Positions 1 to 64,000 of a DNA stretch of 64,000 nucleotides are shown in pieces; position 1 is the stretch's first letter, and every line of letters starts with the position of its first letter. Below the pieces are notes generated by a model. That model ran no database searches. It was not told the DNA's origin and worked only from the letters and a program-made list of their open reading frames with translations. The DNA comes from Pantoea sp. Ep11b (GTDB lineage: Bacteria > Pseudomonadota > Gammaproteobacteria > Enterobacterales > Enterobacteriaceae). A program made the translations under genes and the position numbers. The stretch spans positions 1,240,001 to 1,304,000 of the forward strand of contig NZ_CP160631.1 of NCBI RefSeq assembly GCF_040783975.1. Reading direction: 5' to 3'.

Positions 1-939
1 GCGGGATTCTGGCAGCAGAAGGCGCTGGAGACCCGCGACGACAGCGAGGCGGGCAACCACTGGCTGCATGCGGCGCATCTCTACAGCGTCGCCGCCTATC
101 CCTATATCAAAGGGGATGAGCTGGCCGATCAGGCGCAGACCCTGGCGAATCGCGCCTATGAAGAGGCGACGCAGCGGCTGCCCGGCGAACTGAAAATCCT
201 CACCTTCGCCATCCCGAACGGCAGCCCGGTCAGCGGCTTTCTGCACATGCCGCCGGGTGTGGACGCCCCTTATCCCACCGTGCTGTTCTGCGGCGCGCTC
301 GACTCCCTGCAGAGCGATCACTATCGTCTTTTCCACGACTATCTTGCCCCGCGCGGCATCGCGATGCTGACCATCGATATGCCGTCGGTCGGTAACTCGG
401 TGAAATGGACGCTGAATCAGGACACCAGCTTCCTCCATCAGCAGGTTCTGCGCGATCTGGCAAACGTACCGTGGATCGATCATCAGCGGGTGGCGGCGTT
501 TGGCTACCGCTTCGGGGCCAACGTGGCCGTGCGACTGGCCTATCTGGAGTCGCAGCGGCTGCGCGGTGTCGCCTGTCTGGGGCCAATCGTCAACGCTCTG
601 CTGACCCAGAGAGCGTTGCAGGATGCGATCCCGAATATGTATATGGATATGCTGGCCAGCCGGCTGGGCATGGCCACCGCCTCCGACAGCGCGCTGCGCA
701 CCGAACTGAATCGCTACTCACTTAAAACCCAGGGGTTACTGGGCCGCCGCACGCCGACGCCGATGCTGTCGGGCTACTGGCAGAACGATCTCTTCAGCCC
801 GGAAGAGGAGAGCAGGCTGATTGCGAACTCCTCGTCAGACGGCAAAGCGCTGCTGATCCCGGTTAAGCCGATGATAGCCAGTTTCGACAGGGCGCTGAAT
901 GAAATTTGCGACTGGCTGGAGAAGCGTCTAAAAAGGTAA
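1..939 (+). CDS. frsA: FrsA, fermentation-respiration switch esterase (5' end outside window)
   Basis: The reading frame is open from the first base, so the N-terminus lies upstream; 312 residues are visible against about 414 for E. coli FrsA. The protein is an alpha/beta-hydrolase-fold esterase reported to bind EIIA-Glc and shift metabolism towards fermentation. The visible part contains the core of the fold ([17 protein letters not shown], then [17 protein letters not shown], which replaces a standard GxSxG nucleophile elbow) and the usual C-terminal end. An internal ATG at 247 is not the start because homology continues upstream of it. The following crl is the same neighbour as in E. coli, which supports the call. 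No terminator is evident before crl. Confidence 0.93.
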
Positions 940-1069
940 CTGGCAAAATTCACACTGTTTGCTACAACTAGTAGCGAAATTGTTCCGGGGTGTCTGTCTT
1001 ACGCCAGGGTGTGAGCAGAGTGCCAGGAAAAACAGGGCTGTATAGCGGTCAAACCTACGGAGAATCAGC

Positions 1070-1471
1070 ATGACGTTACCAAGTGGTCACCCCCGCAGTC
1101 GCCTGCTTAAGCGCTTTACGGAGCTGGGGCCCTATATTCGCGAGGGAAAATGTGGCGAAACCCGGTTCTTCTTTGACTGCCTGGCTGCCTGCGTCAATGT
1201 GAAACCGGCACCGGAGCTGCGTGAATTCTGGGGCTGGTGGATGGAGCTGGAAGCGCAGGCTGACCACTTTACCTATGTCTACCATATCGGTCTGTTCGAT
1301 AAAGAGGGCGACTGGTCGGTAGCCACAATCAAAGGCAAAGAGAACACGGCGCGCGTGGAAGAGACGTTACGGAATTTCCACACCCGCCTGAAAGCGATGC
1401 TGAAGGAGCAGGAACTGGACCTTATTCCGGCCAGCGACTTCGATGAGAAACCGGTGAAGCTGAGCGCCTGA
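1070..1471 (+). CDS. crl: Sigma factor-binding protein Crl
   Basis: Crl binds sigma-S and promotes its assembly with core RNA polymerase, boosting the general stress regulon (curli and stationary-phase genes). The product is 133 residues, the length of E. coli Crl, and carries the family signatures [16 protein letters not shown] and [12 protein letters not shown]. The start ATG has GGAG nine to ten bases upstream. It sits between frsA and phoE as in E. coli and ends just before a strong hairpin terminator. Together with iraP at 35.6 kb, the window holds two sigma-S modulators. Confidence 0.96.
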
Positions 1472-1490
1472 TTAGGGTTCAGCATAAAAA

Positions 1491-1519
1491 GGGCGAGTTA
1501 AAAAACTCGCCCTTTTTTT
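1491..1519 (+). terminator. Rho-independent terminator after crl
   Basis: A 9-bp perfect stem (GGGCGAGTT/AACTCGCCC) with a short A-rich loop is followed by seven T. It is preceded by an A-run, so it may also act on the convergent phoE transcript. Confidence 0.9.
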
Positions 1520-1561
1520 ATGGCTGTTCTGGCGCGCCTGCCCGCAGGCAGGCCTCTGCAA

Positions 1562-2674
1562 TCAGAACTGGTAGGTCACACCCATCGCCACCACGTCGTC
1601 GTTGTTGAGTGACAGCGCGTTATCATCATCCAGCTGGTTGATTTTGTAATCCACGAAGGCGGACATGTTTTTGTTGAAGTAGTAGGTCGCGCCCACGTCG
1701 ATATATTTCACCAGATCCGCATCGCCGATACCGTTTTCAATATCTTTGCCTTTGGTCTGCACATAACCGACAGAAGGACGCAGGCCGAAATCAAACTGAT
1801 ACTGCGCCACCAGTTCGATGTTCTGCGCTTTGTTGGCTGCGCCCGCGACGGCAGCGCCGGTGTTGCGGTTGGTGCCGCTGATAGGCGTCATGTTGCGGGT
1901 GTCGGTGTAGATCGCGGCCAGGTAAACGCTGTTGGCATCATACTTCACGCCTGCACCCCATGAATCCGCACGGTCACCACGGCCATAGGCGCGCGCCTGC
2001 TGCTGGGTGGTGCGATCAGAGGAGGTGATGGCACTCATCAGGCTCACGCCGGAATCGCCCAGCGCATAGCCCAGAGAGGCGCCGTAGCCGTCGCCGTTCT
2101 GACGGTTGATGTCAGTACGGCTGTTGGCGCTGCTGGCGTCGTTTTTGCCCTGATACTGCAGCGCAAATTTCAGCCCATCCACCAGGCCAAAGAAGTTGTT
2201 GTTACGGTAGGTCGCCACGCCGGTTGCGCGCTGCGTCATGAAGTTATCGGAGCGGGCCGTGCCGTCGCCGCCAAACTCAGGGAAGACGTCGGTCCAGGAT
2301 TCCACGTCATACAGCACACCATAGTTGCGGCCATAATCCACCGAACCATACTGCGAGAACTTCAGACCGGCAAAGCCAAGGCGGGTTTTGTTGCCGTTGT
2401 TCGCATCGCTGCCTTCGGAGTTGTTAACGTTATACTGATATTCCCACTGACCATAACCGGTCATCAGGTCGTTAATCTGCGTCTGACCCTTGAAGCCGAT
2501 ACGGGTATAGGACTTGTCACCGTTTGCGCTGGCATTATCGCTGATGTAGTGCTCTGCCTTGACCTTGCCGTATAAGTCCAGCTTATTGCCGTCTTTGTTA
2601 TAGATTTCGGCAGCCTGCGCGGCAGAAGCCAGCGTCAGTGAGGAGAGGATCAGGGCCAGTGTGCTTTTCTTCAT
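1562..2674 (-). CDS. phoE: Outer-membrane trimeric porin, PhoE type
   Basis: A general-diffusion porin of the OmpC/OmpF/PhoE family, 370 residues. It has a 21-residue signal peptide ending ASAAQA before [16 protein letters not shown], the constriction-loop signature DVFPEFGGD, and the terminal phenylalanine of a beta-barrel (VTYQF). PhoE in E. coli is anion-selective and induced by phosphate starvation through PhoB. Sequence alone does not separate PhoE from OmpC/OmpF paralogues, but its position between crl and proB is the phoE position. A partial Pho box lies upstream at 2750-2767, and phoBR is encoded later in the window. Confidence 0.88.
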
Positions 2675-2749
2675 TTGCTATCAATCCCAATGTGAACGCC
2701 GTAAAAAAATGAAAGTTTTTGTAAAGCACCGACTTTTTACCCGTCACTG

Positions 2750-2767
2750 ATGAACTTTTTATGACAC
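2750..2767 (-). promoter_or_regulatory. Candidate Pho box upstream of phoE
   Basis: Read on the minus strand, GTGTCAT-AAAA-AGTTCAT gives two 7-mers at the 11-bp spacing of PhoB direct repeats. The first matches CTGTCAT at 6 of 7 positions, the second only over its last four bases. An A-rich -10-like element follows. The call leans on gene identity as much as on the match. Confidence 0.4.
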
Positions 2768-2912
2768 TTTTCCTGATTTCTTGTTAATGCTGAACTTTTG
2801 GTCTACCGCCTTGTTCGCGTAATTTCGTGCTTTTCCCCCGCTGGCTGTTGGCATCCGTATCGACTCCTGTTAAAACGTCCTTTCGTAAAAATTTTTCACT
2901 ACGGCAGGAAAT

Positions 2913-4016
2913 ATGAGTGGCAGTCAGACCCTCGTGGTCAAGTTGGGTACCAGCGTTCTTACCGGCGGCTCCCGCCGGTTAAATCGGGCGCACATGGTGG
3001 AACTGGTTCGTCAGTGTGCGCAGCAGCACGCCGCAGGCCACCGCATTGTGATCGTCACCTCTGGCGCGATGGCCGCCGGACGCGAACATCTGGGCTACCC
3101 CGAACTGCCACCGACCATCGCCTCAAAGCAGCTGCTGGCTGCGGTGGGGCAGAGCCGTCTCATTCAGCTGTGGGAACAGCTGTTTTCCATTTACGGCATC
3201 CATATTGGTCAGATGCTGCTGACCCGCGCCGACATGGAAGATCGCGAACGTTTCCTGAATGCCCGCGACACGCTGCGTGCGCTGCTGGATAACCACATTG
3301 TGCCGGTCATCAATGAGAATGACGCCGTCGCTACGGCGGAGATCAAAGTCGGCGACAACGACAACCTTTCCGCGCTGGCCGCGATGCTGGGCGGAGCCGA
3401 CAAGCTGCTGCTGCTGACCGATCAGCAGGGGCTGTTTACCGCCGATCCGCGCAATAATCCCGACGCGGAGCTGATCAGCGACGTCCATATTATCGATGAT
3501 GCGCTGCGCGCTCTGGCGGGTGACAGCGTCTCCGGGCTGGGGACCGGCGGCATGTCCACCAAGCTTCAGGCGGCCGATGTCGCCTGCCGTGCGGGTATCG
3601 ATGTGATCATCGCCTCCGGCAGCCGCAGCGGCGTGATCAGCGATGTGATCGACGGCAAACCGGTCGGCACACGCTTTCACGCGCAGCAGTCGCCGCTGGA
3701 GAATCGCAAGCGCTGGATCTTTGGTGCGCCACCGGCCGGTGAACTCACCGTCGATGACGGGGCGCTGGCGGCCATTATCGAACGCGGCAGCTCGCTGCTG
3801 CCCAAGGGCATCCGCGCTATCCAGGGAAACTTCTCGCGCGGTGAGGTGATCCGTATCCGTAGCCTGCAGGGGCGCGATATCGCCCATGGCGTGTCGCGCT
3901 ACAACAGCGACGCTATGCGGATGATCGCCGGTCACCACAGCCAGCAGATCAGTGAAATCCTGGGATATGAATATGGCCCGGTGGCGGTTCACCGCGACGA
4001 TATGATCGTCAGTTAA
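2913..4016 (+). CDS. proB: Glutamate 5-kinase ProB
   Basis: First enzyme of proline biosynthesis: ATP-dependent phosphorylation of glutamate to gamma-glutamyl phosphate, feedback-inhibited by proline. The 367 residues match E. coli. The amino-acid-kinase domain starts [12 protein letters not shown] and contains the nucleotide-binding segment [23 protein letters not shown] split over its loop. A PUA domain occupies roughly residues 275-355. The start ATG follows GGCAGGAAAT. It is followed after 10 bp by proA, with AAGGAG between, so the two form the proBA operon. A second, out-of-frame open stretch from 2798 is a shadow. Confidence 0.97.
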
Positions 4017-4026
4017 GGAGCGGATA

Positions 4027-5280
4027 ATGCTTGAAGAGATGGGAAAAGCGGCACGCGCCGCAGCTTACACCGTGGCCGATCTGTCAGCGGCCGAAAAGAA
4101 TCAGGTGCTGATGACGATTGCCGACCGCCTGGAGGCGGAGAGCGCCGATATTCTGGCGGCCAATGAGCTGGATTTAGCCGATGCGCGTCAGAACGGCATG
4201 AGTGCCGCGCTGCTGGATCGGCTGACGCTCAACCCGCAGCGGCTCAGCAGCATCGCCAGCGATGTCCGTCAGGTCTGCCAGCTGGCCGATCCGGTCGGCC
4301 AGTTAATGGATGGTGGCCTGCTCGACAGCGGGCTGCGGATTGAACGCCGTCGTGTGCCGCTGGGCGTGATCGCGGTGATTTACGAGGCGCGCCCCAACGT
4401 CACGATCGATGTCGCCAGCCTCTGCCTGAAAACCGGCAATGCCGCCATTCTGCGCGGCGGAAAAGAGACCTGGCGCACCAATGCGGCCACGGTGCGCGTC
4501 ATCCAGAATGCACTGCAGCAGCACGGTTTGCCGACGGCCATTATCCAGGCGATTGAAAACCCCGACCGCGAGCTGGTGAATCAGCTGCTGAAGCTGGATC
4601 GCTACGTCGATATGCTGATTCCGCGCGGCGGAGCCGGTCTGCACAAACTGTGCCGGGAAAATTCGACCATTCCGGTGATCACCGGCGGCATCGGCGTCTG
4701 TCACATCTATATCGATGAGACGATGGAGATCGAACCGGCACTTGATCTGATCGTCAACGCCAAAAAACAGCGTCCCAGCGCCTGTAACTCCCTGGAGACG
4801 CTGCTGGTGGATCAGGCGATGGCCGATCGTTTCCTGCCCGCCTTCAGCGCGCGTATGGCGCAGGAAGGGATCGCGCTGCACGCCGACAGCAATGTGCTGG
4901 CGCAGCTGCAGCAGGGGCCAGCCACGGTCACGCAGGTGACTCCTGAACAGTACAACGATGAGTGGCTGTCGCTGGATCTTAACGTCCGACTGGTGGCGGA
5001 TATGGATGAGGCGATCGAGCATATTCGCACCCACGGCACGCAGCACTCTGATGCCATTCTGACCCGCAACACCCGCAACGCCGCGCGCTTTGTGCGGCAG
5101 GTCGACTCATCGGCAGTCTATGTGAACGCCAGCACCCGCTTTACCGACGGCGGGCAGTTTGGACTGGGCGCAGAAGTGGCGGTCAGCACACAGAAGCTGC
5201 ATGCCCGCGGGCCGATGGGGTTAGAGGCGCTGACCACCTATAAATGGATAGCCTGGGGCGACGACACGCTCCGATCCTGA
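4027..5280 (+). CDS. proA: Gamma-glutamyl phosphate reductase ProA
   Basis: Second proline enzyme: NADPH-dependent reduction of gamma-glutamyl phosphate to glutamate-5-semialdehyde, probably channelled from ProB. The product is 417 residues, as in E. coli. It belongs to the aldehyde dehydrogenase superfamily, with the catalytic cysteine in [11 protein letters not shown] (about residue 253) and the C-terminal family signature [24 protein letters not shown]. Translation starts from ATG with AAGGAG seven to eight bases upstream. A strong terminator closes the operon. In E. coli a tRNA-Thr (thrW) follows here; none was found. Confidence 0.97.
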
Positions 5281-5300
5281 CCACACTAATTTTTAACAAA

Positions 5301-5332
5301 ACGGGAGTCTTTCACAGACTCCCGTTTTTTTT
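5301..5332 (+). terminator. Rho-independent terminator of proBA
   Basis: ACGGGAGTCT and AGACTCCCGT form a 10-bp perfect stem around a 5-nt loop, followed by eight T. Confidence 0.93.
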
Positions 5333-5640
5333 AGCGCATTTTTTCGGGCCAGTGAAAGATAGAGTTTTTTGTGAATCAGATCTCTTTTCGCGCTGGCTTT
5401 GTCACCGCTGTCCGCTATGCTGGCTGAATTTTACGCAATTTTTTACGGAACATTCCTGAAAGCCCAGGCTCTATGCGGCCTGAGGCAATATTTTTTGTTC
5501 AGCGGCAGGCTGAAGCGGATAATGATAATCAGAAATGCTTGATAAAGCGGTTAGGTAGTAAATGAGCGGTAATATAAAATGAACTGGTAGCAATAATGAA
5601 AATAACATCCAGTATCTCTTCTATGGCTGATTATTAACTA
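5333..5640. other. Intergenic region at the left edge of the phage-derived island
   Basis: About 310 bp without a supported gene, and AT-rich towards the repressor start. An AGCGGTAA motif at 5565-5572 recurs at 6440-6447 on the other side of the repressor gene, making both candidate operators. No tRNA, integrase attachment site or direct repeat marking an insertion boundary was recognised. Confidence 0.4.
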
Positions 5641-6372
5641 ATGGTTAAAAAAGAAAGTACAAGACAGGCTTTCACTGCCAGGCTGATAGCGGCCTGTGAG
5701 AGTGCCGGCATTGTCGGACATGGACGAAACAAACAGGTTGCCAGGGCCCTGCAGCAGCAAGGCTGTAAGATTTCAACGCCAGGAGTGTGGAAGTGGTTTA
5801 ATGCGCAGTCCGTCCCCGATGGCGGTAATCTGCTGGCGCTCAGTCAGCTGCTGGGCGTCAGGGTAGAGTGGCTGCAATACGGAATGGAGCAGCCCGCAGA
5901 ACCGGTCACGCTGAACACCTTCACTGCCCACAAAAGTGTGTATCGGGTCGACAGTCTCGACATCGGGCAGCGCAGCGCGGCGGGCTTGCCCGCGCGCGAT
6001 GAGTTTGTAGAGACCATCCAGGCCATTGAGTATGGTCTGGATGAGGCGCGGGTGCTGTTTAATGGCCGTCCGGCAGAGAACATCCGGCTTATCGCTATCA
6101 ACAGCGACTCAATGGCGGACACCTTTGCGCCACGCGATCAGCTGTTTGTGGACATCAGCGTGCGGATGTTCGACGGCGACGGCATCTATATCTTTACGCT
6201 TGACGAGCAGCTCTACCTCAAACGCTTACAGCTGCAGCATAAGAAAATTGCTGTAATTTCAGATAATAAACGTTATGAAACCTGGTATCTGAATCATGAG
6301 GATGTCACCAGCCTGAAGGTGCTGGCGAAAGTGATCATGAGCCAGGCACGTCACTATCAAATCCTCGGCTAA
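5641..6372 (+). CDS. Phage-type repressor with S24 (LexA/CI-like) peptidase domain
   Basis: A 243-residue transcriptional repressor of the phage CI/C2 type. Residues about 8-80 form the DNA-binding domain (GRNKQVARALQQQGCKISTPGVWKWFN split across a helix-turn-helix). Residues about 100-243 form the S24 peptidase domain. A candidate scissile Ala114-Gly115 sits in SAAGLPARDEF. The nucleophile is Ser157 (INSDSMAD) and the general base Lys194 (LYLKRL); their 37-residue spacing equals that of LexA Ser119/Lys156. All parts for RecA-stimulated self-cleavage therefore appear present, so the genes downstream may be SOS-inducible. The start ATG has only a weak Shine-Dalgarno. It precedes a lysis cassette in the same direction, with no cro-like gene in between. 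Confidence 0.87.
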   Translation: MVKKESTRQAFTARLIAACESAGIVGHGRNKQVARALQQQGCKISTPGVWKWFNAQSVPDGGNLLALSQLLGVRVEWLQYGMEQPAEPVTLNTFTAHKSVYRVDSLDIGQRSAAGLPARDEFVETIQAIEYGLDEARVLFNGRPAENIRLIAINSDSMADTFAPRDQLFVDISVRMFDGDGIYIFTLDEQLYLKRLQLQHKKIAVISDNKRYETWYLNHEDVTSLKVLAKVIMSQARHYQILG

Positions 6373-6792
6373 GCCCGTTTTTGTCGCTTTCCTCGGGGGG
6401 CTGCAAAAAAATAATCGGCTTAAATTCATAAATTTAACCAGCGGTAAATAAAAAATTAACCAACAGTGTTTGATAATGCATAAGAACCTGTTAATAATTT
6501 GAACATGGACGAACGAAGCAGTTCTTTCAGGGATGAGCCGCTCTTAAACAATTGAGGCGCTGCACAAGCGCGAATCATACCACCCAAAAGTCAGTGAACT
6601 TTGGGATGGGGTGGATGCGCAAAATGCAGCGTCGTCAGATGCCGTTATTTCCCTTCGCTTACTTTCCACCTGGCTGCTTACGCAGCCGGGCGGCAGGCGT
6701 GCGATCGCAATAAACGACATTCGGGCCCGTTCGGATCACCGAAAGCTCGCGCCTGCCACCCCATCGCCAAAGACTCATTCACAGGAGGAGTT
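6373..6792. other. Repressor-lysis intergenic region
   Basis: About 420 bp. The first 130 bp are AT-rich and carry a second AGCGGTAA motif (6440-6447), so promoter and operator elements are likely here. Further on the sequence turns GC-rich with local dyads but no recognisable gene. The frame of the next gene stays open upstream to about 6601, but its strong ribosome-binding site places the start at 6793. Confidence 0.35.
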
Positions 6793-7071
6793 ATGGCGAT
6801 AATTCACTATGGCAAAAGCGTTTTTGTGGGCAACGCACGTACTCGCCGCCATCGGCGGCGCCAACCCCTCAGCAGCCTGAAACAGAGCATCGATCAGGCG
6901 CTGAACTTCCCGACTGAAACACTACCCCTGCGACGTGCAGAGCAAATCTGCCAGCGTCAGGTTACTCCGCGTGTTGAACGCGCAATCACCGCTCCCCGTA
7001 TTACCAGTCAGGAAACACCCAGTTTCGACAACTGCTGCCTGCCGCACGTCCATCTCTACGCCGTGGGCTGA
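6793..7071 (+). CDS. Hypothetical basic protein in the lysis island
   Basis: A 92-residue product not recognised as any family. It is arginine-rich near the N-terminus (ARTRRHRRRQPLSSLKQSI) and has two adjacent cysteines near the C-terminus (FDNCCLPH). The start is chosen for its near-ideal AGGAGGAG six to eight bases upstream of ATG. It lies between the repressor and the endolysin, where lambdoid phages place a late antiterminator or regulator, and its basic character would fit nucleic-acid binding; both points are inference only. Confidence 0.55.
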   Translation: MAIIHYGKSVFVGNARTRRHRRRQPLSSLKQSIDQALNFPTETLPLRRAEQICQRQVTPRVERAITAPRITSQETPSFDNCCLPHVHLYAVG

Positions 7072-7275
7072 CAGGCAGAGAAAAGGGCGGTTTCCGTTCC
7101 GATCAAAGCTCCGCGAACTCCAGCTCCGGCTGGACGCAATCTGCTGAAATACTGTTCAGTTTTGCTGGATGGTCAGCAGAGCATTCTGCTGCGCGGCGCA
7201 GGGTAATGATCAGCGTGCGTTATGTATTTCTTTTCACAGGGCTGTATGGAATTCACCCGTTATTGAGGAGTTGTT

Positions 7276-7743
7276 ATGAGCCAGATCATCGCAGTACTGA
7301 ATTTTGAAGAGGGATATGTGGACACGCCTTATCTCGACACGCTGGGCTTCCCCACCGTGGCGGGCGGTATCCGCATCGGACCGAAAGGCGCGTCGCTGAG
7401 TAACTACGTCTTTCGCGTGCCACGACGGGTCGGCGACGTCTGGAAGCAGTGCATTCTTGAAAACAAAATTCAGGAGATGCAGGGCAGGGAGCCGCTGCGT
7501 AACGCGCTGGCAAAGTGCAACGACGCCCGGACCGACGTCCTGCTCAGCATGGCTTACCAGCTTGGCGTTGAGGGGGTAATGCAGTTCAAAAACATGCTCA
7601 GCGCCATCGCCGCAGAGCAGTTTAATGAGGCGGCCGACGCGATGATGAACAGCCTCTGGGCGCGTCAGACGCCGGGCCGCGCCAGGCGTCACGCGGAGAT
7701 GATGCGCAGCGGAACCTATGCGGTTTACAGGGGGTTGCTATGA
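7276..7743 (+). CDS. Phage endolysin, GH24 (T4-type) lysozyme
   Basis: A 155-residue muramidase predicted to cut the glycan strands of peptidoglycan. The GH24 active-site pattern is visible near the N-terminus: Glu12-Gly13 (NFEEGY), Asp21 (PYLDTLGF) and Thr27 (PTVAGG), corresponding to T4 lysozyme Glu11, Asp20 and Thr26. The usual TVGIG turn reads TVAGG, a small deviation worth noting. There is no signal peptide or N-terminal anchor, so it needs the holin for access to the wall. The start ATG follows GAGGAG. Its stop overlaps the start of the holin gene (ATGA), indicating translational coupling. Confidence 0.88.
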   Translation: MSQIIAVLNFEEGYVDTPYLDTLGFPTVAGGIRIGPKGASLSNYVFRVPRRVGDVWKQCILENKIQEMQGREPLRNALAKCNDARTDVLLSMAYQLGVEGVMQFKNMLSAIAAEQFNEAADAMMNSLWARQTPGRARRHAEMMRSGTYAVYRGLL

Positions 7744-8087
7744 GATGGCTCATGTTCCTCGTCGCCGTATTAACGGCAATCATCATTCTGCTGCTGCTGC
7801 AGCGCTTCACCACCCTGCAGTTTGTCTCTCATGCCCGCCTCTTGTTTAAAACCTGGTCTGTCTGGCTGGCGTCACTCGGCTCGATGCTCAGCGCCTGGGC
7901 ACAGTCCTTTCCTGCCGCCGCCGTCGATGCCTGGAGCGTTCTGCCGGAAGATGTGAAAGCGATTCTGCCGCACAACTACCTGGGGCTGGTGGGCGCGTTC
8001 ATGGTGGCGATGGGGGTGATTGCCCAGTTTGTCCGGCAGAAAAATCTGCTTAACGCGAAGGATCAACCCGGAGGCGCGAAATCATGA
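7740..8087 (+). CDS. Putative holin
   Basis: A 115-residue membrane protein: one strongly hydrophobic helix at residues 4-20 (MFLVAVLTAIIILLLL), a second moderately hydrophobic stretch around 40-55, and a helix near 83-98 (LGLVGAFMVAMGVIAQF), with a charged C-terminal tail. That profile, its size and its place directly after the endolysin with ATGA overlap fit a holin, which forms inner-membrane lesions that release the endolysin. Holins are too diverse for a firm family call from sequence alone. It also overlaps the next gene by 4 bp. Confidence 0.75.
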   Translation: MRWLMFLVAVLTAIIILLLLQRFTTLQFVSHARLLFKTWSVWLASLGSMLSAWAQSFPAAAVDAWSVLPEDVKAILPHNYLGLVGAFMVAMGVIAQFVRQKNLLNAKDQPGGAKS

Positions 8088-8377
8088 CGCTGATTACTTC
8101 TCTGCTGGGCGGCAGCTGGCACTGGCTTGCGGCGCTGGCTGGCATCGTCGCGGCGCTGGGTGCCAGCTATTTCGGCGGCAAAAAAGTCGGAAAAGTGCAG
8201 CAAAAAGCACGATCTGACGTCGATAACGCGCGTCAGGAGGCGTCCCGCGTTACGGCGGTGGCACAACAGCAACAACAGCATCGCGAGGAGGCTAACCGTG
8301 TGGCGACCGACAATAACAGCCTTGATGACGCTGCTGCTCGCGACAAGCTGCAGCAGTCGAAATACCACAAACCCTGA
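8084..8377 (+). CDS. Inner-membrane spanin subunit (Rz-like)
   Basis: A 97-residue protein with one N-terminal transmembrane helix (about residues 11-30) followed by a polar, glutamine- and alanine-rich periplasmic segment predicted to form a coiled coil (residues about 40-85). This is the architecture of Rz i-spanins, which fuse inner and outer membranes in the last step of phage lysis. It overlaps the holin by 4 bp, and an out-of-frame lipoprotein gene is embedded at its 3' end, the classic nested Rz/Rz1 arrangement. Function is assigned from architecture and context. Confidence 0.78.
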   Translation: MTLITSLLGGSWHWLAALAGIVAALGASYFGGKKVGKVQQKARSDVDNARQEASRVTAVAQQQQQHREEANRVATDNNSLDDAAARDKLQQSKYHKP

Positions 8378-8534
8378 GCCAGTGGCGATCACCGACTCTG
8401 CCTGTGTGCTTTTTTCCCCTCTTTATACCTACGGCGATGATGCGCAAAAGATGGACATCCGGACGGTGCGCGCCATCAACACCCACAACGACATGTGGGA
8501 CACCCTTTGCGGCCATCCGGCCGCGGCAAAGTAG
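8298..8534 (+). CDS. Outer-membrane spanin lipoprotein (Rz1-like)
   Basis: Starts at GTG 8298, chosen because GAGGAGG lies about nine bases upstream and because it gives a proper lipoprotein signal (hydrophobic stretch then lipobox LATSC). It begins inside the i-spanin gene in another frame and continues 157 bp past it. The 78-residue precursor would be lipidated at Cys18. The mature part contains ACVLFSPLYTYGDDAQKMD and ends with two further cysteine-containing segments, resembling small Rz1-type proteins of enterobacterial prophages. It would pair with the preceding i-spanin. Confidence 0.75.
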   Translation: MWRPTITALMTLLLATSCSSRNTTNPEPVAITDSACVLFSPLYTYGDDAQKMDIRTVRAINTHNDMWDTLCGHPAAAK

Positions 8535-8581
8535 TGCGCTGATAACCGGCGCACTATCTCAATGATCCTGAGGAGGATTCT

Positions 8582-10327
8582 ATGATCGAAGTTAACTCTT
8601 TTGCTGAACTGCGTACCACAGTCCCACCGAAATCAGGTGAAGTGGCGAGCCTGAAACGCTATTACGACAAAGACTCCAGCTTCCGCGGCGGCGCTGACTT
8701 TGTGGGATTCCTCAGCACCACGCCGCTGAAAGATGATGGCGGTACGGTGGCAGTGGGTAACGGTTTTTACTGGAAGCGCACCATCAACGATCCTGCCGAA
8801 GTGAATATCCTGCACTTTGGTGCGAAGGGGGATGGCGTTACCGATGATACCGATGCCTTTAAACGGATGCTGGCATGGACCCAGAGTTACAACACCTATG
8901 CCAAAGCGATCCCGGTGCGTTTTCCGGGCGGCCGTTTCCTGATCTCACCGATCGATCTCACCAACACAGAGCTGCCGTTTTTTGGTCTGATTGGGGATGA
9001 CATCGAACAGGGCTCGTCGCCGCGCACCACCATCGTCTCCGACAAGAGCGATAACCCGGTGTTTAAGGTGATGGCGCGTAAAATCGCCATTAAAGGCATC
9101 GCCTGGCACGGGCAGGCCAGTGCCGATATCGCCCTGAAATCCACCGTGAGTCCTGAGCAGTGCAGCAACAAACAGCCGTTTTTTGAAAATACAATTACCG
9201 GCGGCCAGATCGTCAGCCTCTTCTGCTTTAAAGCGCAGAGTACGGGGGGCACGGTCTTTAAGCTGCAGGATACGCTCGACAGTAAGTTCGATCAGATCTA
9301 CACCTCCAGCACCTTTTCCCGGGTGTTCGATGTGGGCTGGTCAAACGCACCGAAGGGTAACTGGGATCACTCAACGGCTATCGAGTTGTGTAATGCCAAT
9401 TTCCAGTCGGGCTACGGCGATGCCACGCTCTATATGCCGCGCGTGACCCAGGGGATCATGCGTAACGTCTGGATCGAGCATACGGCGAACCCGGGCGATC
9501 TGTCGGACGGGGGCTGGACCATCGATACGCTCAACATTGAGGATTGTGTAACGCCGCTCAATCTCAACAATGCCCGCGTAGTGATGCGTCACATTAACCT
9601 GCAGGCCGGTGCGAAAATCACCAATGATGTGGCCGGCAACAAATGGTTATCCACCTTTGAATATGGCTATCGCCGGGATGAGAACTACGGCAGTTTCCTG
9701 ACCGGTTCGCTGCGCGCTGGCTATTACAGCGGCTACAAGGTGGTGAACAACACCGATACCGATAACTGGTATCGGCTGGGGCAGCTCTATTTCCCGGCGC
9801 CTAATCAGCAATGGGTGATGGAGCTGATCGGGAAAGCGGATGCCACCACGCCGTCCGGCACCGCCGGTTCACCAGTCAATGTGCCCGGCACCGGTAAAAC
9901 CCTGATCAACCTGCAGCGACTGGAGACGGTCTGGGCCGATGCTTACCACATGGGACAACCTTCCGTGCTGGATATTCGCTATGGCCGGGTCGGCACCACC
10001 TATGCCGTCGTGTGGGTCAAGCTGAAAGCCAACAGCGGCGAAACCATGTTCAACCTGAAAACCACCGGTCCGACGCGTTTCGATACCGGTGCCTGCTCGC
10101 TGTTCCAGGCTGATATGTCGGTGGTTACGGATATCACCAAACTCAGTAACCTGAAACCCGCAGCACGCTTCGGCATGCATAACGGGCTGGCAGGTGTCGG
10201 GGCGAATGAAAAAGGGGTTGTCACGCTGGCCACCGCAGCGGGTACACCGACCAACAAGACCGCACCAACCGGTTTTGTGCTGATCAATATCAACGGCGTT
10301 GACCGCAAGGTCCCTTACTACGATTGA
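8582..10327 (+). CDS. Tailspike-like polysaccharide depolymerase
   Basis: A 581-residue protein. The N-terminal 70 residues resemble the adaptor segment of phage tailspikes (FRGGADFVGFL, then DDGGTVAVGNGFYWKR). This is followed by the pectate-lyase-3 entry motif ILHFGAKGDGVTDDTDAF at about residue 78, which begins a right-handed parallel beta-helix, and a glycine/threonine-rich C-terminal region. Such proteins trim capsule, O-antigen or exopolysaccharide. There is no signal peptide. The start ATG has GAGGAGG upstream. It directly follows the lysis cassette and ends at a strong terminator, so it is probably released by lysis rather than carried on a virion encoded here. The substrate cannot be told from sequence. 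Confidence 0.82.
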   Translation: MIEVNSFAELRTTVPPKSGEVASLKRYYDKDSSFRGGADFVGFLSTTPLKDDGGTVAVGNGFYWKRTINDPAEVNILHFGAKGDGVTDDTDAFKRMLAWTQSYNTYAKAIPVRFPGGRFLISPIDLTNTELPFFGLIGDDIEQGSSPRTTIVSDKSDNPVFKVMARKIAIKGIAWHGQASADIALKSTVSPEQCSNKQPFFENTITGGQIVSLFCFKAQSTGGTVFKLQDTLDSKFDQIYTSSTFSRVFDVGWSNAPKGNWDHSTAIELCNANFQSGYGDATLYMPRVTQGIMRNVWIEHTANPGDLSDGGWTIDTLNIEDCVTPLNLNNARVVMRHINLQAGAKITNDVAGNKWLSTFEYGYRRDENYGSFLTGSLRAGYYSGYKVVNNTDTDNWYRLGQLYFPAPNQQWVMELIGKADATTPSGTAGSPVNVPGTGKTLINLQRLETVWADAYHMGQPSVLDIRYGRVGTTYAVVWVKLKANSGETMFNLKTTGPTRFDTGACSLFQADMSVVTDITKLSNLKPAARFGMHNGLAGVGANEKGVVTLATAAGTPTNKTAPTGFVLININGVDRKVPYYD

Positions 10328-10342
10328 TGATCGGCATTTTTT

Positions 10343-10369
10343 GGGCGAGGCTCCGGCCTCGCCCTTTTT
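10343..10369 (+). terminator. Terminator of the lysis/depolymerase unit
   Basis: GGGCGAGGC/GCCTCGCCC 9-bp stem with a 4-nt loop and six T. Confidence 0.92.
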
Positions 10370-10468
10370 TGATCTGGCGGGCTGATCGTGTTTAATCTGT
10401 CAGGCAACGACAAAGCCGATATTGTCCTGCTTAATGCAGTTGATACGCGTGATAAATAAGGAGAGGTC

Positions 10469-10891
10469 ATGAAAAAAGGGTTTATGGCGGCCGCACTGGC
10501 GATGGTTCCGATGTTTGTGAGTGCGGCAACGCCGCCTTATCTGTTTGATTTTATACAGAACAGGCAGACAGGTCAGGCTTATCAGCGGCTGATCGCCGGG
10601 CATAATTTTCCTGCCTGGGTGAAGCAGGGCGGCACCAGTACGCCTGCTGAAACCCTGACGCTGAAGGGCGTGACCTGGCAGGTGCTCTCCGGCTGTAAAC
10701 CGCACAACTGCCCGGCGCAGTCTGTTGCCATTCTTTACTCACCGGAAAAAGGAGAGATCCATGGCGTTTACTCCGATTACGATCAGACGCACGATCGCCA
10801 GACGCTGACCTGGCTTAACCTCGATCCTCTGAACGATGCCGGGCTGCGAAATATCCTGTTCAGAGAGCTGAATGGCGGGCCCGCTGAGTAA
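10469..10891 (+). CDS. ivy: Ivy-family inhibitor of vertebrate (C-type) lysozyme
   Basis: A 140-residue periplasmic protein with a signal peptide (MKKGFMAAALAMVPMFVSA). The Ivy inhibitory loop appears as SGCKPHNCPAQS, with two cysteines flanking KPHN; in Ivy the central histidine plugs the lysozyme active site. It therefore protects against host C-type lysozyme and perhaps against endogenous lytic transglycosylases. ATG follows AAGGAG. It sits beyond the terminator of the lysis island, so it is a separate transcription unit, although it lies next to a lysozyme gene. Confidence 0.88.
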   Translation: MKKGFMAAALAMVPMFVSAATPPYLFDFIQNRQTGQAYQRLIAGHNFPAWVKQGGTSTPAETLTLKGVTWQVLSGCKPHNCPAQSVAILYSPEKGEIHGVYSDYDQTHDRQTLTWLNLDPLNDAGLRNILFRELNGGPAE

Positions 10892-11026
10892 GCTTTTTGC
10901 CTGCGGAGCCGCGCAGAATAAGGGCTCCGCAACACAATCCGCGCCAGCACTTCTTGCGGGCAGGGCGATTTGAGTTTAATTTCAAATGCAGGTTGCGTCC
11001 CCGGAAGAAGTATGGCTTAATGAATC

Positions 11027-11189
11027 GTCGGTTTGATTAACAGACACTATCAAAGCTAAGTAACCAAAGCAGTTCTCATCTCTAAGTTTGTCGCGAGACA
11101 TCCCTTCTTTTTGAGTCTTCTCTTACGTTCTGATTAAAATCTGTTCTCAGGCCATTACGCCGGAAGGCTCGATAATTAAGGATTTAAGC
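11027..11189 (+). promoter_or_regulatory. Long cold-shock leader (5' UTR) with cold box
   Basis: The 160 bp before the cold-shock gene contain TTGATTAACAGACACTATCA near 11031, which resembles the cold box of cspA-family leaders, followed by a long untranslated stretch. Such leaders act as RNA thermosensors that favour translation in the cold. The transcript start near 11027 is inferred from alignment in mind with cspA, not measured. Confidence 0.65.
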
Positions 11190-11402
11190 ATGTCTAACAA
11201 AATTCGCGGTACCGTTAAATGGTTTAACGCAGAGAAAGGCTTCGGTTTCATCTCTCCTCAGGACGGCAGCAAAGATGTATTCGTACACTTCTCTGCAATC
11301 CAGGGCACCGATTTCCGTTCATTAGACGAAGGTCAGCAAGTTGAATTCACAGTAGAAAATGGCGCTAAAGGCCCGGCTGCTGCGAACGTTGTTGGTCTCT
11401 AA
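11190..11402 (+). CDS. Cold-shock protein, CspA family
   Basis: A 70-residue single-domain OB-fold RNA chaperone. Both nucleic-acid-binding motifs are intact: RNP1 KGFGFI and RNP2 VFVHFSAI. It is near-identical in layout to E. coli CspA/B/E/G; which paralogue it matches best cannot be settled by eye. The long leader and the small downstream Zn-ribbon frame resemble the cold-inducible cspG/cspB loci, arguing for cold induction rather than the constitutive cspE/cspC type. The start is ATG after a long UTR ending GGATTTAAGC. Confidence 0.95.
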
Positions 11403-11411
11403 GGACTGAAG

Positions 11412-11576
11412 ATTACTTTTAAGTGTCCTCACTGTAATGGCTCACAGTTTCGTACATCACATTTTGATGTGACAAGAGCCAATCCGCATGGAGCGAAATG
11501 CATTTTCTGCAAATCTGTTGTTGTTCAGGTGAACGCAACGAGGATTGCAACTCAGAGCGCGCCTCGTGCTCTCTGA
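11412..11576 (+). CDS. YmcF-like cold-shock small protein (non-AUG start)
   Basis: A 54-codon frame begins 9 bp after the cold-shock gene stop, with no ATG or GTG near its 5' end. ATT at 11412 is proposed as start because AAGGA lies six bases upstream; CTG at 11406 is an alternative. The product has a four-cysteine Zn-ribbon: FKCPHCNGSQFRTSHFDV followed by ANPHGAKCIFCKS. This matches my recollection of E. coli YmcF and YnfQ, small proteins downstream of cold-shock genes that initiate at non-AUG codons. It is probably co-transcribed with the csp gene, ahead of the shared terminator. Confidence 0.75.
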   Translation: MTFKCPHCNGSQFRTSHFDVTRANPHGAKCIFCKSVVVQVNATRIATQSAPRAL

Positions 11577-11623
11577 TAAAGGCTTGTGAGCTTTATAGCG
11601 TTGTTGCATTTACAGTAATAAAA

Positions 11624-11646
11624 GGCTGCCCCGGGCAGCCTTTTTT
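11624..11646 (+). terminator. Terminator of the cold-shock unit
   Basis: GGCTGCC/GGCAGCC stem with a 3-nt loop, A-run before and six T after. Confidence 0.9.
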
Positions 11647-11787
11647 GTTTCTGCTGTTTCTCTTCTTCAACCTCAACCCTGTCAACCTATCCTGCCTGAA
11701 GATCCTGCTTTCCCGACAAAGAAACGCGCTATGCCGTCCTGTCGGCTCTGCACAGCAACAGGCCTGCCGCAGCAGGCCGTGGTAAGA

Positions 11788-13365
11788 TTAAGGCTGTACG
11801 GGCTGCAGTGAGAGCTTGACGGTATTGAACACGCTCATCGCCTGCGCCATCCGTTCAGCCTGATCCTGCAGCGCCTGGGAGGCGGCGGACGCTTCCTGTA
11901 CCAGCGCGGCGTTCTGCTGCGTCACCGCTTCCATCTGCGTAATCGCCTGATTGATCTCATTGATGCCGCTGCTCTGTTCGCTGCTGGCAATGGTGATTTC
12001 GCTCATGATGTTCGCCACGCTCTGCACGCTGTTCACCACGTCGCCAATGGTGGAACCCGCATGGGTCACCAGTTTACTGCCTTCATCGACTTTCGCGACA
12101 GAGTCTTCAATCAGCACTTTGATCTCTTTCGCCGCAGAGGCCGAGCGCTGCGCCAGATTGCGCACCTCACTGGCCACCACCGCAAAGCCACGACCCTGTT
12201 CGCCCGCGCGCGCCGCTTCGACCGCCGCGTTCAGAGACAGAATGTTCGTCTGGAAAGCGATGGAGTCGATGACGCTGATGATATCGACGATTTTACGAGA
12301 GGAGAGGGCGATCGCTTCCATTTTCTCGATCACCTGCTCCATTACGACGCCCCCTTCGCGTGCCACGGTCGAGGTGGTTGCAACCAACTGGTTAGCTTCG
12401 CGGGCATTGTCGGCGTTATGTTTCACGGTAGAGGTCATCTGCTCCATTGCTGAGGCGGTCTCTTCCAGCGAACTGGCCTGCTGTTCGGTGCGGGTCGAAA
12501 GATCGAGGTTACCGCTGGAGATCTGATTGGATGCGACGGCGATGGTATCTGAGCCGGTGCGCACTTCGGTCACAATCGACAGCAGATTGTCATTCATCCG
12601 CTGCAGCGCCTGCATCAGCACGCCGGTTTCGTCGCGTGAGGTGACCTTGATCTGAGAACTCAGGTCACCTGAGGCAACGCGCTCTGCGACATCAACGGCG
12701 CTCACCAGCGGACGGACAATCGAGCGGGTCAGCAGATAGCCGAGCAGGATAGAAGCCAGAATCGCCAGGCCCGAGAAGAGCAGCGTGATAAAGATGGCGG
12801 ACTGACCATTTTCCACAATGCCCTGACCTTCACTGCGCAGCTGCGAATCCTGAGAGTTAGCGAAATTTACCGCATCCTGCAGAAACTTATTCTGGGTGGC
12901 GGTCATCGATTTGAGCACATAGACGCTGGCCGCATCAAAATTCCCCGACTTCACCAGCGCGATCAGCTCCGCCTTCACTTTCTCAAAGGCCAGAGACGAC
13001 GCCAGCAGGTTGGCGATCTTTTTCTTGCCGATCGGCGTGACCTGAATCTCTTCGATCTTTTTCATGGCCATATTGGTTCGCCGGGTGGCTTCATCCAGCT
13101 GACCATAACGTTTCACGTTCATTTCCGGTCGTGTGGTGTCGATCACCATGCCGCGCAGGTATTTGATCTGATCGTTGACGCCATCGCGCACATCAAATGC
13201 CAGTCGTACTTTTACATAACGATCGTCAACGATCGACGCGATCGCCGTATTAATATTGTTAATCCTGGTAATGGATGTCACACCAATCACTATCAGTAAC
13301 GTCACAATAATACCGAAGGCTGCAGCAAGCCGCATTCCCACCTTCATATTCCTGATGCTGACCAT
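11788..13365 (-). CDS. Methyl-accepting chemotaxis protein
   Basis: A 525-residue transmembrane chemoreceptor. TM1 covers about residues 10-32, a periplasmic four-helix-bundle sensor (4HB_MCP-like) about 33-190, TM2 about 191-211, then a HAMP domain (TRSIVRPLVSAVDVAERVASGDL) and a cytoplasmic signalling domain. The highly conserved hairpin tip (IDSIAFQTNILSLNAAVEAARAG, split) that binds CheA/CheW is intact. The C-terminus lacks a Tar/Tsr-like NWETF tether, so CheR/CheB docking would be indirect. The ligand is unknown. A sigma-28 promoter lies about 125 bp upstream, consistent with flagellar class 3 control, and cheV is 500 bp away on the same strand. Confidence 0.95.
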   Translation of the reverse strand: MVSIRNMKVGMRLAAAFGIIVTLLIVIGVTSITRINNINTAIASIVDDRYVKVRLAFDVRDGVNDQIKYLRGMVIDTTRPEMNVKRYGQLDEATRRTNMAMKKIEEIQVTPIGKKKIANLLASSLAFEKVKAELIALVKSGNFDAASVYVLKSMTATQNKFLQDAVNFANSQDSQLRSEGQGIVENGQSAIFITLLFSGLAILASILLGYLLTRSIVRPLVSAVDVAERVASGDLSSQIKVTSRDETGVLMQALQRMNDNLLSIVTEVRTGSDTIAVASNQISSGNLDLSTRTEQQASSLEETASAMEQMTSTVKHNADNAREANQLVATTSTVAREGGVVMEQVIEKMEAIALSSRKIVDIISVIDSIAFQTNILSLNAAVEAARAGEQGRGFAVVASEVRNLAQRSASAAKEIKVLIEDSVAKVDEGSKLVTHAGSTIGDVVNSVQSVANIMSEITIASSEQSSGINEINQAITQMEAVTQQNAALVQEASAASQALQDQAERMAQAMSVFNTVKLSLQPVQP

Positions 13366-13490
13366 GTTCTCTTCCCCGCTTTATTATTAATCAATTTGTT
13401 AGCCACATTCAGAGCTTATGCTGTTGTGCGCAGTGCCGCGTTGAGGTCTGTGGTCACTGCCACAGGCAAAATGTGATCCCGCGCATACTG

Positions 13491-13517
13491 TTATCGGAGC
13501 ACGCCGTTGTACCTTTA
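13491..13517 (-). promoter_or_regulatory. Sigma-28 (FliA) promoter of the MCP gene
   Basis: On the minus strand TAAAGGTA-N11-TCCGATAA matches the consensus TAAAGTTT-N11-GCCGATAA with exact spacing and two -35 plus one -10 mismatches. Confidence 0.78.
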
Positions 13518-13609
13518 ACAATTTTTAAGTAATAACGGTGCGTAAATAAATCGGCGGCAGGAAACATCAGAAGGGCTAAGCAGATAACCTAAAGGCAAAT
13601 CAGCAGGGC

Positions 13610-13643
13610 AAAAAAAAGGCTGTCAGCAGCGGTGCTGACAGCC
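13610..13643 (-). terminator. Terminator after the small membrane protein gene
   Basis: An 11-bp perfect stem (GGCTGTCAGCA/TGCTGACAGCC) with a 4-nt loop. On the minus strand it is followed by eight T. Confidence 0.92.
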
Positions 13644-13667
13644 CTATCCAGACGAACAAGAATGGAT

Positions 13668-13802
13668 TCAGAAAATTAAGAAGTAGAGGCCTACCCAGAA
13701 AACCAGACTCAGGGTTACCGCGGTGATCCAGGCCAGCTGGCGTAAACGGCCGCGCAGCACGTTCTGACGGGACGGTGTATCTGTTAGCGTTTCGATGTGC
13801 AT
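13668..13802 (-). CDS. Small single-span membrane protein (YmiA-like)
   Basis: A 44-residue frame with a basic segment (RGRLRQLAW) followed by one transmembrane helix (ITAVTLSLVFWVGLYFLIF). The layout resembles the YmiA family of small enterobacterial inner-membrane proteins, whose function is unknown. AGGA lies about eleven bases upstream of ATG, and a very strong terminator follows 25 bp after the stop, which supports a real transcription unit. It lies between cheV and the MCP gene in the same direction. Confidence 0.65.
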   Translation of the reverse strand: MHIETLTDTPSRQNVLRGRLRQLAWITAVTLSLVFWVGLYFLIF

Positions 13803-13881
13803 AGTGCGTTCCTGGTCAGGCCAGCCTTTCCGCTGGCGAAGAGTAAAAGTGTGACGGGCCTGTCAGGCGGCCCGCACGGAT

Positions 13882-14844
13882 CTAGCGGGCTGCGTCGAGA
13901 ACGTTGAAAATGACGTCTGACAGCTCATTTAACTCAAACTTCGCTACATAGCCGTCGGCACCGACTTTGCGAACGTGATCTTCGTTGGCGCTGCCTGAGA
14001 GAGAAGAGTGAATGACCACCGGCAGCGTTTTCAGCGTCGGATCGCGCTTGATGTTGCGGGTCAGCGTAAAGCCATCCATCTCCGGCATCTCCAGGTCGGT
14101 CAGCACCAGCGCAATTTTGTCGCGAATCGATTCGCCCGCGGCCTGCGCTTCCTGGTTCATCAGTTTGATTTTTTCCCAGGCATCCAGACCGGTGTTAAAC
14201 ATCAGTGCCGGAATGCCCATGCTTTTCAGGCCCTGTTCCAGCAGCTGTCGTGCCACTTTGGAGTCTTCTGCCACGATAGCGACCGCACCGGGGCGATAGG
14301 GGAAGGCACGCGGCAGGGCCGCTTCTGGTTCAACGCCACGCACCGAAGGAATGATGTCATACAGGATCTGCTCAACGTCCAGCACCATCGCCAGCTCGTT
14401 GCTCTGCTTGTCGCTGTCCAGACAGGCAATACTGGTGATATTGCGGCCGCCAATACCGGCTTCAGCGGTGTGGACCTGGCTCCAGTCGAGACGCACGATG
14501 TTCTCTACCGACTCCACGGCAAAAGCCTGGGTGTTTCGCGCATATTCGGTAACCAGCAGCAGGTTAAGACCGGTTTCCGGAACACAGCCCGTCACGGCAG
14601 GCAGGTCGATGACCGGGATAAACTGACCCCGGATGCTCGCCATACCCAACAGCGGTGAACGCATGCCGGCCGCTTTGGTGATGGGGGGCATCGGCACGAT
14701 TTCACGCAGCTTGAAGACGTTAATGCCAAAGAGCTCCGACTTGCCTTTGAGCTGGTCGGAACCTAAGCGAAACAGCAGCAGTTCAAACTTGTTTGATAAC
14801 GCGAGGTTCGCTCTTTCATCGATCTCTTTTTGAAAATTATCCAT
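13882..14844 (-). CDS. cheV: Chemotaxis coupling/response-regulator protein CheV
   Basis: A 320-residue two-domain protein. A CheW-like coupling domain (residues about 20-165) links receptors to CheA, and a C-terminal receiver domain (about 187-320) has phospho-acceptor Asp250 (VLTDLEMPEMDG) and acidic pocket EDS at 193-195. Phosphorylation is thought to tune adaptation. The start MDNFQKEIDERANL is chosen because homology begins there and AGAGGCA precedes it; an in-frame ATG 105 bp upstream gives a spurious leader. A perfect sigma-28 -10 element lies about 50 bp upstream. Confidence 0.93.
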   Translation of the reverse strand: MDNFQKEIDERANLALSNKFELLLFRLGSDQLKGKSELFGINVFKLREIVPMPPITKAAGMRSPLLGMASIRGQFIPVIDLPAVTGCVPETGLNLLLVTEYARNTQAFAVESVENIVRLDWSQVHTAEAGIGGRNITSIACLDSDKQSNELAMVLDVEQILYDIIPSVRGVEPEAALPRAFPYRPGAVAIVAEDSKVARQLLEQGLKSMGIPALMFNTGLDAWEKIKLMNQEAQAAGESIRDKIALVLTDLEMPEMDGFTLTRNIKRDPTLKTLPVVIHSSLSGSANEDHVRKVGADGYVAKFELNELSDVIFNVLDAAR

Positions 14845-14890
14845 GGTTGCCTCTGCATTAACGCAGCTGGTGAAATAGGGTGTGAACAGG

Positions 14891-14917
14891 TTATCGGCAG
14901 CAAACGGAAAAAAGTGA
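14891..14917 (-). promoter_or_regulatory. Sigma-28 (FliA) promoter of cheV
   Basis: A perfect -10 GCCGATAA on the minus strand, preceded at N11 by TCACTTTT, a weak match to TAAAGTTT. Confidence 0.62.
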
Positions 14918-15011
14918 GAAGAGAAGGGTGAAATAAAACGGACGCCCATTATTGTGCCAGGCTTAATGCTGAAGGTTCAGCATGGACACCTTTCCAATAA
15001 AGGAGTGTGAA

Positions 15012-15404
15012 ATGAAAAAAGTGATTTTAGCGTCATTGCTGGTGTTGATGAGTGCAGGGGTATCGGCCGAAGAGGGTGGATTCAAAGCCGGTGATACGCC
15101 ACCGCCGCAGCATAAGCAGGATGCGGGTTATAAAGGTTCAGAAGATACCGGTCAGACGCATATCAATCAGATCCGCGATTTCCGTCAGGGCGGCTATGTG
15201 ACGCTGGAAGGGTATATCGTGAAGAAAGAGCAGGGTGAGCGGTATCAGTTCCGCGATAACACCGGCACGTTGCCGATTATCGCCTCGAAAAAGACATTCG
15301 GGGGCAAAACCTACACCGCCGATGACAAAGTGCGCGTGAGCGGCAAGGTGCACGGCAAAGGTGACAAAACAACTCTGCATGTGACACAGATCGACGAGCC
15401 ATAA
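15012..15404 (+). CDS. YdeI/YgiW-family periplasmic OB-fold stress protein
   Basis: A 130-residue secreted protein. The start ATG at 15012 follows AAAGGAGTGTGA and gives a proper signal peptide (MKKVILASLLVLMSAGVSA). The mature N-terminus has the family GGFKAG...TPPP segment, followed by a bacterial OB-fold (VTLEGYIVKKEQGERYQFRD, then VRVSGKV). The YgiW/YdeI (OmdA) family supports resistance to peroxide and cationic peptides; ligands are uncertain. An upstream in-frame ATG at 14982 would spoil the signal peptide. A terminator follows. Confidence 0.88.
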   Translation: MKKVILASLLVLMSAGVSAEEGGFKAGDTPPPQHKQDAGYKGSEDTGQTHINQIRDFRQGGYVTLEGYIVKKEQGERYQFRDNTGTLPIIASKKTFGGKTYTADDKVRVSGKVHGKGDKTTLHVTQIDEP

Positions 15405-15409
15405 TAGCG

Positions 15410-15437
15410 CGGGCGAGGGTAATCCTCGCCCGTTTTT
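15410..15437 (+). terminator. Terminator after the YdeI-like gene
   Basis: CGGGCGAGG/CCTCGCCCG stem, 5-nt loop, five T. It lies at the 3' end of convergent dbpA. Confidence 0.9.
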
Positions 15438-15439
15438 CC

Positions 15440-16822
15440 TTAATCCTTCAGCAGAATCGCCCGGCAGGTTTTGCCCTTGATTTTACCCTGCCTGAGCTTC
15501 ACCAGCGCCGCTTTGGCCTGGTTCGCCTCAATTGCCACATAGGCGTGGGTCGGCGTCAGAACGATTTTCCCTATCTGCTCGGCGCGGAAACCGGCTTCAC
15601 CTGTCAGCGCGCCCAGAATATCCCCCGGACGAATTTTGGCCTTGCGGCCGCCATCGATACAGAGCGTCATCATCGCGGCAGGCAGCGGCTTGCTGCTGCC
15701 CTTTTTCAGCGTGCTGGCTGACACCCACGGCAGCTTCTGCTGCAGGAAATCCTCCAGCGCATGCGCGCGCGCCATTTCATCGGCGGCGACCAGGCTGACC
15801 GCAACGCCATGTTCACCTGCGCGAGCCGTACGGCCAATGCGGTGCAGGTGGACTTCCGGGTCCCAGGCGAGCTGATAGTTGACGACCATCGCCAGGGATT
15901 TGATGTCGAGCCCGCGCGCGGCGACATCGGTCGCCACCAGGACGCGGCCGCTACCGTTAGCAAAGCGGATCAGGACACGCTCGCGGTCGCGCTGCTCCAG
16001 ATCGCCATGCAGTGGCAGGGCGCTGATATCGCGCGCGTTAAGCGCCTCAGCGACCTCGTCACATTCACGTTTGGTGTTGCAGAAGACCACGCAGGAGGAG
16101 GGTTGCTGGTCGCCCAGCAGGGCGATAAGCAGCCCCAGCTTCTCATTGTGGCTGGCTTCAAAGAACTGCTGGTCGATGTGCGGCAGTTCGCTGACATCTT
16201 CCGTGACCACGCTCAGTGCATCGCGCTGGAAGCGGGTGCTGATGGCCGAGATGGCATCGGGCCAGGTGGCAGAGAAGAGCAGTGTCTGGCGCGAGTCGGG
16301 TGTGGCTTTGATGATCGTTTCCATGTCGTTCAGGAAACCCATCTCCAGCATACGATCCGCCTCATCCAGCACCAGGGTGTTGAGCTGGTCCAGCTTGAGG
16401 TTTTCGCGGTTAATATGATCGAGGATGCGGCCCGGCGTGCCGACGACGATATGTGGCGGATGCACCAGTGAGTCGCGCTGTGCGCTCATCGGCTGCCCAC
16501 CGCAAAGTGTCAGGACCTTGATGTTACGGGTGTAGCGCGCCAGCTGGCGCAGCACATTGCCTACCTGATCTGCCAGTTCACGGGTCGGGCAGAGGATCAA
16601 CGCCTGGGTCTGGAAGCGGGTGCTGTCGATATGGTGCAGCAGACCAATGCCAAAGGCAGCCGTTTTGCCGCTGCCGGTTTTCGCCTGCGCGCGCACGTCG
16701 CGTCCCTGCAGGATGGCAGGCAGCGTAGCCGCCTGCACGGGCGTCATGCTGGTATAGCCCATCTCGCGCAGGTTATCGAGCTGGCTGTCGGGAAGCGAAT
16801 TGAGGGTAGAAAAAGCGGTCAC
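15440..16822 (-). CDS. dbpA: ATP-dependent RNA helicase DbpA
   Basis: A DEAD-box helicase of 460 residues that acts in 50S ribosome assembly through hairpin 92 of 23S rRNA. Visible motifs: Q motif (MTPVQAATLP), motif I AKTGSGKT (residues 47-54), PTRELA, GTPGR, VLDEAD, SAT, then ARGLD and HRIGRTARAG of the second RecA domain. The C-terminal DbpA RNA-binding domain (about 385-460, with DGGRKAKIRPGDILGALTGEAG split) separates it from other DEAD-box paralogues. It is a monocistronic unit convergent with the YdeI-like gene. Confidence 0.96.
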   Translation of the reverse strand: MTAFSTLNSLPDSQLDNLREMGYTSMTPVQAATLPAILQGRDVRAQAKTGSGKTAAFGIGLLHHIDSTRFQTQALILCPTRELADQVGNVLRQLARYTRNIKVLTLCGGQPMSAQRDSLVHPPHIVVGTPGRILDHINRENLKLDQLNTLVLDEADRMLEMGFLNDMETIIKATPDSRQTLLFSATWPDAISAISTRFQRDALSVVTEDVSELPHIDQQFFEASHNEKLGLLIALLGDQQPSSCVVFCNTKRECDEVAEALNARDISALPLHGDLEQRDRERVLIRFANGSGRVLVATDVAARGLDIKSLAMVVNYQLAWDPEVHLHRIGRTARAGEHGVAVSLVAADEMARAHALEDFLQQKLPWVSASTLKKGSSKPLPAAMMTLCIDGGRKAKIRPGDILGALTGEAGFRAEQIGKIVLTPTHAYVAIEANQAKAALVKLRQGKIKGKTCRAILLKD

Positions 16823-17234
16823 GGGCGCGGCCTCTGAGGCTGAAGGTGTCGGGCATTATTGCGCCGCAAGTCTGGCAGAAAGCACGCCTGACAGCAACGG
16901 GAACCTCGATGGTAAGCGTGATGAAACTATCGTCATCAGAGAGCTTAAGAATTGACTGAACTTTACAGAAAAAGGTGGTTTATTTTTATCAATCACACGG
17001 GCGAAAGGAGAGCGGGTTGATGTCAGATCCGATTTGAGGCCAGTTATCGCTTTATAAGTGGCCGTTTTTGAAAATTTATTTCATTGTTAATCAGATAACT
17101 CCCTAACTAAGCCTCCAGTAATAGAATTAATCATTAAAAAATATCGGTGCTCGTGCCGATAAAAATCCTGAGCTAATTGCTTTATATTTAGCGCGCCATA
17201 TTCCTGGTACAACGACCGGTAGAGGGTATTTTCA
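16823..17234. other. Region between dbpA and the small connector-like gene
   Basis: About 410 bp without a supported protein gene. It holds a terminator-like hairpin (17038-17069) and a sigma-28-like pair, TAAA (17135-17138) and GCCGATAA (17155-17162), separated by 16 bp, one more than optimal. Confidence 0.4.
17038..17069 (+). terminator. Orphan terminator-like hairpin
   Basis: GGCCA-G-TTAT pairs with ATAA-G-TGGCC around a 6-nt loop, interrupted by one G-G mismatch, followed by GTTTTT. No plus-strand gene precedes it, so it may end a small RNA or be fortuitous. Confidence 0.4.
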
Positions 17235-17453
17235 TTGAGTAATAGCATCCAGGGACCACATGAGAATGTGCTTAAAATAGTAGGCCGCGCCGTACTGACA
17301 CTGCATGTTCATGGAGAGAGTTTATCTGCGGATAAGATCGCCTCCATGATCGGCTGTTATGCGGAAGATGAGCCCTGTGATCAGGAAGATCGTCGCCTAT
17401 ACGCGCTGGCAATGGAATTGATGTCAAAGGATAAATGGGCCAAAAGCGCGTAA
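17235..17453 (+). CDS. Small acidic protein, AriR/YmgB- or FumD-like
   Basis: 72 residues starting at TTG, with GAGGG eight bases upstream. The pattern (ENVLKIVGRAVLTLHVHGE, then IASMIG, then EDEPCDQEDRRLYALAMELM) recalls two small enterobacterial families: the RcsB-connector proteins YmgA/AriR/YcgZ, and the FumD (DUF2767) group, which shares a VVGKVVLEM-like segment. I cannot decide between them. It is followed at once by a terminator, so it stands alone; a near-consensus sigma-28 element lies upstream. Confidence 0.55.
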   Translation: MSNSIQGPHENVLKIVGRAVLTLHVHGESLSADKIASMIGCYAEDEPCDQEDRRLYALAMELMSKDKWAKSA

Positions 17454-17479
17454 TCCTTACTGCGCTCAGGTAAATGCAG

Positions 17480-17499
17480 AGCCTCCCATCGGGAGGCTT
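17480..17499 (+). terminator. Terminator after the small connector-like gene
   Basis: AGCCTCCC/GGGAGGCT stem with a 3-nt loop, followed by TTG-TTGTT. Confidence 0.75.
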
Positions 17500-17621
17500 T
17501 GTTGTTTCTGGCTGCAGGTGATTTGTGCTGCGTTGGCGGCAGGGCCGGAGTCTGACAGAAGATTGCCGCTGTGGAAGGGGGGGCTCCCCTTCCTGTACGC
17601 AGGGGAGCTGTTTGCGGCGTC

Positions 17622-19013
17622 TCAGGCCGGGGGCAGCGCAAACACCGGTTTACCGCGCGAGAAGGTTGCAACCACCGGCGAAATGCGCGCCACCGCTTCG
17701 GCCGAACAGCTGGCAGAGACCAGCATCATGCTTGCCTCATCACCCGGCGCGGGCCACTGGCGTTCTCCCTGTGCCGACAGCGGCAGCCGGTCGTCCGTCG
17801 CGATGGCCAGCGCCCGCGACAGCGAAAACTCATCCGATCCACGGTAGAGCTGCGCATAGAGATTTGCCTTTTCCAGCATGCTGCCGGTTCCGAATGGCGA
17901 CCAGTGATCGATCACGCTGTCGGTGCCGGTCATCACCTTCACCCCGGCCGCCTGCAGTTGCGGAATCGGCATCGTGAGTTTGCCGATGGGCAGCGTCGAG
18001 GCGACGCTGAACTGCTGTTCCGCCAGCCCCTCAATCATCTTATCCAGCGCCGCGCCGTCCAGGGTCGCCAGAGCAAAACCGTGGCTCAGCGTGACCCGGC
18101 CTTTCAGCTGCGGATTTTTCGCCACGGTGTCGATCATGTAATGAATCGCCGCCACGCCCGCTGGAGAGGTTTCATGCAGATGGATGTCGACGCCGCGCTG
18201 GTAGTCGAGCGCAATCTGAAACATCGCATCCAGCGACTTCTCCATCGCGCCATCGACGTTAGTCGGGTCCAGCCCGCCGACATACCCGACGCCATGCTGC
18301 ATCGCCTCGCGCATCAGCCCGTCAACCTGAGAGTGCAGCAGGCCGTGCTGCGGAAACGCCACAATCTCGCAGGGAAAGTCGGGATGCCGGGCCAGGGCCG
18401 CCTGCAGATGTTCCAGGCTCTTCAGGCCGCTGACCGGGTCGATGTTGCAGTGGCTGCGGGCGCGGGTGGATCCTCTGGCGTGCAGCAGGGCGATCAGGGC
18501 TTCGGCGCGCGCCTGGGAATGGGGCAGCAGTTGCGGGATCAGCACCTGTTCGCGTGCGATCATATCCATAATGGTTTTGCCCTGACGCGGACGCGGCGCC
18601 TGCCACGGACCGCCATAGAAGGTCTTATCCAGATGGATGTGCATATCCTGGGTTGCCGGCAGCAGCAGCGCATTCTGCGCATCCCAGGAGGGCAGCGAAG
18701 CGTCGCCCTGGCCTGCGGCGGTCAGCTGGTCAATGTTGCCGTCGCGGACGCTGATGTCGTAAAGCCCGGTCCGGGTTGCCACAATCTCATCATCCTCGCG
18801 GATAAAGCCCTCCTCCAGCCGCACGTTGCGCAGCAGATAGTGATCCTGATGGGGCAGGGCGGCAGCGGGTCGATCGGGTCCGGTGGCGGGCGACGAGGAG
18901 GCGGTCGCGGCGCTGGCCTGGCCGAGACCGGCTGCCAGCAGGCCGCCTGCGGCGGTCCAGCGAACGCTTTGTCCAAGGAAATCACGGCGGCTGGGTGAAG
19001 AGGTAATCGGCAT
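17622..19013 (-). CDS. Tat-exported amidohydrolase (cytosine-deaminase-like)
   Basis: A 463-residue metal-dependent hydrolase of the amidohydrolase/CodA-like superfamily. Metal and catalytic motifs: QDMHIHLDKTF (HxH), ARSHCNID, DIHLHET, LSHGFALA and GTDSVIDHW (late Asp). The N-terminus is a twin-arginine signal, SRRDFLGQS followed by an alanine/glycine-rich hydrophobic stretch, so the folded enzyme is exported; most cytosine deaminases are cytoplasmic. The start MPITSSPSRRDF is chosen for CAGGAG upstream. It is followed by a LysR gene and a divergent transporter, suggesting a small uptake/degradation module for a cyclic amide or deaminated substrate, not identified. Confidence 0.85.
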   Translation of the reverse strand: MPITSSPSRRDFLGQSVRWTAAGGLLAAGLGQASAATASSSPATGPDRPAAALPHQDHYLLRNVRLEEGFIREDDEIVATRTGLYDISVRDGNIDQLTAAGQGDASLPSWDAQNALLLPATQDMHIHLDKTFYGGPWQAPRPRQGKTIMDMIAREQVLIPQLLPHSQARAEALIALLHARGSTRARSHCNIDPVSGLKSLEHLQAALARHPDFPCEIVAFPQHGLLHSQVDGLMREAMQHGVGYVGGLDPTNVDGAMEKSLDAMFQIALDYQRGVDIHLHETSPAGVAAIHYMIDTVAKNPQLKGRVTLSHGFALATLDGAALDKMIEGLAEQQFSVASTLPIGKLTMPIPQLQAAGVKVMTGTDSVIDHWSPFGTGSMLEKANLYAQLYRGSDEFSLSRALAIATDDRLPLSAQGERQWPAPGDEASMMLVSASCSAEAVARISPVVATFSRGKPVFALPPA

Positions 19014-19103
19014 CAGAGGCTCCTGCAAAGTGAACAAGGTTTTAATCTGACAAACGGCGGTTAACTCTGCTGCGCTATTTTCCACTGACGGCTATTCGAT
19101 CTC

Positions 19104-19964
19104 TCACTGCCAGCGTAACTGCCCGAACGCCGCCAGCGACTCTGCCAGCTCACGCTGCAGCGGATCCTGAGGATGACGGCAGAAGAGGGCCAGCTCGAAG
19201 GTATCGATCACCGGCAGCCCCTGTTCACTGCCCAGCACCCGATGCTGCGGCAGGCGACAGCTGGCAGGCAGTAGGGTCAGGCCCAGCCCCTGCGCACTGG
19301 CCGCGGCCAGCGCAACCAGGCTGGCGCTGCTGTAGCCAATGCGCCAGCTGCGCCCCAGGGCGTCGAGCGTCTGACAGACCTCATCGCGGTAAAGCCCCTG
19401 CTGCGGAAACAGCACCAGCGGCACGGGTGTCTGCTCGAAGCAGGGCCAGGCTGCGCTGTCGAGCCACAGCAGCGGCTCGGGACGCGACGCCAGCGGCCGC
19501 TCACCGTAGGGCTGTTTGATCAGCATGATATCCAGCTCTTCCCGCTGCCAGGCGCGGCGCAGTTCCACCTGCATTCCGCTCATCACATCCAGCCGCAGCT
19601 GCGGGTGGGCGCGACTGAAGTGCGCCAGCAGGTCGGCGGTGGGCGCGGCGAAATCTTCCGGCACCCCGAGCCGCAGTACGCCGTCGCGCCACTGGTCATT
19701 GAGCACGTCATGCGCCTCCCCGTTCAGGGCGATAATCCGGCGGGCGTAGCCCAGCAGCTTCTCGCCCTCTTCGGTGATCTGCACCTGATGCGAGGAGCGA
19801 ACCAGCAGTGCTTTACCGACCATCTCCTCCAGCCTTCGCACCTGCTGGCTGACGGTGGACTGCGACAGATGGACCCGGTCGGCGGCGCGGGTAAAACTGG
19901 CGGTTTCACACACCGCTACAAAGCTGAGCAGCTGCTGAGGCGTAAACATCGGATGACGATTCAT
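19104..19964 (-). CDS. LysR-family transcriptional regulator
   Basis: A 286-residue LTTR. The winged helix-turn-helix is at residues about 7-66 (FVAVCETASFTRAADRVHLSQSTVSQQVRRLE, read in pieces), followed by a substrate-binding domain from about 90. It is divergent from the transporter gene at 20052 with 87 bp between, the usual LTTR layout, and lies 90 bp upstream of the amidohydrolase on the same strand. It therefore probably controls both in response to the module's substrate. Confidence 0.9.
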   Translation of the reverse strand: MNRHPMFTPQQLLSFVAVCETASFTRAADRVHLSQSTVSQQVRRLEEMVGKALLVRSSHQVQITEEGEKLLGYARRIIALNGEAHDVLNDQWRDGVLRLGVPEDFAAPTADLLAHFSRAHPQLRLDVMSGMQVELRRAWQREELDIMLIKQPYGERPLASRPEPLLWLDSAAWPCFEQTPVPLVLFPQQGLYRDEVCQTLDALGRSWRIGYSSASLVALAAASAQGLGLTLLPASCRLPQHRVLGSEQGLPVIDTFELALFCRHPQDPLQRELAESLAAFGQLRWQ

Positions 19965-20051
19965 TTTTCCACTACCTGGCAGAGTAATATTTCATTTCCA
20001 GATAGTAGCGACTGCTGTCAGGCTGGCAACTTTAAACTGTGTGGATCTCAG

Positions 20052-21221
20052 ATGAACAGAGAGAACAACCTGCTGCTGGCGGCGCTGGTTCTGGCGGGGC
20101 TGAATATGCGGCCGCTGATGACCTCAGTCAGCCCGCTGCTGGATCTGCTGCGGCAGAGCATCGGCCTGTCCCCCCTGGCGGCCTCGCTGCTGCCCGCGCT
20201 GCCGATGATGATGATGGGCGTGATTGCGCTGGTCAGTGCGCCGCTGATGCAGCGATTCAGCGTGCGTAAACTGCTGACGGGCGGGTTAGGGCTGCTGCTG
20301 CTGGCGCTGGTGAGTCGCGGATTACTCAGCGACGAATATGGGCTGGTGTTGAGTACTGTTCCGGGTGGGGCGGGAATCGGCATCGTGCAGATGGCGATGC
20401 CGGGATGGATTCGCCAGCGTTTTGGCCGTCGCAGCGCCGGTGTCACCGGACTCTGGGCCGCCGCGCTGATGGGCGGCGGTGGCATAGGGGCGGCCCTTTC
20501 GCCGTGGCTGAATAGCCTGTTTGGCTGGCAGGGCGCGCTGAGCAGCTGGGCCGTGCCGGTGATGCTGGCGATCCTGCTCTGGCTGTTTATCCCCTCTGCA
20601 CCGGTCGCCCAGACTGAAGAGGTCACGCTGCCGGCGCTGTGGCGCAAAACCCGGGCCTGGACGCTGGCGCTGAGCTTTGGGCTGGTCAACGGCGGTTATG
20701 CCATCTGCGTGGCCTGGCTGCCCGATTTTTATCATCAGCTCGGCTGGAGCGCCCAGGCGGGCGGGTCCCTGCTCGGTATGATGATCGGCTGTCAGGTGAG
20801 CGGCGCGTTGCTGCTGCCCCTGCTGGCGCGAGGGCGCGATCGCCGTCCGCTGTTGCTGCTGACGCTGGCGATGCAGTTCGGCGGGATGCTCGGCTTCCTG
20901 TTTGCGCCGCAGCTTGCGCCCTGGCTCTGGGCGGGTGTGGCAGGTTTCGGATTAGGCGGCGCGTTTCCGCTGGCGCTGGTGCTGGCGCTGGACCATCTGG
21001 AACAGCCGCAGGCGGGCGCACGGCTGGTGGCGTTCATGCAGGGTGTCGGGTTTATTATCGCGGGCAGCATGCCCTTTATTGCCGGGCAGCTTCATGCGCT
21101 CACCGGCGCCTTCTCCAGCGTCTGGCTGCTGCAGGCGGCGGTGACGCTGCTGCTGATTGCGCTGAACCTGCGTTTCCATCCGCGCAGCTATCAGCCCGCC
21201 TTTCCGGAGGTGAATCGCTGA
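20052..21221 (+). CDS. MFS transporter, CynX/NimT family
   Basis: A 389-residue integral membrane protein with about 12 hydrophobic segments. The start NLLLAALVLAGLNMRPLMTSVSPLL is characteristic of the CynX/NimT (cyanate/2-nitroimidazole) branch of the major facilitator superfamily, with the RPL motif in the first helix. It is divergent from the LysR gene and ends only 3 bp before the first LldR operator of the lactate operon. The start at 20052 lacks a good Shine-Dalgarno; longer in-frame sequence upstream belongs to the LysR antisense. The substrate is unknown. Confidence 0.85.
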   Translation: MNRENNLLLAALVLAGLNMRPLMTSVSPLLDLLRQSIGLSPLAASLLPALPMMMMGVIALVSAPLMQRFSVRKLLTGGLGLLLLALVSRGLLSDEYGLVLSTVPGGAGIGIVQMAMPGWIRQRFGRRSAGVTGLWAAALMGGGGIGAALSPWLNSLFGWQGALSSWAVPVMLAILLWLFIPSAPVAQTEEVTLPALWRKTRAWTLALSFGLVNGGYAICVAWLPDFYHQLGWSAQAGGSLLGMMIGCQVSGALLLPLLARGRDRRPLLLLTLAMQFGGMLGFLFAPQLAPWLWAGVAGFGLGGAFPLALVLALDHLEQPQAGARLVAFMQGVGFIIAGSMPFIAGQLHALTGAFSSVWLLQAAVTLLLIALNLRFHPRSYQPAFPEVNR

Positions 21222-21223
21222 TT

Positions 21224-21236
21224 TTGGTCGGACCAA
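21224..21236 (+). promoter_or_regulatory. LldR operator O1
   Basis: A perfect 13-bp palindrome TTGGTC-G-GACCAA, the GntR/FadR-type site of the E. coli lld control region. Its centre is 125 bp from the second copy. Confidence 0.8.
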
Positions 21237-21348
21237 TCATGACGATATTTTTCTCTGGTTCACACAACCGGAAAATAGGCGCAACTTCTGTTGCCACAGA
21301 TTAACAATACATTAACTATCTGTTGCCATAAGCCCCGCAAATGCAGTT

Positions 21349-21361
21349 TTGGTCTGACCAA
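21349..21361 (+). promoter_or_regulatory. LldR operator O2
   Basis: A second perfect copy, TTGGTC-T-GACCAA, about 75 bp before the lldP start. In E. coli two such sites flank the promoter and allow DNA looping by LldR. Confidence 0.8.
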
Positions 21362-21433
21362 TCTGCCGGGGCCGGGGCATGCAGCGCCTGCGGCTGCGTT
21401 CCACGTCACCTCTCTTCCTCTGGAGATAATGGC

Positions 21434-23089
21434 ATGCAGATCTGGCAACAAAACTACGATCCGCTGGGTAATATCTGGCTCTCAAGCCTGATCGCGCTAA
21501 TCCCGATTCTCTTTTTCTTCTTTGCGCTGATTAAGCTCAAAATGAAAGGCTACCTGGCCGCCACCACGACCGTGGTGCTGGCGCTGCTGGTGGCCCTGTT
21601 TCTCTATCAGATGCCTGCGGCACAGGCGCTGGCCGCCGTGGTCTATGGTTTTCTCTATGGGCTGTGGCCGATTGCCTGGATTATTATCTCCGCAGTCTTC
21701 GTCTACAAAATCTCGGTGAAAACCGGCCAGTTCGATATTATCCGCGCCTCTATCCTGTCGATTACGCCCGATCAGCGTCTGCAGATGCTGATTGTTGGCT
21801 TCTCGTTTGGGGCCTTTCTGGAAGGGGCGGCAGGCTTTGGTGCGCCGGTGGCGATTACCGCCGCGCTGCTGGTCGGGCTCGGTTTTAACCCGCTCTACGC
21901 CGCCGGTCTCTGTCTGATTGTGAACACCGCGCCGGTCGCCTTTGGCGCGATGGGCATCCCGATTATTGTGGCGGGGCAGGTCACCGGGCTGGACAGTTTT
22001 GCTATCGGCCAGATGGCCGGACGGCAGCTGCCGCTGCTGACCCTGATTGTGCTGTTCTGGATTATGGCGATTATGGATGGCTGGCGCGGTGTGAAAGAGA
22101 CGTGGCCTGCGGTGATGGTCGCCGGCGGCTCCTTCGCCATCGCCCAGTTCCTCAGCTCTAACTTCCTCGGCCCGGAACTGCCCGACATTATCTCGTCGCT
22201 CGCCTCGCTGATTTCGCTGACGCTGTTCCTGAGGGTCTGGAAGCCGGTGCGCATTTTCCGCTTCGCAGACGCAGAGGCGAAGCCGGATGCGGCTCTGCAG
22301 CCGGTGAAGAAGTACCGGCCGGGAGAGGTGATCCGCGCCTGGATGCCGTTCCTGTTTCTGACCGCCACCGTGACGCTCTGGAGCATTCCGCCCTTTAAGG
22401 CGCTGTTCGCCAAAGGCGGCGCGCTCTATGACTGGGTGCTGGCGGTGCCGGTGCCGATGCTGAATGAGCTGGTAGCGCGGATGCCGCCGGTCGTCGGCAG
22501 CGCCACCCCCTATCCGGCCATCTATAAACTGGATCTGGTTTCCGCCACCGGCACCGCCATCCTGATTGCGGCGGTTATGGCGATGATCTTCCTGCGCATG
22601 AAGCCCAGGGCGGCCCTGCAGACTTTCGGCGAGACGCTGAAAGAGCTGGCGCTGCCTGTTTACTCTATTGGCATGGTGCTGGCCTTTGCGTTTATCTCTA
22701 ACTACTCCGGCCTGTCGGCCACGCTGGCACTGGCGCTGGCGCATACCGGCCACGCCTTTACCTTCTTCTCGCCGTTCCTGGGCTGGCTGGGCGTTTTCCT
22801 GACCGGATCGGACACCTCATCGAATGCGCTGTTCGCCGCGCTGCAGGCCACCACGGCGCAGCAGATCGGGGTGCACGATGTGCTGCTGGTGGCGGCCAAC
22901 ACCACCGGTGGCGTGACCGGGAAGATGATCTCGCCGCAGTCCATCGCCATCGCCTGTGCGGCGGTCGGGCTGGTGGGTAAGGAGTCGGACCTGTTCCGCT
23001 TCACCGTGAAACACAGCCTGATTTTCACCTGCATGGTCGGGGTGATTACCACGCTGCAGGCCTACGTTTTCCCGTGGATGATCCCATGA
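21434..23089 (+). CDS. lldP: L-lactate permease LldP
   Basis: A 551-residue lactate:proton symporter of the LctP family, the exact E. coli length. It has 12 or more membrane segments and the family signature [17 protein letters not shown] around residue 130. The start [15 protein letters not shown] follows TGGAGATAATGGC. It is the first gene of lldPRD, overlaps lldR by 4 bp (ATGA), and is preceded by two LldR operators. The upstream open frame (21341) is untranslated leader. Confidence 0.96.
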
Positions 23090-23856
23090 CCGGCGCCGAC
23101 ACGCTCGTAAAGCGCCTGCGCGCTTACATTACCGAACATCAGCTTGAGCCGGGCATGCGCCTGCCCGCCGAGCGGCAGCTCTCTGCCGAGCTGGGGGTGG
23201 CGCGATCCTCGCTGCGGGAAGCGATACAGCAGCTGATCAGCAGCGGGATGCTGGTCAGCCGACGCGGTGGCGGCACCTGGATCCGTCAGCAGCTGACGCC
23301 CTGGTCGGAACAGCGCATCGTTGAGCCGATTCGTCAGCTGCTGCAGGACGATCCCGACTACCGCTATGACATTCTGGAGGCGCGCCACGCCATCGAGGCC
23401 AGCACCGCCTGGCACGCGGCACTGCGCGCCACTGAAGCGGATAAAGAGAAGCTGCAGTACGCGTTTGACGCCACCCTGAAGCTTAAAGAGAGTGACGATC
23501 CCGATCTCGCCGCCCAGGCGGATGTCCGCTTCCATCTGGCGATTGCCGAGGCGTCGCACAATGTGGTGCTGCTGCAGACGATGCGGGGCTTTTTTGAACT
23601 GCTGCAGTCGTCGGTGATGCAGAGCCGTCAGCGCATGTATACCCAGCCTGCGATTTTCGCCCGCCTCACGGAGCAGCATCAGGCGCTGCTCGATGCCATC
23701 CTCGCGGGCGATGCCGATGCGGCCCGCCAGGCGGCGATGCAGCATCTGGGGTTTGTGCACACCACCCTGAAAAGTCTGCATGAGGATGAAGCACGCCAGG
23801 CGCGCATCACCCGCCTGCCCGATAACGATACACGTAATCCAGAGGAATCTGACTGA
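23086..23856 (+). CDS. lldR: L-lactate-responsive regulator LldR (GntR/FadR family)
   Basis: 256 residues: an N-terminal winged helix-turn-helix ([27 protein letters not shown], read in pieces) and a C-terminal FCD ligand domain (about 85-235). It represses the operon without lactate and activates it with lactate. The ATGA overlap with the lldP stop supports the start at 23086 by translational coupling; ATG at 23074 is a possible alternative. It ends in an overlap with lldD (TGATG). Confidence 0.93.
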
Positions 23857-25043
23857 TGATTATCTCCGCTGCCAGTGACTATCGCGCTGCCGCGCAACGT
23901 ATCCTGCCGCCGTTCCTGTTTCACTATCTGGATGGCGGTGCCTATGCCGAGCATACCCTGCGCCGCAACGTGGAGGATCTTTCGGATGTGGCGCTGCGCC
24001 AGCGTATTCTGAAAAACATGTCGGAGCTGAGCCTGGAAACCAGGCTCTTCAACGAAACGCTGTCGATGCCGGTTGCGCTGGCGCCGGTCGGCCTGTGCGG
24101 CATGTATGCCCGCCGCGGTGAAGTACAGGCGGCGCGTGCGGCCGATCGCAAAGGCATTCCTTTCACCCTGTCGACGGTTTCGGTCTGCCCGATTGAAGAG
24201 GTCGCGCCGCAGATCTCGCGGCCGATGTGGTTTCAGCTCTATGTGCTGCGTGACCGGGGTTTTATGCGCAATGCGCTGGAGCGCGCCAAAGCCGCCGGTT
24301 GCTCGACGCTGGTGTTTACCGTCGATATGCCGACGCCGGGCGCGCGTTACCGCGATGCCCACTCCGGGATGAGCGGTCAGCACGCGGCGCTGCGGCGTTA
24401 CTGGCAGGCGGTGACGCATCCACAGTGGGCGCTGGATGTCGGGCTGCAGGGGCGTCCTCACGATCTGGGGAACATCTCCACTTATCTCGGCAAGCCCACC
24501 GGGCTGGAAGATTATATCGGCTGGCTGGCAAACAACTTCGATCCCTCTATCTCCTGGCGCGATCTGGAGTGGATACGCGAGTTCTGGGAGGGCCCGATGG
24601 TTATTAAAGGCATTCTCGACCCGGAAGATGCGCGGGATGCGGTGCGATTCGGTGCCGATGGCATTGTGGTTTCGAATCATGGCGGACGCCAGCTGGACGG
24701 TGTGCTCTCTTCGGCGCGTGCGCTGCCGGCGATTGCCGACGCGGTCAAAGGTGATATCACGATTCTGGCGGACAGCGGCATCCGCAACGGACTTGATGTG
24801 GTGCGGATGATCGCGCTGGGTGCGGACAGCGTGCTGCTGGGGCGGGCCTTTATCTATGCGCTGGCGACCCACGGTCAGCGCGGCGTGGAGAACCTGCTGA
24901 ACCTGATTGAGAAGGAGATGCGTGTCGCCATGACGCTTACCGGTGCCAAATCGATCGGCGAAATCACCCGCGACTCGCTGGTGCAGGCGGAGGCTTTGCT
25001 GAGCCCGCAGCTCGCGCCTTCCCGTCCCCGCGCCGTGAGTTGA
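23856..25043 (+). CDS. lldD: FMN-dependent L-lactate dehydrogenase LldD
   Basis: A membrane-associated quinone-linked enzyme oxidising L-lactate to pyruvate. It is 395 residues (E. coli 396) with the alpha-hydroxy-acid dehydrogenase TIM barrel. The active-site signature [12 protein letters not shown] carries the catalytic histidine near residue 275, and [15 protein letters not shown] binds FMN phosphate. Third gene of lldPRD, overlapping lldR by one base. No clear terminator precedes osmC, which has its own promoter. Confidence 0.96.
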
Positions 25044-25061
25044 GCCTGCGAAAGCGAATGT

Positions 25062-25080
25062 ATTGTCTATACTTACTACC
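25062..25080 (+). promoter_or_regulatory. Sigma-S-like promoter of osmC
   Basis: CTATACTT at 25067-25074 is an extended -10 of the form preferred by sigma-S. It sits about 30 bp before the osmC ATG, and no -35 is obvious. Confidence 0.55.
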
Positions 25081-25101
25081 TTAACCAACAGGAGGAATGA
25101 C

Positions 25102-25530
25102 ATGACCATTCATAAGAAAGGCTCGGCGCATTGGGAAGGCGACATCAAAGGTAAAGGCACGGTCAGCACCGAGAGCGGTGTGCTGAGCCAGCAACCCTAT
25201 GGTTTCAACACCCGTTTCGAAGGTGGCAAAGGCACCAACCCGGAAGAGCTGATCGGTGCAGCGCATGCGGCCTGCTTCTCAATGGCCCTGTCGCTGATGC
25301 TGGGTAATGAAGGCCACACGCCGCAGAGCATCGACACCACGGCTGACGTGTCACTGGATAAGAAAGGCGACGGCTTTGCCATCACTAAAGTGGCGCTGAC
25401 CAGTACTGTCTCTCTGCCCGGTATTGATGAGTCCGCCTTTGATGAGATCATCAATAAAGCCAAAGCGGGCTGCCCGGTTTCTCAGTTGCTGAACGCGGAA
25501 ATTACGCTGGATTACACTCTGAACAATTGA
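25102..25530 (+). CDS. osmC: Osmotically inducible peroxiredoxin OsmC
   Basis: A 142-residue thiol-dependent peroxidase that reduces organic hydroperoxides. Family features: MTIHKKGSAHWEGDIKGKG start, peroxidatic cysteine in AAHAACFSMALS (about residue 59) and resolving cysteine in KAGCPVSQLL. ATG follows ACAGGAGGA. The usual regulators are sigma-S and envelope/osmotic signals, and the -10 seen upstream fits sigma-S. A terminator lies 75 bp downstream. Confidence 0.95.
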   Translation: MTIHKKGSAHWEGDIKGKGTVSTESGVLSQQPYGFNTRFEGGKGTNPEELIGAAHAACFSMALSLMLGNEGHTPQSIDTTADVSLDKKGDGFAITKVALTSTVSLPGIDESAFDEIINKAKAGCPVSQLLNAEITLDYTLNN

Positions 25531-25604
25531 TGAGTGCCGCGGGTCGCCGCAGGGCGGCCCGGGCGTGATACTCTGCACCTTCGGTCCTGTCGGGACCGGA
25601 ACCG

Positions 25605-25626
25605 ATGCGCCCTCTGGCGCATTTTT
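25605..25626 (+). terminator. Terminator downstream of osmC
   Basis: ATGCGCC/GGCGCAT stem, 4-nt loop, then TTTTC. Confidence 0.8.
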
Positions 25627-25765
25627 CATTTTCTGACAGTCCGACAGCGAGGAAACCAGGGTGACGGGGAAGCGGGGGGCAGATGAGCACAATAAAAGCG
25701 TTTGGCCGGGCCTCTTTTGGGCGTTGCTGCGGCTATGCCGGGCAGCCACTCTCCGGGCCTGAACC

Positions 25766-25870
25766 ATGAAAGGCATGGACCGTCATACGCTGGGGCTGCT
25801 ACTGATGCTGATTATCGTGCTGGAGGCCGTCCACTTTCTGCTTACGGCCTCGTGGCTGCCGTGGGGATAG
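25766..25870 (+). CDS. Possible 34-residue membrane peptide
   Basis: A short frame encoding a basic start (MKGMDRH), one hydrophobic helix (LGLLLMLIIVLEAVHFLL) and a TASWLPWG tail. The hydrophobicity pattern is that of a small membrane protein, but the ribosome-binding site is weak and no family is recognised. Confidence 0.33.
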   Translation: MKGMDRHTLGLLLMLIIVLEAVHFLLTASWLPWG

Positions 25871-25874
25871 CCGG

Positions 25875-26105
25875 TTACGCCCAGGCATCTTCTCGCCGTC
25901 GGGTGCGTACGTCGCTGCGCGCAATCTTATAGGCTTTACGTGGATCGCCCACCACAAACTCAAAGGTTGGCGTATAGTAAAAGGGTAACCAGCCGCCATA
26001 GCTGCTCTCCCACTCCCATCGGACGGGGCAGGGCCACAGAATGCCATCATATAAAAGATAATAAACCCAGCGTCCACCAGGACGACGGGGGCGTGATGTT
26101 TTCAT
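25875..26105 (-). CDS. Hypothetical protein, aromatic-rich
   Basis: 76 residues, no family recognised. The composition is unusual, with many Trp and Tyr (GGRWVYYLLYDGILWPCPVR, then YGGWLPFYYTPTFEF), a basic start (KTSRPRRPG) and a basic C-terminus. The sequence does not look random, yet no signal peptide or membrane helix is evident. The start ATG at 26105 lacks a strong Shine-Dalgarno; GTG at 26114 is an alternative. Confidence 0.5.
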   Translation of the reverse strand: MKTSRPRRPGGRWVYYLLYDGILWPCPVRWEWESSYGGWLPFYYTPTFEFVVGDPRKAYKIARSDVRTRRREDAWA

Positions 26106-26203
26106 GGGATTCACAACGGTAGTGGTTCACAACAGCTTATATTTTGTACGCTAAAGCGCCAGCTTGCAACGTTGCCGCCAGCTTTATTGACGCTGGTCCT
26201 GAA

Positions 26204-26374
26204 TCAGCGATGAACTTCACCACAGAGCAGGACCACATTGGGTCTGACTTTATGGATACGATTGGCCATCGTTTCGCAGTCAACTTTGGTCGGATAGATG
26301 CGCTCCGAGACCGGCAGCGCCTCACAGGCATCGTAACCGCACGCGCTCACTAACAACACAAATCCTATTAACAT
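26204..26374 (-). CDS. Small lipoprotein, unknown
   Basis: A 56-residue precursor with a short lipoprotein signal (MLIGFVLLVSAC, lipobox VSAC at Cys12) and a mature part with three more cysteines (DACEALP, KVDCETM, VLLCGEV) that could form disulfides. The start is chosen for the excellent AGGAGAGGAACC just upstream; a longer frame to 26467 would destroy the signal. It resembles no named family I know. Confidence 0.62.
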   Translation of the reverse strand: MLIGFVLLVSACGYDACEALPVSERIYPTKVDCETMANRIHKVRPNVVLLCGEVHR

Positions 26375-26545
26375 GGTTCCTCTCCTTAACACGGTCTGGT
26401 GGTCCGGACTGTGGCGCTTTTTATCCTTTTTTAACATCCAGTATAGACAAACGTGACGGGGCGGCATGAACAGTGTGGGCGGAAGCCCGCCTGGCCCGGA
26501 GACAGCGTGGATGTTCAGGCGCCGCAGAAAAGGGGACGCCAGAGG

Positions 26546-27196
26546 TTAACCGGCAAAATACCAGGCGGGCAGCAGCGCGATCAGGTTATTCAGCGTGTGC
26601 AGGAAAATAGGCAGCGCCAGACTGTTACTCCGCAGCCGGGCATAGCAGAGCAGCAGCGAAAAGAGCGTCAGGGCAAGCAGCGTCTGCCAGTGCACATACT
26701 GGGTATGCATCACCGCAAACAGCAGGGAGGTCAGCAGCATACAGGCGAAGCGGCTGCGGGGGGCCCACAGCAGGAAACCCTGCAACAGAAAACCGCGAAA
26801 CAGGACCTCTTCAAACACCGGGGCCAGCAGCACGGCAGTCAGCAGCAGGATCAGTAGCGAATTACGACCCTGCTGGGCCTGCATCACCAGCCACCCTTCC
26901 GGCTGCATGAACTGCATCTGTGCCGCCATCAGAACAAACAGCGCACCCGTAAACAGCAACGTTTGCAGCGTGCAGAGCTCACCCAGCGGCAAATCGGAGC
27001 GGCGCTGGCAGTAGAAGCGATAGAGCGGATAGATGACCGCAAATTCAAACAGGCAGAGTACCGGCACCAGCAGGCCGTCATTACGCAGCACGCTGTAGTT
27101 GGGGAACAGCGTGATCAGCATGGTAACCAGGTAATAGACCACAAAGCTGCCGACGTAGAACAGCGTCAGGGTCACTCTGTCGGAATTGGTGTTCAT
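26546..27196 (-). CDS. CPBP-family intramembrane metalloprotease
   Basis: A 216-residue protein with about six membrane helices and the CPBP (CAAX protease / bacteriocin-processing, Abi) signature: Glu129-Glu130 and Arg134 in FEEVLFRGF, His164 in VMHTQY, His200 in FLHTLNN. These residues form the intramembrane zinc site. Bacterial members process peptides or act in self-immunity, and the substrate here is unknown. It is divergent from the GGDEF/EAL gene, sharing a 210-bp intergenic region. Confidence 0.83.
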   Translation of the reverse strand: MNTNSDRVTLTLFYVGSFVVYYLVTMLITLFPNYSVLRNDGLLVPVLCLFEFAVIYPLYRFYCQRRSDLPLGELCTLQTLLFTGALFVLMAAQMQFMQPEGWLVMQAQQGRNSLLILLLTAVLLAPVFEEVLFRGFLLQGFLLWAPRSRFACMLLTSLLFAVMHTQYVHWQTLLALTLFSLLLCYARLRSNSLALPIFLHTLNNLIALLPAWYFAG

Positions 27197-27297
27197 AGGC
27201 GACTCAGCCAGCGAAGGTTAGCGCATAGTAGCAACGCCCCCGATCGCTGTCGAGTCAGCCGGTAACAATCTTAAAGCGCTAAATTTTAACCGCAGAC

Positions 27298-27324
27298 TAA
27301 ACACCCGACCAGGCCAGCCGATAA
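27298..27324 (+). promoter_or_regulatory. Sigma-28 (FliA) promoter of the GGDEF/EAL gene
   Basis: TAAACACC-N11-GCCGATAA has perfect TAAA and GCCGATAA cores at the exact consensus spacing, about 80 bp before the start codon. Confidence 0.82.
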
Positions 27325-27406
27325 CTGAGAAAACTTATTGGTTCAGCAGCCATGTTGTCCTGCAGGCCACCCGTTTCAAACCCTGAATGTGTAGTGAGCA
27401 CTTTTG

Positions 27407-30010
27407 ATGACTTTTAATCCTCCGGCGCCGCCGTCAGCGCCATTCAGCCATGCTACAGAAGATCGCACTGTCCGCTTTACGCGGCGCAGCCTGCGCACGC
27501 TTTCGCTGCTGCTGTTTGGCGTGCTGGTGCTCTCAATGCTGATGGTGCTGACAATTGCGCAGCGGCAGAACAGTGTCTCGGTGGAGCATGACCGGCTGCT
27601 GATGCAGCAGGCGTGGAAAACCCGGCAGGAGGCGATGGTCACCGACATCCGGGATTATGCGTTCTGGGGCGAAGCCTGGCGCAATCTGCATGTCAGGGTC
27701 AACAAAGTCTGGGCGTATGATGAAGAGAACTTTGGCCCCGGACTCTACGAAGAGTACCACTATGAGGGCGTGTTTGTGGTCGATGGCCAGGGCCGTACCA
27801 CGTACACCGTGATCGATGGCAGGCTCACCGAGACGCCACTGGAGGCCTGGCTGGGTAAAGAGGCGCAGTCGCTGATTGCGGACAGCCGTCGGCTCAACAA
27901 CAAGGCGATAACACGGGATGTGCTGGTCAACCACACGCCCGCCATCGTGGTAGCTGCCCCGATCAGCAGTGGCAAAATAGCCAATGTGCCGCCAGTGGCA
28001 GGACCGCCATCCGTGATGGTCTTTGTGAATCTGTTCACGCCGGAAAAACTTCAGGCGCTGGGGGCGACGCTGGATGTGCGCGACCTGCGTCTGCCGGCGG
28101 GTGAAGAGGATGCGATGCATGAACCCCGTATGGTGCTGACGCCGCCAGGCGGCGAGTCGATTGTGCTGCGCTGGACGTCAAAAATGCCGGGCCTGGGCCT
28201 GCTCTGTTTTCTGCTGCCGCTGCTGATACTGATGGCGATCATCATCGGCATTATTACCCGGCGCGTCAGCCGCCACGCGCTCTCCAACGCCATTCTCTCT
28301 GACCGGCGCTTTGCGCTGCTGGCGATCAGTCAGCAGGAGCTGGCCAACAGTGAAGCGCGCTTTCGCGACCTCGCTGAAGCGGCATCAGACTGGATCTGGG
28401 AAACTGATGAAGAGGGCCGGCTGGTCTATCTCTCGGCGCGCTTTCACACCGTGACCGGCCACGACATCACACACTGGCTGGGACGTCATATCGATCAGCT
28501 GCTGACACATCCCAGCCATTCGCTGGTCGCCTGGCTGCGGCGTCAGGAGCAGGACGGGCAGACGATGCCGCTGCGCTGCCAGTTTATGTCTGCGCAGGGG
28601 CATCGGCGCATCGGCCAGCTGGTCGCGAAAACGATCTGGCGTGACGCGCAACGCATCGGCTTTCGCGGCACGGTATCGGACATCACCCAGGGCATGGAAG
28701 CGGAGGCGCGCATTCAGTTTCTGTCGCGTCACGATGTCTTAACCGGCCTGTCGAACCGCATCCAGCTGCAGGAGTTTCTGGCGCTGCACCTTGAGCAGCC
28801 CGAAAACAGGGTGCCGCTGACGCTGATTACCCTGGATCTCGATCAGTTCAGGCCGATCAACGAAACCTGGGGCCACGCGACGGGCGATGAGGTACTGAGT
28901 CAGGTCGCGCAGCGCCTGAAGCGTTGTATCGGCCCGCAGGAGCTGGTTGCGCGGTTAAGTGGTGATGAGTTTGTGCTGGTGCTGCGTGACACGAACCGTG
29001 AGCGGGTTGACCAGCGGTGCGCGCATCTGGTGCACGAGATCCAGCAGCCGATCAGCACGGGCCAGCATGTTCACTATCTCACCATCAGCATGGGGATCGC
29101 CTGCGTTCCGCAGGATGCTACCCATGCCGAAGTGCTGCTGCGCATGGCGGATATCGCACTGAACGAGGCGCGCGAAGCGGGGCGCAATCAGTGGGTCTGG
29201 TATGCCAATGAGATGGCCAGCCAGCGGGAAGATAAGCGTGAGATGGCGCGCCGGATTGAAAAGGCGCTGAAGAACAACGAGTTTCGCCTGCACTATCAGC
29301 CCCGTTACCAGCTGCTTACCGGACAGCTGGCAGGGGCGGAGGCGCTGATTCGCTGGCAGATTGCCCCGGATCAGTGGATTACGCCCGACCACTTTATTCC
29401 GCTGGCGGAAGAGAACGGCCTGATCGCCAGCATCAGCGACTGGGTGCTGATGCGCGCCTGTAAAGACGCACTGGGCTGGGGTGGCGATCGCTACGTTTCC
29501 GTCAATATTTCACCGATGGAGTTCCGCACCAGCGATCTGGTGCAGCGGGTCGCGAATGCGCTGGCAAAAAGTGGTCTGCCGGCGACCTGTCTGGAGCTGG
29601 AGATCACCGAGAACGTCACCCTGGAGCATCCGCAACATGCGCTGGAGGTGATGCAGGGATTACGCTCACTGGGGGTGAGGCTGACGGTGGATGATTTTGG
29701 AACGGGCTATGCGGCGCTGGGCTATCTGAAGACGTTTCCCTTTAACGGTCTGAAGATCGATCGCTCCTGGATGAAAGATTTCCCGGAATCGCAGCAGGCG
29801 CAGTCGGTGGTGGCCGGGATTATTGCGCTGGCGCGCGCTTTTGCCCTGACAATTACCGCCGAGGGCATTGAGACAGAAGCGCAGCTGAATCAGCTAAAAC
29901 AGCTCTCGTGCGAAGAGGGGCAAGGCTACTTCCTCGGTCGGCCGATGCCGCTGGCAGCATTCAGTACGCTTCTGGAAAGGACCGCGCAGAATCCGGCTGA
30001 AATCCATTAA
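27407..30010 (+). CDS. Membrane c-di-GMP enzyme: CHASE4-PAS-GGDEF-EAL
   Basis: 867 residues. TM1 is at about 31-52, a periplasmic CHASE4-type sensor at about 55-245, TM2 at about 265-290, a PAS domain (FRDLAEAASDWIWETDEEGRL, split) at about 320-440, GGDEF at about 445-605 and EAL at about 620-860. The GGDEF motif reads SGDEF (518-522), which is degenerate at the first glycine. The EAL motif is intact (AEALIRW, Glu645) with ENV, DDFGTGY and KIDRSW, so phosphodiesterase activity is likely and cyclase activity uncertain. ATG at 27407 is preferred to TTG at 27404. The sigma-28 promoter upstream puts it in the flagellar regulon, like E. coli pdeH. Confidence 0.93.
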   Translation: MTFNPPAPPSAPFSHATEDRTVRFTRRSLRTLSLLLFGVLVLSMLMVLTIAQRQNSVSVEHDRLLMQQAWKTRQEAMVTDIRDYAFWGEAWRNLHVRVNKVWAYDEENFGPGLYEEYHYEGVFVVDGQGRTTYTVIDGRLTETPLEAWLGKEAQSLIADSRRLNNKAITRDVLVNHTPAIVVAAPISSGKIANVPPVAGPPSVMVFVNLFTPEKLQALGATLDVRDLRLPAGEEDAMHEPRMVLTPPGGESIVLRWTSKMPGLGLLCFLLPLLILMAIIIGIITRRVSRHALSNAILSDRRFALLAISQQELANSEARFRDLAEAASDWIWETDEEGRLVYLSARFHTVTGHDITHWLGRHIDQLLTHPSHSLVAWLRRQEQDGQTMPLRCQFMSAQGHRRIGQLVAKTIWRDAQRIGFRGTVSDITQGMEAEARIQFLSRHDVLTGLSNRIQLQEFLALHLEQPENRVPLTLITLDLDQFRPINETWGHATGDEVLSQVAQRLKRCIGPQELVARLSGDEFVLVLRDTNRERVDQRCAHLVHEIQQPISTGQHVHYLTISMGIACVPQDATHAEVLLRMADIALNEAREAGRNQWVWYANEMASQREDKREMARRIEKALKNNEFRLHYQPRYQLLTGQLAGAEALIRWQIAPDQWITPDHFIPLAEENGLIASISDWVLMRACKDALGWGGDRYVSVNISPMEFRTSDLVQRVANALAKSGLPATCLELEITENVTLEHPQHALEVMQGLRSLGVRLTVDDFGTGYAALGYLKTFPFNGLKIDRSWMKDFPESQQAQSVVAGIIALARAFALTITAEGIETEAQLNQLKQLSCEEGQGYFLGRPMPLAAFSTLLERTAQNPAEIH

Positions 30011-30075
30011 CGGACTTTGACCGCGACGGCGGTCATCAGCATTGCGCAGACAATAAAGATTACCAGTTCCATCAT
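30007..30075 (-). CDS. Possible 22-residue membrane peptide
   Basis: The frame MMELVIFIVCAMLMTAVAVKVR is almost entirely one transmembrane helix with a basic end. AAGGAGGT lies three to four bases upstream of the first ATG (six to seven before the second), an unusually strong site. It is convergent with the GGDEF/EAL gene and its stop codon overlaps that gene's stop. Typical of newly recognised small membrane proteins; no homologue is known to me. Confidence 0.5.
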   Translation of the reverse strand: MMELVIFIVCAMLMTAVAVKVR

Positions 30076-30280
30076 GACCTCCTTAAGACTAAGAACATTC
30101 CTATATAGCCTGGCGCCATCTCACCCCTTTTTTTAGGCACGGCGTGCGATTAATCTTAAAAAATCGCGCTGTGGGCCAGCCGGTTTCACGTGGGCTGTCA
30201 TAACTTTACCTTCCCGGGCTTCAGACCGGCGGGCACGTTTTGCTACGCTTAGGGGAAAGTTTTACCCGTCCAACAGGAGA

Positions 30281-30583
30281 ATGAACGTGAAATTTTATGG
30301 AAAAGGGCTGCTGGTAACTGGCCTGTTTGCACTCACCGCCTGTCAGTCTGCCTCTCAGCCCGACACCGCGCGCGTGGCTCAGGATCCCGAAACGGACCGC
30401 TGCGGCGCGTCTCAGTTTCAGAACTACGTTGGCAAACCCTTAACGGCGTTACAGGGGCAGCACTTCGATCAGCAGGTACGTCCTATTCCGTATAACGCGG
30501 CGGTCACGATGGACTTCAACCTCAGCCGGCTTAATTTTCTGGCCGACAAAAATGGCACGATCAGCTCGGTTTATTGTGGCTAA
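30281..30583 (+). CDS. I78-family peptidase-inhibitor lipoprotein
   Basis: A 100-residue precursor with signal and lipobox LTACQSAS. The mature domain has the I78 (potato-inhibitor-I-like elastase inhibitor) pattern: CGASQFQNYVGKPLTAL, then RPIPYNAAVTMDFN, ending LADKNGTISSVYCG with the two conserved cysteines. It likely sits at the outer membrane and blocks host or competitor serine proteases. ATG follows AACAGGAGA. A terminator lies 100 bp downstream. Confidence 0.85.
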   Translation: MNVKFYGKGLLVTGLFALTACQSASQPDTARVAQDPETDRCGASQFQNYVGKPLTALQGQHFDQQVRPIPYNAAVTMDFNLSRLNFLADKNGTISSVYCG

Positions 30584-30680
30584 CGGCAGCGATGTCATAG
30601 GGTTGTCATAATGACAGGCGAGGATAGCAGCGCGTCAGAGAGACGTCCTCGTCACACAATAAATAGTGCTCGTCTTGTTT

Positions 30681-30706
30681 ATTCCCGCCCCGGCGGGAAT
30701 TTTTTT
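30681..30706 (+). terminator. Terminator after the I78 inhibitor gene
   Basis: TTCCCGCC/GGCGGGAA stem with a minimal loop and seven T. Confidence 0.88.
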
Positions 30707-30738
30707 AGCGCCTTCGGGCCGGAACAGGAGCAGAGAAA

Positions 30739-31056
30739 ATGAAACGCATCGTGGCACTCATGCCCGCACTGTTACTCAGCAGCATGCTGGCGCAGGCATC
30801 CAGCGCGGAAGCCTGGAAAAAGAGTCATGAAACGATGGTGCAGGCGTGCATTAACGCCAGCCACCTGAGCAAAGTCCGGGTGCTGGGTGACCCCATTGAG
30901 TATGACGATACTACCGGCTACAGCGTCCTGCTGCTGGAGGGACGCTATCCGCAGCGCCACATGCAGAACCAGCGGGGGCGGGAGTTGTGCCTGTTTCAGC
31001 GCAGCAGCGGGCGGGCCAGCGTCAGCGAAGCGGATAAACTGCGCTGGGTGAAATAG
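30739..31056 (+). CDS. Hypothetical periplasmic protein
   Basis: 105 residues with a signal peptide (MKRIVALMPALLLSSMLAQASSA) and a mature domain holding two cysteines (MVQACINAS, RELCLFQRSS) likely in a disulfide. The segment IEYDDTTGYSVLLLEGRYPQ suggests a small beta-rich fold. ATG is preceded by AACAGGAGCAGAG. It does not match a family I can name. It is convergent with the AriR-like gene, 8 bp away. Confidence 0.68.
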   Translation: MKRIVALMPALLLSSMLAQASSAEAWKKSHETMVQACINASHLSKVRVLGDPIEYDDTTGYSVLLLEGRYPQRHMQNQRGRELCLFQRSSGRASVSEADKLRWVK

Positions 31057-31064
31057 CGGGCGCG

Positions 31065-31316
31065 TTATTCCTCAGGCTGCGTCCCGATAATCTGAGTCAG
31101 CAGGGCGCCGTAGCGTTGCAGCTGCATCTCGTCGCCCTCGACTTTCAGCTTATCAATCACCCGCGCAATAATAGCTTTATTGGTGGCGGGCTCTCCCGCT
31201 TCCATTAATTCACGCAGAATCACTGCCAGCAGGTCAGATTCAGGCGGCGTGCGCCAGTTCGGGCTGCTGAAATAGTCTCTGATTGCACGGCTGGCGCTGT
31301 CTGGTGCTGTACGCAT
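31065..31316 (-). CDS. AriR/YmgB-family connector-type protein
   Basis: 83 residues. The core VILRELMEAGEPATNKAIIARVIDKLKVEGDEMQLQRY, read against E. coli YmgB (SSGTNITNKQIIAWLIARLENEPD), shows the same helical pattern and shared TNK-II motif. Family members bind RcsB or affect biofilm and acid resistance. ATG follows GGAGGTGGGGA. It may belong to the same functional class as the small gene at 17235. Confidence 0.72.
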   Translation of the reverse strand: MRTAPDSASRAIRDYFSSPNWRTPPESDLLAVILRELMEAGEPATNKAIIARVIDKLKVEGDEMQLQRYGALLTQIIGTQPEE

Positions 31317-31874
31317 TCCCCACCTCCGCTAAAACAGTGCCCGTTCTTATGGCGGGCATGCGCATGTCAGTCTATGAAGCTGATTCGCCTCAGCGTCGTC
31401 GGACGGTACCGTTTTTTTTGCGGAGGGCGTCGCGCCGATCAGAGAGATCGCCACACCGCCGTGACTGGCGGTTTTTTAAACATAGAAGCACCGCAGAATG
31501 TTGTCAGTAACAGAATGACCTATTTTTCCATATTGATGGGGGCGGGCAGAGAAACCGGGCGTCAGGCAGGCAGTGTCAGTCATCTGGCGGAAAAATGGGG
31601 TGGCGAATTGCGCGGCATCAACGGCGACCCGGCTTTTTGCCGCTGCTGTTTGTCTCCCTCTCTTTTGTGACCCGTACGACGCAGCCGGGCGAGCTGCGTT
31701 TTCTGCCGGGCTTCGCCGATGGCGCGATGATGCCTGCGGTGCGTCGACACAAACACTGGCCGGATCTTCGGTTATCACCCCCTCTTTTATGTTTCCTGGC
31801 TACTGCCGGGGGCGGCGGTGTTGGCGGCGGCAGGTTTTCGCCGGGTCTCCTGTCCACCGCCCTGGTGGTGCGGG
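31317..31874. other. Gene-poor stretch between ariR-like gene and lacZ
   Basis: About 560 bp. It contains a plus-strand terminator (31455-31477) with no protein gene before it, and further right a stretch (31595-31860) in which two plus-strand frames each encode part of a hydrophobic, membrane-protein-like sequence (PLLFVSLSFVTRTT, then in another frame GYHPLFYVSWLLPGAAVLAA). This could be a frameshifted gene remnant. Nothing here is firm enough to call. Confidence 0.35.
31455..31477 (+). terminator. Terminator-like hairpin without an upstream gene
   Basis: ACCGCC/GGCGGT stem with a 6-nt loop and six T, preceded by 140 bp lacking a protein gene. It could end a small RNA. Confidence 0.6.
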
Positions 31875-35150
<3,276 letters not shown>

Positions 35151-35260
35151 TTAAGTCTGGTCAGCAAAAATGAATAGCGGCCGGTTGCGGAGGAATCTCA
35201 CTTGTCGCCATGCGGGGAGCTTCATACACTCAGCCCGATTTTTTTCACTCTGAGGTTATT

Positions 35261-35401
35261 ATGATTCGAATCCTTAAGCTGGCGGCCATCCTGGCATTGG
35301 TCACAACGTTAAGCGGATGCCTCTTCCCGCCGCCGGGCGGCGGTGGCGGATGGGGCGGCCACGGTGGCGGGCCGGGCCGCGGATTTATCGATCCCCGTTA
35401 A
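35261..35401 (+). CDS. Small glycine-rich lipoprotein
   Basis: A 46-residue precursor: signal MIRILKLAAILALVTTLSGC with a clean lipobox (LSGC, Cys20), then LFPPPGGGGGWGGHGGG and a PGRGFIDPR end. Similar tiny Gly/Pro-rich lipoproteins are common and unstudied in enterobacteria. The start ATG at 35261 follows TGAGGTTATT. A longer upstream frame would bury the signal. Confidence 0.7.
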   Translation: MIRILKLAAILALVTTLSGCLFPPPGGGGGWGGHGGGPGRGFIDPR

Positions 35402-35598
35402 GCGGAGTACGCGGCGGGCGAAACCGTTAACCGCCGCGCGGTCAGCCCGCAAAACGTTTCGCCCGCCAGAGTCAGCCGGTACCGGCGAAGAAAAGCGCCG
35501 GGATGCGGGCTAACTCACTGAAAAAAAGGCTGTTGCCCTCTGTTTTTTTAGCCAGCGTGGTGATAATTTCAGCGTTCCATCCTCGCTGAGGCAACAGT

Positions 35599-35847
35599 AT
35601 GAAAAACCTGATTGCTGAGTTACTGGTTAAGCTGGCTGAAAAAGAGGCGACAGTGAAAGAGCAGGTGGCGCAGATCGAGGCGCTGGAAATTGTCGTCACC
35701 GCACTGATTCGCAAACTGGATCCGCAGCACCATCGCGAGATCATGACCACCATTGATAGCGCCATGGCCCATGTAGCCGATGACGATGATGATGCGCAAC
35801 TGCTGCGCGACCACATCGACAGGCTGCTGCGGCATCCCCGCCACTGA
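35599..35847 (+). CDS. iraP: Anti-adaptor IraP
   Basis: 82 residues (E. coli 86) matching IraP over its length: MKNLIAELLVKLAEKEA start, then QIEALEIVVTALIRK and DDAQLLRDHIDRLLRHPRH end. IraP binds RssB and blocks sigma-S delivery to ClpXP, stabilising sigma-S during phosphate starvation. It is next to psiF as in E. coli, where phoA lies between; phoA is missing here. ATG follows GCTGAGGCAACAGT. Confidence 0.93.
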   Translation: MKNLIAELLVKLAEKEATVKEQVAQIEALEIVVTALIRKLDPQHHREIMTTIDSAMAHVADDDDDAQLLRDHIDRLLRHPRH

Positions 35848-35961
35848 GCCTTCCGCCCCCGCCGGGAATGGGATCTTCACATCACTTTGACCTGAAACAT
35901 TTTCCGCTTTACTTATTCGCTGCCAGAATAACAGGGAACAATCCACACTGGAGATAACAGG

Positions 35962-36264
35962 ATGAAAGTCGGTTTAATGGCAATGATGATGGCCGGTCTG
36001 CTGGTGAGTGGCGTGGCCGGTGCGGCAGAAAAAACCCCGCAGCAGGAGAAGATGACCGTCTGTAACCAGCATGCTAAATCGCAGGATCTCAAAGGGGATG
36101 CGCGCAAAACCTTTATGAGCGAATGCCTGAAGAAAGAGAGCAAGCTCTCACAGATGTCGCCGCAACAGATGAAGATGAAAAACTGTAACGGCGAGGCTGG
36201 CGAGAAAAAGTTAACGGGCGATGCGCGTAAAACCTTTATGAGCCAGTGCCTGAAAAAGAGCTGA
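35962..36264 (+). CDS. psiF: Phosphate-starvation-inducible protein PsiF
   Basis: A 100-residue periplasmic protein with a signal peptide (ending VAGAAEK) and two copies of the PsiF repeat, each with the pattern C-N-x(5-9)-L-[KT]-GDARKTFMS-x-CLKK (residues about 33-59 and 74-100). Its function is unknown. In E. coli it is cotranscribed with phoA under PhoB; here phoA is absent and no obvious Pho box is visible in the 115 bp upstream. ATG follows TGGAGATAACAGG. Confidence 0.93.
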   Translation: MKVGLMAMMMAGLLVSGVAGAAEKTPQQEKMTVCNQHAKSQDLKGDARKTFMSECLKKESKLSQMSPQQMKMKNCNGEAGEKKLTGDARKTFMSQCLKKS

Positions 36265-36273
36265 CCGCTTCTC

Positions 36274-36294
36274 CGGCCACTGCGGTGGCCGTTT
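36274..36294 (+). terminator. Terminator after psiF
   Basis: CGGCCAC/GTGGCCG stem with a 4-nt loop, then TTTCTT. Confidence 0.75.
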
Positions 36295-36468
36295 CTTCCC
36301 GCCTCACTGTCCCGATTAAATTACCTGCTTAAACAACAGGTTAACTTTCTGATAAATATTCCTCCTCAGGCTTCCCGCTTCCTTTGCCACACTTACTGTT
36401 TGTGAGGATTTACGCAGAACGCTGTTCTGCTACGTCGCCCCCATCAGAAGCGCTAAAGGAGCCATGCC

Positions 36469-37995
36469 GTGAATTATCAATTTATCATCGACCTGAACGA
36501 TCTGCCCCAGCGACAGCCGGTTAAAAAAACGCTTGGCGAAACAGACCTGTTATTGATCCGTGACGGGGAACATGTCCGCGCTTACCAGGCGAAATGCCCT
36601 CACGCGGGTGCGCCGCTGGAGCAGGGCGCGATCTGCGGCGACCGGCTGGTCTGTCCGTGGCACAAAGCCGCCTTTGATCTGGCCGATGGCAAAATGTGTG
36701 AACCGCTGGCGCTAGCCGATCTTAAACAGTACCCGCTGCGCATCGAAGAGGGGCGGGTGCTGGTGAACCCGAAAGCGATGTCGCCTGCCGCACCGATTGG
36801 CAGCGGGGCGGCCGCACCGGTTTATGTGGTACTCGGCGGAGGGGCGGCAGGGAGCGCCGCGCTGTGGCGTCTGCGTCACGACGGCTTTAAAGGCCGGCTC
36901 ATCCTGGTGGAACGCGAAGCGGACGCACCCTACGATCGCACCGCACTGACCAAATTTGTCCCCTCCGGCAAAATGGCGATCGACGAGGTGCCGCAGCTGC
37001 TGAAAGCCGATGTCATGGACCATGTTGAGCGTATTCAGGCCCGGGTAAGCCGTCTCGATGCGCAGCAAAAACGGCTGATCTTCGATGATGGCGAAACGCT
37101 GAATTTTGACAGGCTGCTGATCGCCAGCGGCGCCGCGCCGGTGCTGCCTGAACTTCCGGGCCGTGACCTGGAGGGCGTCCACCTGCTGCGCAGTAAAGCG
37201 CAGACGGATGCGCTGCTGAAGGCGGTGGATGCCACTCATAAGATTGTGATTATCGGCAACAGTTTTATCGGCACTGAACTGGCCTCTGCGCTGCGTAACC
37301 GTGATATCGATGTCACCGTGGTTGCCCGTCAGGCGCTGCCTTTTGCGAAACGGTTCGGCGAGCAGATTGGCCGCTATTTTTATCAGCTGCATGCGCAAAA
37401 CGGCGTGAAGTGGGTGCAGGGCGAGATCGAAGCCCTGGAGGGGGAGCAGCAGGTCAGCGGCGTCCGGCTCAAAGGCGGGCAGCAGGTCGCGGCCAGCGTA
37501 GTGCTGTTTGCCACCGGCGTCAAACCGGTCACCGACTTTATCCACGATCTGCCGCTGGCTGAAGATGGCAGCCTGCAGACGGATGAACAGTTGCGGGTCG
37601 CGGACGCAATCTGGGCGGCCGGTGATATCGCTACCTATCCGTCAGCCCAGGGGCCGCTGCGCATTGAGCACTATCGTGTCGCCCATCAGCAGGGACAGAC
37701 CGCCGCCTGGAATATGCTGGATCGGGCCGTCGCCTATGATCGTGTGCCGTTCTTCTGGACAGCCCAGTACGGCACCCGTTACGAGTATCTGGGTCATGCC
37801 GAAGAGTGGGACAATTTTCAGCTGCTCGGTTCGCTGGAGGAGAAGAAGTTTATGGCGTTTTATGGACAGCAGGGGAACGTGGCCGCGATCTGCTCATGCG
37901 GCCTCTACACGCTGACCGCTGAACTGATTGAACGGATGCAGCAGCCGATGACGCTGGAGGAGGCGGTGGCGCTCTGCCAGCCACACCTCGGTTAA
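36469..37995 (+). CDS. Rieske-FAD oxidoreductase (AIFM3/ferredoxin-reductase type)
   Basis: 508 residues combining an N-terminal Rieske [2Fe-2S] domain (about 1-105; ligands Cys43, His45, Cys62, His65 in CPHAG and CPWHKA) with a pyridine-nucleotide-disulfide reductase module: FAD-binding VYVVLGGGAAGSAALWRL, NAD-binding IVIIGNSFIGTELASAL, and GDIATYP near the end of the FAD site. Such proteins pass electrons from NAD(P)H through FAD to the iron-sulfur centre or a partner oxygenase; the partner is unknown. It starts at GTG 36469 with AAAGGAG upstream; the ATG five bases before is out of frame. It occupies the place between psiF and proC. Confidence 0.9.
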   Translation: MNYQFIIDLNDLPQRQPVKKTLGETDLLLIRDGEHVRAYQAKCPHAGAPLEQGAICGDRLVCPWHKAAFDLADGKMCEPLALADLKQYPLRIEEGRVLVNPKAMSPAAPIGSGAAAPVYVVLGGGAAGSAALWRLRHDGFKGRLILVEREADAPYDRTALTKFVPSGKMAIDEVPQLLKADVMDHVERIQARVSRLDAQQKRLIFDDGETLNFDRLLIASGAAPVLPELPGRDLEGVHLLRSKAQTDALLKAVDATHKIVIIGNSFIGTELASALRNRDIDVTVVARQALPFAKRFGEQIGRYFYQLHAQNGVKWVQGEIEALEGEQQVSGVRLKGGQQVAASVVLFATGVKPVTDFIHDLPLAEDGSLQTDEQLRVADAIWAAGDIATYPSAQGPLRIEHYRVAHQQGQTAAWNMLDRAVAYDRVPFFWTAQYGTRYEYLGHAEEWDNFQLLGSLEEKKFMAFYGQQGNVAAICSCGLYTLTAELIERMQQPMTLEEAVALCQPHLG

Positions 37996-38049
37996 TGCGG
38001 GCGCAGGGCGACGGCGTGAGCCGGTTCGTCCTGCGTTTTCATGCCACCG

Positions 38050-38862
38050 TCAGCTGCGGCTCAGCGCCTCTGACTTCGCCATGCAGTGCTGCATCGCCTC
38101 AATCACCGCCGACCGCATCCCTTTCTGCTCCAGCACCCTGACCGCTTCGATGGTGGTGCCGCCAGGTGAACAGACCATATCTTTGAGTTCGGCAGGATGT
38201 TTGCCGGTAGTCAGCACCATCTCCGCTGCGCCTTTCACCGCCTGCGCCGCAAACTGGTAAGCCTGGGCGCGTGGCATGCCGCCAGAAACGGCCGCATCCG
38301 CCATCGCTTCGATAAACATAAACACATAGGCCGGTGCAGAGCCGCTGACGCCGACGACAGAGTGAATCAGATATTCATCCACCACCGCCGCTTTGCCAAA
38401 GCTCTCAAAGATCGCCACGACCTCGTCGATTTCAGCCTGCTCAACCAGCACATTTGGCGTCACCGAGGTCATACCCTGGCTCACCAGCGAAGGGGTATTC
38501 GGCATCGCCCGGACAATTTTGCGATCGTAACCCAGCACCGATGAGAGCGAGTCGAGCGTGACACCCGCTGCAATCGACACCACCATCGCCTCTTTTTTCA
38601 GGCTGCCCGACAGCTCTTTCAGGACTTTCAGGATGACATTCGGCTTCACCGCGCCGAAGAGAATGTCCACCTCGCGCGCCAGCGCCTCTGCGCTCTCTGC
38701 TGCACGAATGCCATACTCCTCCGCCATCGCCCGATTCGTTTCGGCTTTGCGGTCGTAGACGAAAATATCTGATGGAGTGACTTTTCCACTCTTTACCAGT
38801 CCGCCGACGATGGCTTTCGCCATGTTTCCGCCGCCAATAAACCCGATTTTTTTTGTCAGCAC
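38050..38862 (-). CDS. proC: Pyrroline-5-carboxylate reductase ProC
   Basis: Last step of proline synthesis: NADPH reduction of pyrroline-5-carboxylate. It has 270 residues (E. coli 269). The Rossmann start KKIGFIGGGNMAKAI and the C-terminal signature TTGKHPAELKDMVCSPGGTT are both intact. ProB and ProA are encoded 33 kb away in this window, so the whole glutamate-to-proline route is present. It is divergent from yaiI. Confidence 0.97.
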   Translation of the reverse strand: MLTKKIGFIGGGNMAKAIVGGLVKSGKVTPSDIFVYDRKAETNRAMAEEYGIRAAESAEALAREVDILFGAVKPNVILKVLKELSGSLKKEAMVVSIAAGVTLDSLSSVLGYDRKIVRAMPNTPSLVSQGMTSVTPNVLVEQAEIDEVVAIFESFGKAAVVDEYLIHSVVGVSGSAPAYVFMFIEAMADAAVSGGMPRAQAYQFAAQAVKGAAEMVLTTGKHPAELKDMVCSPGGTTIEAVRVLEQKGMRSAVIEAMQHCMAKSEALSRS

Positions 38863-39024
38863 CGCTCTCTCCTCAGGACAGTCGTCATTTTGTTATCAGG
38901 CAGCTTACTTCAGCCAGCCTGAATAACAAGTCATCGTCACTGCCGGACAGCGCAGCGCAAATAAAATTTGCCATTTAAACGGAACCCGGCAAGATCGAGC
39001 CTTCTCTGACTGTAAGGAATTAAG

Positions 39025-39480
39025 ATGTCTATCTGGGTCGATGCGGATGCCTGTCCGAATGTGATTAAAGAGGTGCTTTATCGTGCGGCGGACCGCACCG
39101 CGACCACGGTCACCTTTGTGGCGAATCAGTTTCTGCGCGTACCGCCATCGCCTTATCTGCGCACGTTGCAGGTACCTGCCGGGTTTGATGTCGCGGACAA
39201 CGAGATCGTCAGACGTGTGCAGCCTGGCGATCTGGTGATCACTGCGGATATTCCGCTGGCGGCGGAGGTGATTGAGAAGGGAGCGGCGGCGCTTAACCCG
39301 CGCGGCGAACGTTACTCACCGGCGACGATTCGTGAGCGCCTGACCATGCGCGATTTTATGGACACCCTGCGCTCAAGTGGCGTGCAGACCGGCGGCCCCG
39401 CGACCATGAGTCCGCGTGACCGCCAGCAGTTTGCCAATGAGCTGGATAGCTGGCTCACTCAGCAGAAGCGTGGCAATTAA
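39025..39480 (+). CDS. yaiI: UPF0178 protein YaiI
   Basis: A 151-residue conserved protein of unknown biochemistry, related to PIN-like NYN domains. The start [22 protein letters not shown], then [12 protein letters not shown] and the C-terminal [16 protein letters not shown] segment, are the family hallmarks. The clustered aspartates ([14 protein letters not shown]) could bind metal. ATG follows TAAGGAATTAAG. Neighbour of proC and aroL as in E. coli. Its stop overlaps the convergent DUF2076 gene by 4 bp. Confidence 0.94.
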
Positions 39481-40199
39481 ACGAAGCTGTCGTCATCGTC
39501 GAAATCGCTGCCGCCAAAATCGTTAAGATCGCCATTGTTGGCATAATCCGTGTCCCAGCCGCTATTCTGATCCAGGAAGCTGCTGTCGTTGCCGCCGTTA
39601 AAGCTATCAGCCTGATCGTCGCCACCGTTAAAGGTGTTGAGGTTATCGTTGATCTCAGGCAGCGGCGGTTCGTTGATAATGTTAACGATCTCCTCCGGCT
39701 GCGAGTGATGGAACATGCTGGTCAGCATATCCGCCATCACCACGCCGCCTGCGACGCCCACGGCCGTCTGCAGTGCGCCGCCCAGGAAGCCGGTGCCGCG
39801 CGGTGCCGCGGCCTGCGCGGGTGCATACTGCTGCTGAGCCGGTTGCTGTGGCGCACTGTTCCACGGCGACTGCTGCTGCTGAACAGGCTGCTGCTGGCGC
39901 GAACCGCTGCCAAACAGCCCTGACAGAAAGCCGCCGCTGCTCTGCGCGGGCTGCTGCTGTTGCTGCTGTTGCAACTGAGTAACCTGGCTTTCCAGCGCCG
40001 ATATCTTCTCATTCAGTTTTTTCAGCGCCGCTTCCTGAATCAGGATCGCCTGCGCCATATAGTAGGGGGCGCCAGGCTGGGTCTGAAGATGCTGGTTTAT
40101 CAGTTGTTCGGCTGCGGCATCCCGAGCCACGGTCTGGCTTTCAGCCTGTTTCAGACGGCTGAACAGCCCTTCGATCAGTTGTTGTTCTTCGCGTTGCAT
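39477..40199 (-). CDS. DUF2076-family protein
   Basis: 240 residues. The N-terminal helical domain ([16 protein letters not shown] onward, about 1-85) is typical of DUF2076. It is followed by glutamine-rich low-complexity linkers (about 80-135), a glycine/alanine-rich hydrophobic segment ([22 protein letters not shown]) that may insert in membrane, and an acidic tail ending in repeated aspartates. Function is unknown. The start at 40199 follows CACAGGAGAG; an upstream ATG at 40310 is not supported. It is inserted between yaiI and aroL relative to E. coli. Confidence 0.83.
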
Positions 40200-40514
40200 G
40201 ATGACTCTCCTGTGGCGATGGTTAACAGTATATGTGGGCGCCAGCGGGAAAAGTAAAATCGGGGCGGTAAGCAAATATTGCCAGCCGCGATTATCCCCGG
40301 TTTTGCGCAATATTTACCGCCCTGTCTGGCCGCTGATGCACAAAGTGTGCATGGGTTTGGCCTTGAAAAGATAGAGATTATCGCCGTTAAGGAGACGAAA
40401 ATGCGTAAATCGTGCCTGACGGGTGGAGGCCATAATAATTTCCAGTTATCATGCGTCGCATTAATCAGCACACCATGCAGCCGCATCGCGCGGTCAGGCG
40501 GAGGAACGGCCCTG

Positions 40515-41039
40515 ATGTCACTACCCATCTTTTTGATTGGCGCTCGCGGTTGCGGCAAAACCACGGTCGGCGAGGCGTTGTCGCAGGCGCTGGGCTATGC
40601 CTTTACGGATACCGATCACCATCTGCAGCTCACTACGCAGCGCAGCGTGGCCGAGATTGTGGCAGAGGAGGGCTGGGAGGGGTTCCGCGCCCGTGAAGCG
40701 CAGTCGCTGCGGGCCGTCACCGCACCCTGCACCGTCATCGCCACCGGCGGCGGAATGGTTCTGGCTGAAGAGAACTGCCGTTACATGCAGGAGCAGGGAC
40801 AGGTCATCTGGCTCAGTGCATCGCCGGAGGTTCTGGCAGAGCGGCTGGAAAGTGAACCCGAAGCGGCTCAGCGTCCGACCCTGACCGGGCGGCCCATCGC
40901 AGACGAGATGAGTGATGTGCTGCGCGAGCGCGCGCATCTCTATCAGGCCGCAGCGCACCATCAGGTGGATGCCATGCAGTCACCTGAGCGGGTGGTGGAG
41001 GCGATCCTGCTTTCGCTCTCCCTGGCGCGCGCCAGCTGA
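40515..41039 (+). CDS. aroL: Shikimate kinase II AroL
   Basis: A 174-residue enzyme phosphorylating shikimate in the aromatic amino-acid pathway. P-loop [11 protein letters not shown] (residues 9-19), shikimate-binding DTDHH, GGGMVL and the lid GRPIADEM are present. Start ATG 40515 gives the E. coli length and has GGAGGA about ten bases upstream. An in-frame ATG at 40401 with a stronger AAGGAG would add 38 residues and is noted as an alternative. I saw no convincing TyrR box. Followed by yaiA and ppnP as in E. coli. Confidence 0.95.
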
Positions 41040-41149
41040 CCTCAGATTTTTCCCGCTTCCGGCCCGCTTCAGACTCCATTGTCTATACTGATCCCATGGC
41101 AGGCAGCAGCCTGTCCTGTGGAATGTTATTCAGACAAGAGGGACATCGT

Positions 41150-41341
41150 ATGCCGACCAGACCACCCTATCCGCGTGAAGCGAAAATCGTGCCTGTTGAG
41201 AAGGGCCCTGAAGGAAAGAAAGTCACGTATTATGAACTGCGTGCCGATCATCCCAAACCCAATTCGTTAATCAGTGAGCATGAGACGGAAGAAGAAGCGC
41301 GTGATGCCAAAGCGCGCTACGAAGACGTCGAAAAAGAGTAA
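41150..41341 (+). CDS. yaiA: Conserved small protein YaiA
   Basis: 63 residues, the E. coli length, with the conserved start [14 protein letters not shown] and [17 protein letters not shown], ending RYEDVEKE. Function unknown; in E. coli it is cotranscribed with aroL. ATG at 41150 follows AGAGGGACATCGT. The longer frame from 41096 is leader. Confidence 0.92.
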
Positions 41342-41594
41342 ATGCTGATGCTGGCAGGGAAGCCGGCCTGTTTGCCTGCGGCGTTTTGCCCGCAGAGGCG
41401 GATCTCACAGCCACCTGACATTGCGTCTGTGTCCTTTCTCCGCTTATTCCCTCCTTTCCCCCTCGTATCAGGGCGATTTCCGGCTCCTTGCCCGGCCCGG
41501 CTGAAGAGATCACAAACGGCCATGATTTCGCGTGACAGATCAGCAGGTTCCCTTCTACACTGCCAGACACACACATGTGCTCTGGAGAACGGTT

Positions 41595-41885
41595 ATGCTC
41601 AACATCAGTGAGTATTTTGACGGAAAAGTTAAGTCTATCGGTTTTGATAGTGCGAGCACGGGCCGTGCCAGCGTGGGCGTGATGGCAGAAGGGGAATATA
41701 CCTTCGGAACCGGCCAGCCGGAAGAGATGACCGTGGTCAGCGGTTCGCTTAAGGTGCTGCTGCCAGGCGAAACCGAATGGAAATGGTTTGAAGCGGGTTC
41801 AGTGTTTAACGTGCCCGGCCACAGCGAATTTCATCTGCAGGTCGGCGAACCCAGCTCCTATCTTTGCCGTTACCTGAAAGGTTAA
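41595..41885 (+). CDS. ppnP: Pyrimidine/purine nucleoside phosphorylase PpnP
   Basis: A 96-residue cupin-fold enzyme (formerly YaiE) that phosphorolyses several nucleosides. Signature: [20 protein letters not shown], then [16 protein letters not shown] and [13 protein letters not shown]. The start MLNISEYF at 41595 corresponds to the E. coli start, with GGAGAACGGTT upstream. A strong terminator follows immediately. Confidence 0.95.
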
Positions 41886-41890
41886 AAAAA

Positions 41891-41911
41891 GGGCCGCTCA
41901 GCGGCCCTTTT
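41891..41911 (+). terminator. Terminator after ppnP
   Basis: GGGCCGC/GCGGCCC stem, 3-nt loop, TTTT, with an A-run upstream. Confidence 0.88.
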
Positions 41912-42104
41912 AGTTTGCGGCGAACCGCGCACCGGGTGATTCAGGCAGCAATAAACATGCGTTACGCCCCGGTAACAGGTCCAGACCAGGAACGTCCCGC
42001 CCCGGATGACATTTTACGTCCCGCCGATCTGAGCGTGTTTCAGCCCTGACCGGATCTTACCGCCAATGCGGGCAGACCGTGCCTGAATGATGCCGCCGGG
42101 TGAC

Positions 42105-43016
42105 TTAACGCTGAGCTTCGCCGCCGAGTGCTTCCACCAGATTGCTGGTCAGGGCGGCCAGTTCGCTGGTCATCAGGATAAAGTCCGCATCGAAGCGCTG
42201 GGCAAAATCTTCGCGGTCGATGTCGTCATTCTGGTCGCGCAGCGTATCGCTGAACTTCAGGCGCTTCACTGAACCATCGTCGGCCAGCACGAACTGAATA
42301 CGCTCCTGCCAGTCGAGGGCCAGTTTGGTTACGACTTTGCCCGCTTCGATATGGTTGGCGATCTCATCGCATACCAGATCCTGTTTTTTGCAGCGGATCA
42401 CGCCGCCATCTTCCAGCAGGGCTTTCAGCTCCGCTTCGTCCATCAGCGCAAAACCGGCGGGCAGATCGCCCGAACGCACCCATTCGGTCAGGGTCAGCTC
42501 AATCGGGTTTTCCAGCGTCAGGGGCACCACCGGCAGGGAACCCAGACTTTTGCGCAGCAGCGCCAGCGTATCTTCCGCTTTTTTCGCGCTGGCACAGTCC
42601 ACCATAATCAGGTTGTTGACCGTGTCGATCCACATAAAGGTCTGGCTGAAACGGCTGAAGGCGCGCGGCAGCAGGCTGTGCAGCACTTCATCTTTCAGCG
42701 AATCTTTTTCGGTCTTCTTCAGCTTACGGCTCTGCTCTGCTTCCAGCTTGTCGATTTTCGCTTCCAGCGCCTGTTTCACCACCGGCGAAGGCAGAATTTT
42801 CTCTTCTTTGCGGGCGCAGATTACGATCTGACCCTTATTTTCATGGGTCAGGGCGTCGCTGCGGTTGCCCATCGGCGGGACCCAGCCCGTCTTGCTCATA
42901 TCCTGACTGCCACAGGGCGAAAACGTGAAAGCGTCGAGCTGTTTTTCCATCTCATCTGCGGACAACGGAATGTCACGATTCAGACGATAAACCATCATAT
43001 TTTTAAACCACAACAT
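42105..43016 (-). CDS. rdgC: Recombination-associated protein RdgC
   Basis: 303 residues, as in E. coli. RdgC forms a DNA-encircling ring that restrains RecA. Family landmarks: [16 protein letters not shown] start, [36 protein letters not shown] and the C-terminal [14 protein letters not shown]. It is divergent from mak as in E. coli. Confidence 0.96.
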
Positions 43017-43162
43017 CGGGATTCCTTACCGTAGCGCGATCGGGCGCACAAGTCTGCGAGAGTCAGCGCGCATGATAACGAAACATGGGCGTGGTTTCAT
43101 TGCCTTTCCGGCAGAGCCCTTTTACTGTATTTCTCACCTGACTCATCAACGAGGAATTCACC

Positions 43163-44074
43163 TTGCGTATAGGCATCGATCTCGGCGGCACCAAGACAGA
43201 AGTCATCGCGTTGTCAGATAAGGGAGAGGCGCTGTTCCGACAGCGGGTGAATACCCCGCGTGATGATTATCAGGCAACCGTGCAGACGATTGTCGATCTG
43301 GTTTTCCTGGCCGAGCAGAAAACCGGCGAAACCGGCACGGTCGGCATCGGGATCCCTGGCTCACTTTCGCCCTACACAAAGCGGGTAAAAAATGCCAACT
43401 CGACCTGGCTGAACGGTCAGCCGCTGGACAAGGATCTGGCCAGGATGCTGAACCGGGAGGTGCGTATCGCCAACGACGCCAACTGCCTGGCGGTGTCGGA
43501 AGCGATCGACGGGGCCGGGGCCGGTCGATCGGTCGTCTTCGCCGTGATCATCGGCACCGGATCGGGCGCGGGCGTGGCGATCAACGGAGAATCACGCATC
43601 GGGGGCAACGGCAACGCCGGTGAGTGGGGCCACAATCCGCTGCCGTGGATGGATGAGGATGAACTGCGTTATCGTGAGGAGGTCCCCTGTTACTGCGGTC
43701 AGAAGGGCTGCATAGAGACCTTTGTGTCCGGCACCGGCTTTGGCATCGACTACCAGCGGCTGAGCGGGGTTCATCGCAAAGGGGCGGAGATCGTCTCGCT
43801 GCTGGCGCAGAAGGATCCGATCGCCGGGCTGGCGATGAGCCGCTATGAGATCCGGCTGGCGAAATCGCTGGCGCATGTGGTGAACCTGATCGATCCCGAT
43901 ATCATCGTGCTGGGCGGCGGCATGAGCAATGTGGATCGTCTCTACCAGACCGTGCCGCTGCTGATGAAGACGTGGGTGTTTGGCGGCGAGTGCGAAACGC
44001 CGGTTTGCAAGGCGCAGCATGGCGACTCCAGCGGCGTGCGCGGTGCCGCGTGGCTCTGGCCGCTGCACGGCTGA
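43163..44074 (+). CDS. mak: Fructokinase Mak (ROK family)
   Basis: A 303-residue ROK sugar kinase acting mainly on fructose. It has the ATP-binding start [15 protein letters not shown], the catalytic segment [23 protein letters not shown], and the ROK zinc site: EWGHNPLPW followed by [15 protein letters not shown]. It starts at TTG 43163 with GAGGAATT upstream; E. coli mak uses GTG at the same place. The unusual start codon probably lowers expression. Convergent with the permease gene. Confidence 0.93.
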
Positions 44075-44093
44075 TGCCGGGATCTTCGCTGGC

Positions 44094-44123
44094 GATTCAG
44101 CGCCCGATGTCAGGCGCTGAATC
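44094..44123. terminator. Inverted repeat between convergent mak and permease genes
   Basis: A perfect 11-bp stem GATTCAGCGCC/GGCGCTGAATC with an 8-nt loop, symmetrical enough to act on both transcripts, though it lacks a long T-run. Confidence 0.6.
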
Positions 44124-44153
44124 GTTCATCACTGTTGCGCGACTGAGCCGCCG

Positions 44154-45518
44154 CTATTCGCCCACCAGCATACTGTCCTGCGGAGCCTGCGCGCGCTGCG
44201 TTTTGGTCGCCAGAAAGTAGAGCCAGCCTGCCAGCATAATGGCAACAAACAGCGCGCCAATCACCGGGTTGAACCAGAGCATCGCCAGCAGGCAGACCAC
44301 CGACAGCAGCAGGGCGATGCCAGGCACCACCGGATAGCCAGGCGCCCGGAAACTGCGCGCCATCTCCGGCGCGCTGCGCCGCAGTTTAAACAGGCTCAGC
44401 ATGCTCATGATATACATCACAATTGCGCCAAACACCGCCAGCGTAATCATCGCCGCCGTCAGCGTCATTCCCTGCAGATTAATCACGCCGTCGCTGTAGA
44501 TCGCTGCAATACCCACGACGCCGCCGAGAATAATGGCCCGATGCGGCGTATGGAAACGCGACAGTTTTGCCAGAGAGGGTGGCAGATAGCCCGCGCGAGC
44601 CAGGGCGAAAAACTGGCGGGAATAGCCGAGGATAATGCCGTGGAAGCTGGCAATCAGGCCAAACAGCCCGATCCAGACCAGCATATGCATCCAGGTCGAA
44701 TGTTCGCCGACAATCATTTTCATCGCCTGCGGCAGCGGGTCATTGATATCGGAGAGTTTCCGCCAGTCGCCTGCGCCGCCCGCGAGCAGCATCACACCAA
44801 TCGCCAGCACCACCAGCGTCAGAATGCCGCTGATGTAGGCGCGGGGAATGGTTCGCTTCGGATCTTTCGCCTCTTCAGCCGCCATCGCCGCGCCCTCGAT
44901 GGCGAGGAAAAACCAGATGGCAAAAGGAATCGCGGCGAAAATGCCGGAGAAGGCGGGCAGACCGAAACTGTCGCTGCCCGCCCAGCCGTGTGCGGTAAAG
45001 TTAGCCAGGCTGAAGCCGGGTGAGACGACGCCCATAAATACCAGCAGCTCCAGCACCGCCAGTACGGTCACCACCAGCTCAAACATCGCCGCCAGCTTCA
45101 CGCCGAGAATATTCAGCGTCATAAACAGCAGATAGGCGCCCACCGCCGCAGTTTTCGGGTTAAGAGCGGGATACTGCACGTTGAGATAGGCTCCGATCGC
45201 CATGGCAATTGCCGGGGGCGCAAAAACAAACTCAATCAGCGTCGCCAGACCGGCGATCAGCCCGCCGGTTTCGCCAAAGGCGCGGCGGCTGTAGGCAAAG
45301 GGGCCGCCCGCATGGGGGATCGCGGTGGTCAGTTCGGTGAAGCTGAAAATAAAGCAGGTATAGAGCGTGGCGATCAGCGCGGTGGTCACCAGAAATCCCA
45401 GCGTGCCCGCCACGGCCCAGCCATAGCTCCAGCCAAAGTATTCGCCTGAGATCACCAGGCCAACCGCAATTCCCCACAGATGCAGCGTGCCCAGCGTGGG
45501 CTTGAGTCTGTCTGTCAT
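44154..45518 (-). CDS. Ethanolamine permease (APC superfamily)
   Basis: A 454-residue transporter with about 12 helices. The N-terminus LGTLHLWGIAVGLVISGEYFGWSYGW and the SRRAFGETGG and AAMAAEEAKDPKRTIPRAY segments are typical of the ethanolamine permease branch of APC transporters. The eut operon (eutBC ammonia-lyase) is not in the window. The next genes, a kinase of the APH fold and an AraC regulator, are divergent from it and suggest a kinase-based route for amino-alcohol use. Confidence 0.85.
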   Translation of the reverse strand: MTDRLKPTLGTLHLWGIAVGLVISGEYFGWSYGWAVAGTLGFLVTTALIATLYTCFIFSFTELTTAIPHAGGPFAYSRRAFGETGGLIAGLATLIEFVFAPPAIAMAIGAYLNVQYPALNPKTAAVGAYLLFMTLNILGVKLAAMFELVVTVLAVLELLVFMGVVSPGFSLANFTAHGWAGSDSFGLPAFSGIFAAIPFAIWFFLAIEGAAMAAEEAKDPKRTIPRAYISGILTLVVLAIGVMLLAGGAGDWRKLSDINDPLPQAMKMIVGEHSTWMHMLVWIGLFGLIASFHGIILGYSRQFFALARAGYLPPSLAKLSRFHTPHRAIILGGVVGIAAIYSDGVINLQGMTLTAAMITLAVFGAIVMYIMSMLSLFKLRRSAPEMARSFRAPGYPVVPGIALLLSVVCLLAMLWFNPVIGALFVAIMLAGWLYFLATKTQRAQAPQDSMLVGE

Positions 45519-45765
45519 ACCGTTATCCCCGTCGTTGTTGGTCTCACGCGGCGTTACACCGCCATGACGCTAAAGCAGTGATAATGCCGAAGCCCGGCGC
45601 GGCGCGACTTGACGCAGGCGCAGTGATTTCTGTCCTCCGCGGTCAACTCAGCGGCAGCAACCGGGCTGGCTGCACGCTGCGGTCAACTTTGTCTCTTCTG
45701 AGGTCAAGCAGCGCCGCAGCCGGCGACGCATGCTGAGTTCACGCAAGTGACCAGGAGCCGGAGTG

Positions 45766-46770
45766 ATGAGCGCTAAACAATATGACAATCTGAATGATTC
45801 CCAACTGACCCTGATGGCCCGGCAGGCGCTGGCCTGTTATCCCGCCGCGCTGCAGGGCACGCTCAGCCTGCTGTGCCGATCTGAGAACGCCACCTTTCTG
45901 CTGCAGGCCGCTGGCCGCCGTTATGCGCTGAGGCTGCACCGTGGCGATTATCATCAGAAGGCAGACATCGCCAGCGAACTGCTGTGGCTCGATGCGCTGC
46001 GCGAAACCGGCATCATGGTGCCGGAAGCGGTGCCGGATAAGACGGGCGAAAAGGTCCTGACGCTGCGGCTGCCGGATGGCGGAGAGCGTTACGCCGTGCT
46101 GTTTCACTGGATCGAGGGGGAGATGCCCACGACCGAGGTCGATCCCCGCGCTTTTCAGCAGCTCGGCCAGATTACCGCGCGGCTGCATCAGCACAGCAAA
46201 CAGTGGCAGCCGCCTGCGGGTTTCCGCCGTATTATCTGGGATCACGACACCATGACCAGCGCCCGCAGTCACTGGGGACGCTGGCAGGATGCGCCCAATC
46301 TCCCTGCCGCCGATCACGGCGTGGTAGAGCAGGCGATCGCGCAGGTGGGATCGGCACTGGCGCAGTTTGGCAAGGGATCGGATCGCTATGGCCTGATCCA
46401 TGCCGATCTGCGGCTGACCAACCTGCTGCTGCACAAAGGGGAGACGCGGGTGATCGACTTCGACGACTGCGGGCTGGGCTGGTATCTGCACGATCTGGCG
46501 GCGGCGATCAGTTTTGTGGAGCACCATCCGCGCGCGCCAGAGTGGATCGAACACTGGATCCGCGGTTATGAGCAGGTGGCGCATATCAGTGATGCAGAGA
46601 TAGCCGTGCTGCCCGCGCTGCTGATCCAGCGCCGTATCCAGCTCACCGCCTGGGTGGGATCGCATGCGGAAACGGAAATGGCGCGCAGCCTCGGGCCGGA
46701 ATGGGCCAGCCACTCGGTGCGCCTCTGCCGCCGTTATCTGGCGGGCAGTGCGCTGCCGGTCGGCGCCTGA
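45766..46770 (+). CDS. APH/choline-kinase-fold phosphotransferase
   Basis: 334 residues of the aminoglycoside-phosphotransferase fold, which includes choline/ethanolamine kinases, type-II homoserine kinases and SrkA. The catalytic loop is LIHADLRLTNLL (about residue 210) and the metal-binding IDFDDCGLGW follows. The N-lobe carries YALRLHRG with the ATP-binding region. Divergent from the ethanolamine permease and followed by an AraC regulator, so an amino-alcohol kinase is my preferred guess. ATG 45766 is preferred over GTG 45763; AGGAGCCGG lies upstream. Confidence 0.8.
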   Translation: MSAKQYDNLNDSQLTLMARQALACYPAALQGTLSLLCRSENATFLLQAAGRRYALRLHRGDYHQKADIASELLWLDALRETGIMVPEAVPDKTGEKVLTLRLPDGGERYAVLFHWIEGEMPTTEVDPRAFQQLGQITARLHQHSKQWQPPAGFRRIIWDHDTMTSARSHWGRWQDAPNLPAADHGVVEQAIAQVGSALAQFGKGSDRYGLIHADLRLTNLLLHKGETRVIDFDDCGLGWYLHDLAAAISFVEHHPRAPEWIEHWIRGYEQVAHISDAEIAVLPALLIQRRIQLTAWVGSHAETEMARSLGPEWASHSVRLCRRYLAGSALPVGA

Positions 46771-46930
46771 TGCACCAGCGGCGGGCGTCCCTGCGCCGCC
46801 GCAGTGCCGGTTAACAGGTTTCTGCGCCTACCGGGCCGCCCGCAGGCCGCATTCAGGGTTGCGGGGACCTGGTATGGAACTTGCTCAGAGTTCGGTGAGG
46901 GTGATCCACCTGAATCTGACAGAGGCGACC

Positions 46931-47998
46931 ATGAATCCGACACTGATAAAACCCGATGCGTTTGCTGCCTGCTCTGCCGCGACAGGGGCAGGCAATCACG
47001 GCGTGCTGGCTGCGGCAGCGACCGGATTAAGCGAGTTTATCTATACGCAGGGCGGCGATGCCGATCGCATCTTCGGCATCAGCGGCATCGATCCGGAACG
47101 GCTGGCCAGCCCGACGCTGAGCCTGGGGCTGGTGAACTACTGTCGGGTGCTGGAAGAGGCGGCGCGCCACTCCGGATCTGATAACTTCGGTTTGCACTAC
47201 GGCAGGCAGTTTAAACCGCAGTCATTAGGCCTGATCGGCTACATTGGCCTCTGCTCCGACACCCTGGAGCAGGCGCTGCAAAACGTGGTAGCCGCGTTTC
47301 CCTGGCATCAGCACGATACGCTGACCCGTCTGGTGGATAAGGGCGAGTGCTGGCGGCTTGACTATCAGGTGCGGCACGGTGCCATCCTCTCTCGCCGCCA
47401 GGATGCCGAGCTGACGCTGGGCATGTTTATGAACCTGATCCGCCACGTCGCGGGCCGCCACTGGGCTCCGCGTGAGGTGCACTTTGAGCATCCGCGTCCC
47501 GGCCAGTGGCACGATCACTGCAAAGTGTTCGATGCGCCGGTCTGGTTCGATCAGCCATTTAACTCGCTGGTGATCCCGAAGCGCGATCTGCTGCGTGCGA
47601 TGCCGGAAAGCGATCCGATCCTGTTGATGGTGATGCAGGATGCGATCCGGCGGCTCAACCGGGGCACGCCGCAGCAGAGCATGATCGAGCTGGCCCGTTC
47701 GCAGGTTAACTTATCGCTGATGCAGGGCGAACCGGTGCTGGAGGAGGTGGCCGATAAACTCGGCCTGTCGAGCTGGTCACTGCAGCGGCGGCTGCGTGAA
47801 GAGGGCTGCAGCTTCAGCGCGCTGGTGGATCAGGTGCGCTGCGAAATGGCCACACACTATCTGCAGCAGAAACAGCTGCCTATCTCGGAGATGGCCCTGT
47901 TGCTGGGCTACTCCGAAGTCAGTGCATTCTCACGCGCCTTTCGCCGCTGGTTTGGCATCAGTCCGCGTCAGTGGCGGCAGGAGGGGCTGGCCAGCTAA
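46931..47998 (+). CDS. AraC-family regulator (OruR-like)
   Basis: 355 residues: an N-terminal arabinose-binding-type domain (PF12625-like, about 35-225; FGLHYGRQFKPQSLGLIGYI) and a C-terminal double helix-turn-helix (about 255-350; LEEVADKLGLSSWSLQRRLREEG and ISEMALLLGYSEVSAFSRAF, in pieces). This architecture is found in OruR and other activators of amine/amino-acid catabolism. The start MNPTLIK at 46931 follows AGAGGCGACC. It likely controls the permease and kinase genes. Longer in-frame sequence upstream overlaps the kinase gene and is rejected. Confidence 0.88.
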   Translation: MNPTLIKPDAFAACSAATGAGNHGVLAAAATGLSEFIYTQGGDADRIFGISGIDPERLASPTLSLGLVNYCRVLEEAARHSGSDNFGLHYGRQFKPQSLGLIGYIGLCSDTLEQALQNVVAAFPWHQHDTLTRLVDKGECWRLDYQVRHGAILSRRQDAELTLGMFMNLIRHVAGRHWAPREVHFEHPRPGQWHDHCKVFDAPVWFDQPFNSLVIPKRDLLRAMPESDPILLMVMQDAIRRLNRGTPQQSMIELARSQVNLSLMQGEPVLEEVADKLGLSSWSLQRRLREEGCSFSALVDQVRCEMATHYLQQKQLPISEMALLLGYSEVSAFSRAFRRWFGISPRQWRQEGLAS

Positions 47999-48000
47999 CG

Positions 48001-48384
48001 CTAAGGTGCAAAGCCAAACCACGCTGGCTGATCCGGTTCCGGCGGAGGCGGCAGATCGCGGCTCTGTGCCACCAGTTGCCAGGCGCGCAGGCAGAGCGCC
48101 TCATTGCCTTCAGTCTGCGTTACCGCATACCGTCCACTCGGCTGCCACTCCATCCGCACCAGACATTGCTGACTCGCGTAACGCGACGCATCGCTGAACT
48201 GCTGGTTCAGGACTGGCTGCATTTGATTAGTCCAGTGACAGGCTTTGCTGTCAGGGTCCCGTGCGATATCACAGAGATTTGCCACGCTATTCTTTTTCTT
48301 TACAGGCGTTTGCTGGCAGGCGCTGAGTGAAATTGCAATAATTACCCCAGGCAATACTCCCTTCATTACATTAATTAAATTCAT
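48001..48384 (-). CDS. Lipoprotein with TolA-C/TonB-like domain
   Basis: A 127-residue precursor. The signal ends in lipobox LSACQQ, and the mature domain pattern (CLVRMEWQPSGRYAVTQTEGNEALCLRAWQLVAQS, in pieces, then LPPPPEPD) parallels the C-terminal domain of TolA: cysteine, strand, GNxxLC, helix, PPP. TolA-C binds Pal, phage g3p and colicins. A free lipoprotein with this domain might compete with or modulate the Tol system; this is inference. It ends 2 bp from the convergent AraC gene. Confidence 0.72.
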   Translation of the reverse strand: MNLINVMKGVLPGVIIAISLSACQQTPVKKKNSVANLCDIARDPDSKACHWTNQMQPVLNQQFSDASRYASQQCLVRMEWQPSGRYAVTQTEGNEALCLRAWQLVAQSRDLPPPPEPDQPAWFGFAP

Positions 48385-48702
48385 TTAAATGGCTAATTTC
48401 TCTGAAAGATCTGGCGGTCTGCTGCCGACAGTTTACAGCGCGGCCTGATGAATGCTATGGCATTCCTCTGACTGTCGGCAGAACCAGAATTTACCGCCCC
48501 TGAGCGGATGACCTCTTCTTTAACTCATGGATTAGAAATGAAGAGAAAATATGCCTTTGCGGCACGCTTTCTGGTAACCGCGTCGCTGACCAGCGATCGT
48601 CTGCTGGCGCACAACGAGCAGGGTGGTTTGCTGACCGGACCACGTTACAGACTCGCCAGCGTCCGCTGATCAGACTCTGACGGGCGCTCTGGCGCCCGTT
48701 AC
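48385..48702. other. Intergenic region before the Tli4-like gene
   Basis: About 320 bp. A 43-codon frame (48538-48669; MKRKYAFAARFL...) has only a weak ribosome-binding site and is not called. A GC-rich hairpin (ACGGGCGC/GCGCCCGT, 48679-48698) just beyond the stop of the minus-strand gene may be its terminator, though it lacks a T-run. Confidence 0.4.
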
Positions 48703-49809
48703 TCAGAACGCATTATTTCTGATGCGGAAGGAGCGGGTGATGCGGTCCCATATCTCTACCAGTTCTGCTTCACTGTAAGCCGGGGGAGGCAGGGCGTGAT
48801 TGCTGAGCGTCAGGTCAAGATTGGGATGCCTGAAGTCTGCTGTTTTCTCATTGGCTATGGCAGTAAACAGTAACTGTGCTGTCGGATTATCCGGAGATTG
48901 TTCTGAAGGCGCAGTGGCAAGCCATTCGCTGGCCGCAAAGTCAGCAATCTGTTTCTTTTCCTTACGCAGCGTTCTGGCGTTAATTCCTGAAAGATAAGAC
49001 TGGATTTCACCGCTTCGCTCCATCATGTCGGTACTCTCTTTTAAGGCATTATTGCTCCAGACGACGAAAGAAAAGATCGGATTATGGGGGTAAATAAAAG
49101 TGATATCTTCCTGTGGCGTCCCCTTACCGTCGCGGATAAATCCCTGTGAAATGCAGGTGCCGGGCTGAGCCGGTATTTCATCATCTTTACGCCCGCTCAG
49201 GCGCGACATTAAATCCTGCAGCTCAGCCAGCTTCCGGGATTTAGTGTTAAGAGAATCTGTATTTACACCAGCCCTGATTAAGCTTTCTTTACTTTCCTGA
49301 TATTTAGGATCTGACAAATCGTTGATTTCTTGAGTGAGAATAAATGCTACCCCGTCAGCGTACAGGTGCCCCTCCAGAATGCGGCCAAAGCCAGCCTCAC
49401 TCTCATTTGTATTGCGATCAAATATCACCGCGTTTTCACTCATCCGGTACACCTGTTTAAGAAAAGGCTGATCCACTTTTCTCACTGTGTGCCCGTTCTG
49501 CAGCTCCTGCTCCCGCAGCCGGATACGCTGTGCAAACGCCGGCGGGTAGAGCCGCCTGCTGCTGATGCTGACTTCATTGATCTGAGCGCGGTCCGTGAGG
49601 GTATTTTCAAACGAGGCCGAAACCTCAAATACATAGCGCCCCACACACTGGGCTCTGGTGGTGGCAAACAGGGTATCGACCCTACGTTTCTCCTTGTCCG
49701 TTAACGCCGGTGGCGTATGCACAAACGTCACGTAGTTGTGAATAGAGAACCCTGCCGCCAGCAGGACTATCGCCAGCGGGAAAAGCAGCTGAAGAGGGAG
49801 CTTTCTCAT
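48703..49809 (-). CDS. Tli4-family T6SS immunity protein (orphan)
   Basis: 368 residues. An N-terminal hydrophobic helix (LQLLFPLAIVLLAAGFSIHNYVTF, about residues 5-28) anchors it or acts as a signal. A Tli4 N-domain-like segment (AQCVGRYVFEVSASF) and a C-domain (FIYPHNPIFSFVVWSNNAL) follow. Tli4 proteins neutralise Tle4-type phospholipase effectors of type VI secretion in the periplasm. No vgrG, PAAR or complete tle gene is nearby. The gene overlaps the preceding short frame by 4 bp (ATGA), as would be expected after an effector gene. Confidence 0.8.
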   Translation of the reverse strand: MRKLPLQLLFPLAIVLLAAGFSIHNYVTFVHTPPALTDKEKRRVDTLFATTRAQCVGRYVFEVSASFENTLTDRAQINEVSISSRRLYPPAFAQRIRLREQELQNGHTVRKVDQPFLKQVYRMSENAVIFDRNTNESEAGFGRILEGHLYADGVAFILTQEINDLSDPKYQESKESLIRAGVNTDSLNTKSRKLAELQDLMSRLSGRKDDEIPAQPGTCISQGFIRDGKGTPQEDITFIYPHNPIFSFVVWSNNALKESTDMMERSGEIQSYLSGINARTLRKEKKQIADFAASEWLATAPSEQSPDNPTAQLLFTAIANEKTADFRHPNLDLTLSNHALPPPAYSEAELVEIWDRITRSFRIRNNAF

Positions 49810-50075
49810 GGTGCGGGCACCTGCTGCGCGATTTTTATTATGGAGCGGACCGTGAATACCAGGGCGTCCGACAGGTCGCTGTAAACTGACCGGGAGCGAT
49901 CCACGGGAGCCGTTGCACGGGCATCTTCTTCTTTGGGGTGACAGATGAGTTCGAAGTGAAACCGCCCGTGGTCATTCCAGGCCGGGCGATGATAAGAGCG
50001 GTTTTCTTTTTTCCTGTCTTCCATGCGTCGGCTTCCTGCTCCCTGCGTCGGAAACCGGATTATCTGCATAAACAT
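49806..50075 (-). CDS. Short frame coupled to the Tli4-like gene; possible effector remnant
   Basis: Up to 89 residues, ending RSIIKIAQQVPAP in an ATGA overlap with the immunity gene. The start is uncertain: ATG 50075, or ATG 50024 with AGGAAG upstream. The body (RPAWNDHGRFHFELICHPKE, then VYSDLSDALVFTV) is a single plausible domain end but matches nothing I can name. Because T6SS effectors directly precede and couple to their immunity genes, I read it as a possible C-terminal fragment of a lost Tle4-like effector. Confidence 0.42.
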   Translation of the reverse strand: MFMQIIRFPTQGAGSRRMEDRKKENRSYHRPAWNDHGRFHFELICHPKEEDARATAPVDRSRSVYSDLSDALVFTVRSIIKIAQQVPAP

Positions 50076-50351
50076 CCGGCCCTGAATTGATCGGGAAGGA
50101 AAATGCGTTAATTAAAACGCGCTGAAGGCACAGAGTGATGAGGCGTGGGGCAGGTTCTGTCTGTTTAGCAGGATTAGTCCGCAGGCCTGCCTTAACATCG
50201 AATCATCTCTGTCGTCTGTCGTCTGACACAGTGCGGATTTCGAGTCCTGCCCGGGTTAGCTATTTTATCGCCTGAGAGGACCCGAAATTCCCTGTGATGT
50301 TTATGCCATGCGATCGATGAGCAGGGCAGGCATTTTAGTGATACGTGCCCG

Positions 50352-53300
50352 TTATCCCTGCGGCAGTTCCAGCTGGCTGTAACCTAATCCATTCATTTTT
50401 CGCACTTTAATCTGCACCGGAATGCGCTCTTTCATTGCCTCTACGTGGCTGATCACCCCAATCGTTTTACCGCTGGCGTTGAGCGCATCCAGCGCATCCA
50501 GCGCGGTGTCGAGCGTCCGGGCATCCAGCGTGCCAAACCCCTCATCCAGGAACAGCGATTCGATGCGTGTTTTATGGCTGACCAGATCGGACAGCGCCAG
50601 CGCCAGCGCCAGGCTGACCAGGAAGCTCTCACCACCCGACAGCGTGCGGGTATCACGCGCAGCGTCGGCCTGCCAGGTATCAACCACATCCAGCTCAAGC
50701 TGATCCTGGGCACGGCGCTGCAGCAGATAGCGGCCATGCAGCCGGTCAAGCTGGCGGTTCGCCAGCGCCACCAGGTGATCCAGCGTTAATCCCTGAGCGA
50801 AACGCCGGAACTTATCGCCGCTGGCGGAGCCGATCAGATCGTTGAGCAGGCTCCACTGCGCCAGCGCCACGCTATCCTGTTCGATCTGCGTCATCAGGCT
50901 CTGCTGCCGGGCGCGCAGGCTGGCATCGCTGTTGAGCTGCTGCTGAATCTGCCCCTGCTGACTGGCGTTGTCACGCAGTGCCAGCCGTAACTGTTCCAGC
51001 TGCTCTGCCAGCGCAGTGGCCGATTCCGGCATCGCGGCGGGCCTGGCCTGCTGATGGGCCGCCAGTCGCTGCGCCAGATCCGCCAGACGAGCCTGCTGCT
51101 GCTGACATTGCTGATCAAGCTGCTGTAGCTGCTGGCGCAGTTGCACGGCCGTCTGCTCATCCAGCAGCGCCGCGCGCAGGTGCTCTTCATCCGCAAAGCC
51201 GGCGTGCTCCAGGGCCTGGCGCAGGGCCGTTTCCGCCTCCGCCCGTTTGTGGCAGAGACTCTGACGCTGAGCTTCCAGCGCCGAGCACTCACCCTGCAGG
51301 CGACTGACCTCCGCCTGCACCTGCTGCAGGGCGGTCAGCTGCTGCGTCAGTTGTTCATCGCACTGCTGAACACGCGCCTGCATCTGCTGACGGGCGTGTG
51401 CAACATCGCGATCGCCAAACAGCGCCTGGCGCTGCTGCCGCATTTCGCTGAGCTGCGTCTGGCTCTGCTGCTGCTGTTGCAGACGGGCGGCGAGCTGCTG
51501 CTGTTCCTGCTCCGCCTGCTGCTGCAGGGCAGTGAGCTGAGTTTCCCCTTTAAGCAGCTGAGGCTGAAGGTTAGTGAGCAGTTGCTCACTTTTCTGCCAC
51601 TGCTGCCAGCGCGTCTGCTGTGTCGCCAGCCAGGTTTCACGATCGGCGGCGGCAGGGAGAGTCAGATCGTGAGCGCTGAACTGCTGTGCCAGACGGCTCT
51701 GTAGCGTCTGCCACGCCTGCTGCTCCTGCTGCTGACGCAGTTGCAGCGCCTCCAGCGACTGCTGCAGGCTGGTGAGCGACTGCTGAGCGAGCTGTTCAGC
51801 CTGCTGATGCTGCTGCCAGGCCTGCGACTGCTGAAGGTAGTGATCTTTCGCGGCCTGACGCGCCTGTTCTGCGGCTTCCTGCGCCTGGCGCTGCTGCTCA
51901 AGCTGACTTTCACGTTCGCTTTGCTGCTGCTGCCACGCGGCTAACGCCTCGCTATCGGCAATCGGGAAGGTGAGTGCCAGCTTACTGCTCAGCGCCTGCC
52001 ATTGCTTTTCAAGCTGATCGAGCTGCTGCTGCGTCTGCGCGATCTCCTCACGCAGGCTCTGTTGCTGCAGCGCGGATTGTTTCAGCTGCTCTCCTCTGGC
52101 TGTGCCCGCTTCACGCAGAGCCTCTGTCTGCTGCTGCAGCGCAGCCCGACGCTGCTGGTTAGCACTTACTTCCAGCGAACTGTAGGCCTCCACAGCGGGA
52201 TGCGTACAGGAGCCGCAGAGCGGGCAGGGCTGATCGGCGGTGAGACGCGCGCGGTAATCGCTGAGATCGACGATCTGCTGCTCCAGCGCACAGATTTTTT
52301 CGACATCGTCCAGCTGCTGCTTTTCGCGTTTCCACGTCTCGCGCAGGGTCTGCAGTTCCGCCTCGCTCTGCTGATGCGCTTTTTCCAGCGCGCTCAGTCG
52401 CTGCTGGCGCTGACCGAGCTGCAGGTGCAGCGGCTGCCACTGCGTGGCGAGCAGCAGCAGTTGCTGCCGGGCCGGACGGCTCTGCTGCAACTGGCTCTGC
52501 GCCTCACGCAGCGCCGCTGGCGGATGCTGCTCCTGGAGCGAAGTCAGCACTTGCTCCGCCTGCGACAGCGCCGCGCGTGCCTGTTGTTCCGCCTGCTGAC
52601 GCGGCAGCGCCTGTTGTGCCTGCTGCTGTAGCTGCGCCTGCTGCGCGGCGATCTGCTGTTGCTGCTGTTCAGCCTGCTGTGCCAGGCCAGCCAGCGTTGC
52701 CTCACGCTGAGCCAGCAGCGCAAAGTTCTCCTGCCAGACGGGCAGAGCGGCACCCCACTGTGCCACATCGGCCAGCTGCTGACGTAACTGATGCTGTTCT
52801 GCCATCGCCTGCTGCCAGGCGGCGACCTGACGCGTCTGCGCTGTCAGGGTGAGCTGCGTCTGGTCCAGATGCTGCTGCTGCCGGCTGTTCTCCTGCTGCT
52901 GTTCCTGGAGCGACTGCTGCAGCGTTGCGATTTGCTGATCCAGCGGCAGCACCTGGTCAGTCAGCAAACTCTCCTGCTGCTGCTGTTCCTGCAGCACCTG
53001 CTGGCGGGCGGTCTGGGTGACGGCGTAGTGCTGCTGATGCAGCTGTTGCTGCTGCTGTGCCTGCTCTGCGTCCGCCGTGCGTTGCTGACAGCGGCTCGCC
53101 ATCTGCTGCTGATCGGTGCGCAGCGTGTCGCGCTGCTGCAGGATGCTGCGCAGTTTTTCTGCCGGTTCGCTGCGGGCCAGCCGCTGACGGTCATCCTCTG
53201 CCGCCAGTGAGGCTGCCTGTGCCTGCTGAACTGCGGCCTCCGCCTGTTCATGTTCCAGCTGAAGCTGCTGCGTCTGCTGCTGCCATTGCTGCTGCTGCTG

Positions 53301-54026
53301 AGCCTGCTGATAGTGTGTGCTGAGCCGCTGTTCCGCCTCGGTGAGATCGGCGAGCTGCTGCTGCAGCGCCGCACGCGCCGCGTCATCCAGCAGGGCCATC
53401 GCGCCCGCCTGACTGCGCAGCAGATCCAGCTGGGTCTTCGCCTCTTTGTGGCGCTCATAGATCGCGGTGGAGATCAGGCCGTAGATCTCCGTGCCGGTCA
53501 GCTCCTCCAGCAGTTCGGCGCGTTCGCTGGCCTTCGCGTTGAGAAAGGCGGCGAACTGCCCCTGAGAGAGCATCATTGAGCGGGTAAAACGCTCGAAATC
53601 GAGCCCGGAGAGGGTTTCGATCAGCTTTAGCTTGTCGCCGACCTTATCGGCGACAATGACGTTGTCGGCGCAGCGCGCCAGCTCCACGCGCGGCGCCTGC
53701 AGCTTGCCGTCGGCGGTACCGCGTGCGCGGTTCTGGCTCCAGAAGGCGCGCCAGGCTTCCCCTTTGATCTCAAACTCTACTTCGGCGAGACATTCCGCGC
53801 AGTCGCGGGTCATCAGCGCATTCTGGCTCTGGGATATCGCTCCCAGGCGCGGCGTCTGGTGATAGAGCGCCAGGCAGATGGCGTCGAGCAGGGTGGTTTT
53901 ACCGGCCCCGGTGGCACCGGTAATGGCGAACAGGCCGTTGCTGGCAAAAGGTTCGGCACGGAAGTCGATGAACCATTCACCGCGCAGGGCATTGAGGTTT
54001 TTAAACCGGAGCGTGAGGATCTTCAT
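50352..54026 (-). CDS. sbcC: SbcC, ATPase subunit of the SbcCD nuclease
   Basis: A 1224-residue Rad50-like SMC protein. Walker [16 protein letters not shown] is near residue 36. Two long coiled-coil arms flank the zinc hook CPLC at Cys601/Cys604, and the C-terminal signature [16 protein letters not shown] and Walker [13 protein letters not shown] close the ATPase head. With SbcD it cleaves hairpins and protein-blocked ends. It is about 175 residues longer than E. coli SbcC (1048), the excess being glutamine-rich coiled coil. Overlaps sbcD by 4 bp, so translation is coupled. Confidence 0.96.
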
Positions 54027-55222
54027 TGCGTCTCTTCCATGGCGGCCAGCGTCTGGCGGAACAGGGTGGTCATCTCGTCAATCTGCGTCTCATCCAGCGC
54101 CTCATCCAGCGCCAGGCGGCGGGCGAAAACCTCCTCCACCTTCAGCTCATTCAGGGTTTCATTGTCGAGCCGCGCCAGGCTCTGCTGCCGCTGTTCACGG
54201 CTGCGGCGAAGCAGCAGGACCTCCACCGGCAGCGCGGCGGTCAGGCTCTCGACCTGCCGCTGCAGGTCACTGAGGTACTCCTGGGTGGTGACTTCGATGT
54301 CGAGCCAGGTGGGCTTCGCCTGCTGAACTGCGCTGAAGGCGTTGAGCTGCTCGGCGATCTGCGCCAGCGATCCTTTCAGCATCCGCATCGGCTGCGTCTG
54401 CGGCACCACCAGTGGCGTGACGGATTGCAGACCACTGGCCGCCAGCTCGAGCAGAAAAACGCTTTTTTCGCTGCCCAGCTCGTCAAAACTCAGTGGAATC
54501 GGCGAGCCGCTGTAGCGGATATGCTCGCTGCCCGCAACGCGCTGAGCGCGATGGATATGGCCCAGCGCGATATAGTCAGCCGCCGGGAAGGCGCTGGCGG
54601 GGAAGGCGTCCAGCGTGCCGATATAGATGTCGCGCACCGAATCGCTCTGGCTGACGCCGACGGTGGTGAGATGGCCGGTCGCGATGATCGGCAGCGCATG
54701 GCCCAGCGCCTGCGCGGCGGCGAAACGCTGCTGATAGTGATCGGCGATCGCCTCCAGCAGCGAGGTCTGCTTGTCACGTCCCGACTGGCCCGCCCGGCTG
54801 CGCAGGATATCGCGCGGACGCAGATAGGGAATGGCGCAGAGCAGTGCGCCCGGCTCGCCCTGGCGGGTCCTGAGCAGCAGCACGTCGTCATTCTCCTGCG
54901 GCGTGGCGATCACCCGGGTATTGAGACAGGCGAGCAGTTCACGCGACTCATTCAGCGTGGCAACGGAGTCGTGGTTGCCCGCCAGCACGACCAGCTGGCA
55001 GCCCGTCGGCTGCAGTGCGACTACAAAGCGGTTAAACATCTCGCGGGCATAGCTGGGCGGCGTCCCGGTGTCGAAGAGATCGCCCGCGATAATCAGCGCA
55101 TCCACCTGATGCTGTTCTATCTGGAGCAGCAGCCAGTCGAGAAACGCCTGATGTTCCGCCGCCCGGCTTTTGTTGTAGAAGAACTGCCCCAGATGCCAGT
55201 CCGCAGTGTGAATAATGCGCAT
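54023..55222 (-). CDS. sbcD: SbcD, nuclease subunit of SbcCD
   Basis: A 399-residue Mre11-like metallophosphoesterase (E. coli 400). The phosphoesterase motifs are complete: HTADWHLGQ (I), GDLFDTG (II), GNHDS (III), ATGHLTT (IV) and LGHIHRAQ (V). It forms Mn-dependent 3'-5' exonuclease and ATP-dependent endonuclease activity with SbcC. First gene of sbcDC, divergent from phoB as in E. coli. Confidence 0.97.
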
Positions 55223-55338
55223 GATGAGTCCCTGCCGTTATGATTCGCCCGGCGATTATACGGGCTCTGCGGCCAAAGCAAAAAAATGTCGTGGCCCTGT
55301 CATAAATGATTACCCACGAGGTTACAGGCAGGTTATGT

Positions 55339-55371
55339 TTTTCATAAAAGTGTCACAAATCTGACGCATAA
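55339..55371 (+). promoter_or_regulatory. Pho box and promoter of phoB
   Basis: Three 7-mers at 11-bp spacing, TTTTCAT-AAAA-GTGTCAC-AAAT-CTGACGC, are followed by the -10 ATAAT. This is nearly the E. coli phoB box and indicates autoregulation by PhoB. Confidence 0.9.
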
Positions 55372-55419
55372 TGGCGCCGCGAATCTCAGTGACAGCCGTC
55401 ATAATCTGCAGGAGTAATA

Positions 55420-56109
55420 ATGGCTAAGCGCATTCTGGTTGTGGAGGATGAAGCCCCCATCCGCGAAATGTTGTGTTTTGTTCTGGAGCAGAACGACTAT
55501 CAGCCGATTGAGGCGGAAGATTATGACAGCGCCGTGGGCAAGCTGATTGAACCCTGGCCCGACCTGATTTTACTGGACTGGATGTTACCCGGCGGCAGCG
55601 GCATTCAGTTTATCAAACACCTGAAACGCGAAGCGATGACGCGCGATATTCCGGTGATGATGCTCACCGCGCGCGGTGAAGAGGAAGATCGGGTGCGCGG
55701 GCTGGAAGTCGGCGCCGATGATTACATCACCAAGCCCTTTTCGCCGAAAGAGCTGATGGCGCGGATCAAGGCGGTGATGCGGCGTATTTCGCCGATGGCC
55801 GTGGAAGAGGTGATTGAGATGCAGGGGCTGAGTCTGGATCCCTCCTCACATCGCGTGATGTCCGAAACCACGCCGCTGGAAATGGGCCCTACCGAATATA
55901 AACTGCTGCACTTCTTTATGACCCACCCGGAACGGGTTTACAGCCGCGAACAGCTGCTCAACCACGTCTGGGGCACCAATGTCTATGTGGAAGATCGTAC
56001 GGTTGATGTCCACATTCGCCGTTTGCGTAAAGCGCTGGAACTCTCCGGCCACGATCGCATGGTACAAACCGTTCGTGGAACAGGGTATCGTTTCTCTGCC
56101 CGCTACTAA
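55420..56109 (+). CDS. phoB: Phosphate response regulator PhoB
   Basis: 229 residues: receiver domain with phospho-acceptor Asp53 ([11 protein letters not shown]) and Lys in [10 protein letters not shown], then an OmpR/PhoB winged helix (about 130-229; [15 protein letters not shown] recognition helix). Activates phosphate-starvation genes, plausibly including phoE and the PstS-like gene in this window. ATG follows GCAGGAGTAATA. Co-transcribed with phoR 14 bp downstream. Confidence 0.97.
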
Positions 56110-56123
56110 ACGGAGCTTTTACC

Positions 56124-57437
56124 GTGCTGGAACGCCTCTCCTGGAAGAGATTACTTGCAGAACTGCTGCTGGCCTGCCTGCCGGGGCTGCTGCTGGGCCT
56201 GCTGACCGGCGGCCTGGCCTGGTGGCTGCTGCTGAGCGTACTGGCGGTGCTGTTGTGGCACTTTCACAATCTGATGCGGCTGTCGCACTGGCTGTGGCTT
56301 GACCGCACCATGACGCCGCCCGCCGGGCGTGCCAGCTGGGAACCGCTGTTTTATGGCCTCTATCAGATGCAGCTGCGAAACCGGCGGCGGCGGCGCGAAC
56401 TGGGTAATCTGATCAAGCGTTTCCGCAGCGGGGCGGAGTCGCTGCCGGATGCGGTGATCCTGACGACGGAAGAGGGAACGATTTTCTGGTGCAACGGGCT
56501 GGCGCAGCAGCATCTTGGCCTGCGGTGGCCGGAAGATAATGGCCAGAATATCCTCAATCTCCTGCGTTATCCTGAGTTTTCCCGCTATCTCCGTCAGCGC
56601 GATTTTGACAAGCCGCTGACGCTGGTGCTCAACAACAAACTGCACATGGAGTTTCGCGTGATGCCCTACAGCGAAGGGCAGTGGCTGCTGGTGGCGCGTG
56701 ATGTCACGCAGATGCACCAGCTGGAGGGCGCGCGCCGCAACTTCTTTGCCAACGTCAGCCATGAGCTGCGCACACCACTCACGGTGCTGCAGGGTTATCT
56801 GGAGATGATGAACGACGCGGTGATGAGTGAACCTTCGCGCAGTAAAGCGCTGCACACCATGTCAGAGCAGACGCGGCGGATGGACAGTCTGGTTAAGCAA
56901 CTGCTGACGCTGTCGCGCATTGAGGCCGCGCCGGCCATCGATCTGAAAGAGAAGGTGGACGTACCGGTGATGCTGAAACTGCTGCAGCATGAGGCGGCGA
57001 CGCTGAGCGGTGGCCGCCACGAGATCCATTTCCACACCGATCCCCATCTTAAGGTGTTCGGCAACGACGAGCAGTTGCGCAGCGCCATCTCCAATCTGGT
57101 TTACAACGCCGTCAATCACACGCCTGCGGGCACGCGGATCGATATCAGCTGGCTGCGCAGCAAACAGGGCGCGACCCTGCGGGTGTGCGATAACGGGCCG
57201 GGTATTGCGGCAGAGCATATTCCGCGGCTGACCGAGCGTTTCTATCGCGTCGATAAAGCGCGCTCCCGGGCCACCGGCGGCAGCGGGCTGGGGCTGGCGA
57301 TTGTGAAACATGCGCTGAGCCACCACAACGCGCGGCTCGACATTACCAGCGTGCCATACAGCGAGACCTGTTTTACCTTTACGCTGCCGGCAAGGTTGAT
57401 TGTCAGCGGCATGATGCAGGAGAATGCCGTTCATTAA
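56124..57437 (+). CDS. phoR: Phosphate sensor kinase PhoR
   Basis: 437 residues. Two N-terminal membrane helices without a sizeable periplasmic domain, a PAS domain (about 95-200), HisKA with phospho-acceptor His213 ([18 protein letters not shown], same number as E. coli), and the ATPase domain with N box, DNGPGIA and GSGLGLAIV. It starts at GTG 56124 (GGAGCTTTTACC upstream). Overlaps the next gene by 14 bp. Confidence 0.96.
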
Positions 57438-58377
57438 TCGCTGCCGGATCTCCCTGATGCGCCTCCTTCTTTTACTGATTGTGACTCTGCTGCCGGGCCT
57501 GGCGTTTGCCCAGCCCGGTGCGCTTTCCGGCAACCTCAGCAGCGTGGGCTCTGATACGCTCGGCTATCTGATGACGCTGTGGAGCGAAGATTTCAGCCGT
57601 CAGGTGCCGGGCGTTAACGTACAGGTGCAGGCCTCGGGTTCTTCTACTGCCCCGACCGCGCTGGCTGCGGGAGCGGCGCAGCTCGGTCCGATGAGCCGCC
57701 CGATGCAGGCCGATGAACGTCAGGCCTTTGAAACGCGTTACGGCTATCCTCCGCTGGCCGTACCGGTGGCGATGGATGCGCTGGTGGTGGTGGTCAATCA
57801 GCGCAACCCGCTGCAGCAGATCGCACCCCGCCAGCTCGACGCCATCTTTTCGGTGACCCGCCTGTGTGGCGCCCGCGATGTGCCGCTGCGCTGGGGCGAT
57901 CTCGGCTTAACCGGGGCGCAGTGGCGCAGCCGTCCGATTCAGCGCTATGGCCGTAACTCCGCCTCCGGCACCTGGGGATTCTTCAAGCAGCAGGCGCTGT
58001 GCCGGGGCGATTTTCGCAGCGACGTCGCGGAGTTTCCCGGCTCGGCGGCGGTGGTGCAGGCCGTCGCCGGAAATTCACGCAGCATCGGCTACGCCAGTTT
58101 CGGCTTTCACCTCAGCGGGGTAAAAATGCTGGCAGTGACCAACGATCAGGGGCAGGCCATCGTCCCGGATGCGGACGCCATCCGCAGTGGCCGCTACCCC
58201 TGGGCGCGTCCGCTCTACCTTTACGTCAATAAAGCGCCCGGTAAACCGCTACCGCCACTGGTGGCCGCCTTCCTGCAGCAGGTACTCTCGGCGCAGGGAC
58301 AGCGGCGCGTCAGCGAGGCTGGCTATCTGCCGCTGTCGGAAAGCCAGATCGCCCAGGCGCGGGCCTCCCTGCAATAG
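57424..58377 (+). CDS. PstS-like phosphate-binding protein in the phoBR operon
   Basis: A 317-residue periplasmic binding protein of the PstS family with a signal peptide ending PGLAFA. Phosphate-site motifs are recognisable: [30 protein letters not shown] and [12 protein letters not shown]. It is shorter and more divergent than canonical PstS. Start ATG 57424 has AGGAGA right before it and lies inside phoR; ATG 57457 is an alternative. E. coli phoBR lacks this gene. It might sense or present phosphate to the PhoR system, or serve as a scavenging protein. Confidence 0.85.
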
Positions 58378-58453
58378 CCCAACATGAATTAATTTCATCA
58401 TCGCTGAATTTTCTTCAGTTGCAGCCGCGCCGCGTGCGTGACACTCTGTGTTC

Positions 58454-58477
58454 AGACATTTAGCCATCCAGATGGCT
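58454..58477 (+). promoter_or_regulatory. Tandem Met boxes (MetJ operator)
   Basis: Three consecutive 8-mers, AGACATTT, AGCCATCC and AGATGGCT, match AGACGTCT at 6, 5 and 6 of 8 positions. The central TAGCCATC/GATGGCTA part is also a dyad, as in known MetJ sites. Confidence 0.68.
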
Positions 58478-58538
58478 ATTTATATCAGAATGCAACTATT
58501 TCCTGCCGTCATTACCGGCAGGCGAGAAAGGAGTGATC

Positions 58539-59645
58539 ATGCAAAGAGAAACCGCCCCGTTCCGTGCCGACACCGTCGGCAGTTTCCTGCGACCTGCCGC
58601 CATCAAACAGGCGCGCGAACAGTTTGCCGCCGGTGAGATCGCTGCCGCTGCGTTGCGTAAGGTCGAAGATGAGGCGATTCGTGATGTGGTCGCGAAACAG
58701 CGTGAAAATGGCCTGAAGGTGGTCACGGATGGGGAGTTTCGTCGCGGCTGGTGGCACTTCGATTTCTTCTATGGCCTGCAGGGCGTTGAGCGTTATGAGG
58801 CGGAGCAGGGCATTCAGTTTAATGGCGTGCAGACCAAAGCGCAGGGCGTGAAAGTGGTCGGCAAACTGGGCTTCCCGGCCGATCACCCGATGCTCGACCA
58901 TTTCCGCTTCCTGCAGAGCATTGCCGGCGATGCGGTGCCGAAGATGACCATTCCCAGCCCCAGCGTGCTGCACTTCCGTGGCGGCCGCAAAGTCATTGAC
59001 GCGGAGGTTTACCCGGATCTGGCCGATTACTTCAGCGATCTGGCGCAGACCTACAAGGCGGCTATCCGGGCGTTTTATGACGCGGGCTGCCGCTATCTGC
59101 AACTGGATGACACCGTCTGGGCCTATCTCTGTTCTGAGGATCAGAAGCGCGACATCCGGGCGCGCGGCGACGATCCGGAGCAGCTGGCGCAGATTTATGC
59201 TCAGGTACTGAATAGCGCACTGGACGATAAACCTGCCGATCTGACCGTGGGCCTGCATGTCTGTCGCGGCAATTTCCGCTCCACCTGGATTTCAGAGGGC
59301 GGTTACGGGCCGGTAGCGGAAATCCTGTTCGGCAGCGTAAATGTGGATGCGTTTTTCCTGGAGTATGACAACGCCCGCTCTGGTGGCTTCGAGCCACTGC
59401 GGTTTGTTAAGCCCGGCCATCAGCAGGTGGTGCTGGGGCTGATCACCACCAAACTGGGTGATCTGGAAGATCCGGCGCAGGTGAAAATCCGGCTGGAGGA
59501 GGCGGCGCAGTATGTCAGTCTGGATCAGATCTGCCTCAGCCCGCAGTGTGGTTTTGCCTCGACGGAAGAGGGTAACAGCCTGAGCGAAGCCGAGCAGTGG
59601 CAGAAGATCCGTTTAGTGGTCGATATCGCCAGAGAGGTCTGGTAG
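58539..59645 (+). CDS. Cobalamin-independent methionine synthase-like protein (YxjG/MetE-C type)
   Basis: A 368-residue protein corresponding to the catalytic C-terminal barrel of MetE only. Start RADTVGSFLRP and the zinc-site motifs LHVCRGN (His, Cys), EYDNARSG and LSPQCGFAS (Cys) are in place. Relatives (B. subtilis YxjG/YxjH) transfer methyl groups to homocysteine, the donor often uncertain. ATG 58539 follows AAAGGAG; GTG 58533 is possible. Met boxes upstream suggest repression by MetJ when methionine is plentiful, supporting a methionine-related role. Confidence 0.88.
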   Translation: MQRETAPFRADTVGSFLRPAAIKQAREQFAAGEIAAAALRKVEDEAIRDVVAKQRENGLKVVTDGEFRRGWWHFDFFYGLQGVERYEAEQGIQFNGVQTKAQGVKVVGKLGFPADHPMLDHFRFLQSIAGDAVPKMTIPSPSVLHFRGGRKVIDAEVYPDLADYFSDLAQTYKAAIRAFYDAGCRYLQLDDTVWAYLCSEDQKRDIRARGDDPEQLAQIYAQVLNSALDDKPADLTVGLHVCRGNFRSTWISEGGYGPVAEILFGSVNVDAFFLEYDNARSGGFEPLRFVKPGHQQVVLGLITTKLGDLEDPAQVKIRLEEAAQYVSLDQICLSPQCGFASTEEGNSLSEAEQWQKIRLVVDIAREVW

Positions 59646-59665
59646 TGCTGTAACGTTGTGCAGAC

Positions 59666-59687
59666 AGGCGCGTAAAACGCGCCTTTT
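59666..59687 (+). terminator. Terminator after the MetE-like gene
   Basis: AGGCGCGT/ACGCGCCT stem with a 3-nt loop and TTTT. Confidence 0.82.
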
Positions 59688-60035
59688 GTGTATCTGAACG
59701 GTCGTTTATGCGGGGATTTCTCACGGCCTGACGACTTTTCAGGCACATCATCTTGTGTGCCTGCTGAAAAAATCAACGCTATCCTCTGCCTTTTGGAAAA
59801 AAGGCGGGATAACCTTCTGGTTTTCCGATCCCGTATTGCCTTTCGCCGCTATAAACGTTTTACTTAGCGCCGTTGTCGATCCACCCCTCTGTAAACAGAA
59901 TAACAGCAGATTAAACCACCTGCGCGCCAGCCCGAAGCGGACACCGTGCTCTGACAGTGTACGTCGTCGCGGTTCAGACGCAGCGAGGGGGACAACACGA
60001 ACTCAACTTCCACCGCAACATCAGTGACAGGCCGT
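59688..60035. other. Upstream region of brnQ
   Basis: About 350 bp with no supported gene. It presumably holds the brnQ promoter and leader; I found no leader peptide rich in Leu/Ile/Val codons and no clear attenuator hairpin. Confidence 0.4.
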
Positions 60036-61355
60036 ATGACACATCGTTTAACTTCGAAGGACATTCTCGCGCTGGGCTTTATGACATTTGCCCTGTTCGT
60101 TGGCGCGGGTAACATCATTTTCCCGCCCATGGTTGGTATTCAGTCTGGTGAACACGTCTGGACTGCCGCAATAGGCTTTCTGATCACGGCTGTCGGCCTG
60201 CCCGTCATGACCGTGATCGCGCTGGCTCGTGTGGGCGGCGGCGTGGATGCGCTCAGCACCCCGATTGGCAAAGTGGCGGGCATCGTGCTGGCGACCGTCT
60301 GCTATCTGGCTGTTGGCCCGCTGTTTGCCACCCCGCGCACCGCAACGGTCTCGTTTGAGATGGGGATCGCCCCGCTGACCGGTGAAGGCTGGCTGCCGCT
60401 GTTTATCTACAGCCTGATCTACTTCGTGCTGGTCATTGGCGTGTCGCTCTATCCCGGCAAACTGCTGGATACCGTGGGCCACTTCCTGGCGCCACTGAAA
60501 ATTATCGCCCTGACCGTGCTCGGTGTGGCCGCGCTGCTCTGGCCGGCAGGCGGAACCATTACGGCGACCGCCGACTATCAGCGTGCGGCCTTCTCCAGCG
60601 GTTTCGTTAATGGTTATCTGACCATGGATACCCTGGGCGCCCTGGTCTTCGGCATCGTGATTGTGAACGCGGCCCGCTCCCGTGGCGTGGAAAATGCGGC
60701 GCTGCTGACCCGCTATACCGTGCTGGCGGGCCTGATCGCCGGTCTGGGCCTGACGCTGGTCTACCTCTGCCTGTTCAAACTGGGCGCAGGCAGTGGCGCG
60801 CTGGTGGATCAAAACGCCAACGGCGCCGCGATCCTGCATGCCTATGTTCAGCACACCTTTGGCGATATGGGCAGCTTCTTCCTGGCCGCGCTGATCTTCG
60901 TCGCCTGTATGGTGACCGCCGTGGGCCTGACCTGTGCCTGTGCGGAATTTTTTGCGCAATACCTGCCATTGTCGTATAAAACGCTGGTATTTATTCTGGG
61001 TCTGTTCTCAATGGTGGTGTCGAACCTCGGCCTGAGCCACCTGATTCAGATCTCCATCCCGGTACTGACGGCGATCTATCCGCCCTGTATCGTGCTGGTC
61101 GTGCTGAGTTTCACCCTGAACTGGTGGAACAAAAGCAGCCGGATTATCGCACCGGCGATGCTGGTCAGCCTGCTGTTCGGCATTGTTGATGCGATTAAAA
61201 CCACCGGGTTTAAAGATATGCTGCCCGCTTTCAGTCAGCATCTGCCGCTGGCCGACCAGGGTCTCGCCTGGCTGCCGCCGTCGCTGGTGATGCTGCTGAT
61301 TGCCGCTGTTGTCGACCGGGTGAAGGGACCTGAACAGGTTGCCGTTCACTCGTAA
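60036..61355 (+). CDS. brnQ: Branched-chain amino acid transporter BrnQ (LIVCS family)
   Basis: 439 residues, the E. coli length. A Na+-coupled uptake system for Leu, Ile and Val with about 12 helices. The start [31 protein letters not shown] is the family hallmark. ATG 60036 is chosen to match homologues; ATG 60024 adds four residues. Its order phoBR-brnQ-proY follows E. coli. A hairpin terminator lies between brnQ and proY. Confidence 0.96.
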
Positions 61356-61378
61356 CAGAGAGCGCTGATTCTTCTTTA

Positions 61379-61403
61379 ACCACGGGCTTGCCCGTGGTTT
61401 TTT
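61379..61403 (+). terminator. Terminator between brnQ and proY
   Basis: ACCACGGGC/GCCCGTGGT 9-bp stem with a 2-nt loop, then five T. Only 23 bp before the proY ATG, so proY may be read through it or from an internal promoter. Confidence 0.85.
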
Positions 61404-61425
61404 CATTTCACAGGTACAGGTTGTT

Positions 61426-62778
61426 ATGCAAGAAACCAACAAGCTCAAACGCGGACTGAGCACGCGCCATATCCGCTTTATGGCACTGGGATCGGCGATT
61501 GGCACCGGGCTGTTTTACGGTTCCGCTGATGCGATAAAAATGGCCGGACCGAGCGTGCTGCTCGCCTATATCATCGGCGGAGCCGTGGCTTACATCATCA
61601 TGCGCGCACTGGGTGAGATGTCAGTGAACAACCCCCAAGCCAGCTCCTTTTCCCGCTACGCGCAGGACTATCTGGGGCCGATGGCGGGCTACATCACCGG
61701 CTGGACATACTGTTTCGAAATCCTGATTGTGGCGATCGCGGATGTCACCGCTTTCGGCATCTATATGGGCGTCTGGTTCCCTGAGGTGCCGCACTGGATT
61801 TGGGTGCTGAGCGTGGTGCTGATCATCGGCGCGGTCAACCTGATGAGCGTCAGGGTGTTCGGCGAGGTGGAGTTCTGGTTCTCCTTCTTCAAGGTCGCCA
61901 CCATTATCGTGATGATTCTGGCCGGTTTTGGCATGATTATCTGGGGGATCGGCAATGGCGGTCAGCCGACCGGCATCCACAATCTCTGGAGTAACGGCGG
62001 CTTCTTCGCGCACGGCGTGGTGGGGATGCTGCTGTCGCTGCAGATGGTGATGTTTGCCTATGGCGGCATTGAGATTATCGGCATCACCGCCGGTGAAGCG
62101 AAGGATCCGGAGAAGTCCATTCCGCGTGCGATCAACTCCGTACCCTGGCGCATCCTGGTGTTCTACGTCGGCACGCTGTTTGTGATTATGTCGATCTATC
62201 CGTGGAATCAGGTTGGCACTGCGGGCAGCCCGTTTGTCCTGACCTTCCAGCATCTGGGGATCGCGGCGGCGGCTTCCATCCTCAACTTCGTGGTGCTGAC
62301 GGCCTCGCTCTCGGCCATTAACAGCGATGTGTTTGGCGTGGGCCGTATGCTGCACGGTATGGCACAGCAGGGCCATGCGCCGAAGATCTTTATGAAAGTC
62401 TCTTCGCGCGGCATTCCGTGGGTGACGGTGGTGGTAATGATGTTCGCCATGCTGATCGCGGTCTACCTTAACTACCTGATGCCAGAGAAAGTGTTCCTGG
62501 TGATCGCCTCCCTGGCGACCTTTGCCACGGTGTGGGTCTGGATCATGATTCTGCTGTCGCAGATAGCGTTTCGTCGCAAAATCGGCAAAGAGGCGGCCAG
62601 CAAACTGCACTTTGCCCTGCCTGGCGGCAGCTGGACGGCTGGCGCTGGCGTCGCTTTCCTCTGCTTTATTATCGCGCTGATTGGCTACTTCCCCGATACC
62701 CGCGTTTCGCTCTATGTCGGTATGGTGTGGATCGTGCTGCTGCTGGCAGGCTACAAACTGGTGCGTAAGCCTCGTTGA
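61426..62778 (+). CDS. proY: Proline-specific permease ProY (APC/AAT family)
   Basis: 450 residues (E. coli 457) with 12 helices. AAT-family motifs: [25 protein letters not shown], then [25 protein letters not shown] (in pieces). E. coli ProY is cryptic for proline use but can transport proline when expressed; histidine has also been suggested for some homologues. ATG lies right after the brnQ terminator with a weak Shine-Dalgarno. With proB, proA and proC this adds a fourth proline-related gene to the window. Confidence 0.92.
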
Positions 62779-63291
62779 TCTTCTGTTCTGCTCTCCCGAT
62801 GCCGGGGGAGCAGAACCGGTTATTTCCCGCTTCTGTTTTATCCTCCGTTATTTGTGTGATCCGCTGCACAGCCTTCCGTTTTTCAGCCGCTGCGACATTG
62901 CGCAGAAATAGTATGGCGTGGTGTTAAGCAGTTTATTTTTCCGACGACGTGTGGAACGGTTTAATTAATGACCTGATTAGCATCACAGATGCTTAAGCCG
63001 GATAGCCGGACAGGCGTCATCGCGCGGCAGGGCGCGGCGGGCGGGAGTTGAACAGCAGGCGTGGGGATGAAGAAAATAAAAAACGGCGAAACTAGTCGCC
63101 GAAAGAATCAAAGAATTACAGGAAAAAATAATTATAAAGGGATGATTGACGTAACTATCGTAAAACAAAAAAGAGGGGGCTGATAGCCAGCCAGTTTTAA
63201 ATAAGAAAAGGTCGGAATGGCGCTAATTAACAGCGGTTAACATTATTCAGGCCGCCGGAAAGCGGCGGTCTGAATTTCATTAGCCACAGAC
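62779..63291. other. Intergenic region between proY and the phosphatase gene
   Basis: About 510 bp where E. coli has malZ. It holds a long imperfect hairpin (62785-62817, GTTCTGCTC/GAGCAGAAC) after proY, a minus-strand terminator (63075-63101), and a dyad (63245-63272) near the phosphatase stop. A 61-codon minus frame (62983-63168) has no ribosome-binding site or recognisable features and is not called. Confidence 0.45.
63075..63101 (-). terminator. Minus-strand terminator downstream of the phosphatase gene
   Basis: On the minus strand CGGCG/CGCCG with an 8-nt loop is followed by TTTTTTATTTT. Confidence 0.7.
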
Positions 63292-64000
63292 TCAGGGCAC
63301 TATAACCGAAACCGGCAGCGTAGCGCTGTTATCCAGGTTTTTACGCAGCCGATTCAGTGTGGATTGATAAGGGCAGAGCAGACCCACCTTTGTGACTCTG
63401 CAGTCGGGCTGATGCCACTCCTGACGTAACAGCGGATGTTTTTCATCAACCGGCTGCAGCTGGCGTATCCCATCCAGACTCTGTGCCTGAAAATAGAGGC
63501 GCAAAAACCGTTCGCCGCTGTGGATGTCGCGCCAGCGCTCCAGCACCAGACTGCTGCCGGGCGGGATGTTGCCGCGTGCATAACCGGGTAGCTGCCAGCT
63601 GAAACCCATCAGGGTGCGCACCATCGCAATATTGGTGTCGTGCGCGACCAGAATAAACCAGCGGGCAGGCGAACGCGCATCGTCGATCGTCTCCAGCAGG
63701 GCGTTGAGCAGGATTGAGCCGCGCCGCTGAGCCAGGTAGAGAAGATCGTTACTGAGATCGTAGTTGGCGGTCAGCAGGGGCAGCAGCGTGGTGATCTGCG
63801 CGGCGGAAGTGATATGCCCCCAGGCGAGCTGATCGAACGGCAGATTTTCGCTGTAACCCAGCCGCAGCGTCTCCACCATGCTCGCCATCGCGCTCAGCCC
63901 GTAGACGTAACTGCCGCCGCTGCGGGTCTGCCGGATCGACCAGGGCTGGTCGAAGAAGGTGCAGGCAACGGCGGGCGGACAGACGGCGGCTTTCAGCTGC
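63292..64000 (-). CDS. Histidine-type acid phosphatase, AppA/phytase-like (5' end outside window)
   Basis: The frame is open to the window edge; 235 residues of the C-terminal part are visible. Features of the branch-2 histidine acid phosphatases: the catalytic HD motif in VAHDTNIAMVRTLMG, IPPGSSLVLERWRD, and a cysteine-containing C-terminus (DCRVTKVGLLCPYQ). The N-terminal RHGxRxP motif and signal peptide must lie beyond the edge. Family members are periplasmic phytases or glucose-1-phosphatases (AppA, Agp), and which one cannot be decided from this part. It takes the place of malZ next to proY. The internal ATG at 63888 is not the start. Confidence 0.88.
   Translation of the reverse strand, partial: QLKAAVCPPAVACTFFDQPWSIRQTRSGGSYVYGLSAMASMVETLRLGYSENLPFDQLAWGHITSAAQITTLLPLLTANYDLSNDLLYLAQRRGSILLNALLETIDDARSPARWFILVAHDTNIAMVRTLMGFSWQLPGYARGNIPPGSSLVLERWRDIHSGERFLRLYFQAQSLDGIRQLQPVDEKHPLLRQEWHQPDCRVTKVGLLCPYQSTLNRLRKNLDNSATLPVSVIVP

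Follow-up and report, generated by a model that had tools for sequence, protein, structure and literature searches.

Downstream of proBA in Pantoea sp. Ep11b lies what is probably a lambda-type lysis island, domesticated to act in the manner of a type 10 secretion system, with an EPS depolymerase as its dedicated cargo. The DNA analysed, hereafter the window, comprises 64,000 nt (contig NZ_CP160631.1, positions 1,240,001 to 1,304,000 of the forward strand). Genes for a CI-like repressor, a lambda-type antiterminator N, an endolysin, a holin, Rz/Rz1 and the depolymerase follow one another 3′ of proA; in 54 of the 61 Pantoea genomes compared, these genes stand in this order at this position, far beyond what chance would give among congeneric genomes. 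Downstream lie the Ivy gene, a csp gene preceded by a leader of cspA type, and an MCP gene. In window coordinates, the island consists of the following elements.

5634..5648, no strand: operator-like palindrome TTAAC-N5-GTTAA covering the start codon of the repressor; 51 of 52 loci match it exactly and the other has a single mismatch
5641..6372, plus strand: CI-like repressor, HTH and S24 domain (Pfam S24 3.9e-16; PHROG repressor 4.5e-34; median dN/dS 0.060)
6434..6448 and 6456..6470, no strand: two operator-like half-conserved repeats upstream of and touching P_N; the first with at most one mismatch to the palindrome in 52 of 52 loci, the second recognised by eye only
6470..6498, plus strand: P_N, sigma-70-like promoter TTGATA-17-AATAAT, conserved in the alignment
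6539..6571, plus strand: nut site with boxA (6539-6550) and boxB hairpin (6557-6571); boxA is conserved from its second base onward in all 46 aligned loci, and boxB is unchanged in 45 of them
6599..6772, plus strand: structured N leader, arm 6599-6614 pairing with arm 6756-6772
6793..7071, plus strand: N-type antitermination protein with arginine-rich N-terminus (Pfam N_peptide 2.7e-22)
7276..7743, plus strand: T4-lysozyme-type endolysin (Pfam Phage_lysozyme 7.7e-5)
7740..8087, plus strand: holin (PHROG 1356 holin 3.1e-18; two hydrophobic stretches at a cut of 1.6)
8084..8377, plus strand: Rz, inner-membrane spanin (PHROG 1026 1.4e-12)
8298..8534, plus strand: Rz1, outer-membrane lipoprotein spanin with GTG start (PHROG 1275 7.1e-16)
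8582..10327, plus strand: tailspike-like EPS depolymerase that lacks an export signal and a head domain (PHROG 4250, 3e-172; PDB 6tgf (WceF) 4.9e-105; median dN/dS 0.108)
10343..10364, plus strand: intrinsic terminator closing the island; 9-pair stem with 8 G-C pairs, then TTTTTT

Open reading frames and profile matches in the window show every named gene to be present with an open frame, in agreement with an earlier note that had read intact frames for an S24 repressor, an endolysin-holin-spanin set and a tailspike-like enzyme. Both 4-bp overlaps (ATGA) are real, and the terminator with which it closed the island is a strong one, with terminator-like matches in the region in no excess over shuffles (5 versus 5.6). 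Rz1 overlaps Rz out of frame as claimed but is not fully nested, since it extends beyond the end of Rz; a gap of 47 bp separates it from the depolymerase gene. The protein listed as unknown and basic is the lambda N-type antiterminator. Inspection by eye of the ORFs of 3000-13500 likewise revealed no integrase or virion genes. The window holds no tRNA genes, and the genome's only TerL match lies 0.69 Mb from the island. N, the nut site, the operators, the leader RNA and the equivalent Erwinia islands were absent from the earlier note and are described here. No paper listed in searches of open-licence literature described this locus in its title or at the start of its abstract.

The N-family protein is preceded by boxA and boxB, the arrangement of lambda-type N-nut antitermination, which we infer for the island. 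Codon 2 of N is GCG in 53/53 loci. P_N is the single promoter match in 5250-10480, below the shuffle mean of 3.4, and the evidence for it is its conservation. The two arms of the leader are paired in 99.4% of cells, compared with 40–64% in slid controls; two pairs are altered on both sides across loci, and the fold has a z of -5.4. Both arms have alternative partners, one of which extends to the N start codon; the leader matched no Rfam family. N-nut control and lambdoid lysis cassettes are familiar from lambda, which has the repressor, operators, P_N, boxA/boxB, structured leader, N and endolysin-holin-Rz-Rz1 in common with the island. In contrast to lambda, the island encodes repressor and N in the same orientation, lacks Cro, Q, replication and virion genes, and has a depolymerase instead of packaging genes after its lysis genes.

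SOS control, which the earlier note had envisaged, appears doubtful from the sequences: among 54 repressors the self-cleavage residues are kept unevenly (Lys 54, Ser 50, Gly 46, Ala 20), with the catalytic Ser replaced by Ala in four, and no LexA box with fewer than two mismatches occurs in 5201-10400, where all 31 LexA-box-like matches have two. The repressor of the window itself retains the Ala-Gly cleavage site and the Ser-Lys dyad. Looser matches to the operator palindrome are not specific to the island, because the window contains 20 with up to two mismatches versus 6.7 expected. We dropped an operator-defined regulon: the genome has 14 exact palindromes, seven of which share one repeated other centre.

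A phage-type repressor, N and nut could also answer phage antirepressors or N proteins. The island might then be an abortive infection or superinfection device, in which an incoming phage relieves the repressor to cause early lysis and slime stripping is a side effect; such a device would need a trigger other than self-cleavage, because the residues for it are not kept. We consider this unlikely, as a defence-family search gave only two weak matches (0.0027 and 0.007) and it would be left unexplained why the enzyme is what the Erwinia sites share.

Erwinia has the same enzyme together with a repressor and lysis genes at two further sites, fli and ldcA, with Q at one of them, a recurrence under other regulators that favours the release-unit reading. 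The lysis genes at the fli site are gone in four genomes that still have the enzyme. Enzyme-only copies in Erwinia (three at the ldcA site, four with Q at the fli site; L157) show that some lineages have retained the enzyme without lysis genes, a point against that reading. Four other Erwinia loci (L187-L190, two inspected) combine a repressor, holin, lysozyme and related depolymerase, like the island, and carry Q, but they use different types of lysozyme and holin, and tail genes (tail terminator, DUF3383) come next. Such modules would suit a broader lysis role in which the product set free is something else, such as a tailocin or a prophage located elsewhere, with the enzyme as an accessory that opens the slime for it. 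The inspected proA, fli and ldcA stretches argue against it, and we judge it rather improbable: no tail genes were seen by eye in the proA stretch of the window or in L108-L111.

Comparison of the proA-ivy interval, which the earlier note had called for, bears on a further reading, that the island is the remnant arm of an old lambdoid prophage, decaying and surviving by chance. Its parts are all of phage type, N being known chiefly from phages; some copies (L016, L018, L028, L051-L054) are disrupted, and five genomes have lost the island. However, the 54 Pantoea loci share one site and a conserved order, all seven genes are whole in 44 of them, nut and operators are near-invariant, and every island gene is under purifying selection (median dN/dS 0.06-0.27). 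The depolymerase is linked to lysis genes in 54/54 loci, swapped in one; Rz/Rz1 are missing from L033 and L046. Divergence of the island genes tracks proBA distances (r 0.76-0.94), and the island also follows proA in a genome of another genus (G080) and in Erwinia G366. In L030, L051, L053 and L054, proB or proA is likewise split, pointing to assembly error or genome decay. Four of the paralogous endolysins belong to prophages that carry terminase and/or portal genes, and no related enzyme is encoded near them. Presence is thus not sporadic nor selection relaxed, making a remnant very improbable and supporting the note's preferred view of a domesticated unit.

The five island-less Pantoea have proA and retain a WceF-like gene (77–79%), and we rejected island loss via EPS gene loss. 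That they never had the island is unlikely because they form one clade with G048, whose island is modified (FastTree, ProBA).

The endolysin of the island keeps E12 and D21 in 52/53 loci each and T27 in 51/53, residues whose roles we take from T4 lysozyme, and the lipobox Cys of Rz1 is kept in 52/52. In type 10 secretion, the genes for holin, endolysin and spanin lie apart from any phage genome and are linked to a cargo protein. The island shows this anatomy (virion genes judged by eye) with the depolymerase as cargo, which supports the earlier idea of a type-10-like cassette with dedicated cargo. The systems described are ChiWXYZ of Serratia marcescens (SmaLC) and YenLC of Yersinia entomophaga (PMC10847048, PMC9527704), likewise phage-free sets of holin, endolysin and two-part spanin tied to cargo. 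The Yersinia system is described as lytic, in a subpopulation, and SOS-insensitive, with cargo mostly devoid of export signals. The island differs in its cargo, an EPS depolymerase encoded in line with the lysis genes and predicted to be released by them, and in its control by a CI-like repressor, N and nut where those accounts name ChiR or RoeA. A non-lytic or non-export role, with the enzyme acting inside the cell or leaving otherwise while the lysis genes remodel the envelope, would accord with the enzyme-only Erwinia copies and with the original report of type 10 secretion as non-lytic (PMC9527704), but is highly improbable given the full endolysin-holin-spanin set with its catalytic and lipobox residues and the lytic mode that later Yersinia work reports for both known systems (PMC10847048).

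The cargo resembles WceF of P. stewartii, described as a stewartan glycosidase with a Tat signal and a phage-type (P22-like) head domain (PMC7949094). Residues 3-580 of the depolymerase align to WceF 169-732; neck, β-helix and C-terminal domains are all present and align end to end, so that the solved WceF covers nearly the whole protein, which probably cuts bacterial slime. The island enzyme differs from WceF in lacking the Tat signal and the head domain and in lying outside any EPS gene cluster. Its exit from the cell plausibly needs lysis because both are missing. Head-less WceF constructs are reported to aggregate in vitro (PMC7949094), a point against the release of a working enzyme as proposed here. 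We rejected absence of the head as proof of domestication; two phage enzymes are also head-less. The same genome also encodes a WceF-type protein with a twin-arginine start, and every Pantoea (54/54) or Erwinia (24/24) genome that has an island-type enzyme also has a WceF-like gene.

We propose that the CI-like repressor, on the operator over its own start and on those at P_N, would keep the unit silent. Relief, in many species probably not via RecA cleavage, would let P_N produce an RNA with nut site and leader, whose folding may tune N translation, and N at nut would allow polymerase to proceed into the lysis genes and the depolymerase gene behind them. The enzyme, which probably forms a trimer as WceF does, would accumulate in the cytoplasm until cell lysis releases it to cut stewartan/amylovoran-type slime, most likely of its own kind. 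More tentatively, the island may be a circuit for altruistic lysis found throughout the genus. A full lambda-type switch, free of virus and SOS, would make some cells burst so that an enzyme without a signal could thin the slime of their own community, and Erwinia would have assembled equivalents at other sites that use Q or other repressors and keep the depolymerase constant.

If true, a lambda-type regulatory circuit would have been retained solely for the benefit of the host. Type 10 secretion would gain a lambda-style switch of well-understood logic and widen from chitinases and toxins to matrix control. Pantoea and Erwinia, plant colonisers known for their slime, would carry, as a near-core element of their genomes, a device that trades cell death for release, and the reasons and timing of lysis by individual cells for the good of others could be tested by deleting single genes.

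Downstream of proBA in the window (G000:C1:1240001-1304000 of a 4.03-Mb genome), seven phage-type genes form an island:

5641-10364, + strand, in order: CI/S24-type repressor, N-type antitermination protein, endolysin, holin, Rz, Rz1, EPS-depolymerase-family protein
6470-6498: sigma-70-like promoter P_N, upstream of N
6539-6571: nut site (boxA and boxB)
6599-6810: N leader RNA
3' of the depolymerase gene: terminator closing the island

The basic protein that the earlier note had left without a name is N (Pfam N_peptide, 2.7e-22; PHROG N-like, 7e-12). An Ivy-type lysozyme inhibitor gene (10469-10891) is next after the island and has a match in some Pantoea stretches only (55-94% identity). A separate large-terminase gene in the same genome (G000:C1:1939536-1940063) probably belongs to a further prophage.

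Gene order at the proA site, a comparison that the earlier note proposed, is conserved in Pantoea. A sequence search found the endolysin in 54 of 61 congeneric genomes, and all 54 carry one copy 3' of proA with repressor, N, holin, and depolymerase in identical order. All seven genes are whole by length in 45 of these loci, or 44 once L030, with a repressor split near its end, is set aside. Rz and Rz1 are absent from loci L033 and L046. In L046 (genome G048; positions 3367-5710 of the locus), a gene of ~650 codons has been swapped in for the depolymerase gene. Its product is just 35% identical to the usual enzyme, so the site has kept its place and exchanged its cargo; a 76-codon frame without a Pfam match precedes the replacement. 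At L017 (G025), an insertion of >1 kb with transposase-like sequence separates N from the endolysin. Five island-less genomes retain proBA, and nothing of the island, its nut site, or its leader is seen 3' of it (one contig stops about 0.4 kb past proA); they group in one clade with G048, so loss is the simplest reading. ProA had no match in the other two (1.4 and 2.4 Mb). The island also lies 3' of proA in G080, the sole genome of its genus in the comparison, and in Erwinia G366 (L156). In a wider draw, enzyme relatives (E <=1e-10) occur in 10/295 family genomes and 6/154 genera. Ten extra endolysin places (L055-L064) are paralogues elsewhere in the genomes; terminase and/or portal genes flank four (L055, L057, L058, L063) of the six with larger neighbours listed, and a related depolymerase is near none of the nine scanned.

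Selection on the island is not relaxed; relaxed selection was among the outcomes that the earlier note named as refuting its reading. Median dN/dS (NG86; 51-54 sequences, non-independent pairs with dS 0.1-1.2) is 0.060 for the repressor, 0.114 for N, 0.129 for the endolysin, 0.154 for the holin, and 0.108 for the depolymerase, with 0.039 for proB and 0.088 for proA as references; the values for Rz (0.187) and Rz1 (0.273) are both distorted by the Rz/Rz1 overlap. Amino-acid distances at 46 loci correlate with those of proBA (r from 0.76 for the holin to 0.94 for the endolysin; depolymerase 0.91, with 0.16 the highest value from 500 permutations of the labels). These patterns indicate vertical inheritance under purifying selection.

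The control elements are likewise conserved. The palindrome TTAAC-N5-GTTAA covers the repressor start in 51/52 loci, and a second copy (up to one mismatch) precedes P_N in all 52; 13 further occurrences lie elsewhere in the genome. P_N is the sole sigma-70-like match in 5250-10480 and draws its support from position and conservation, not number, because shuffles yield 3.4. Across 46 aligned loci, boxA is kept in every one and boxB is the same in 45. The N leader has two pairing arms, one 3' of boxB and the other close to the N ribosome site; standard pairs make up 99.4% of cells (40-64% in controls slid by 1-3 columns), and two pairs are changed on both sides. Both arms can pair elsewhere, one alternative partner hiding the N start; the local hairpin, long stem, and start-codon hairpin are mutually exclusive. 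All 53 loci compared have GCG as the second codon of N, as expected from RNA-level constraint. The leader has no Rfam match and may be a regulatory switch in its own right. The island leader resembles that of lambda N, which has an RNase III stem. The terminator that N would have to pass was not found.

The window repressor, for which the earlier note considered SOS control, has all self-cleavage residues. Among the 54 proA-site repressors, the catalytic Lys is kept in 54, Ser in 50, and the cleavage-site Gly and Ala in 46 and 20; Ala replaces Ser in the P. ananatis, P. allii, P. stewartii, and G080 copies. Erwinia repressors at ldcA keep the Ser/Lys dyad (Ala-Gly in 5/7 aligned). In the one at fli/cheV no such dyad is obvious, and the S24 match is weak (0.006, under the cut-off). 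Such uneven retention suggests that selection at the proA site does not act to keep self-cleavage.

Related sets recur at two Erwinia sites by tblastn. At fli/cheV, 16/37 Erwinia genomes and G230 of g32 carry a divergent repressor, Q (Pfam Phage_antitermQ, 2e-41), endolysin, holin, Rz, Rz1, and depolymerase; L175 lacks holin and spanin matches, and L181-L184, from four genomes including E. piriflorinigrans, have Q and depolymerase only, with no repressor or lysis matches. At ldcA, six Erwinia have repressor, endolysin, holin, and enzyme but no Rz match; a seventh has neither a holin nor an Rz match, three carry nothing but the enzyme, and one is broken. No virion genes were seen by eye in Erwinia stretches L108-L111; for the others, the check was tblastn with a selected set of genes. 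In the depolymerase tree, fli, ldcA, and proA each form one clade (lone L157 falls inside proA), and the three jointly separate from the tail-linked and phage copies with support 0.96. The endolysin tree places the proA type with prophage endolysins and fli with ldcA, at modest support. These groupings and the varied gene sets point to the enzyme as the constant part among sites; the lysis genes and regulators probably joined it on more than one occasion.

Beside pdxJ in four Erwinia (L187-L190), a related depolymerase lies 3' of Q; in the two listed, L187 and L189, it sits between a lysozyme gene and a spanin-like frame, followed by tail terminator and DUF3383 genes. Such a locus may be a tailocin or prophage that carries its own slime enzyme, and the tail-linked copies establish that the enzyme does occur near lysis genes in a phage-like element. 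The depolymerase matches 166 phage records, all at <60% identity (30 of them listed). An IMG/VR scan gave two loci, one phiEaP8-like in length and enzyme position, the other (L192, UViG_2773858062_000006) a provirus call that takes in proA and the island, which can thus be miscounted as viral sequence.

The depolymerase matches WceF, the stewartan glycosidase of P. stewartii (PDB 6tgf, 4.9e-105, residues 3-580 on 169-732). PMC7949094 describes WceF as acting on stewartan and as comprising a Tat signal (1-28), P22-like head (34-146), neck (166-229), and beta-helix (236-514); the island enzyme begins with the neck and lacks a hydrophobic N-terminus. The genome of the window also encodes a WceF-type protein of 738 aa that starts with a twin-arginine motif; its neighbours, judged by eye, are glycosyltransferase-like genes. 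Short forms also occur in phages (599 and 604 aa), with no lysis annotation within 4-5 kb of these two, where many genes are hypothetical. All 54 island-bearing Pantoea have a WceF-type match of at least 65%, split or broken in some (e.g. G030); the seven island-less Pantoea have the gene in five, a broken fragment in one, and none in one. Among 37 Erwinia, the short enzyme occurs in 25: it lies at an island-type site in 24 (one broken), and in G386 it is found beside tail genes only. Each of the 25 also holds a WceF-like frame of 726-795 codons, a class defined by identity and frame length; one other has that frame only and eleven have neither enzyme. The pooled association (Fisher p 5e-12) is suggestive only, since the genomes are related.

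Domestication of the island is close to certain. Judged by its genes, it has the structural features of type 10 secretion, as the earlier note envisaged, and is probably a lytic release unit working in that way, in which release would depend on the cassette. Aggregation of head-less WceF constructs, reported in PMC7949094, counts against this reading. We infer that the depolymerase would be released by lysis and that its target would be the bacterium's own slime.
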